Below are positions 1 through 33,774 of a stretch of 33,774 nt of DNA, piece after piece. The first letter of the stretch is position 1. Every line of letters begins with the position of its first letter. Both the position numbers and the translations under genes were made by a program. Source of the stretch: Acidimicrobiia bacterium (GTDB lineage: Bacteria > Actinomycetota > Acidimicrobiia > Acidimicrobiales > Aldehydirespiratoraceae); assembly GCA_030432715.1 (NCBI GenBank), contig JAUIML010000010.1, forward strand, positions 1-33,774, given 5' to 3'. The notes under the pieces are model-generated. The model worked only from the letters and a program-made list of their open reading frames with translations, was not told where the DNA came from and ran no database searches.

Positions 1-833
1 CCACCACCAAGGTCATCATGATCGCCTCCGGCAAGGGCGGTGTGGGCAAGTCGTCGATGACCACCAACCTCGCCGCCGCGCTGGCCGAGACGGGCTTCAA
101 GGTGGGCGTGATGGACGCCGACATCTGGGGGTTCTCCGTACCCCGCATGCTCGGGGTCGACGGCGACCTCCTCGCCAGCAAGGGCAAGATCAACCCGGTC
201 GTGCGAGAGATCGGTACCGGTCGTCTCGAGGTCGTCTCGATGGGCTATCTCGTCGAACAACAGGACTCCGCGCTCATGTGGCGGGGCCTCATGCTCAACC
301 GTGCGGTCCAGCACTTCTGCCAGGACGTCGCGTGGTCCGATGACCTCGACTATCTGCTCATCGACATGCCGCCGGGCACCGGCGACGTGCAGATGGGGCT
401 GGCCAAGATGCTGCCGAGGGCCGAGATGATCATCGTCACGACGCCGGCCGGCAACGCACAGAAGGTCGCGGCCCGGGTGGCCGACATGGGCCGGAAGAAC
501 TATCTGCGGGTCGTCGGCGTGATCGAGAACATGAGCGAGTTCGTGGCCCCCGACGGCTCCCGCCACGCCCTCTTCGGTCGCGGCGGAGGCCAGGCCCTGG
601 CCGACGACATCGGCGCCCCCCTGCTCGGCTCCGTACCGATCGAATCGGCGGTGAGCGAGGGAGGCGACGTCGGCGAACCCGCCGCGCTGGGCGACGGACC
701 GGCCGCCGAGACGATGCGGGAGATCGCCAAGGCGATCGCCGAGGAGCACGTGCCGCCGACCGAGATGGCCGGCTGCAGCGCCCGGATGCTCGACGCGGCG
801 ATGGCCGCGCTCGACGATCTCGACCTGTCGTAG
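1..833 (+). CDS. mrp: Mrp/ApbC-family P-loop ATPase, 5' end outside window
   Basis: Cytosolic nucleotide-binding protein of the Mrp/NBP35 family, whose members act as Fe-S cluster carriers or scaffolds. The reading frame is open from the first complete codon (base 3) with residues TTKVI directly before the deviant Walker A motif SGKGGVGKSS, as expected inside an Mrp protein, so the ATG at 18 is internal and the N-terminal part lies upstream. Visible motifs are the MDADIWG switch region, IDMPPGTGD (Walker B-like, about codon 120) and ENMSEF. The CxxC pair that many Mrp proteins carry just after ENMS is absent (residues there are VAPDGS). As I recall actinobacterial Mrp proteins usually lack it too, so the cluster-binding claim is weak here. 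A 25-residue tail with a single Cys follows the ATPase fold. Next gene starts 81 nt downstream on the same strand. Confidence 0.9.
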   Translation, partial: TTKVIMIASGKGGVGKSSMTTNLAAALAETGFKVGVMDADIWGFSVPRMLGVDGDLLASKGKINPVVREIGTGRLEVVSMGYLVEQQDSALMWRGLMLNRAVQHFCQDVAWSDDLDYLLIDMPPGTGDVQMGLAKMLPRAEMIIVTTPAGNAQKVAARVADMGRKNYLRVVGVIENMSEFVAPDGSRHALFGRGGGQALADDIGAPLLGSVPIESAVSEGGDVGEPAALGDGPAAETMREIAKAIAEEHVPPTEMAGCSARMLDAAMAALDDLDLS

Positions 834-914
834 ATCGATTTCGACGGCGCCCACCACTCAACTCGCCGCGCCCTGCGGCCGATCGGAAAGTGTGCACCCC
901 AACCTCCTTCCGAC

Positions 915-2471
915 ATGACGGCCTGGAACCGCCGAGTCGCGGCGGCGACCCGCGTCCGCGAGGTCGGCGACCCCGGAGCGATCGAGGAACGGCTGCGCGC
1001 CCTGGGCCTGCCCGAGGGGATGCATCCCGACGACGTCGTCGCCGTGGTCACGATGCTGCGGGTGGCGGAATCCCGGGGTGTCGGCTTCGGCACGACGCTG
1101 CTCGTCCGGGTCGCTGAGTCCGACGGCACCACGCGCAACGTCCAGGTCGTGGTGCTGGCCAACGAGAACGGCGCCACGACCCTCGTGGGCAACCACGCGG
1201 AAGAGATCGCGGTCGATGCGCTCACCGGACTCCCGGGCCGCGCCTTCGCGGCCGAGGCCCTCGACAACGCTCTCCAGGCATCACTGAACGCCGAGCACAG
1301 CGTGGGGGTCTTCACCATCGACGTCGACCGATTCAAGACGGTCAACGACGCCCGCGGCATCGGAGCGGGCGACGAGACGCTGCGCGTTCTCGCGGTCGCT
1401 CTCGAAGAGCGACTTCGTCCCGACGACACGCTCTGTCGCACCGGGGGCGACGAGTTCACCGTCATCTGCCCCGAGGTCTTCGGCATCGCCGAGGCCATGA
1501 CCATCGCCGAACGCTTCCGCGCCGTGTGTCCGGAGGCCCAGATCGACAGCCCGTTGGCGGGGCTCACGGTCTCCGTCGGCCTCGCCGTCGGCCGGGCCGA
1601 CCGCAACGCCGAGGTCATGCTGCGGGAAGCCGAGACGGCGCTCTATCAGGCGAAGGGGCTGGGACGCGACCGGTGCGAGGTCTTCGACGAGGACCTGCGC
1701 ACCAAGGCCGAACGTCGGATCACGGTTGATCAGCAGTTGCGCGGCGCACTCGACGACGATGCGATCCAGGTGCACTACCAGCCCATCATCGAGACGTCGA
1801 CGCGACGGGTCGTCGGCGTCGAGGCGCTCCTACGCATCGTCGGTCCCGATGGCCAGCACCTCAATCCCCGCGAGCTCGTCGAGGCGGCCGAGGACGGCGG
1901 CCTCATCCGCCGGATCGAGGAGACCGTGCTGGAGCGAGCCGCCACCACCGTGCGCAGTCTGCCCACCGGGAACGAACCGCTGTTCCTGTCGGTCAACGTG
2001 TCGGATCGTCAGCTCGGTGACAGCCGCTTCCCGCTCGCCCTCGCCCGCACGCTCAACGCCGCGGACTTCCCCGGCGACCGACTCCACCTCGAGATCAGCC
2101 GGGCCGTGCTCGACCGCAAGGGAGCTGCGATCCGGCTCGTCACCCAGCTCCGCGCCCTCGGTGTGAAGGTGACGATCGACGAGTTCATCGGCGCCAGCGA
2201 CAGCGACATGATCGTTCCCGAGGGCGTGGACCTCATCAAGCTCGACAAGCGCCTCGTCCACGGGGTGCACGGCGCACGCGGCCGGGCCCGGGCCGAGCTC
2301 GTGATCGGCGGCATCCTCGACCGTTCACTCGATGCCTGCGCGGTCGGCGTGGAAACCGAGGAAGACCTCGTCGCGGTGAGGGAACTCGGGTGTCGCTACG
2401 CCCAGGGCTACCTCTTCGCCCCGCCGCTCGACGCCGCCCAGCTCGCGGCATTCGTCGGCGACAACAACTGA
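915..2471 (+). CDS. GGDEF-EAL cyclic-di-GMP protein with degenerate EAL domain
   Basis: A 518-aa cytosolic protein with no membrane segment. Residues 1-95 form an unrecognised, possibly sensory region. A diguanylate cyclase domain follows (about 98-255) with intact GGDEF at 178-182 and an inhibitory I-site RPDD exactly five residues before it, so cyclase activity with product inhibition is expected. The EAL domain (about 270-510) keeps E303-A-L, N361, E393, D422, K442 and Q497. However the second Glu of the ExxE motif is R396, DDFG has become DEFI (E423), and the Glu of AEGVET is V477. From what is known of EAL enzymes these are loop-6 and catalytic residues, so phosphodiesterase activity is probably lost and the domain may only bind c-di-GMP. 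Start is the first ATG in frame. I see neither a clear Shine-Dalgarno nor a -10 element near it. Confidence 0.93.
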   Translation: MTAWNRRVAAATRVREVGDPGAIEERLRALGLPEGMHPDDVVAVVTMLRVAESRGVGFGTTLLVRVAESDGTTRNVQVVVLANENGATTLVGNHAEEIAVDALTGLPGRAFAAEALDNALQASLNAEHSVGVFTIDVDRFKTVNDARGIGAGDETLRVLAVALEERLRPDDTLCRTGGDEFTVICPEVFGIAEAMTIAERFRAVCPEAQIDSPLAGLTVSVGLAVGRADRNAEVMLREAETALYQAKGLGRDRCEVFDEDLRTKAERRITVDQQLRGALDDDAIQVHYQPIIETSTRRVVGVEALLRIVGPDGQHLNPRELVEAAEDGGLIRRIEETVLERAATTVRSLPTGNEPLFLSVNVSDRQLGDSRFPLALARTLNAADFPGDRLHLEISRAVLDRKGAAIRLVTQLRALGVKVTIDEFIGASDSDMIVPEGVDLIKLDKRLVHGVHGARGRARAELVIGGILDRSLDACAVGVETEEDLVAVRELGCRYAQGYLFAPPLDAAQLAAFVGDNN

Positions 2472-2502
2472 CACGCCCGATCCTGGGGTCGTCGCGGCGT
2501 CG

Positions 2503-3018
2503 TCAGTCGCTGCTCGGGCCCAACTCGATGGGTCCCGAAGGCGGGTCACCGTCGTCATGCGGCGGGCCGTCGTCGGAGACGTCGGTGCCCCGTACATCGG
2601 TGTAGCCCCACGGGGACGACGAGCCGAAGGATGCGCCGTAGGCACCTCCGCCCACACTGACCCGGCCGGCGAACCGCGCCTTGAGGAACGTGCGCACGAC
2701 GGCTCGGGTGGGGGGAAGCAGCAGCAGGAAGCCGATCCCGTCGGTCAGGAAGCCGGGCGTGAGCATCAGGGCTCCGGCGAACAGCACCAGCATCCCGTCG
2801 ATCAGTTCGTTGGTGGGCAGCTCGCCGCGTCCGAGGGAGGCCTGGACCCGAGCGAGGATCGAGAAGCCCTCGCGCCGGACAAGCCACGCGCCGATGACGC
2901 TGTCGAGCACCAGCAGGCCGAGGGTCTCCCAGCCGCCGATCGCCGCGTCGACCTGGATGATCAGCCAGATCTCGATGATCGGCACGATGACGAAGGCGAT
3001 CACCAGGAAGCGGAACAC
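2503..3018 (-). CDS. fxsA: FxsA family inner-membrane protein
   Basis: A 171-aa membrane protein of the FxsA (suppressor of F exclusion) family. Hydrophobic segments lie at about residues 4-24, 27-45 and 75-105. The stretch LLVLDSVIGAWLVRREG, the LIDGMLVLFAGALMLTPGFLTD block and the LLPPTRAVVRTFL motif are the family's hallmark sequence. The cytosolic tail from about 117 is Gly/Ser-rich then acidic and specific to this organism. E. coli FxsA modulates phage T7 exclusion by F plasmid; its cellular function is unknown. It starts with GTG at 3018, six nt after a TAGGAT -10 element, and is divergent from the kinase gene at 3042 with only 23 nt between start codons. Confidence 0.9.
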   Translation of the reverse strand: MFRFLVIAFVIVPIIEIWLIIQVDAAIGGWETLGLLVLDSVIGAWLVRREGFSILARVQASLGRGELPTNELIDGMLVLFAGALMLTPGFLTDGIGFLLLLPPTRAVVRTFLKARFAGRVSVGGGAYGASFGSSSPWGYTDVRGTDVSDDGPPHDDGDPPSGPIELGPSSD

Positions 3019-3024
3019 CCGCTC

Positions 3025-3034
3025 ATCCTAGGCT
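3025..3034. promoter_or_regulatory. Symmetric divergent -10 element for fxsA and kinase gene
   Basis: TAGGCT (3029-3034) lies 7 nt before the ATG at 3042. On the other strand TAGGAT (3030-3025) lies 6 nt before the GTG at 3018. The two hexamers share the TA at 3029-3030 (pattern ANNNTANNNT). Both predict transcription starting at or next to the start codon. Confidence 0.7.
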
Positions 3035-3041
3035 GGCGTCC

Positions 3042-4088
3042 ATGTTCAGAGATCTCGGCGACCTCCATGCCGATCGCGTCGGAGGCGCGCTCGTCGCCGC
3101 CGGCGTCGCGACGGGGCGCGCCGTCGACGCCCGCGTCGAGCCGCTCGACGAGGGCACCGGATTCCTGGGATCACTCGCTCGCGTCCGTCTGCGGTGGGAC
3201 GGGGAAGGGCCGAACTCCGTCGTCGCGAAGCTGCCCACGACCATCCCCGCCAACCAGGACATCGTCGACCACTTCGGCTACGACCGACGCGAGGCCGGTG
3301 TGTACCGCGACCTCCGACCGTGGGAACAGGCCCCCGCACCGCGGGCGCTGGCCCAGGAGTGGGACGAAACCTCCGGACGGGGGTGGCTACTACTCGAGGA
3401 CCTGCACGACCACGCCAGCGGCGACGGCGTCGCGGGGGCCACCGACGACGAGGCCTTCGCGACCGTCACCGCGCTCGCCCGGTGGCACGCCTCGTTCTGG
3501 AACGACGACCGACTGTCTGCGCTCGACTGGCTGCCCTCGAGCACCGACCCGGTCGTCGCCGGCTACGGCAACATCTTCGACATGACGTGGGAACTCGCCG
3601 TCGATCGCCTCGGCGGGGTCGGCGACGACATCGCCGAGGCCGCCCGGTCGGCCCGCGGATGGTTCGACCGCGCCGTCGCCGAGTTCTCCACGGGCGACCG
3701 AACCCTGGTCCACGGTGACGCGCGGCTCGACAACGTCCGTTTCGGACCCGCCGGTGCCGTCCTGCTCGACTTCCAGCTCGCCGCCCACGGCCGAGGGGTC
3801 TACGACGTCGCCTTCTTCTGCGCCGGGTCGCTCGCCACCGACGACCGCCGACGTCTCGAACCGGCCCTGCTCGAGCGCTACCGGGTCGCGTTGGCCGAGG
3901 CCGGAGTGGAGATCCCCGCCGAGGAGGTCTGGCGCGACTATCGACTCGGGCACATGCTCAACCTCCCCAACCCGGTGAGCGCCATCGCGGTCGTCACGCC
4001 GGCCGACGAGCGCGGCGCGGAGTTCCTTCGTCGCAACGCGGAACGGGGCCTGGCGGCGGTGGCCGACCATGTGGGCCTCCTAGGCTGA
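3042..4088 (+). CDS. Phosphotransferase of the APH/ecdysteroid-kinase type
   Basis: A 348-aa soluble kinase-fold protein resembling aminoglycoside phosphotransferase and EcKinase-like small-molecule kinases. The ATP-binding lysine is probably in VVAKLPTT (about residue 63). The catalytic loop HGDARLDN (H224, D226, N231) and the metal-binding LLDFQ (about 243) are intact; DFQ rather than DFG is typical of the ecdysteroid-kinase-like branch. Substrate cannot be read from the sequence. Actinobacterial members are often annotated simply as phosphotransferases and need not confer antibiotic resistance. The start at 3042 is set by the -10 element 7 nt upstream. The gene is followed after 7 nt by selA, whose own -10 element overlaps this gene's last codons. 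Confidence 0.85.
   Translation: MFRDLGDLHADRVGGALVAAGVATGRAVDARVEPLDEGTGFLGSLARVRLRWDGEGPNSVVAKLPTTIPANQDIVDHFGYDRREAGVYRDLRPWEQAPAPRALAQEWDETSGRGWLLLEDLHDHASGDGVAGATDDEAFATVTALARWHASFWNDDRLSALDWLPSSTDPVVAGYGNIFDMTWELAVDRLGGVGDDIAEAARSARGWFDRAVAEFSTGDRTLVHGDARLDNVRFGPAGAVLLDFQLAAHGRGVYDVAFFCAGSLATDDRRRLEPALLERYRVALAEAGVEIPAEEVWRDYRLGHMLNLPNPVSAIAVVTPADERGAEFLRRNAERGLAAVADHVGLLG
4081..4086 (+). promoter_or_regulatory. -10 element of selA (TAGGCT)
   Basis: TAGGCT ends 9 nt before the GTG at 4096 and overlaps the end of the upstream kinase gene. It predicts a transcript with a leader of two or three bases at most. Confidence 0.55.
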
Positions 4089-4095
4089 CCGGACC

Positions 4096-5397
4096 GTGTC
4101 TGCCCCGTCGTCGTCGCCCGAGCCGTCCCCCGAGACCGTGCCCTCCGCGCGGCCACCGTCGGTCGATGCGCTGGCGCGCTCGCTCGCCGACACCGGACTC
4201 CCCCATCCCCTCCTCGTCGACGTGGCCCGTGCCGCCATCGCCGACGGCGACCCGGATTCGGCCCGCGAACGGGCCGTGCAGCGCTCGCGACAGATGCTCA
4301 CTCCGGTCATCAACGCGACGGGAACGCTCCTGCACACCAACCTGGGTCGAGCGCCGCTGGCCTGGGAGCAGGCCGCCACCTACTCGAATCTCGAACTCGA
4401 TCTGACGACCGGCGAACGCGGATCGAGGATGGCGACGGCACCGGCCCTGATCGCCCGGGCCTGCGGTGCCGAAGCGGCCATCGCCGTCAACAACTGTGCC
4501 GCCGCATTGATGCTCGCGCTGGCCGGGCTGGCCGAGGGCAGGGGTGTGGTCGTGTCGCGCGGCGAACTCGTCGAGATCGGCGGGGGCTTCCGGGTGCCCG
4601 AGGTGATGGAGCGATCCGGGGCGCGACTGATCGAGGTCGGCACGACCAACCGCACCCGGCTGGCCGACTTCCAGCGCGCCGTCGACGAACACGGCGCCGA
4701 CGCGGCGGTCCTGCTCCAGGTCCACCAGTCGAACTACAAGATCGTCGGGTTCACCGAGGCAGTGCGCACCGCCGAGCTCGCGTCGATCGACCGCCCGCTC
4801 GTCGCCGACATCGGTTCGGGCCTCATCGACTCGCGCTGCGGCTGGCTCCGCTCCGGACCGCCCGGTTGGCTGGCCGACGAGCCCGCGGCCCGCCAGACCC
4901 TCGACGCCGGCGCCGACCTCGTCACCTTCTCGGGCGACAAGCTGTTCGGCGGCCCTCAGGCCGGCATCATCGCCGGCCGAGCCGATCTCGTCGCCATCAT
5001 CTCCCGGCACCCGCTGGCCCGGGCCCTCCGCCCCGGATCGCTCGTCCTCGGCGCGCTACAGGCGACCGCCCTCGCCTACCTCGACGGCGACGGCGACGCG
5101 ATCCCGTTCTGGCGGATGGCGGCCCTCTCGGTCGACAGCCTCCGGACGCGGGCGGAGCGCCTCGGCGTGGGCACACCGGTCGACACCGAGTCGACCCCGG
5201 GCGGTGGCACCCTTCCCGAGGTCGCGATTCCCTCCGCCGGCGTCGCGGTCGACGGCGACCATCGGGCCGCCCTCCGTCGACGTGCCCGCCCCCTCGTGGC
5301 GAGGGTGGTCGACGGTCGCACCGTTCTCGACCTGCGCACCGTCGACCCGGGCGACGACCTCGAGGTCGCCGACGCCCTCCGCGACGTGCTCGGCTGA
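4096..5397 (+). CDS. selA: L-seryl-tRNA(Sec) selenium transferase
   Basis: PLP-dependent cytosolic enzyme that converts seryl-tRNA(Sec) to selenocysteinyl-tRNA(Sec) using selenophosphate. At 433 aa it is close to the usual length. Recognisable blocks are the N-terminal INATGTLLHTNLGRAPL, the AAIAVNNCAAALMLAL cofactor region, VADIGSGL (about 237), and the Schiff-base lysine K282 in TFSGDKLFGGPQAG. GTG at 4096 is chosen because it follows the -10 element and agrees with the family's N-terminus. selB follows after 15 nt with no promoter of its own, so the two are almost certainly co-transcribed. Neither selD nor tRNA-Sec is visible in the window. Confidence 0.96.
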   Translation: MSAPSSSPEPSPETVPSARPPSVDALARSLADTGLPHPLLVDVARAAIADGDPDSARERAVQRSRQMLTPVINATGTLLHTNLGRAPLAWEQAATYSNLELDLTTGERGSRMATAPALIARACGAEAAIAVNNCAAALMLALAGLAEGRGVVVSRGELVEIGGGFRVPEVMERSGARLIEVGTTNRTRLADFQRAVDEHGADAAVLLQVHQSNYKIVGFTEAVRTAELASIDRPLVADIGSGLIDSRCGWLRSGPPGWLADEPAARQTLDAGADLVTFSGDKLFGGPQAGIIAGRADLVAIISRHPLARALRPGSLVLGALQATALAYLDGDGDAIPFWRMAALSVDSLRTRAERLGVGTPVDTESTPGGGTLPEVAIPSAGVAVDGDHRAALRRRARPLVARVVDGRTVLDLRTVDPGDDLEVADALRDVLG

Positions 5398-5412
5398 GCG
5401 GGCGGGCCGAGT

Positions 5413-7134
5413 ATGCACGTCGTCGCCACCGCCGGCCATGTCGATCACGGCAAGTCGACCCTCGTCAAGGCCCTCACGGGCACCGACCCCGACCGGCTGG
5501 CCGAGGAGAAGGAGCGGGGTCTCACGATCGACCTGGGCTTCGCGTCCGCGGCACTGCCGTCGGGGCGAGGCGTGGCCTTCATCGACGTTCCCGGCCATGT
5601 GCGCTTCCTCAAGAACATGCTCGCCGGCGTCGGCAGCGTCGACGCCTGCATCTTCGTGGTCGCCGCGACCGAGGGCTGGAAACCGCAGTCGGAGGAGCAC
5701 CTCCGCATCCTCTCCCTGCTCGGCATCCGCCACGGCCTGGTCGCCCTCACGAAGGTGGGGCTGGCCGACGACGAACTGCGCGAACTCGCCGCCATGGAGA
5801 TCGCCGACCGGGTGGAGGGCACCTTCCTCGAGAACGCACCGATCGTCGAGGTCGACGCCCTCGAGGGTCATGGCGTCGACGCCCTCCGGACGGCGCTCGA
5901 CGCACTGCTCGAGGCAACGCCGACGGCCACCGACCACAAGCGGCCCCGGCTGTGGATCGATCGCGTCTTCGCGGCGAAGGGCTCCGGCACGGTCGTCACC
6001 GGCACCCTCACGGGCGGGCTCATCCGGGTCGACGACGAGCTCGACGCACTGCCCGCGGGCCGTACGGTCCGGGTCCGCGCCCTGCAGAGCCTCCACGCCG
6101 AACGCACGAAGGTCGGCCCGGGCAACCGGGTCGCGGTCAACCTGACCGGCATGAGCCACGACGAACTCCGGCGAGGCGACGTGCTCGTCGCCGCCCACCA
6201 GTGGCACGTCACCGATCGATTCGACGGCCACATCGAGGTCCTCGCCGCCCTCGATCACCCGGTCACCCGACGCGGGGCCCACGTGGCCTACATCGGCTCC
6301 GGGGAACATCCGGCCCGCGTGCGGGTGCTCGGGCCCGCCGAGATCCCGCCCGGCGCCGGTGGCGCGGTTCGCGTCCATCTGCCGGTGGCGCTCCCGTTGC
6401 TCCCCGGCGATCGCTTCATCCTCCGCGAGTCGGGGCGTGGTGAAACGCTCGGCGGCGGCGAGATCCTCGACGTCGACCCGCTCGTCGCCGCCTCCCGAGC
6501 CGTGCCCGACCGGTCGGTCGATCGGGTGATCGCCGAGCGCGGGCGGGTCGACGTCGACCACCTGCTCCGGCTGACCGGCGAACGGCGCGACCCCGACGTC
6601 GGGACGTGGGCGGTCGCACCGGAGACCCTCGCCGAGACCCGGACCGCGCTCGACGCGGCGATCGTCGCCGCCGGCCCCCTCGGCCTCGACCTGGCCGGAC
6701 TCGACGACTTCGAGCGGGCGGTGCTCGAGACGATGGACGGTTTCCACGTCGAGGGAGGTCACGCGCGCGTCGCCGACGCGGTCGACCCGCTCGCCGACCA
6801 CCCCTACGTCGCCCTGCTGGAGGCGTCGCCCTTCGACCCGCCCCAACCCACCGACATCGATCGGGCCGAACTCCGAGAGCTCGTCCGCCGGGGCGATGTG
6901 GTGGAGGCCGACGGCGTCTACTTCGCCGCGTCGGCCGTCGACGCCGCGGCGCGCCTCGTGGCCGGTCTCCTCGCCGCCGAACCGGACGGCGTCACGGTGT
7001 CGACCATCCGGGATGCGTGGGGGACCTCACGCAAGTACGCGATCCCCCTGGTCACCCACCTCGACGAGAACGGGATCACCCGTCGGCGCGACGACCTGCG
7101 AATCGCCGGTCCGCGGCTGCCCGCGCTCGACTGA
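5413..7134 (+). CDS. selB: Selenocysteine-specific elongation factor SelB
   Basis: GTPase (573 aa) that brings selenocysteinyl-tRNA to UGA codons marked by a SECIS hairpin. G1 GHVDHGKST (residues 8-16), effector region EKERGLTIDLGF, and G3 DVPGH (about 58) are canonical. The G4 motif, normally (N/T)KxD, reads TKVG: the Asp that recognises guanine is replaced by Gly. Domains II and III follow (GSGTVVTGTL at about 195), then the C-terminal winged-helix domains ending in TSRKYAIPLVTHLDENG, which in the family bind the SECIS RNA. Translationally close to selA. It converges on whiB with only 3 nt between the stop codons, leaving no room for a conventional terminator. Confidence 0.95.
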   Translation: MHVVATAGHVDHGKSTLVKALTGTDPDRLAEEKERGLTIDLGFASAALPSGRGVAFIDVPGHVRFLKNMLAGVGSVDACIFVVAATEGWKPQSEEHLRILSLLGIRHGLVALTKVGLADDELRELAAMEIADRVEGTFLENAPIVEVDALEGHGVDALRTALDALLEATPTATDHKRPRLWIDRVFAAKGSGTVVTGTLTGGLIRVDDELDALPAGRTVRVRALQSLHAERTKVGPGNRVAVNLTGMSHDELRRGDVLVAAHQWHVTDRFDGHIEVLAALDHPVTRRGAHVAYIGSGEHPARVRVLGPAEIPPGAGGAVRVHLPVALPLLPGDRFILRESGRGETLGGGEILDVDPLVAASRAVPDRSVDRVIAERGRVDVDHLLRLTGERRDPDVGTWAVAPETLAETRTALDAAIVAAGPLGLDLAGLDDFERAVLETMDGFHVEGGHARVADAVDPLADHPYVALLEASPFDPPQPTDIDRAELRELVRRGDVVEADGVYFAASAVDAAARLVAGLLAAEPDGVTVSTIRDAWGTSRKYAIPLVTHLDENGITRRRDDLRIAGPRLPALD

Positions 7135-7137
7135 TCC

Positions 7138-7437
7138 TCAGACGGTGAGCAGGTCGCGACGTTCGCTCTCGCTCAACCCGCCCCAGATGCCGTGTTGCTC
7201 CCGGATCGTGAGGGCGTAGGAAAGGCAGTCGTCGCGAACGGAGCAGGTCTCACAGATCGCCTTCGCGTTCCGTTCGCGGCAGCGCTTCTCGTCGCGCCGT
7301 TCCGGACTCGCCGGGGGAAAGAACACGGCAGCCTGAGGACCCCTGCACGCCGCTTTGAGCTGCCACTCGGACGATCCGCTGCGCGTTCGAGCCTCCCGCA
7401 TTCCCGTGTCCCGCATCCCCGTCTCCCGCAATGCCAT
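7138..7437 (-). CDS. whiB: WhiB-family Fe-S transcription regulator
   Basis: A 99-aa WhiB-like protein. Four cluster cysteines C31, C62, C65 and C71 follow the family spacing (C...CxxCx5C). The GIWGG turn (83-87) precedes a basic C-terminal helix SERRDLL used for DNA contact. An additional Cys (C53) lies outside the motif. The first 15 residues contain a short repeat (RETGM, RDTGM, REA). Start ATG at 7437 is chosen because AAGGGGAG lies about 6 nt upstream. WhiB proteins bind [4Fe-4S], sense redox or NO, and usually act with a sigma factor. Adjacency to nfeD and the ArsA-like pair recalls Mycobacterium whiB4 next to Rv3679-Rv3680, so a WhiB4-like redox role is possible but orthology is not shown. 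Confidence 0.95.
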   Translation of the reverse strand: MALRETGMRDTGMREARTRSGSSEWQLKAACRGPQAAVFFPPASPERRDEKRCRERNAKAICETCSVRDDCLSYALTIREQHGIWGGLSESERRDLLTV

Positions 7438-7486
7438 GTCCGCTCCCCTTCTCCCTCGTTGGCTTAGCGGACCTGAGACGGATGTC

Positions 7487-7507
7487 ACAACCGCGCTCCG
7501 CGGTTGT
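7487..7507. promoter_or_regulatory. Perfect inverted repeat upstream of whiB
   Basis: Arms ACAACCGCG (7487-7495) and CGCGGTTGT (7499-7507) are separated by CTC. It sits 50 nt before the whiB start and after the nfeD stop. It could be an operator, a 5'-UTR hairpin of whiB, or a terminator of nfeD, although no U run follows on the minus strand. Confidence 0.5.
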
Positions 7508-7560
7508 TTCCCGAAACCGAACGCCGCGCGTGAGATTTTGCGGGTATTGCTCGATCTTGT

Positions 7561-7581
7561 GCCGATATTTGTCGTATCGGC
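7561..7581. promoter_or_regulatory. Palindrome GCCGATA-N7-TATCGGC in whiB upstream region
   Basis: Perfect 7-bp arms at 7561-7567 and 7575-7581 in an unusually A/T-rich patch, 124 nt upstream of the whiB start. The shape (21 bp, two half-sites) suits a dimeric transcription factor. The factor is unknown. Confidence 0.4.
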
Positions 7582-7646
7582 CACTGTTTCCGGTGCCTTG
7601 ACGGCGGATCGATCCGTCGGTAATCCGGCAGCACCCGGCCGAGCCC

Positions 7647-9014
7647 TCAGGTCTCGTCGGCCGCTTGGAGCTCGTCGGGGTCGGCGGTGCCGGGGCGCAT
7701 CTCCCGATAGTCGCGGGCGCCGCCCTCCTCCGGCTCGATCTCGAGCCACAGGCCCTCGATGGCCACGACCCGCACGGGATCACCGGCCAGGATCGGCGTG
7801 GTGCGATTGACCATCGCCCGCCACGGCGCGCCGTCGATCATCACGATGCCGTCCTTCTTCACCTCGGTGGCGGCCTCACCCATCATGCCGATCATCCACT
7901 CGCGACCGATGGTCGGGGTGCCGAAACGGGTCCGGATCATCGACGGCATGCCGTTCATCATCGACAGCGCCACGCCGATGATGCCCACGAGAAGGGTGAT
8001 CCACGAGATCGAGAAGCCGTCGTACAGGAAGAGCGACCCGATGACCAGACAAACGGTGGCGATGGCCGACCAGGCCCGGGGCACGCCGGTCTGCACGTCC
8101 ACCGCGTAGCCGAGCATCGCGATCACCAGCAACGCCAAGGCCCAGGTGCGCGTGGGCAGGACCTCGAGGCCGTAGCAGCCGAGCACGAAACAGACCGCAC
8201 CGACGACGCCGGCGATGCCGACCCCAGCGGTGTAGAACTCGAAGATCAGCAGTGACACCCCGATGAGGAAGAGCAGATAGGCCATCGCCGGACTGGCCAC
8301 ACTGTGCATCCAGCCCTTGAAGAGCGACAGCTTCCGCAGCCGGACCGGCGAGGCGATCTCTCGGACCGATTCTCCACTCGAGGTGTCGATGACGCTGTCG
8401 AACCCGGGGAGTTCATCGCCGGGCTGGGGGCCGAGGGCGAAGAGGGCGAGCGTGGGCGACTCGTGCTCGATGAGTCCGAGCTCGATCGCGTCGAGATCGT
8501 TGATCGTGGTGCTCTCGAGGCCCGACAACAGGTCGGCGACCTCGGGGTCGAGGAACTCGGCCACCACGAGCTGCCCCGTGTTGCCGAAGGTCGCGAACGA
8601 GGCGATCCCCATCTCGTCGGTGACGGCCATGAGCTGTGCGATCCCGCCTTCGGCGGTGGCCCCGCTGGGCCCGACCCACCCGTAGACGGGCACGGTGGCC
8701 TCGTGGACCCGGCGGGCCAGTTCGATGAGCCGCGCATCGTCGACGACGGTGGCGGAGCTGTTGACCTGGAGGATGACGCCGCCGGAGTCCTCCTCCTCGG
8801 CCCGCGCGATCGACTGCTCGATGAAGTCGGCGACGATCTCGTCGACGAACCCCGACACCTGCACGATGTCGAACACGGCGGAGCCGCTCGTGGTGTCGAT
8901 GGTCTCCTGCGTGATCGCGCCCTGCGCACCGGCGGGCGGCGAGCACGCGAGAATCCCGACCGCAAGGCCGATCATGGTGAGCGCTAGCGTGAGGCGGCGA
9001 CGCACGTCGCGCAT
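7647..9014 (-). CDS. nfeD: NfeD-family membrane protein with protease-like N-terminal domain
   Basis: A 455-aa protein built like long NfeD proteins: signal peptide (about 1-30), ClpP/SppA-like periplasmic domain (about 45-220), a block of membrane segments (about 255-375), and a C-terminal OB-fold NfeDC domain around GEAATEVKKDGIVMIDGAPWRAM. Family members with an active protease carry a catalytic Ser in GxxAxSAG. Here that stretch is GATAEGG (118-124), with Gly at the Ser position, so proteolysis is doubtful. ATG at 9014 is preferred to the ATG at 9056 because it starts the signal peptide and avoids overlap with the divergent ATPase gene at 9032; only 17 nt separate the two starts. NfeD proteins usually partner stomatin/flotillin proteins; none is seen here. 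Confidence 0.88.
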   Translation of the reverse strand: MRDVRRRLTLALTMIGLAVGILACSPPAGAQGAITQETIDTTSGSAVFDIVQVSGFVDEIVADFIEQSIARAEEEDSGGVILQVNSSATVVDDARLIELARRVHEATVPVYGWVGPSGATAEGGIAQLMAVTDEMGIASFATFGNTGQLVVAEFLDPEVADLLSGLESTTINDLDAIELGLIEHESPTLALFALGPQPGDELPGFDSVIDTSSGESVREIASPVRLRKLSLFKGWMHSVASPAMAYLLFLIGVSLLIFEFYTAGVGIAGVVGAVCFVLGCYGLEVLPTRTWALALLVIAMLGYAVDVQTGVPRAWSAIATVCLVIGSLFLYDGFSISWITLLVGIIGVALSMMNGMPSMIRTRFGTPTIGREWMIGMMGEAATEVKKDGIVMIDGAPWRAMVNRTTPILAGDPVRVVAIEGLWLEIEPEEGGARDYREMRPGTADPDELQAADET

Positions 9015-9031
9015 CCGTCTCGAGGAGGGGA

Positions 9032-9970
9032 ATGGATCCCGGTCAGTTCTTCGCATCGTCGCGGGTCCTCATCGTGGCGGGGAAGGGCGGAGTCGGGAAG
9101 TCCACAGCCTCGGCGACCCTGGCGTTGGCTGCGGCGCGCACCGGCCGCTCGGTCCTCCTGGTGGAGGTGGCCGGACGATCGGCGACGGCATCGATGTTCG
9201 GTGCCGACGCACCAGGCTACGAGGAGTCGACGGTTTACGACGAGGCGGACCACGGTACGGTCCGGTGCCGATCGATCACGCCCGACGACGCGCTGGTGGA
9301 GTGGCTCACCAATCACGGCTTCTCGCGGATCGCGAAGCGGATGGCGAAGAGCGGGTTGCTCGAGATCGTCGCCACCGCCACACCCGGCATCAAGGACCTG
9401 CTCGTGCTCGGTCGGATCAAGGCGCTCGAGGCCGAGGGCGTAGCCGACCTGATCATCGTCGACGCGCCCGCCGCCGGCCACGCGATCCAGTTCCTCCAGG
9501 CTCCGGTCGGCGTGCGCGACACAGCCCGCACCGGTGTGCTCAACCGCCAGGCCGTCGAGGTCATCGAGATGCTCGACGACCCGACCCGCTGTCGGGCCAT
9601 GTTGGTGAGCATCCCCGAGGAGACACCGGTCAACGAACTGATCGAGACGGCGTTCGCGGTCGAGGACGAGGTGGGACTGGCCCTCGGCCCCGTCGTGATC
9701 AACGGCATCCTTCCGCCCATCGACGGCCTGGCCGACGAGCCGCCGGCGTCGTTGTCGCCCGACGAGGCGGCCGATGCCCGGATGGCGGCCGACCTCCGCC
9801 GTGACCGGATCGCGCTGCAGACGGAGCAGCTCGACCGGCTCCAGGCCCGGCTCCCGCTCGCCCAGATCCGCATGCCCCAGCTGTTCACCACCGAGATCGG
9901 GCCCACCGAGCTGCACCGTCTCGCCGATGCCGTCGAGGCGTCCATCGAGGCGTTGGAGGACTGGGCATGA
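9032..9970 (+). CDS. ArsA/Get3-like ATPase, first subunit
   Basis: A 312-aa cytosolic P-loop ATPase of the ArsA/Get3 (SIMIBI) class. It has the complete deviant Walker A GKGGVGKST (17-25) including the signature lysine K18 that reaches across the dimer, and VDAPAAGHA in the switch II region. ATG at 9032 follows GGAGGGG with short spacing. It overlaps the second ATPase gene by 4 nt (ATGA), so the two subunits are translationally coupled. It resembles Mycobacterium Rv3679, which pairs with Rv3680 and neighbours whiB4. Arsenic functions are not implied because no arsB or arsR lies nearby. Get3-like handling of membrane or metabolic cargo is the working idea for actinobacterial pairs. Confidence 0.9.
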   Translation: MDPGQFFASSRVLIVAGKGGVGKSTASATLALAAARTGRSVLLVEVAGRSATASMFGADAPGYEESTVYDEADHGTVRCRSITPDDALVEWLTNHGFSRIAKRMAKSGLLEIVATATPGIKDLLVLGRIKALEAEGVADLIIVDAPAAGHAIQFLQAPVGVRDTARTGVLNRQAVEVIEMLDDPTRCRAMLVSIPEETPVNELIETAFAVEDEVGLALGPVVINGILPPIDGLADEPPASLSPDEAADARMAADLRRDRIALQTEQLDRLQARLPLAQIRMPQLFTTEIGPTELHRLADAVEASIEALEDWA

Positions 9971-11064
9971 GCGGGCCGGCACCGGCGTCGATGTCGACGA
10001 TCCCGTCCTACCGGGATCTCGCCGAGCGCTGCGAGGTGATCGTGTGCTGCGGCACCGGCGGCGTCGGCAAGACCACCACCGCCGCTGCGACCGCCATGGC
10101 GGCCGCGGCGATGGGCCGGCGCGCCGCGGTGGTCACCATCGACCCCGCGAAGCGGCTGGCCGACGCACTGGGCATCGGCGAACTGGGCAACGACCCCACC
10201 GTCATCGAGGGGCCGTGGCCGGGCACGCTCGCCGCCCTCATGCTCGACACCAAGGCCACCTTCGATGCCGTGGTTCGCCGCCACGCGGGGAGCGACCAGC
10301 AGGCCGAGACGATCCTCGCCAACCGCTTCTACCGCAACATCTCGACGAGCCTGTCGGGCACGCAGGACTACATGGCCGTCGAGAAGTTGGCCGAGCTCCA
10401 CTCGTCGGGAGAATGGGATCTGGTCGTCGTCGACACGCCGCCGACCCGTGACGCACTGGCCTTCCTCGAGGCGCCGAAGCTGCTGACCCGGCTGCTCGAC
10501 AATCCGATCTATCGGGTCCTGATCTCCCCGAGCAAGGGGGTCCTCCGGGCGGTCAACCGGGCGGCCACCAGCGTGGTCCGCCAGCTGTCCCGGGTGGTCG
10601 GTGCCGAAGTGGTCGACGACGCCATCGAGTTCTTCCAGGCGTTCCAGGGCATGGAGGACGGCTTCCGCGAACGAGCCGACGCAACGCTCACGCTGCTGGG
10701 CGCCGACCAGACGGCGTTCGTGCTGGTGGCCTCACCGCGAGCCGACACCCTCGTCGAAGCCAAGTACTTCCTCGACCGGCTCGGCAAGGCCGATCTCGAC
10801 GCGGCGGCCGTCGTGGTGAACCGGGTCCTCCCCACCCTGTCGATCGACGCCGCCCGCGCGGCCGAGCTACAGGCACTCCATCCGGGCGGACCGGTGCAGG
10901 CGCTGGCCGATCATGCCGCGGCGGCAGCCGGCGACGACGACCGCATCGTCGACCTCCTGTCGGCCGCGCCGGGCGCGACCGTGGCCCGGGTGCCGCTGCT
11001 GCCCTCCGATGTCCACGACGTCGACACGTTGCGACGGATCGCCGAACTGCTCACCGAAGGCTGA
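9967..11064 (+). CDS. ArsA/Get3-like ATPase, second subunit lacking signature lysine
   Basis: A 365-aa partner of the preceding ATPase. The P-loop reads GTGGVGKTT (29-37): the catalytic P-loop lysine is present but the first signature lysine of the deviant Walker A is Thr30. Switch II is VVDTPPTRDALAF, as in ArsA/Get3. Other blocks include the helical insert around YRNISTSLSGTQDYMAVEKL and the C-terminal PLLPSDVHD. If the two proteins form a heterodimer, one of the two composite ATP sites would lack its cross-subunit lysine, giving an asymmetric enzyme. The ATG overlaps the upstream stop codon. The gene converges on the STAS gene with a 25-nt gap. Confidence 0.9.
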   Translation: MSGPAPASMSTIPSYRDLAERCEVIVCCGTGGVGKTTTAAATAMAAAAMGRRAAVVTIDPAKRLADALGIGELGNDPTVIEGPWPGTLAALMLDTKATFDAVVRRHAGSDQQAETILANRFYRNISTSLSGTQDYMAVEKLAELHSSGEWDLVVVDTPPTRDALAFLEAPKLLTRLLDNPIYRVLISPSKGVLRAVNRAATSVVRQLSRVVGAEVVDDAIEFFQAFQGMEDGFRERADATLTLLGADQTAFVLVASPRADTLVEAKYFLDRLGKADLDAAAVVVNRVLPTLSIDAARAAELQALHPGGPVQALADHAAAAAGDDDRIVDLLSAAPGATVARVPLLPSDVHDVDTLRRIAELLTEG

Positions 11065-11089
11065 CGCGATCGGGAGACCGACGTGCGCG

Positions 11090-11443
11090 TCAGGCGTCGG
11101 GGTCTTCGTCGAGCGCCTCGACCGCAGCCGCGTAGTCGTCCTTGACGGGCACGATGCGATCGAAGCCGGTCGTGTGGAGCAGCTTGGTGATCGCCTCGCG
11201 ATCGCTGTAGATCACCACGCGGCCCTCGCTCTCGCGGATACGGCGGATCCCGCCGATCAGTGCGCCGAGGCCGGCGGAGTCCATGAACTGCACGCCGGAG
11301 AGGTTGACGACGACCCGGGGCTCCTCGGCCATCTCGGCGAAGGCCTCGCGGAACTGCGCAACGCTGTAGGCATCGAGCTCGCCCGCCGGGCAGAGATCGA
11401 TCTGGGATCCGTCGTCGGACCGGTTTGCTTGGATCTCGAGCAC
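11090..11443 (-). CDS. STAS-domain anti-anti-sigma factor
   Basis: A 117-aa single-domain STAS protein of the SpoIIAA/RsbV type. The GELDAYSVAQFREAF strand-helix, VNLSGVQFMDSAGLGAL (phosphoacceptor Ser56 in DSAG) and VVIYSDREAITKLLHTTGF match the family. Such proteins release a sigma factor by binding an anti-sigma kinase; no RsbW/SpoIIAB-type kinase or sigma gene lies in the window. GTG at 11443 is chosen because the domain begins there and a TACCAT -10 element lies 6 nt upstream. It is divergent from the receiver-domain gene, with a 145-nt region holding the tandem repeat between them. The acidic C-terminal tail (EALDEDPDA) is short. Confidence 0.9.
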   Translation of the reverse strand: MLEIQANRSDDGSQIDLCPAGELDAYSVAQFREAFAEMAEEPRVVVNLSGVQFMDSAGLGALIGGIRRIRESEGRVVIYSDREAITKLLHTTGFDRIVPVKDDYAAAVEALDEDPDA

Positions 11444-11449
11444 CGGCGC

Positions 11450-11455
11450 ATGGTA
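11450..11455 (-). promoter_or_regulatory. -10 element of STAS gene (TACCAT)
   Basis: TACCAT on the minus strand, 6 nt before the GTG at 11443. Predicts a leaderless transcript. Confidence 0.5.
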
Positions 11456-11481
11456 ACCCCAACCGTCGCCCGCCCACACGC

Positions 11482-11569
11482 GGGTGCCGTGCCTGCACCC
11501 CGCGAGCATGGTGCCCCCACCCGACGAACATGGTGCCCCCACCCCGTGAGCATGGTGCCCGCACCACCG
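11482..11569. repeat. 22-bp-period tandem repeat in divergent promoter region
   Basis: Three 18-nt near-identical blocks begin at 11504, 11526 and 11548, an exact 22-nt period. A decayed fourth unit begins at 11482 and keeps mainly GTGCC and CACC. Each unit carries GAGCATGGTG or GAACATGGTG followed by CCC(C/G)CACC, and the third contains the inverted repeat GGTGC-CC-GCACC. The array ends 6 nt before the -10 hexamer of the receiver gene. Two helical turns per unit place every copy on the same DNA face, which suggests an operator array; a short mobile or REP-like repeat is the alternative. Confidence 0.8.
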
Positions 11570-11574
11570 CCGTG

Positions 11575-11580
11575 TACGAT
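11575..11580 (+). promoter_or_regulatory. -10 element of receiver-domain gene (TACGAT)
   Basis: TACGAT preceded by TG (extended -10 form), 8 nt before the GTG at 11589. Confidence 0.5.
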
Positions 11581-11588
11581 TTCGCCTC

Positions 11589-11969
11589 GTGACGGACATT
11601 CTTCTCGCCAGCGACGCCGACTGGCTCGTCGACGACGTCGAGGCTGCGCTGGGTGGGGCCCACGTGATCCACCGCGTGCGGGCCGGGGTCGACGTGGTTC
11701 CGGCCATCCAGCAGGTCGACCCCGCCCTCGTGCTGCTCGACCTCCAGATCGGCAACATGGGCGGCGTGGCCGCCTGCATCGCCGTGAAACAGCGGGTCAC
11801 CATGGGTGATCTCGCCGACCGCCCGGTGCTGCTCCTGCTCGATCGCGAAGTCGATTCCTTCCTGGCCAAGGAGGCCGACGCCGACGGCTGGTTGGTCAAG
11901 CCGCTCGACGCCTTCGGCACGCTGCGAGCCGTCGAGGCCGCCCTCTCCGGCGAGACCGTCACCCACTGA
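11589..11969 (+). CDS. Orphan receiver-domain protein, atypical active site
   Basis: A 126-aa stand-alone CheY-like receiver without an output domain. The phosphoacceptor D51 (VLLDLQ) and the conserved lysine K104 (GWLVKPL) are present, but the N-terminal acidic pair is reduced to SD (S8-D9) and the switch Thr/Ser at the end of strand 4 is D85 (LLLLDREVD). Phosphorylation is possible but output switching may differ. It starts with GTG at 11589 after a TACGAT -10 element. It is divergent from the STAS gene, which suggests the pair belongs to one signalling circuit, although nothing in the window shows the kinase or target. A tRNA-Pro gene follows after 61 nt. Confidence 0.82.
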   Translation: MTDILLASDADWLVDDVEAALGGAHVIHRVRAGVDVVPAIQQVDPALVLLDLQIGNMGGVAACIAVKQRVTMGDLADRPVLLLLDREVDSFLAKEADADGWLVKPLDAFGTLRAVEAALSGETVTH

Positions 11970-12010
11970 TCCGACGGCGGATTTCGCGACCGAACCGCTG
12001 TCGCCCCCGC

Positions 12011-12016
12011 TAGCCT
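12011..12016 (+). promoter_or_regulatory. -10 element of tRNA-Pro gene (TAGCCT)
   Basis: TAGCCT ends 14 nt before the mature tRNA 5' end, giving a 5' leader of about 8 nt for RNase P. Same hexamer style as the leaderless protein genes. Confidence 0.5.
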
Positions 12017-12030
12017 CCTGAGTCTGCACA

Positions 12031-12104
12031 CGGGCAGTGGCGCAGGTTGGTAGCGCGCCTCGTTCGGGACGAGGAGGTCGTGGGTTCAAATCCCGCCTGC
12101 CCGA
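12031..12104 (+). tRNA. tRNA-Pro (anticodon CGG)
   Basis: A 74-nt cloverleaf read by eye. Acceptor CGGGCAG pairs with CTGCCCG (12097-12103), followed by discriminator A12104. The D-arm contains GGTTGGTAGC, the anticodon stem is CCTCG/CGAGG with loop TTCGGGA (anticodon CGG), and the T-arm loop is TTCAAAT. No CCA is encoded, so it must be added post-transcriptionally. Composition drops immediately downstream. Confidence 0.96.
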
Positions 12105-12217
12105 CTCACCCCAAGTCGAATGCCGGCCACCCACGCGGCTGGGCACGTCAGGTTTCCGCTCTCAGCCGAAACGGGCCAGCGACGCTCTGCGTCGATCGCA
12201 ATCTCCGTGCGAAGGGA

Positions 12218-12251
12218 GGGGTTGACACCCCCCCCTCGATGCCCTCATCCT
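12218..12251 (+). promoter_or_regulatory. Consensus -35 TTGACA inside a palindrome, candidate promoter
   Basis: TTGACA at 12222-12227 lies within the palindrome GGGGT-TGAC-ACCCC (12218-12231). CATCCT (12246-12251) at 18-nt spacing keeps the two most conserved -10 bases. This is the only perfect TTGACA box I noticed ahead of a gene, and it would give the 12322 lipoprotein gene a leader of about 60 nt. A factor-independent terminator for the tRNA is an alternative reading of the palindrome. Confidence 0.4.
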
Positions 12252-12321
12252 GAATTGCGGTAGTGGATTGCTCGGCGGAGCTCCCGCCGGGTGCCGACCC
12301 AGAAGAACTGGGGGTTCCCAG

Positions 12322-12831
12322 ATGCGAGCGAAGTTTCTGGTCGCGATGTGCAGCCTGGCGCTGATCGCCGCAAGCTGTGACTCGGCGTCGGACATCGAGG
12401 ACGGGTTCGCGAACAACGGGAACGTCATCTACTGCCTGCAGTACGAGAACCTCGGCCAACACGCACATGGATCTTGGAATGCCATGGCTTCGACGACAAT
12501 CGGCCGTGTAAAGGATCTGTGCGCTGTCGCCCAGGTACCTGGCCTCGTACGGACTTCGTTCGACTCCTACTACAACGACCTCCAGGGAGTGTCGTTGTGC
12601 TTCACAGCGACGATCGCGGGACAGCCTTGGACGGCGAACGACGGCGTCAATCCCGCAGCTCAACAGATCTTGATCTTCTTCGCCGATCCTTTCCTCCAGT
12701 ACGACCCCATGCCGTGCGGAGACGGTTGGTACAACGTCGAAGGATTTCACGAAGGTGCCTTCTACGGCGGCATCGACTCCTTCGAAGCTCCGCCTACTGA
12801 GTGGGTGCCGATGCACCAGAACACGATCTAG
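12322..12831 (+). CDS. Secreted lipoprotein of unknown function
   Basis: A 169-aa protein with a lipoprotein signal: MRAKFLVAMCSLALIAASC, with C19 as the lipidated cysteine. The mature part is rich in Tyr, Phe, Trp and Asn and contains four further cysteines (in IYCLQ, DLCAV, LSLCFT-like LCFT and MPCGDG), compatible with two disulfides. I recognise no family. Base composition is clearly lower in GC than its surroundings (31 of 60 G+C in 12421-12480 by hand count, against 44 of 60 in 10021-10080). The next gene follows after 12 nt, so the two are probably co-transcribed. ATG at 12322 is chosen because it begins the signal peptide; upstream in-frame codons do not fit. Confidence 0.75.
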   Translation: MRAKFLVAMCSLALIAASCDSASDIEDGFANNGNVIYCLQYENLGQHAHGSWNAMASTTIGRVKDLCAVAQVPGLVRTSFDSYYNDLQGVSLCFTATIAGQPWTANDGVNPAAQQILIFFADPFLQYDPMPCGDGWYNVEGFHEGAFYGGIDSFEAPPTEWVPMHQNTI

Positions 12832-12843
12832 GAGACATTGACT

Positions 12844-13410
12844 ATGACGAAGCGATGGATTCTGAGTCTACTCGCAGCGCTAGCTGTCGTGGTGGCTGGT
12901 ACGAGCGTTGCGCTCGCAGGGAACGGTGACGGCGAGCCGGGGCCGTCTGTGGACGAGCCTGAAGCGGGCGAGACACGTCCAGCCTCCTCCTTCGAGGAAG
13001 GCGAGCTGCCGGAACGCCCAGAACGAATGGACAGCCCGGCGCCAGACGACGTGATCAGAGTCGGAGCCGGTGACAACGTCATTGAGATGACGGCCGACGA
13101 AGCTCGACTCGAAGCCGAGAAGCTGGCTCAGGAATACGCAGAACGCGACGATGGCATCACGCCGCTCTGGGGCGTGAGGTCTGATGGAACAACCGGAGCA
13201 ATCGCCCACTGTGAAGCGACCGCCCCGAGCGAACTGAATGGCGAGCAGGGGACGCTGTACGACCAAACCGTCTCTCGCCTACCCGAAGACGTAGACCCTG
13301 AGGCGGCCACAACGGTCCTCGTCTGTTCCCCCGCTCCTGGGCATGAGTGGCCTGAGAGTGACGGTCCGGACTGGGACGCTGAGATTCCGCTGTCGGCGCT
13401 CGACAACTAG
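12844..13410 (+). CDS. Secreted acidic protein of unknown function
   Basis: A 188-aa protein with a signal peptide (KRWILSLLAALAVVVAGTSVALA, cleavage near residue 26). A Pro/Glu-rich acidic linker (about 27-65) follows, then a domain with two cysteines (AHCEATAP and VLVCSPAP) that could form a disulfide. No family recognised. ATG at 12844 follows GGAG with 9-nt spacing, which decides it against the TTG six nt upstream. It sits directly downstream of the 12322 lipoprotein gene and shares its lower GC content. It ends 2 nt from the convergent helix-turn-helix gene. Confidence 0.72.
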   Translation: MTKRWILSLLAALAVVVAGTSVALAGNGDGEPGPSVDEPEAGETRPASSFEEGELPERPERMDSPAPDDVIRVGAGDNVIEMTADEARLEAEKLAQEYAERDDGITPLWGVRSDGTTGAIAHCEATAPSELNGEQGTLYDQTVSRLPEDVDPEAATTVLVCSPAPGHEWPESDGPDWDAEIPLSALDN

Positions 13411-13412
13411 CA

Positions 13413-13823
13413 TCATCGCCGGCCGAACCTTCCCGACCGTAGTTCCACGCCGGCACGCACAAGCTCCTTGCGGAGGGTCTCCTTGTGCACAGGAAGATCC
13501 CCTGCGATCGCCTTGATCGTCTCGCCGCGTCGGTAGCGGTCAGCGGCGGCCGCGACTTGCTCGTCGGTGAGCTTCCGCCCGGGATGTCGAGTCTCGACAC
13601 CTCGCTGGTGAAGGTGACGTAGGACAGTTGCTCGGTTCCGACCTGTGGCCACCACGAGTTGGGGCACGGTCAAACCCTCCTTGTAGCGCTTGGCGATGGA
13701 ACGAGACTCCCCCTCACTGACCGGACGCACGGTGCGCCAGCTCGCTTCGTCCACCGATCGAGCCGCTCCATCCGCCAGATTTCCTGCGAGAAGCAGAGTT
13801 TCGAGCACCTCAGAGGAGTTCAA
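13413..13823 (-). CDS. Small double helix-turn-helix DNA-binding protein
   Basis: A 136-aa basic protein containing two HTH-like repeats: SIAKRYKEGLTVPQLV...TVLRHL (about 42-72) and AAADRYRRGETIKAIAG...ETLRKEL (about 93-125), each followed by a similar (Q/R)(R/A)GVE(T/L)R segment. This is the pattern of recombinase/resolvase-type HTH_7 repeats, but the serine-recombinase catalytic domain is absent, so a free-standing regulator or a remnant of a mobile-element protein is likely. The start is taken as TTG at 13823, preceded by AAGGA about 6 nt upstream; GTG at codon 6 is an alternative. It belongs to the lower-GC islet beside tRNA-Pro. Confidence 0.7.
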   Translation of the reverse strand: MNSSEVLETLLLAGNLADGAARSVDEASWRTVRPVSEGESRSIAKRYKEGLTVPQLVVATGRNRATVLRHLHQRGVETRHPGRKLTDEQVAAAADRYRRGETIKAIAGDLPVHKETLRKELVRAGVELRSGRFGRR

Positions 13824-13860
13824 GAGCTGTCCTTCTAGGTCGTCAAATTTCCGCTCCGAC

Positions 13861-13866
13861 TACGCT
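13861..13866 (+). promoter_or_regulatory. -10 element of SDR gene (TACGCT)
   Basis: TACGCT ends 6 nt before the ATG at 13873. Predicts a leaderless transcript. Confidence 0.55.
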
Positions 13867-13872
13867 GCGCCG

Positions 13873-14631
13873 ATGATCGATCTCTCGGGCAAGGTCTTCG
13901 TCGTGACCGGCGGCAACGGCGGTATCGGCCTCGGTATGGCCGAAGGCATCGCGATGGCCGGCGGCTCGCTGGCGATCTGGGGCCGCAAGGCCGACAAGAA
14001 CGCCGACGCGGTCGCCACGCTCGAAGCCCTCGGCGCCACCGCCCGGGCCTACGTGTGCGACGTCGGCGACGAGACCCAGGTCGTGGAGACGATGCAGGCC
14101 TGCCGCGACGACTTCGGGCGACTCGACGGGTGCTTCGCCAACGCAGGCCACGGCGGCCTGCCCGGCGGCATCTGCGACGTCTCGCTCGAGGACTGGCGCA
14201 CCGTGATGCGCATCAATCTCGACGGTGCGTTCCTGACCCTGCGCGAGGCCGCCCGTCATCTCGTCGACCAGGGTGAAGGCGGGAGTCTGGTGACCGTCTC
14301 GTCGACCTCGTCGATCCACGGCGCGGCCCGCAACTACGCCTACGGCACGGCGAAGACGGCCCTCAACGGCTTCATGCGGGCCCTGGCGGTCGAACTCGCT
14401 CGCCACAGGATCCGGGTGAACTCGCTGCTCCCCGGCTGGACGATCACTGAGCTGGCCGCGGCGCCCTACGCCAACGATCGCTTCCGTGAGGTCACCACCC
14501 AGCGCACACCCGTGCGGCGCTGGGCCGAACCCAGCGAGTTCCGCGAGGTCGGAGCCTTCCTGGCCGACCCGTCGCAGACCTTCCACACCGGTCAGGAGAT
14601 CTGCGTCGACGGGGGTTACACCGTCTTCTGA
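13873..14631 (+). CDS. Short-chain dehydrogenase/reductase (SDR)
   Basis: A 252-aa classical SDR. The cofactor loop TGGNGGIG (12-19), NAGHGG after strand 4, the catalytic Ser in VSSTSS, and Tyr/Lys in YAYGTAK are all present. The C-terminus GQEICVDGGYTVF is standard. Substrate unknown; NAD or NADP preference cannot be set by eye. ATG at 13873 is chosen because the Rossmann fold begins there and a -10 hexamer is 6 nt upstream; a much longer frame extending to 13690 overlaps the antisense HTH gene and is rejected. The stop codon lies inside the first of two duplicated hairpins. Confidence 0.93.
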   Translation: MIDLSGKVFVVTGGNGGIGLGMAEGIAMAGGSLAIWGRKADKNADAVATLEALGATARAYVCDVGDETQVVETMQACRDDFGRLDGCFANAGHGGLPGGICDVSLEDWRTVMRINLDGAFLTLREAARHLVDQGEGGSLVTVSSTSSIHGAARNYAYGTAKTALNGFMRALAVELARHRIRVNSLLPGWTITELAAAPYANDRFREVTTQRTPVRRWAEPSEFREVGAFLADPSQTFHTGQEICVDGGYTVF

Positions 14632-14658
14632 CGGCAACCAGCACCGTCTTCTGACGGC
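14619..14658. terminator. Duplicated hairpin between convergent SDR and ribH genes
   Basis: A 17-nt sequence is repeated directly at 14619-14635 and 14642-14658 (period 23). Each copy contains the hairpin CCGTC-TTCT-GACGG. The first copy spans the SDR stop codon. No U tract follows. It probably acts on both convergent transcripts. Confidence 0.5.
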
Positions 14659-14662
14659 TGCG

Positions 14663-15109
14663 TTAGCCGACGAGCTGGGAGCGGGCGCTGAGCGTGTCGA
14701 GGGCCGAGCGGGCGACCTCGCGCCCCTTGCCCACCATGTGGGCGGTGAAGAACTCGACATGGTCGGCGTGCTCGTGGAACTGCTGGGGCGTCAGCACGCA
14801 GGAGAACACGGGCACGCCGGTGTCGAGCTGGACCCGCATGAGTCCGCCGATGACGGCGTCGGCCACGAACTCGTGACGGTAGACACCACCGTCGACGACG
14901 AACCCGGCCGCGATCACGCCGTCGAAGCGACCCGACGCGGCCAGCGACTGGACGAACAGCGGGATCTCGAAGGCGCCCGGCACCGAGAAGAACTCGATGT
15001 CGGCCACCGGACCGGCCACTTCGGTGAAGCCGTCCCTGGCGCGATCGACGATGTCGTCGTGCCACATGGACTGAACGAAGGCGAGGCGGGGTCGAGCGGT
15101 GTCGGTCAT
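14663..15109 (-). CDS. ribH: 6,7-dimethyl-8-ribityllumazine synthase, type II (RibH2-like)
   Basis: A 148-aa enzyme of the penultimate riboflavin step, condensing 5-amino-6-ribitylaminouracil with dihydroxybutanone phosphate. FSVPGAFEIPL, the VDGGVYRHEFVADAVIGG segment with catalytic His79, VPVFSCVLTPQQFHEH and the C-terminal HMVGKGREVA match the type II lumazine synthases (Brucella RibH2 style, decameric) rather than the icosahedral RibH1 type. No other rib gene or FMN riboswitch lies nearby, so this may be a stand-alone second copy or the only one. Start ATG at 15109 follows a TAGCCT -10 element by 7 nt. Confidence 0.92.
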   Translation of the reverse strand: MTDTARPRLAFVQSMWHDDIVDRARDGFTEVAGPVADIEFFSVPGAFEIPLFVQSLAASGRFDGVIAAGFVVDGGVYRHEFVADAVIGGLMRVQLDTGVPVFSCVLTPQQFHEHADHVEFFTAHMVGKGREVARSALDTLSARSQLVG

Positions 15110-15116
15110 GAACGCC

Positions 15117-15122
15117 AGGCTA
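15117..15122 (-). promoter_or_regulatory. -10 element of ribH (TAGCCT)
   Basis: TAGCCT on the minus strand, 7 nt before the ATG at 15109. Confidence 0.55.
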
Positions 15123-15141
15123 GGACAGCGGCCGCGACGGA

Positions 15142-15570
15142 TCAGCCCTCGGCCTCGTCTGCCGCATCCTGCTGGCCGATCCTCCGACAGTCGTCCATGT
15201 CGTCGCTGCCCAGAATGCTCTCGCCTTCCGGTGGACCCAGGTCGCCGACCTGGACTCGAGGTAGGACGGGCTCTGTCGGGGATCCGACGCCGGCGCGGTG
15301 GCGTAGTACCCGATGAAGGGCTGGCCCTCGTCCTCGAGACACGAGTTGAAGGGTCGCGTCATCTGCGCCGGACGGGTCGGTCTCGTCGTCGTCACCGATG
15401 GTGGCCTCCGACGCGCCGCCCGCACCACCGGCCGGGGAGGTCGTGGTGGTGACGAAGCGCGACGTGTCGACGGGGTCGGCCGAGTCGGAACCCGCGTTAC
15501 CCCCGCCGCAGGCCGAGACGAGGAGCGCGAGCGCCGCCACCAGGAACAGACGCGCCAACCGATTTCGCAT
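15142..15570 (-). CDS. Small lipoprotein with two apparent compensating frameshifts
   Basis: As written, an open frame of 142 aa beginning MRNRLARLFLVAALALLVSAC, a clear lipoprotein signal (C21). ATG 15570 has an excellent AAGGAGG about 7 nt upstream. The mature part starts Gly/Asp/Ser-rich. Between the C runs at 15353-15351 and 15281-15278 (coding strand), the written frame gives an Arg/His-rich stretch, whereas the alternative frame gives FNSCLEDEGQPFIGYY then TAPASDP, a normal-looking segment. One base fewer in the first run and one more in the second would restore a continuous protein with two cysteines (SCLEDEG and DDCRR), a pattern I associate with small actinobacterial two-Cys lipoproteins. 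Sequencing error or a genuine compensated mutation cannot be told apart here. Confidence 0.7.
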   Translation of the reverse strand: MRNRLARLFLVAALALLVSACGGGNAGSDSADPVDTSRFVTTTTSPAGGAGGASEATIGDDDETDPSGADDATLQLVSRGRGPALHRVLRHRAGVGSPTEPVLPRVQVGDLGPPEGESILGSDDMDDCRRIGQQDAADEAEG

Positions 15571-15641
15571 CCCTCCCCTCCTTCGCGCCCGGGTTCCGTC
15601 GGCCAAACCCGCCGCCGCTTGGCGGACCGTCGCCGGGGCCG

Positions 15642-15647
15642 TAGGTT
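15642..15647 (+). promoter_or_regulatory. -10 element of dioxygenase gene (TAGGTT)
   Basis: TAGGTT ends 6 nt before the ATG at 15654. Confidence 0.55.
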
Positions 15648-15653
15648 CGCGGG

Positions 15654-16493
15654 ATGGACGTCAATCCGGTGAGCGGTGCGCTCGGCGCGGAAATCCGCGG
15701 GGTCGACCTGCGCGACATCGATGCCGACTTCGACGCGCTGAAGGCCGCCCTGCTCGAACACGAGGTGCTCTTCTTCCGCGAGGTGCACCTCACCGAGGAT
15801 GAACACCTCGCCCTCGGACGCCGCTTCGGGACACCCTCGATCTTCCCGGTTGCCCGGCTCATGGGAGCGACGGAACCGACGATGACCGTGATCGAAGACG
15901 GCCCCGACAGCCCCAACAAGGCCGACATGTGGCACACCGACGTCACCTGGACCGCCACGCCGCCCGACTACGCGCTTCTCCACATGGAGGTGAAACCGGA
16001 AGTCGGCGGCGACACCCTCTGGTGCTCGGCCACCAAGGCCTACGACCTGTTGTCGCCGGCGATGCAGGACTTCCTCTGCGGTCTCACGGTGACCCACGAC
16101 AACGAGGGGTTCATCCGCCGGATGATCGAGAAGACCGGCGACCCCGAACACGAGCTCGTGGGGGGCCTCCGCGAGCACTATCCGCCGGTGGTCCACCCGA
16201 TGATCCGGACCCACCCGGAAACGGGCAAGCGGGCGCTGCTGTGGGCGCGGAACTTCATGCGCAGGATCAACGAGTTGACCGAGGCCGAGAATGCTGCGGT
16301 ACTCGGCCTGCTCGGCCAACACGTCAGCGACCCTCGGCTCCATTGCCGGTGGTCGTGGACCGAGGGCGACCTGGCCATCTGGGACGAACGCTCGACACTG
16401 CACCGAGCCGCCGCCGACCACTGGCCCCACCGACGGGTGGTTCGCCGCTGCGAGATCGACGGCAGCCGCCCCTACTTCGACGCCGCGGCGTGA
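15654..16493 (+). CDS. TauD/TfdA-family Fe(II)/2-oxoglutarate dioxygenase
   Basis: A 279-aa cytosolic non-heme iron oxygenase. Iron ligands are H94 and D96 in MWHTDVTW and distal His at about 250 in ERSTLHRAAADH; the 2-oxoglutarate-binding Arg is in HRRVVRRCEI. The N-terminal SGALGAEIRGVDL block is also typical. TauD relatives act on taurine, alkyl sulfates, 2,4-D or other small acids; the substrate here cannot be named. Its stop codon overlaps the start of the SMP-30 gene by 4 nt (GTGA), so the two enzymes are translationally coupled and may work on the same compound. Confidence 0.92.
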   Translation: MDVNPVSGALGAEIRGVDLRDIDADFDALKAALLEHEVLFFREVHLTEDEHLALGRRFGTPSIFPVARLMGATEPTMTVIEDGPDSPNKADMWHTDVTWTATPPDYALLHMEVKPEVGGDTLWCSATKAYDLLSPAMQDFLCGLTVTHDNEGFIRRMIEKTGDPEHELVGGLREHYPPVVHPMIRTHPETGKRALLWARNFMRRINELTEAENAAVLGLLGQHVSDPRLHCRWSWTEGDLAIWDERSTLHRAAADHWPHRRVVRRCEIDGSRPYFDAAA

Positions 16494-17392
16494 CCGCCGT
16501 CCACCAGGCCGTCACCGGAGGGATCCTCCTCGGCGAGTGCCCCCTGTGGAGCCCTGCGGAGCAGGCGCTCTACTGGATCGACATCGACGGCCACGCCGTC
16601 CATCGCCACGACCCCGCGACCGGAGCCGACGAACTCCGTCCGATCGGGGCCCGGCCCGGTTGCCTCGCACTCACCCCCGTCGCCGGGCGACTCCTCGTGG
16701 CGACCGAGCACCGCCTCGCATGGCTCGACTGGTCGAGCGGGACGCTCGAACCCTGGCTCGACCTCGAGGACCCGTCGACCGGCAACCGCTGCAACGACGG
16801 TCGCGTCGATCCCGGTGGGCGGCTCGTGGTCGGCACCATGTGGCCCGACACCAGTGCCCGAAAGCCCAGCGGCGCCCTCTACCGCGTCGCAGCCGACGGT
16901 GGTGTCCACACGATGTTGCGCGAGGTGACCGTGCCCAACGGGTTGGCCTTCGACGAGGACCGGGGCCTCATGTACTTCGCCGACACCCCGACCGAGACCG
17001 TACTGGTGGCCGACTACGACATCGAGACGGGCGAACGACGCAACGTCCGCCCGTTCCTCGACTACGGACCTCTCCCGGGCAAGCCCGACGGCGCCTGTCT
17101 CGACGCCGACGGGTGCTACTGGTCGGCATCGGTCTACGGCTGGGCGGTCATCCGGGTCACTCCCGACGGACGCATCGACCGACGGGTCGAACTGCCGGTC
17201 GAGAAGCCCTCGATGCCCGCGTTCGGTGGACCCGATCTGTCGACCCTGTTCGTCACGTCGATCGGGTCGGCCGGCTCGAAGCCCTCGGCGGAGGGACGCG
17301 ACGGCTTCTCCCCCGGCGACCTCATGGCGATCGACATGGACGTCCAGGGTCGGCCCGAGCCCTTCTTCGGCTCCGCCGGGGCGCCGGGCTGA
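16490..17392 (+). CDS. SMP-30/gluconolactonase-family lactonase
   Basis: A 300-aa six-bladed beta-propeller of the SMP-30/LRE family, which hydrolyses sugar or aromatic lactones with one divalent metal. Metal-site residues are E16 in LGECPLW, Asn in VPNGLAF and Asp in KPDGACLDADG. CNDGRVDPGG and ALYRV also match. GTG at 16490 is the start because ILLGECPLW must lie near the N-terminus and the codon overlaps the preceding stop. The coupling with a 2-oxoglutarate dioxygenase hints at a catabolic pathway in which an oxidised product lactonises; that is inference. Confidence 0.9.
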   Translation: MTAVHQAVTGGILLGECPLWSPAEQALYWIDIDGHAVHRHDPATGADELRPIGARPGCLALTPVAGRLLVATEHRLAWLDWSSGTLEPWLDLEDPSTGNRCNDGRVDPGGRLVVGTMWPDTSARKPSGALYRVAADGGVHTMLREVTVPNGLAFDEDRGLMYFADTPTETVLVADYDIETGERRNVRPFLDYGPLPGKPDGACLDADGCYWSASVYGWAVIRVTPDGRIDRRVELPVEKPSMPAFGGPDLSTLFVTSIGSAGSKPSAEGRDGFSPGDLMAIDMDVQGRPEPFFGSAGAPG

Positions 17393-17417
17393 CTCGGCGC
17401 GCGGCACCTCCCGCGCC

Positions 17418-17423
17418 TACCGT
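17418..17423 (+). promoter_or_regulatory. -10 element of 17431 gene (TACCGT)
   Basis: TACCGT ends 7 nt before the ATG at 17431. Confidence 0.5.
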
Positions 17424-17430
17424 TCGAGAG

Positions 17431-17970
17431 ATGGATCTGCGCTGGCAGGAACGGCAACGGGCATTCCAGGCGCGGGTGTTGATCGACGACGACCCCGCGC
17501 TGGGGCTGCGCCCGTACCGCACCTTCCTCGGCCCCGCGGACCGCGCCGACGACCGCCACACCGGACGTGGTGAACGCCTCGTGGTCACCCTCGTCGCGGG
17601 CGGCGTGCTGGTGTCGTTGCTGCTCGCGTTCGGTCTCCCTCGGGAGTTCGCCGCCCTCGCGGCGAGCCTCACCGGAGGGATCGCGCTCATGACCGTGGTG
17701 TCGCCGTCGTCGCCCCACCCGCCCCGGGAGCCCTCGGGCCCGCTGCTGGCTGTGTATCCGTCGTCCGTCACCGGGGGCATGGCGCCCGTCTGCGTGACCC
17801 GGATCAGCGCCGACGAGTTCGACCGGCTCGGCACGGAGGGATTCGGCACCGTCGTCGGCACTCCCCGACCGGGGGCCACGTTCGGACTCTTCGTCGATGA
17901 CCATCTCGTGTGGCCACGCACACCGCCGCGTGGGCCCCGACGCGACGACCCGCGATTCGGCAGCGCCTGA
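17431..17970 (+). CDS. Membrane protein of unknown function
   Basis: A 179-aa protein not recognised. Two hydrophobic segments (about residues 49-67 and 70-88) form a hairpin in the membrane. The N-terminal 45 residues are charged and contain several Arg and Asp. The C-terminal 90 residues are soluble, with Pro/Ser linkers and an Arg/Pro-rich tail (PRTPPRGPRRDDPRFG). ATG at 17431 is chosen from its -10 element 7 nt upstream. The gene starts 38 nt after the SMP-30 gene, with its own promoter, so functional linkage is not implied. It converges on the flavin reductase gene across an 18-nt gap occupied by a palindrome. Confidence 0.72.
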   Translation: MDLRWQERQRAFQARVLIDDDPALGLRPYRTFLGPADRADDRHTGRGERLVVTLVAGGVLVSLLLAFGLPREFAALAASLTGGIALMTVVSPSSPHPPREPSGPLLAVYPSSVTGGMAPVCVTRISADEFDRLGTEGFGTVVGTPRPGATFGLFVDDHLVWPRTPPRGPRRDDPRFGSA

Positions 17971-17972
17971 CG

Positions 17973-17986
17973 GCCGACCGGTCGGC
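17973..17986. terminator. Perfect 14-bp palindrome between convergent genes
   Basis: GCCGACCGGTCGGC fills the 18-nt gap between the stop codons at 17970 and 17989. As RNA it folds to a 5-bp stem with a CCGG loop. No U run; possible bidirectional terminator. Confidence 0.4.
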
Positions 17987-17988
17987 GG

Positions 17989-18486
17989 TCAGTGCCGCTT
18001 GACCCCGCCGTACTTCATCCGGGTGTCGGACATGGCCGCGGCCCGCTTGTCGTCGTCGTTGATGGCCGCGTCCACGAGTTCACCGACGAACAGCGTGTGG
18101 GTGCCGAGGTCGATCGCTTGGCGCACCTCGCAGTCGAGCCACGCGATCGCCTCGTCGAACACCGGAGCGCCGGTGGTGGCCGACCTGACCGGTCGTCCGT
18201 TGAGCGTGTCGCCGTCGTCGTCGGCCGGCTTCGAGAACTTCACGAAGACCCTCGTGTCGTCGCTGTCCCACAGGTTGACGGTGAAGGACCCGCCCTCGCT
18301 GATCAGCCGGTGCGTGACCGCGGTGTTGTCCACCCCGATCCCGATCAGGACCGGCTCCATCGACAACTGCGTGATCCAGCTCGTGGTCATCGCGTTGCGT
18401 TCGTCGCCCGCCCGCGAGCCGACGAGGGCGAGCGCATTGGGGATCTTCCATGAGACGCGGTTGGTGAGTTCGTCGTCGATCGGCAT
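17989..18486 (-). CDS. Flavin reductase-like FMN-binding protein
   Basis: A 165-aa protein of the flavin reductase domain family (FMN-binding split barrel), typically the NAD(P)H:flavin oxidoreductase partner of two-component monooxygenases. Features: NALALVGSRAGDERNAMTTSWITQLSMEP (flavin-binding region, about 17-45), VNLWDSDD, and WLDCEVRQAIDLGTHTLFVGELVDA (about 117-141). No monooxygenase component lies next to it. ATG at 18486 is 7 nt after a TACCGT -10 element. The C-terminal MSDTRMKYGGVKRH is usual for this type. Confidence 0.88.
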   Translation of the reverse strand: MPIDDELTNRVSWKIPNALALVGSRAGDERNAMTTSWITQLSMEPVLIGIGVDNTAVTHRLISEGGSFTVNLWDSDDTRVFVKFSKPADDDGDTLNGRPVRSATTGAPVFDEAIAWLDCEVRQAIDLGTHTLFVGELVDAAINDDDKRAAAMSDTRMKYGGVKRH

Positions 18487-18493
18487 GGCCGGG

Positions 18494-18499
18494 ACGGTA
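18494..18499 (-). promoter_or_regulatory. -10 element of flavin reductase gene (TACCGT)
   Basis: TACCGT on the minus strand, 7 nt before the ATG at 18486. Confidence 0.5.
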
Positions 18500-18575
18500 G
18501 CTCAGCCGTGCGCGGGGTGGCCGTCGCCGGGCCGCGGCCCCAGGCACGGGAGCCACGCCGCCGGCCGACGAGAAC

Positions 18576-20594
18576 TCAACCGCGTGCCCGCCGAGCCAGG
18601 ACGGGACGCCCGCTGGCCAGCACCGTCGCCACCCCCTCGACGAACAGCGCCCGGCCCTCGACCTCGGCCGACTTCTCGTGCCAGTGAGCCTCCACCTCGA
18701 AGTCGGTGGCGCCGGCCACGACCATCTCCTCGGCGACGATCCGCTCGGCCGCGGCGGTCGCGCGGCGGCGCGCCTCGTCCACGTCGTACACCGTCTCGGG
18801 ATCGGGGCCCGAGTGCACACGGAAGATTCCACGCCGAGGCGCGGTGACCGTCACCTGGCGACGCAGCCGCACGCGGCCGACGACGGCACCGATCGCGTTC
18901 GCGACGTCGGCGTGCTCGGGCACGATCACCGAGGCACCGAGCAGCTCACCGACCGCAGGGTGGTACGTCGCGGCCGGTGCACCCAACGCGACGACCGGAA
19001 CGGCGAGACCGATGTCGATCCGAGCCGTGGTCGCGGTCCGATCGAGGGCAGCCCGCACGACCTCCGATGCGACCGCGTCGGCCGAGATCCCGTCTCGAAC
19101 GAGCGCGGCAGCCAGCAGCGCCTCGGCTGAGCGGCGAGCCAGGGTCTCGACGACCACGCCGGCCAGGTACCGGCCGTCGGGCGCGATCGCCCTGCCGTAG
19201 CGGTCGCGCCGGCGGGCGAAGAGTTCGGCCGCAGCCGTCGCCGGTTCGGGAGGGTGGGTGGCCTGCGTACCGAGGACGTGGCTGGCGTCGGTCGGGGTGA
19301 AGCCCGACACCCGGACCACTCCGCGAGCCACGAGCCGGGTCAGGGCCCGACTCTGGACGCTCGAGGAGACGACGAGATCCGCGGCTTGCCACCCGGATCC
19401 GATCGCTTCCAGCACCGCCGTCTCGGCCCCGTCCGTCGGGGCCCGGTCGGCTCGGGCGGTGGCCTGGACGAACACCCCCGCCCATTCGGCGGGCGGGACG
19501 TCGGCGGCGAGTTGACGAGCGAACGTGGACTCGATCAGGTCGCCGGCGTCGGTGGCCGACGACACGATCGGGACGACTCGTCGGGGCCCGATCACCAGCT
19601 GGGCCCCGATCGGCCGCGATTCGAGCGACACCTCGCTGTCACCGCCGATCCCGTGGGTGTGCATCAGCACCGCCTCGACCATCGTGTGGTGGCCCCCCAC
19701 GACCGCTCCCTCGGTGCCGAACTCGGGAAGTCCGTCGCGGAGGACAGCGATGTCGGTCGTCGTTCCCCCCATGTCGACGATCAACGCGTCGGGAAGATCG
19801 GCCAGATGGGCTGCGCCCACCAGACTCGCAGCCGGCCCCGAGAGGATGGTCTCCACCGGGCGGTCGCGCACGAACGCCGAGGACACGAGCGACCCGTTGC
19901 CCCGCACCACCATGATCGGCGCGTCGATGCCTCGTTGGTCGAGGAGCGACACCGTGGTGGACACGAGTTCGTCGATCATCGCGATCAGCCGGGCGTTGAG
20001 GAGCGCGGTGACGGAGCGCTTCGGCCCGTTCAGACCGTCGGACAACTCGTGACTGCAGGTGACGGGCAGTCCGGTCCGGGACCGGATGACGTCGCGCACC
20101 GCGAGCTCGTGCTCGGGGTTGCGCACTGCGAACTGGCCGGTGACGGCGAACGCCTCGACCTCGTCGGGGAGCGACGACAACGCGGCATCGAGCGCATCGA
20201 GATCGAGCTCGGCCCGAATGGCGCCGTGCGAGGTGTGCCCGCCGTCGATCGTGACGACCCGATCGGTGCCCACCACGTCGCGAAGTCCGCCCCGGTCGAT
20301 GGCGTCGGCGTCGAATCCGATCATCACCAGACAGGCGGGCCGACCGACCCCTTCCACCAGGGCGTTCGTTGCCAGGGTCGTGGACAGCGACACGAGGGCG
20401 ATCTCGGCGGCGTCGACCCGAGCCGAGCCGATGGCTGCGTCGAGGGCCTCCTCGATGCCGATGGCGAGGTCGTCGTGGGTGGTGGGCGCCTTGGCCTTCG
20501 CCAGCACCACCCCTCGGCCCTCGTCGTAGACGACGGCGTCGGTGTAGGTGCCGCCGGTGTCGACACCGACGAACACCGTACGAGCCTCGGACAT
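18576..20594 (-). CDS. Hydantoinase/oxoprolinase A-subunit (HyuA) family protein
   Basis: A 672-aa cytosolic protein of the HyuA/oxoprolinase/acetone-carboxylase-beta family. VGVDTGGTYTDAVVYDE (9-25) is the N-terminal ASKHA phosphate-binding motif, ELSDGLNGPKRSVTALLNARL and LSGPAASLVGAAHLADLPDALIVDMGGTTTDIAVLRDG are the family core. These enzymes hydrolyse or carboxylate amide or ketone substrates with ATP, normally together with a HyuB subunit. No hyuB gene is adjacent: the next gene downstream is a flavin reductase after 89 nt. Either it acts alone or its partner is elsewhere. Only a weak -10 match (CACAAT, 6 nt upstream) precedes the ATG. Confidence 0.9.
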   Translation of the reverse strand: MSEARTVFVGVDTGGTYTDAVVYDEGRGVVLAKAKAPTTHDDLAIGIEEALDAAIGSARVDAAEIALVSLSTTLATNALVEGVGRPACLVMIGFDADAIDRGGLRDVVGTDRVVTIDGGHTSHGAIRAELDLDALDAALSSLPDEVEAFAVTGQFAVRNPEHELAVRDVIRSRTGLPVTCSHELSDGLNGPKRSVTALLNARLIAMIDELVSTTVSLLDQRGIDAPIMVVRGNGSLVSSAFVRDRPVETILSGPAASLVGAAHLADLPDALIVDMGGTTTDIAVLRDGLPEFGTEGAVVGGHHTMVEAVLMHTHGIGGDSEVSLESRPIGAQLVIGPRRVVPIVSSATDAGDLIESTFARQLAADVPPAEWAGVFVQATARADRAPTDGAETAVLEAIGSGWQAADLVVSSSVQSRALTRLVARGVVRVSGFTPTDASHVLGTQATHPPEPATAAAELFARRRDRYGRAIAPDGRYLAGVVVETLARRSAEALLAAALVRDGISADAVASEVVRAALDRTATTARIDIGLAVPVVALGAPAATYHPAVGELLGASVIVPEHADVANAIGAVVGRVRLRRQVTVTAPRRGIFRVHSGPDPETVYDVDEARRRATAAAERIVAEEMVVAGATDFEVEAHWHEKSAEVEGRALFVEGVATVLASGRPVLARRARG

Positions 20595-20600
20595 CCCGAC

Positions 20601-20606
20601 ATTGTG
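20601..20606 (-). promoter_or_regulatory. Weak -10-like element of HyuA gene (CACAAT)
   Basis: CACAAT on the minus strand, 6 nt before the ATG at 20594. First base deviates from TANNNT. Confidence 0.25.
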
Positions 20607-20610
20607 CCTC

Positions 20611-20616
20611 TAGTGT
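20611..20616 (+). promoter_or_regulatory. -10 element of 20623 gene (TAGTGT)
   Basis: TAGTGT ends 6 nt before the ATG at 20623. Confidence 0.5.
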
Positions 20617-20622
20617 CCGGGG

Positions 20623-21144
20623 ATGCCCCGCATCTCACGCCCCGACATGGCCGACTACGGCGTCCCCGAGGAACTCGACGGCACCCTGCCGTGGTCCTGG
20701 GCCGAGCAGCGAATGGCCGCGAGCCGCAACTTCTGGCTGGTCACGGTGAACGCTGCCGGGCGGCCCCATTCGATGCCCGTGTGGGGGGTGTGGATGCCCG
20801 AACGCGAACGGTTCGGATTCAGTTGCGCGAAGTCGGCCCGAAAGGTCCGCAACATCGCGGCCAACCCCCGAGTGGTCGTCACCAACGACGATGCCGTCCA
20901 TGTCGTCTCGATCGAGGGACGCGCCGTCGATCTCGAACCCGACGGCGAGCTGACGCTCGCGGAGGGCTACCTCCACAAGTACGCGGACGAGCCGGGATTC
21001 GCCGACGGCGGTGTCGACGCGATGATCGAATTCCTTCGCGCCAACGCGACCTACGAGGTGATCCCCGAGCGGGCCTTCGGCATGATCGAGACGCCCGAGG
21101 AGTTCGGCGCCGCAGCCACTCGCTGGACCTGGGACCAGCCCTGA
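20623..21144 (+). CDS. Pyridoxamine 5'-phosphate oxidase-fold FMN/F420-binding protein
   Basis: A 173-aa split-barrel protein of the PNPOx-like superfamily. The fold is shown by FWLVTVNAAGRPHSMPVWGVWMPER (about 30-55), SARKVRNIAANPRVVVTNDDAVHVVSIEGRAVDLE (about 68-103) and the closing AATRWTWD. Actinobacterial members bind FMN or F420; which one cannot be decided by eye. It is not pdxH, being too divergent. Leaderless start at ATG 20623. The stop codon lies inside a strong inverted repeat shared with the convergent nitroreductase gene. Confidence 0.85.
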   Translation: MPRISRPDMADYGVPEELDGTLPWSWAEQRMAASRNFWLVTVNAAGRPHSMPVWGVWMPERERFGFSCAKSARKVRNIAANPRVVVTNDDAVHVVSIEGRAVDLEPDGELTLAEGYLHKYADEPGFADGGVDAMIEFLRANATYEVIPERAFGMIETPEEFGAAATRWTWDQP

Positions 21145-21160
21145 CCCGGCGGGTCAGGGC
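21138..21160. terminator. Hairpin spanning both stop codons of convergent genes
   Basis: Ten-base arms GCCCTGACCC (21138-21147) and GGGTCAGGGC (21151-21160) with a GGC loop. The TGA of the 20623 gene (21142-21144) and the TGA of the minus-strand nitroreductase (21156-21154) lie opposite each other in the stem. No U tract. Confidence 0.6.
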
Positions 21161-21804
21161 CAGAGCGGCTCGTCGATCTCGAATCCGACCGGCGTGCCCC
21201 AGGTGTTGCGGTACGACACCTCGTGGGCGGGGCGACGCGGGGCCACCCCCCACTTGCCCTCCGGGTAGCCGAACGGCACACACGCCGACATCCGCCAACC
21301 CTCTTCCTTCGGTACGCCGAGCACGTCGAGGGTCTCGTCGTTCTTGAACATCAACACGCTGGTCAGCGACGAACCGACGCCGTCGGCGCGGGCCTGGAGC
21401 ATGGCGCTCCACACCGCGGGGAAGATCGAACCGCCGGTGGTGTCGAACTGGTCGAACGCGAACAGCAGGAGGGGGTACTTGTCGAAGTTCTCCTGCGCCC
21501 AGGTGACCGAGTTCATCATCTTCCTGAACTTCCGCGCGACCGCATCATCGGAGCTGTTCGCGTGGTCCACCTGGTCCTTGTAGACCGTGGCCCACAGCAT
21601 GTCGATGCACTCCGAATAGAGCGCCGCGACCTTCGCGATCTGCTCCTTGTCGTCGACGAGCATGAACCGCCATCCCTGGGCATTGCCGCCGCTCGGGGCG
21701 CGGACCGCGGCATCGAGGATGCGGGCCTGCACCTCCTCGGGCACAGGATCGGGCTTCACTCGGCGCATCGCTCGCGTGGTGTAGAGCGCTTCTCTGATGT
21801 CCAC
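21154..21804 (-). CDS. Nitroreductase-family FMN oxidoreductase
   Basis: A 216-aa NfsA/FRP-type nitroreductase fold protein. ALYTTRAMRRVKPDPVPEE (6-24) is the FMN phosphate-binding start, followed by APSGGNAQGWRF, the usual cofactor loop (about 36-47). SIFPAVWSAMLQARADGVGSSL and VPFGYPEG complete the pattern. Members reduce nitro compounds, quinones or flavins; physiological substrate unknown. GTG at 21804 is preceded by AGGAG with about 5-nt spacing, so this gene belongs to the Shine-Dalgarno class. Confidence 0.9.
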   Translation of the reverse strand: MDIREALYTTRAMRRVKPDPVPEEVQARILDAAVRAPSGGNAQGWRFMLVDDKEQIAKVAALYSECIDMLWATVYKDQVDHANSSDDAVARKFRKMMNSVTWAQENFDKYPLLLFAFDQFDTTGGSIFPAVWSAMLQARADGVGSSLTSVLMFKNDETLDVLGVPKEEGWRMSACVPFGYPEGKWGVAPRRPAHEVSYRNTWGTPVGFEIDEPLWP

Positions 21805-21874
21805 GACAACTCCTCGGGAATCGTTTCTCCGACGGAGTCGATCACACGATGAGCGAGAGTGCGAGGCGAGCGCC

Positions 21875-21880
21875 TAGCGT
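21875..21880 (+). promoter_or_regulatory. -10 element of hydrolase gene (TAGCGT)
   Basis: TAGCGT ends 7 nt before the ATG at 21888. Confidence 0.55.
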
Positions 21881-21887
21881 TTCCCGG

Positions 21888-23060
21888 ATGCGCCGCATCC
21901 TCGTGCTCCTCACCGCTCTCGCCGTGCTCTCGACCGCCTGCGGCGACGACGGCGGGTCCGACGAAGCCGACGGCTCCCCCACCACCACGGAGGCCCCGAC
22001 CACAACGGAAGCGACCACGACCACGGCGCCGGCCACCACGACCACCGAGGTCACCGAACTGGGGGGCGCCGTCACCGCCGCGGACCTGGCCGAGGTCGGG
22101 CCCTACCCGGTCGGCGTGACCACTCGCGAACTCCCCACCGGCAACCTCGTCGAGATCTGGTATCCGGCCGGTCCTGATGCCGAAGGTCAGGAGGAGACGT
22201 ACGCGCTTCGTGCCTTCACGCCCGAAGTCATTCGTGCCCTCGTTCCCGCCGATCTCGACGATCGAGTCACTGTCGCCGCCGGCCGCGACGCCACGGTTGC
22301 CACTGACGGTCCGCACCCACTCGTGCTGTTCAGCCATGGGGCAGCCGGATTCCGGTCGCAGTCCGCCAACTACACCCACCACCTCGCATCGTGGGGCTTC
22401 GTGGTGGCGTCAGCCGATCACCCCAGTCGTTCCTTCGAGAGCTTCGTGGGTGGTCCGGAAGACCCGCAGCCGGCGACCGACGACATCGACGCCACGCTGA
22501 CCCTGCTGGAGAACGACGATCTGCTCGCCCCGGCGATCGACACGGAACGCATCGGACTCAGTGGGCACTCGGCCGGAGGGGGGACGATCATCGCCGCCGC
22601 CGCAACCCGCGACTACGCCGGCTACGTCTCCCTTGCCTCCGGCGCGCGCGACGAGGCCGCGCTGCCCGACATCCCGTCGATGTTCATGAGCGGTGCCCTC
22701 GACGCGGTCGCCGAGCCCGCCAATACCCGCGCCGCCTTCGATCGTGCCCCGAGCCCGAGCTGGTACGTCCAGTTCGATGCCGCCGGGCACAATGCGTTCA
22801 ACGATCTCTGCGCCATCGGCGACAACGACGAGGGCGTGATGAGCGTGTTCGTGGCGGCCGGCCTCGATTCCCTCCTGACGGACAACCTGCGCGCATTGGC
22901 CGAAGACGGGTGTCTCGAGCCCAACCGTCCGGTCCGCGAGACCTGGCCCGGCATCCACCAAGCAGCGACCGGGTTCTTTCGTTACGTATTCGGCATCGAT
23001 CCCGAACCGCTGGGTCTCGACGCGTCCGCGGTCGACGGCGTCACGTTCGACAGCAAGTAG
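21888..23060 (+). CDS. Secreted alpha/beta hydrolase lipoprotein (PAF-acetylhydrolase/dienelactone-like)
   Basis: A 390-aa exported hydrolase. The signal MRRILVLLTALAVLSTAC ends in a lipobox with C18. A Thr-rich spacer (TTTEAPTTTEATTTT, about 28-50) probably holds it off the membrane. The catalytic set is S228 in GLSGHSAGGG, D272 in SGALDAV and H301 in AAGHNAF; FSHGAAGFRSQ forms the oxyanion region. Overall layout resembles platelet-activating-factor acetylhydrolase-like or dienelactone-hydrolase-like lipases. ATG at 21888 is chosen over the ATG at 21849 because it begins the signal peptide and sits 7 nt after the -10 element. Confidence 0.9.
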   Translation: MRRILVLLTALAVLSTACGDDGGSDEADGSPTTTEAPTTTEATTTTAPATTTTEVTELGGAVTAADLAEVGPYPVGVTTRELPTGNLVEIWYPAGPDAEGQEETYALRAFTPEVIRALVPADLDDRVTVAAGRDATVATDGPHPLVLFSHGAAGFRSQSANYTHHLASWGFVVASADHPSRSFESFVGGPEDPQPATDDIDATLTLLENDDLLAPAIDTERIGLSGHSAGGGTIIAAAATRDYAGYVSLASGARDEAALPDIPSMFMSGALDAVAEPANTRAAFDRAPSPSWYVQFDAAGHNAFNDLCAIGDNDEGVMSVFVAAGLDSLLTDNLRALAEDGCLEPNRPVRETWPGIHQAATGFFRYVFGIDPEPLGLDASAVDGVTFDSK

Positions 23061-23088
23061 CCGTCGGGGCCACTCCGGGCTGCTCAAG

Positions 23089-23108
23089 ATCGGATTCCCC
23101 GCTCCGAT
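23089..23108. promoter_or_regulatory. Inverted repeat ATCGGA-N8-TCCGAT before Cys-rich small gene
   Basis: Perfect 6-bp arms at 23089-23094 and 23103-23108, ending 8 nt before the GTG at 23117 and 29 nt after the hydrolase stop. Could be a terminator of the hydrolase or an operator of the small gene. Confidence 0.35.
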
Positions 23109-23116
23109 GGATCGGG

Positions 23117-23320
23117 GTGAGTTCGTTCATCGATGCCCTCTTCGAACCCGAGCGTCACTGCTCGTGTGGTCATCACGAGGGTTCGCACTGCCATGGCTTC
23201 AGCAACCAGGCCTGCATGTGGTGCGACTGCCGGGCCTTCGCCGATCCGGCTCGTGAGGCGGTCACTGCGGCCCGCCGCGAACCGGCACCGCTGCGCCACT
23301 TCTTCTCCGCTCGCGCCTGA
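23117..23320 (+). CDS. Cys/His-rich 67-aa protein, probable metal binder
   Basis: Small protein starting with GTG (VSSFIDALFEPERH). Residues about 15-42 hold a dense cluster: HCSCGHHEGSHCHGF followed by NQACMWCDC, giving six Cys and four His, enough for two zinc or Fe sites. The C-terminal part is Arg/Ala-rich and helical. I recognise no named family. Codon use is typical of the genome and the frame has no competitor, so it is likely real. GTG is the most plausible start; no good Shine-Dalgarno or TANNNT precedes it. Confidence 0.65.
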   Translation: MSSFIDALFEPERHCSCGHHEGSHCHGFSNQACMWCDCRAFADPAREAVTAARREPAPLRHFFSARA

Positions 23321-23368
23321 ACCGCACCGCGCTCCCGTAATTCGTTCGACGACCGGTCCGACGTTTCG

Positions 23369-23374
23369 TACGGT
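23369..23374 (+). promoter_or_regulatory. Candidate -10 (TACGGT) with short 5' leader
   Basis: TACGGT with TTCGAC 18 nt upstream as a poor -35. A start near 23381 would give a leader of about 43 nt containing the inverted repeat AATGAC-GACGG-GTCATT (23385-23401) and a Shine-Dalgarno before the ORF at 23424. Confidence 0.35.
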
Positions 23375-23423
23375 GCCGGAAGCGAATGACGACGGGTCAT
23401 TCCTCGGGAAAGGAGCACCCATC

Positions 23424-23504
23424 ATGTTCACGAACCTCGTGGCGATGACCACCGTGCTCATGTGCGTCGGCGACGGCGCCGCCCGGTTGCGTCCGCTCCG
23501 CTGA
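23424..23504 (+). CDS. 26-aa small ORF with strong ribosome-binding site
   Basis: MFTNLVAMTTVLMCVGDGA followed by ARLRPLR. AAAGGAG (23409-23415) lies 8 nt before the ATG, one of the best Shine-Dalgarno matches in the window. The peptide has a short hydrophobic N-terminal half and a basic tail. It could be a small membrane peptide or a translated leader for what follows. No homology can be claimed. It lies in a 504-nt stretch between the Cys-rich gene and the DUF2236 gene that has no longer convincing gene. Confidence 0.4.
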   Translation: MFTNLVAMTTVLMCVGDGAARLRPLR

Positions 23505-23571
23505 GCCCACGCCTCCCCGCGACCGCGCCACGACCGCGCACCGAGTGCGATGGGCCTCCGCCCGTCGCCTG

Positions 23572-23608
23572 CCCGAACAAACACGGCCCGAACAAACACG
23601 GCCCGAAC
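23572..23608 (+). repeat. 15-nt tandem repeat, 2.5 copies
   Basis: CCCGAACAAACACGG at 23572-23586 and again at 23587-23601, then CCCGAAC (23602-23608). It lies between the two small ORFs and is A-rich against its GC-rich setting. Confidence 0.8.
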
Positions 23609-23640
23609 GAGACGAACCACGTCCGACCCCGAGGATCACC

Positions 23641-23781
23641 ATGCACGAACTCATCGTCCACGCCCTCATGCAAGAGCGGCGAACCAACCCCCAGCGGCCA
23701 GGCCGCCCACCGGTTCACCGACCGACCCGACCGGCACCCCGTCCGATTCCCCCACGGCGGGTGCGACCCGGGCGCAAGTAG
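23641..23781 (+). CDS. 46-aa basic Pro/Arg-rich small protein
   Basis: Begins MHELIVHALMQERR, an amphipathic helix, then about 30 residues that are almost only Pro, Arg, Thr and Ala, ending RRVRPGRK. GAGG lies 6 nt before the ATG. Short actinobacterial proteins beginning MHEL and ending in an Arg-rich tail exist in my recollection, but I cannot verify kinship. An in-frame ATG at 23545 would add 32 residues encoded partly by the tandem repeat; the shorter form is preferred because of its ribosome-binding site. It ends 43 nt before the DUF2236 gene. Confidence 0.4.
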   Translation: MHELIVHALMQERRTNPQRPGRPPVHRPTRPAPRPIPPRRVRPGRK

Positions 23782-23810
23782 CCCGGTGCGACGGGCGGGG
23801 GTCACGCTCC

Positions 23811-23816
23811 TACGCT
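23811..23816 (+). promoter_or_regulatory. -10 element of DUF2236 gene (TACGCT)
   Basis: TACGCT ends 8 nt before the GTG at 23825. Confidence 0.5.
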
Positions 23817-23824
23817 GGAACCGC

Positions 23825-24706
23825 GTGACCCCCGCCCCGAATGCGCTCGACGATCTCCGAACCCGGTTCGGCCGCGAGATCCGTCGCGTGCTCGCCGGTA
23901 GTCCCGAGGCGCCCCCGCGCAGCGTCGACTTCGCGGCGGACCCCGGCCTGTTCGGCCCCGACAGCGCGACGTTCGAGGTGCACACCGACGCGTCGATGAT
24001 CATCGGCGGGCTGCGGGCCCTGCTCCTACAGACCATGCACCCGCTGGCGATGGCCGGGGTGGCCGACCACTCCGACTACCGACGCGACCCGCTCGGCCGG
24101 CTCCACCGCACCGGCGCCTTCGTCGGTGCCACCACCTTCGGGACCACGGAAGAGGCCGAACAGGCGATCCGGCTCGTGCGCCGGATCCACGAGCGAGTCC
24201 GGGGTACCGCCCCCGACGGTCGTCCCTACCGGGCCACCGATCCCCACCTTCTCCTGTTCGTCCACTGCACCGAGGTCGACAGCTTCCTCCGCGCCCGTCG
24301 GCGCTATGGCGCAACGCCTCTGTCGCCGGGGGCCGGCGACCGCTATGTCGAGGAGATGGCCGTCGTGGCCGAAGGGCTCGGGGTGCGGCGCGCCCCTCGC
24401 AGCGTCGAGGAGCTGGGCCTCGTGCTCGACGGCTACCGACCCGAACACCATGTCGGCCGCCAGGCCCGCGAGACTGTCCGCTTCCTCGCCTGGCCTCCGT
24501 TGCCCGCGGCCACACGGCCGGCCTATGGGCTGGTCTTCGCCACGGCGGTGTCGATGCTGCCACGCCACGCCCGTCGCGCCCTGCGGTTGCCCGTCGCTCC
24601 GCTGGCCGAGCCCTTCGTCATCCGCCCGGCCGCCACCGGGCTCATGCGCACCCTCGGCTGGGCGCTCGGTGACCATCCGTCGGCCGCGACCGGTTCGACC
24701 GCCTGA
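23825..24706 (+). CDS. DUF2236 (MpaB/latex-clearing-like) oxygenase-family protein
   Basis: A 293-aa protein of the oxygenase MpaB/Lcp-related DUF2236 family, common in actinobacteria. Typical sequence: IGGLRALLLQTMHPLAMAGVADHSDYRRDPLGRLHRT (about 58-95), with GATTFGTTEEAEQAIRLVRRIHERVRG, and LLLFVHCTEVDSFLRA. In relatives conserved His residues bind a b-type heme; His68 (TMHPLA), His76 and His90 here are candidates. Substrate unknown. GTG at 23825 is chosen from the -10 element and the start of homology-like sequence. The MazG gene follows with its own -10. Confidence 0.85.
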   Translation: MTPAPNALDDLRTRFGREIRRVLAGSPEAPPRSVDFAADPGLFGPDSATFEVHTDASMIIGGLRALLLQTMHPLAMAGVADHSDYRRDPLGRLHRTGAFVGATTFGTTEEAEQAIRLVRRIHERVRGTAPDGRPYRATDPHLLLFVHCTEVDSFLRARRRYGATPLSPGAGDRYVEEMAVVAEGLGVRRAPRSVEELGLVLDGYRPEHHVGRQARETVRFLAWPPLPAATRPAYGLVFATAVSMLPRHARRALRLPVAPLAEPFVIRPAATGLMRTLGWALGDHPSAATGSTA

Positions 24707-24708
24707 CC

Positions 24709-24714
24709 TAGGGT
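24709..24714 (+). promoter_or_regulatory. -10 element of mazG-like gene (TAGGGT)
   Basis: TAGGGT ends 8 nt before the ATG at 24723 and begins just after the DUF2236 stop. Confidence 0.5.
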
Positions 24715-24722
24715 CGGGGACC

Positions 24723-24974
24723 ATGGAACTGGTCGAGGTGCAGCGGTTGATGGACGAGCTCTACGGGGCGACCGACCGGGAGCGGGGCGTGCCGTCGACC
24801 GTGGCGTGGCTGTGCGAGGAGCTCGGCGAGCTCGCCCAGGCGGTGCGCAAGGGAACCCGCGAGCAGCAGCTCCACGAGTTCGGCGACGTGCTCGCCTGGC
24901 TCGCATCGCTGGCCAACCAGCTCGACATCAGCCTCGACGATGCCATGCAGCGTTACGTCACCGACCCGCCCTGA
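24723..24974 (+). CDS. MazG-like nucleotide pyrophosphohydrolase
   Basis: An 83-aa single-domain all-alpha NTP pyrophosphohydrolase. The metal-binding signature EExxE...ExxD is present as CEELGELAQAV and HEFGDVLAWL. The short length fits the MazG-like/iMazG group that removes non-canonical or excess nucleotides, not the long E. coli MazG. Leaderless start at ATG 24723. It converges on asd with a 19-nt gap in which CTGAC (24971-24975) and GTCAG (24993-24997) form a weak inverted repeat. Confidence 0.88.
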   Translation: MELVEVQRLMDELYGATDRERGVPSTVAWLCEELGELAQAVRKGTREQQLHEFGDVLAWLASLANQLDISLDDAMQRYVTDPP

Positions 24975-24993
24975 CGGCGATCCCGGGTGGGGG

Positions 24994-27280
<2,287 letters not shown>

Positions 27281-27352
27281 GTTCTCGCCTCCGTCGCCAC
27301 GAATCGTGCCACGTGCCGACGCTGCGCGGCGAACCTCACCCCCGCCGCGTAG

Positions 27353-28183
27353 TCAGTCGGTGAGCGATCCGTAGTCGGCGCCGTGCTCGCGCCACCAGGC
27401 ATCGATGCGGCGGTACAGCTCGGCGTCGGGGAGTTCGCCTTCGGACCGCTTGACCTCGAGCAGCATCGCCAGGATCTCGCCGATGTGGCGACCACCACCG
27501 GTGCCCAGGTGCGCCATCACCGCCTGACCGTCGATCTGGGGACGTTCGGCGGCGCGCCGCTCCTCCTCGGCCAGCTCGGCGATCCGCGCCTCGAGGTCGT
27601 CGATCGCGGCCTGGAGGTCGGCGGCCTTCTGCCGGTTCCGGGTCGTGCAGTCCGACCGGATCAGCGCGTTGAGCCGGCCGAGGAGCGGGCCAGCGTCGCG
27701 GGCGTAGCGCCGCACGGCACTGTCGGACCAGCCGTCGGCGTATCCCTTGAAGCGGCCGCTGAGCCTGACCAGCTCGCTCACCTCGTCGACGACCGCCTCG
27801 TCGTAGCCGAGCGCGGCCATGCGCTTGCGGGTCATCCGGGCCCCCACGACCTCGTGGTGCCGGAAGGTCACACCGCCGTGCTCGAAGCTCCTGGTCCGGG
27901 GCTTGGCGATGTCGTGGAAGAGGGCTGCGAGACGAACCACTTCGTCATCGGGGGTCTTGGCCACGACGGCGATCGTGTGCGAGAGCACGTCCTTGTGGCG
28001 ATGGATCGGGTCCTGCTCCATCCGCAGCGCCGGCAGCTCCGGAACCAGGTCGTCGATCCGGCCGCTGTCGACGGCCGACCACAGCGCACCGGCGACGTCG
28101 TCGGCGAGCAGGATCGCCGACAGCGCGGCGGCGCCCCCCGCGGAGGGGGCATCGGCATCGGTCGGCGGAAGAGTCGTGTCCAT
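27353..28183 (-). CDS. HD-domain protein resembling C-terminal half of CCA-adding enzyme
   Basis: A 276-aa protein. LVPELPALRMEQDPIHRHKDVLSHTIAVVAK (about 46-76), LAALFHDIAKPRTRS with H90-D91, and HHEVVGARMTRKRMAALGY are the HD phosphohydrolase block seen in actinobacterial tRNA nucleotidyltransferases (PcnA/Cca), normally preceded by about 200 residues of nucleotidyltransferase. Here only a short Ala/Pro/Asp-rich tail precedes it and the divergent SDR gene starts 27 nt upstream of its ATG, so the catalytic head is missing. A coiled-coil-like region (AADLQAAIDDLEARIAELAEEERRA) follows. Function may be 2',3'-phosphodiesterase or phosphatase activity on RNA ends. ATG at 28183 is 9 nt after TAGACT. 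Confidence 0.85.
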   Translation of the reverse strand: MDTTLPPTDADAPSAGGAAALSAILLADDVAGALWSAVDSGRIDDLVPELPALRMEQDPIHRHKDVLSHTIAVVAKTPDDEVVRLAALFHDIAKPRTRSFEHGGVTFRHHEVVGARMTRKRMAALGYDEAVVDEVSELVRLSGRFKGYADGWSDSAVRRYARDAGPLLGRLNALIRSDCTTRNRQKAADLQAAIDDLEARIAELAEEERRAAERPQIDGQAVMAHLGTGGGRHIGEILAMLLEVKRSEGELPDAELYRRIDAWWREHGADYGSLTD

Positions 28184-28192
28184 GGCCCGGAA

Positions 28193-28202
28193 AGTCTACG
28201 GT
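28193..28202. promoter_or_regulatory. Symmetric divergent -10 element for HD and SDR genes
   Basis: TACGGT (28197-28202) lies 8 nt before the ATG at 28211. On the minus strand TAGACT (28198-28193) lies 9 nt before the ATG at 28183. They share the TA at 28197-28198, the same geometry as at 3025-3034. Confidence 0.65.
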
Positions 28203-28210
28203 CGAGATCC

Positions 28211-28999
28211 ATGGGACTCGACCAATTCAGACTCGACAACAAGGTTGCGATCGTCACCGGCGCCGGCCGCGGGATCGGTGCGGCCACCGCGATGATGTTC
28301 GCGGAGGCCGGTGCCGACGTGGTGATCGGGGCTCGCTCCGAGGACCAACTGGCGGCCGTGGCCGAGCGGATCGAGGCGTCCGGGCAGAAGGCGGTGGTCA
28401 TCGCCGGCGACCTGTCGAGTCGCGACGGCCTCGCCGCGCTCGTCGCCGCCGCGGTCGAACAGCTCGGCGGCATCGACATCGTGGTCAACAATGTCGGCGG
28501 CTCCATGCCCCAGGCGTTCATGGACACCACCGAAGCGGCCTTCGACGGCGCGATGCGGTGGAACGTCACGACCGCCTTCAACCTCAGCCAGTTGGCCGTG
28601 CCGCACATGGTCGAACGCCCGGGAGCCAGCATCGTCAACATCGCGTCGACGGCCGGCCTCTTCGCCAGCCGCGGGTTCGCCGCCTACGGCACCGCCAAGG
28701 CAGCGCTCATCCATCTCACCCGCGCCCTGGCCCAGGACCTCGCACCGAAGATCCGAGTGAACGCCGTCTGCCCCGGCGCCATCGCGACCTCGGCCCTCGA
28801 CATCGTGCTGCAGACCCCCGAACTCGAACAGGCCATGAACGAGTCCACTCCACTCGGGCGGCTCGGCGAAGCCGACGAGATCGCAGCCGCGGCCCTCTAC
28901 TTCGCGTGTCCGGCGGCTGCATACACCACGGGCCAGTGGCTCGGCGTCGACGGCGGCATCACCGGCTCCAACCTCGAGATGGGCATTCCCGACGTCTGA
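28211..28999 (+). CDS. Short-chain dehydrogenase/reductase (FabG-like SDR)
   Basis: A 262-aa classical SDR. TGAGRGIG (about 16-23) for the cofactor, NNVGGS after strand 4, catalytic Ser in NIASTAG, Tyr/Lys in YGTAKAAL, and CPGAIAT then VDGG near the C-terminus. GARSEDQ after strand 2 lacks an acidic residue right at its end, which mildly favours NADP. Only distantly like the SDR at 13873. Start fixed by the shared -10 element. PIG-L follows after 31 nt with its own -10. Confidence 0.93.
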   Translation: MGLDQFRLDNKVAIVTGAGRGIGAATAMMFAEAGADVVIGARSEDQLAAVAERIEASGQKAVVIAGDLSSRDGLAALVAAAVEQLGGIDIVVNNVGGSMPQAFMDTTEAAFDGAMRWNVTTAFNLSQLAVPHMVERPGASIVNIASTAGLFASRGFAAYGTAKAALIHLTRALAQDLAPKIRVNAVCPGAIATSALDIVLQTPELEQAMNESTPLGRLGEADEIAAAALYFACPAAAYTTGQWLGVDGGITGSNLEMGIPDV

Positions 29000-29018
29000 G
29001 AAGCCGGCCGCCGCTCCG

Positions 29019-29024
29019 TAGGCT
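29019..29024 (+). promoter_or_regulatory. -10 element of PIG-L gene (TAGGCT)
   Basis: TAGGCT ends 6 nt before the ATG at 29031. Confidence 0.55.
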
Positions 29025-29030
29025 GCCCGG

Positions 29031-29768
29031 ATGGCCCTCGCCGAACTCATCCACGCCGTCGACGACTTCGTCCCCAGCAAGGCGCTCTTGATCGTCGCCC
29101 ACCCCGACGACATCGACTTCGGCGCGGCCGGCACCGTCGCCACGCTGACCGACCACGGGGTCGAGGTCGTCTACGGGCTCGTCACCAGCGGCCAGGCCGG
29201 CGAGCCGGCCCATCTGTCGCCGGCCGAGCTCACCGAGATCCGCCAGAAGGAACAGACCGACGCCGCGGCGATCGTCGGGGTCACGGAACTGCACTGGCTC
29301 GGGTTTCCCGACGGCCATCTCGTCGCCGACCTCGAGCTGCGCAAGGCGCTCGCCCGCCTGATCCGTGTCGTCCGGCCCGATCTCGTCATCACCCATTCGC
29401 CGGTGCGCAACCTCGAGCGGATCTACGCGGCCCATCCCGATCATCTCGCCACCGGCGAGGCGGCCGTCGCCGCGGTCTATCCCGACGCCCGCAACGGCCA
29501 CTCCTTCCCCGAGCTCCTGACCGAGGGCCACGCCCCCCACGCCGTGCCCCGCCTGTGGCTCATGACCGGCTACGAGAACAACCTCCACGTCGAGATCGGC
29601 GACACGATCGATCGCAAGATCGAGGCGCTCCTCGCCCATCATTCGCAGAACAGCGACCGCGCCGAGATGCTCCCGATCATGATCCGCGACTGGGCGGCCG
29701 ACAACGCGGCCGCGGCCGGACTGGGCGAGCGCCTCGTCGAGTCGTTCAAGGTCGTGCACACCGAGTAG
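29031..29768 (+). CDS. PIG-L family zinc deacetylase (LmbE-like)
   Basis: A 245-aa cytosolic metalloenzyme of the GlcNAc-PI de-N-acetylase/LmbE family, which includes mycothiol enzymes MshB and Mca. Zinc and catalytic residues: AHPDD (H24, D26, D27) and HPDH (135-138). LGFPDGHL and TGYENNLHVEIGDTIDRKIEALLAHHSQ are other family-like stretches. Mycothiol-related activity is possible, but no msh gene lies beside it, so only the family is claimed. Leaderless start at ATG 29031. Confidence 0.9.
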   Translation: MALAELIHAVDDFVPSKALLIVAHPDDIDFGAAGTVATLTDHGVEVVYGLVTSGQAGEPAHLSPAELTEIRQKEQTDAAAIVGVTELHWLGFPDGHLVADLELRKALARLIRVVRPDLVITHSPVRNLERIYAAHPDHLATGEAAVAAVYPDARNGHSFPELLTEGHAPHAVPRLWLMTGYENNLHVEIGDTIDRKIEALLAHHSQNSDRAEMLPIMIRDWAADNAAAAGLGERLVESFKVVHTE

Positions 29769-29775
29769 GGCGGCC

Positions 29776-29795
29776 GAGCGGCCGGCCGGTCGCTC
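29776..29795. terminator. Hairpin between convergent PIG-L and protease genes
   Basis: GAGCGGCC (29776-29783) pairs with GGTCGCTC (29788-29795) around a GGCC loop, 8 bp including one G-U. It reaches the stop codon of the minus-strand gene. No U tract. Confidence 0.45.
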
Positions 29796-30432
29796 AGCCG
29801 ATGGCGTCCTGGAACGCGGGAACCAGCGTCGCGCCCGGGCAGCCGCCGTCGTGGGTGACGTAGAGCCCGAACAGATCACCCGGACCCCACTGCTCGGCCG
29901 CGAGCGACGGATCCATGAGCTCGCCCGGGTCGTCGACGTGTTCGAGTCCGTGGAGATGCCCCAACTCGTGCAACACGAGCCGGCGGATCACGCCGGTGGG
30001 CGCGTTGCGCAGGGACGGGTTGAGCATGACCCAACCGCCCGCGTAGGAGGAAGCGACCACATGGGGTTCGGCGAAGCCGAGACCGGCGGGCTGCTCGTCG
30101 GGCCAGGCGAACTCGAACACCACGGGATCGCCCGGGGCGTTGCCCGATGCGACCTGACCGGAGTCGTCGAGGGACTCGACGGTCCGACCGACGAGCGCAG
30201 CGAACTCCGCGACCGCATCATCGATGGCCGCCCGTCGATCGCCAGTGAGACCGACGTCGTGCTCGGTGACCGTGTAGCGCAGGGGTCCACACCCTGCGGT
30301 CACCCCGGGATCGCGCAGCGCATACGTGCAGGCCGGCGCGAGCAGCGCCAGGGTGAGGACGGCGAAGAACGTCGCCACGGGCGCGAGACTTCGCGAACGT
30401 TCCCTCGCCCTGGATCGCCCAATCCCACGCAC
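29794..30432 (-). CDS. Secreted matrixin/metzincin-like metalloprotease
   Basis: About 212 aa. A hydrophobic export segment VATFFAVLTLALLAPAC (about 19-35) ends at a possible lipidated or mature-start Cys. The zinc motif HELGHLHGLEH (155-165) is the full metzincin HExxHxxGxxH, and ELMDPSL supplies the Met-turn (M173). CGPLRYTVTEHD and WVMLNPSLRN resemble matrixin-type strands. Expected to act outside the cell on peptides. The GTG at 30432 is the best start with a basic N-region, but no ribosome site or -10 supports it; an internal GTG directly before ATFFAV is an alternative. It lies 53 nt downstream of the molybdopterin gene on the same strand. Confidence 0.85.
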   Translation of the reverse strand: MRGIGRSRARERSRSLAPVATFFAVLTLALLAPACTYALRDPGVTAGCGPLRYTVTEHDVGLTGDRRAAIDDAVAEFAALVGRTVESLDDSGQVASGNAPGDPVVFEFAWPDEQPAGLGFAEPHVVASSYAGGWVMLNPSLRNAPTGVIRRLVLHELGHLHGLEHVDDPGELMDPSLAAEQWGPGDLFGLYVTHDGGCPGATLVPAFQDAIG

Positions 30433-30485
30433 TGCGGCCCATTCGACCACTCCATGTGGTCGTCCGGCAAGTCCAGTCCATCCGA

Positions 30486-32762
30486 TCAGACGGGGGCGAC
30501 CTCGACCGGGATGCCGTTGACCGCCGCGTTGCCCGACGGAACGTCGACAAAGGTTCCCGGAGCGAGCACGTTGTTGTTGACCCCCGCATGCTCGCGGGCG
30601 ACGGCCATCCGGGTGCCCGGCTTGTCGTGCCCCCACCCATGCGGAAGCGAAACCACCCCGGGTCGCATCTCGTCACTGACCTCCACCGGGACCTCGAGCG
30701 ACCCGGCCTCGGAGGTCACACGGGCCGATTCGCCGTCGCGGACCCCGGCGGCCTCGGCGTCGTCGGGATGGATGAGAAGGGTGCAGCGGTCCTTGCCCTT
30801 CACGAGCACCTTCACGTTGTGCATCCACGAGTTGTTGGAGCGCACATGGCGCCGGCTCACGAGCAGGAGACCGTCGGGATCCCGGTCGAGGCGGGCTTCG
30901 AGCCGCGGGATGTCGGCGATGACGTGGGCCGGCGCGAGGTCGACCATTCCGTCCTCGTGGGCCACCACCTCGTCGAGCCGCGGCACCATCGGACCCATGT
31001 CGATTCCGTCGGGCTCGGCCCGGAACGCGTCGAGCGTCAGTCCGCCCGGGTTCTCGCCGTAACGATCGCCCCAGGGACCCGTCCGGATCGCGTTGTCGTT
31101 CAGCCGCTCGGGCCCCGGATCGGGACACGCGGCGAGTGCCACCTGGGGATCGGCACCACCCATCTCCGCGAAGGCGGCGAAGTAGCCGTCGTCGATCGCC
31201 TTCACGTCGACCTGCTCCTGCGGGATACCACCGATCATGGCACCGACCCTGAGCAGCACCTCCCATTCCCCCGGACGCCCGTCGGTTGGTGGAAACAGGG
31301 CCGGTGAGAACTTCCCGGCCGAACGCACGGCCCACGACCACAGCAGCTCGTCGTAGTGGGGCTGTTCGAGAGGCGACAGGCCCGGGAAGATCACGTGGGC
31401 GTGGCGGGTCGTCTCGTTCAGAGCATTGTCGATCGAGATCATGCAGTCGAGCAGGGGCAGGGCGTCGTCGAGACGGTCGGCCTCGGGAGCCGAGATCACG
31501 GGATTACCGGCCACCGTCACGAGCGCCTTCAGCTGGCCGTCGCCGGGGGTGGCGATCTCCTCCGCGAGACACGACACCGGGAACTGGCCCATGACCTCCG
31601 GCGCCCCGCGGACGCGGCTGTGGAAGCGCCCGAACTCGATCGGCTCACCCCGGTCCTTCAGCGTGGCCGACCAGGCGATCGGCTTGCCCCACATCAGCCC
31701 GCCTTCGGTGTCGAGATTGCCGGTGAGCACGCACAACACGTCGGGCAGCCACGACGCCAGGGTCCCGAACTCCTGGTTGCAGGTGCCGATGCGGGCGTAC
31801 CAGACGGCCTTGTCGGCCGCGGCGAACTCTCGGGCCAATGTGCGGATGGCGTCCGCCTCGATCCCGCACGTGGCGGCCACCCGCTCGGGCGGGAAGTCGG
31901 CGGCGATGCGCCGAACCTCGTCGACATGTTTCACCCGACCCTCCACCCGGCCGAGGTCGACCAGGTCCTCGGCGAAGAGCACATGGGCAACGGCGAGCAT
32001 GAGCGCGGCGTCGGTCCCGGGGAGGATCGGCAGCCACTCGTCGGCATGGTCGACCGTGCCGGTTCGGCGAGGGTCGATGACCACGACCTTGCCTCGCTCC
32101 CGCACCTTGTCCAACTCGCCGAGCACGTCGGGACACGCCAGCAGCGAACCCTGGCTGGCGTGGGGGTTGGCCCCCATCACCACGATGAAGTTCGTGTTGG
32201 GGAGGTCGGGCGCGGGGATGCGCCACTGGTTGCCGTACATCGTCCAGCAGGTGAGGTTCTTCGGCCACTGGTCCACGGTGCCGGCCGAGTAGATCGGGCC
32301 GGGCAGATCGGCCAGGCCCATCAACAGGCCGGTGTAGCGGCTGATCGAGTAGTTGTGGGCGGCCGGGTTGCCGATGTAGATCGTGACGGCTTCCTTGCCG
32401 TGCTCGGCGATCACCCCGGACATCAACGCTTCGGCCCGGGCGAAGGCCTCGTCCCACGTCGCCTCCCGGTGGACGCCGTCGTCACCCTTGATCAGGGGCA
32501 CCCGGAGCCGGTCGGGATCGTCGTGGAGATGGCCCAGCGTCGTGCCCTTCGGACAGATGTGGCCCTTCGACCACACGTCGTCACGGTTCGGCCGGATGAG
32601 GGCGACCCGCTCCTCCCCCGCGGTCTGCTCGACGTGCACCTCGAGCCCGCACATGGCCTCGCACAGATGACACGTACGAATGTGGATCCGGCGATCGTCA
32701 TCCGTCGCGGTCGTGTCGTTGCCCATGTCATCCCCCGTGGTGCGGCCGTGAACCTCGTTCAT
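30486..32762 (-). CDS. Molybdopterin-dependent oxidoreductase (formate dehydrogenase/nitrate reductase family)
   Basis: A 758-aa cytosolic Mo/W-bis-MGD enzyme with one N-terminal [4Fe-4S] cluster bound by C31, C34, C38 and C70 (CHLCEAMC and GHICPKG). Other signatures: WDEAFARAEALMSG, IGNPAAHNYSISRYTG, VVMGANPHASQGSL, VVIDPRRTGTVDHADEWLPILPGTDAALMLAV, and the C-terminal dinucleotide-binding domain (VLVKGKDRCTLLIHPDDAEAAGVRDGE). No twin-arginine signal. The stretch SAGTVDQWPKN, where related enzymes place the metal-ligand residue, has no Cys or Sec at the expected spacing. Substrate and partner subunits are unknown; none is adjacent. ATG at 32762 has TAGTGT 24 nt upstream; ATG at 32726 is an alternative. 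Confidence 0.92.
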   Translation of the reverse strand: MNEVHGRTTGDDMGNDTTATDDDRRIHIRTCHLCEAMCGLEVHVEQTAGEERVALIRPNRDDVWSKGHICPKGTTLGHLHDDPDRLRVPLIKGDDGVHREATWDEAFARAEALMSGVIAEHGKEAVTIYIGNPAAHNYSISRYTGLLMGLADLPGPIYSAGTVDQWPKNLTCWTMYGNQWRIPAPDLPNTNFIVVMGANPHASQGSLLACPDVLGELDKVRERGKVVVIDPRRTGTVDHADEWLPILPGTDAALMLAVAHVLFAEDLVDLGRVEGRVKHVDEVRRIAADFPPERVAATCGIEADAIRTLAREFAAADKAVWYARIGTCNQEFGTLASWLPDVLCVLTGNLDTEGGLMWGKPIAWSATLKDRGEPIEFGRFHSRVRGAPEVMGQFPVSCLAEEIATPGDGQLKALVTVAGNPVISAPEADRLDDALPLLDCMISIDNALNETTRHAHVIFPGLSPLEQPHYDELLWSWAVRSAGKFSPALFPPTDGRPGEWEVLLRVGAMIGGIPQEQVDVKAIDDGYFAAFAEMGGADPQVALAACPDPGPERLNDNAIRTGPWGDRYGENPGGLTLDAFRAEPDGIDMGPMVPRLDEVVAHEDGMVDLAPAHVIADIPRLEARLDRDPDGLLLVSRRHVRSNNSWMHNVKVLVKGKDRCTLLIHPDDAEAAGVRDGESARVTSEAGSLEVPVEVSDEMRPGVVSLPHGWGHDKPGTRMAVAREHAGVNNNVLAPGTFVDVPSGNAAVNGIPVEVAPV

Positions 32763-32817
32763 CGGTGTCGTGAGGCCCGATGACGAACACTACGGCGGGG
32801 TGACGAATGCGAGCCAT

Positions 32818-32844
32818 TCCCGCGACACGGGAACCATCGCGGGA
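32818..32844. promoter_or_regulatory. Inverted repeat TCCCGCGA-N11-TCGCGGGA
   Basis: Perfect 8-bp arms at 32818-32825 and 32837-32844 in the 124-nt divergent region between the molybdopterin gene and the DUF4349 gene. Candidate operator for either gene. Confidence 0.45.
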
Positions 32845-32886
32845 GCCGGGGCGTCAGACTCCCGACGACACTTCCTGGGGGGAACC

Positions 32887-33774
32887 ATGTCTCGACGACT
32901 CCTTGCACTTCTCGCCGCGCTCCTGCTGCTGTTCGTCGCCGCGTGCGGCGACGACAGCAACGACGCCGGCGAGAACACCGACACGCCGACCGCAGCCAGC
33001 CCGGACGGCGGCGCGGACGACGCAGACCTTGCGGTCACCGCGACGACCACGGCGCCGCGCCTCGACGACGGCGACATGGACGACAGCTCAGCCGACGTGC
33101 TCGACAGCGCCGAGGGCCTCTTCGGTCGCGACGGCGAGGGCGAGGAGTCGGACGGGTTCACCGACGACGTGGCCCAGGAGGAACCCACCGATGACGACGA
33201 GCGGATTCTCGCCGAGGCCACGGCCCTGTTCGTCGGTCGTCAGATCATCAAGACCGGCGAGGTCGTCGTGGAGGCGGCCGACGTGCGGGCCACCACCGAC
33301 GAGATCGTCGACGTCGTGTTCGCCAACGGTGGCGCGATCTGGGGTCAGGAGACCCGCTCCGAACCGACCCCCCGAGCGATCCTGACCATCCGGGTCCCAC
33401 CCCTCGACTTCGACCGTCTGCTCGCGGCGATCACCCGGGTGCCCGGCGTCGGTGTCGTGAGCGAGAGCACCACCAGCGACGACGTGACCGAGGTGGTCGT
33501 CGACCTCGACGCCCGGATCACCGCCGCCGAGTCGAGCGTCGCCCGTGTACAGCAGCTGCTCGACGACGCCCGCGACCTCAACACGATCTTCCAGCTCGAG
33601 GAGGAGCTGGCCTCGCGCCAGGCCGACCTCGAACGCCTGCTCGGCCAGCGCAAGACCATCGGTGACCAGATCGCCCTCTCGACGATCACCCTCACCGTGC
33701 TCGAACTCGACCCCGATCGGCTCGAGCCCGGTATGGACGTCGTCGCGTGGATCGGCACCAGTGTCGACGACGCC
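32887..33774 (+). CDS. DUF4349-domain lipoprotein, 3' end outside window
   Basis: Open for 296 codons to the window edge. Signal MSRRLLALLAALLLLFVAAC with lipidated C20, then an Asp/Thr/Ala-rich low-complexity linker (about 21-110). The DUF4349 region begins near RQIIKTGEVVVEAADVRATTDEI, continues through ILTIRVPPLDFDRLLAAITRVPG and VVDLDARITAAESSVARVQQLL, and contains a predicted coiled coil (LNTIFQLEEELASRQADLERLLGQ). Such proteins usually end with a C-terminal membrane helix, which would lie beyond the edge. ATG at 32887 follows a G-rich stretch (TGGGGGGA) at very short spacing. Function of DUF4349 is not established. Confidence 0.88.
   Translation, partial: MSRRLLALLAALLLLFVAACGDDSNDAGENTDTPTAASPDGGADDADLAVTATTTAPRLDDGDMDDSSADVLDSAEGLFGRDGEGEESDGFTDDVAQEEPTDDDERILAEATALFVGRQIIKTGEVVVEAADVRATTDEIVDVVFANGGAIWGQETRSEPTPRAILTIRVPPLDFDRLLAAITRVPGVGVVSESTTSDDVTEVVVDLDARITAAESSVARVQQLLDDARDLNTIFQLEEELASRQADLERLLGQRKTIGDQIALSTITLTVLELDPDRLEPGMDVVAWIGTSVDDA

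Follow-up and report, generated by a model that had tools for sequence, protein, structure and literature searches.

A 22-bp tandem array within a predicted divergent promoter region between STAS and receiver genes of an Acidimicrobiia bacterium

The window analysed here, a 33,774-nucleotide stretch of DNA from an Acidimicrobiia bacterium (contig JAUIML010000010.1), contains a 22-bp tandem array of about 3.5 units in the gap between divergent genes for a STAS-domain protein and a receiver-domain protein. In our assessment, this array is probably the product of a lineage-specific tandem duplication within a conserved divergent promoter region, the duplicated segment including the box that belongs to the receiver promoter. 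Local promoter repeats are already known from other bacteria. The more interesting part of the result is the conserved and nearly locus-specific divergent promoter signature that accompanies a gene pair found across an entire order.

Structure and distribution of the array

Tandem Repeats Finder reports 3.7 copies of GTGCCCCCACCCCGCGAGCATG at 11489-11570 with a score of 106, the highest in the window, whereas the maximum across 60 dinucleotide shuffles of the window was 73. An earlier note, made from the letters of the window, had placed a 22-bp-period array between the divergent STAS and receiver genes at 11482-11569, and that description is borne out. Alignment of the units, to which no strand is assigned, divides the array into 11489-11510, 11511-11532, 11533-11554 and a partial copy beginning at 11555 and ending at 11565 or 11570. 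Viewed as 18-nt blocks (GARCATGGTGCCCNCACC), the copies lie at 11504-11521, 11526-11543 and 11548-11565 with a spacing of exactly 22 nt, and a weaker, decayed fourth block (GGGTGCCGTGCCTGCACC) lies at 11482-11499. The three full units differ from one another at 3 to 5 of 22 bases, the first (11489-11510) differing from the next two at 5/22 and 3/22. In the Tandem Repeats Finder register that first unit is full, so the earlier picture of three blocks and a decayed fourth, though correct as to the exact spacing, depends in part on the register chosen.

Variable columns (6, 7, 13, 14, 15 and 18 of the 22-bp unit) are scattered along its length, a pattern such as neutral drift would leave. CATG and GTGCC...CACC are invariant across the copies, which would equally fit selection preserving binding sites. 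Each unit holds an inverted repeat of 4 to 5 bp, as had been noted before, although its recurrence from copy to copy is no independent evidence, and the gap of every congener likewise contains 12-mers in which four of five pairs form. The final base of the array lies 4-5 nt upstream of the predicted receiver -10 (11575-11580), close to the 6 nt given previously, and the array is thus promoter-proximal.

The three exact matches to the unit core in the 3.68 Mb of this organism's genome all fall within the array. A two-unit pattern, with 3 mismatches allowed, found no match in 60 relatives (61 genomes were searched, including this one). Six congeners carry the same divergent gene pair, and in none of them does the gap between the two genes contain a tandem array. 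These gaps measure 87, 89, 89, 90, 90 and 102 nt, compared with 145 nt here, an excess of 43-58 nt; subtraction of the 89-90 nt length leaves 55-56 nt, or 2.5 times 22. Copy number therefore differs between species, from about 3.5 in the single genome of this species to no array in the six congeners. Judged by gap lengths, the array is most likely specific to this lineage, having arisen after its split from the known congeners.

The background against which such an array must be read was estimated in two ways. Five of 162 other distinct STAS/receiver gaps (about 3%), a set that includes 100 further loci with a STAS match, contain tandem arrays in which a unit recurs at least 2.5 times; the units are unrelated and their periods are 11, 11, 12, 13 and 15. 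The 22-bp array outscores those of every other STAS/receiver gap examined. Other, mostly non-coding arrays occur elsewhere in the same genome, for example 3.9 copies of a 29-bp unit, as estimated from a 567-kb sample that includes the window. Arrays of this type are consequently not exceptional here. Independent arrays with an 11-bp unit precede the receiver gene in two distant relatives, namely L110 (the same gap as L226), with 3.8-5.1 copies of TGCGATGTTCC, and L131, with 2.8 copies of TCTCGCTGTCC; each stops about 27-33 nt short of the receiver -10. The idea that these arrays suggested, of recurrent helical-period arrays at the receiver promoter, was dropped on account of the periods of 12, 13 and 15 in the other gaps.

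The divergent promoters and their genes

The rightward gene (11589-11969, + strand, GTG start) encodes a stand-alone, divergent receiver-domain protein of 126 aa, which matches Pfam Response_reg with an E-value of 5.5e-05, below the Pfam cut-off; homologues were present in 60/60 relatives searched. By eye, the receiver is atypical in having Asp (LLLLDRE) at the conserved Thr/Ser position, with the Asp and Lys sites kept. The leftward gene (11090-11443, - strand, GTG start) encodes a 117-aa STAS-domain protein of the anti-sigma-factor-antagonist type (Pfam STAS, E-value 4.1e-17). This divergent pair is present across the order Acidimicrobiales.

Several features of the surrounding region may be recorded. 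A tRNA-Pro(CGG) gene lies 3' of the receiver gene at 12031-12105, and the same tRNA-like sequence adjoins the receiver gene in many relatives, suggesting a conserved neighbourhood. Homologues of selA and selB stand side by side at 4096-7134 of the window, which suggests selenocysteine use in this genome. At 7138-7749 (- strand) lies a WhiB-domain ORF of uncertain start, and 15/30-bp tandem repeats (7393-7455) fall within its long N-terminal extension.

Both sides of the gap display the arrangement expected of leaderless genes. In bacteria, and above all in Actinobacteria, leaderless genes are marked by a TANNNT motif about 12 nt ahead of the start codon (PMC3160421; also PMC3898074). On the receiver side, a predicted -10, TACGAT (11575-11580, + strand), stands 8 nt before the GTG start; on the STAS side, a predicted -10, TACCAT (11450-11455, - strand), stands 6 nt before its own GTG. 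Among 26 distinct family-level loci, which are related so that the counts given here and below are not independent, the receiver -10 conforms to TANNNT in 26/26 and reads TACGAT or TACCAT in 23, with a gap to the start of 6-8 nt. The STAS -10 reads TACCAT or TACGAT in 24 of the 26, and a 6-nt gap to the start is likewise seen in 24/26.

Upstream of each -10 is a second conserved element. The STAS-side box, CGTGT (11476-11480, - strand), lies 25 nt upstream of its -10, and a CRTGK box occupies that offset in 18/26 of the distinct loci; a receiver-side CRTGK box is found 24 or 25 nt from the -10 in 17/26. When the pattern CRTGK-N20-TACSAT-N4-9-GTG was sought in seven congeneric genomes, 11/11 matches fell at the STAS/receiver locus and there were zero control matches. 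The corresponding pattern CRTGK-N19-TACSAT-N4-9-RTG has a single match in this organism's genome, at the proximal copy of the array, and also matches some unrelated places in 51 genomes of the family. A general promoter consensus was considered and rejected, as the other leaderless-like starts sampled in 567 kb of this genome do not feature CRTGK at -25. Taken together, the conserved element would appear to be a divergent promoter pair, each half composed of a TACSAT -10 and a CRTGK box and predicted to be of the leaderless type. An RNA element was set aside on two grounds: the tRNA gives the only Rfam match, and neither mRNA should include the array, which is flanked by the two predicted start sites.

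Compared with the leaderless promoters described in Actinobacteria (PMC3160421, PMC3898074), the predicted pair is similar in that TACSAT precedes each of the two start codons by 6-8 nt. It differs in its CRTGK box, which is nearly locus-specific and lies 24-25 nt upstream of the -10, the promoters of M. tuberculosis being without a conserved -35 motif. Our search of the literature found no account of leaderless promoters in Acidimicrobiales.

Origin of the array and competing explanations

Within the array, CATGG boxes recur on the + strand at 11551-11555, 11529-11533 and 11507-11511, that is, 24, 46 and 68 nt upstream of the receiver -10, and the proximal one of these occupies the family-conserved position of the single box. 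Homology between the unit and the single element of the congeners rests on a match of 5 to 7 bases together with position, and an unguided alignment with the congeners matched their box to a different part of the array.

The events that we consider probable may be outlined as follows. The ancestral gap would have been about 90 nt long, with two back-to-back leaderless-type promoters in which a CRTGK box preceded each TACSAT -10 by 24-25 nt. A 22-bp stretch carrying the receiver-side CATGG would then have been duplicated to about 3.5 copies. Replication slippage is the most likely mechanism, and the gap would have grown by about 55 nt, displacing the STAS promoter some 2.5 repeats farther away. 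The proximal copy, still at -24, would probably continue to serve as the -35-region element of the receiver promoter, while the extra boxes at -46 and -68 may be inert or may modestly tune expression. Tandem amplification of a segment containing the box yields exact 22-nt spacing, so the spacing alone is no evidence for helical phasing.

Spacing was nonetheless the basis on which cooperative protein binding in two-turn phase had been proposed, and it leads to the explanation that survives best among the alternatives: an amplified operator, in which the CATGG boxes are activator or repressor sites and helically phased copies have been selected for cooperative binding that controls one or both genes. 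We regard it as possible though unlikely. Within the genus the box of the unit is almost confined to this locus and keeps a conserved, fixed offset on either side of the gap, all copies are spaced exactly 22 nt apart and CATG is invariant; yet the spacing is equally the outcome of tandem duplication alone, all six congeners manage without an array, the arrays in homologous gaps have periods of 11, 12, 13 and 15 rather than helical multiples only, and no candidate regulator gene was identified. What the search of the genome and its relatives retained of the original proposal is the confinement of the unit to this locus. Array and phase are not conserved, conservation extending to a single CRTGK box with its TACSAT -10 on each side, and the comparative data therefore give no support to cooperative binding in two-turn phase.

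A bolder extension, which strikes us as quite improbable, would read CRTGK-N19/20-TACSAT as the mark of a dedicated and undescribed regulator or sigma factor driving both genes throughout the family, with the array as its amplified, copy-number-tunable site.

Activation by a SARP-type (OmpR-like) protein, through 22-bp direct repeats ending near a -10 as in the antibiotic-regulatory promoters of Streptomyces, appears very unlikely. In SARP targets, direct repeats recur at intervals of 11 or 22 bp and the 3' repeat lies 8 bp from the -10 (PMC10936776). The array resembles these sites in its spacings of 22 and 22, which agree with the direct-repeat rule, and in the nearness of its last repeat to the -10, with 9 nt between 11565 and 11575, a distance measured from the end of a block and not from a known bound heptamer. 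The genome encodes four BTAD-domain proteins, although such proteins are common in the genus and their presence here discriminates little. Unlike SARP sites (PMC10936776), the repeats are absent from the orthologous promoters, including those of congeners that themselves possess SARP-like or BTAD proteins, and no SARP gene adjoins the locus among the genes tested.

Membership of a dispersed, REP/MITE-like repeat family, formerly the main alternative and recommended by the small inverted repeat in every unit, is now scarcely credible: the only three exact copies in 3.68 Mb are those at this locus, the 60 relatives lack the two-unit pattern, and the many scattered copies that such a family entails are missing from the assembled genome (83% complete), to which the refutation applies.

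Relation to known promoter repeats

Of the explanations weighed, lineage-specific duplication within the divergent promoter region is the one that we prefer, and in its light the array is best classed, tentatively, as a promoter tandem repeat whose extra copies may affect expression. A naturally amplified promoter element accompanied by six unamplified sister promoters makes the consequences of copying a -35-region box directly testable.

The closest parallels come from M. tuberculosis, in which tandem repeats in promoters, of strain-variable copy number, lie upstream of leaderless promoters (PMC12817950). The present array differs from the repeat of the dop promoter, the unit of which is 57 bp, in its 22-bp unit and in its location in a divergent promoter region, and its copy number has been compared between species only. 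It resembles the promoter repeats of dop, lpdA and cysG (PMC12817950) in being composed of head-to-tail, promoter-proximal copies in an actinobacterium; the lpdA and cysG repeats, moreover, are situated upstream of leaderless promoters, and copy number differs between lineages (PMC12817950).
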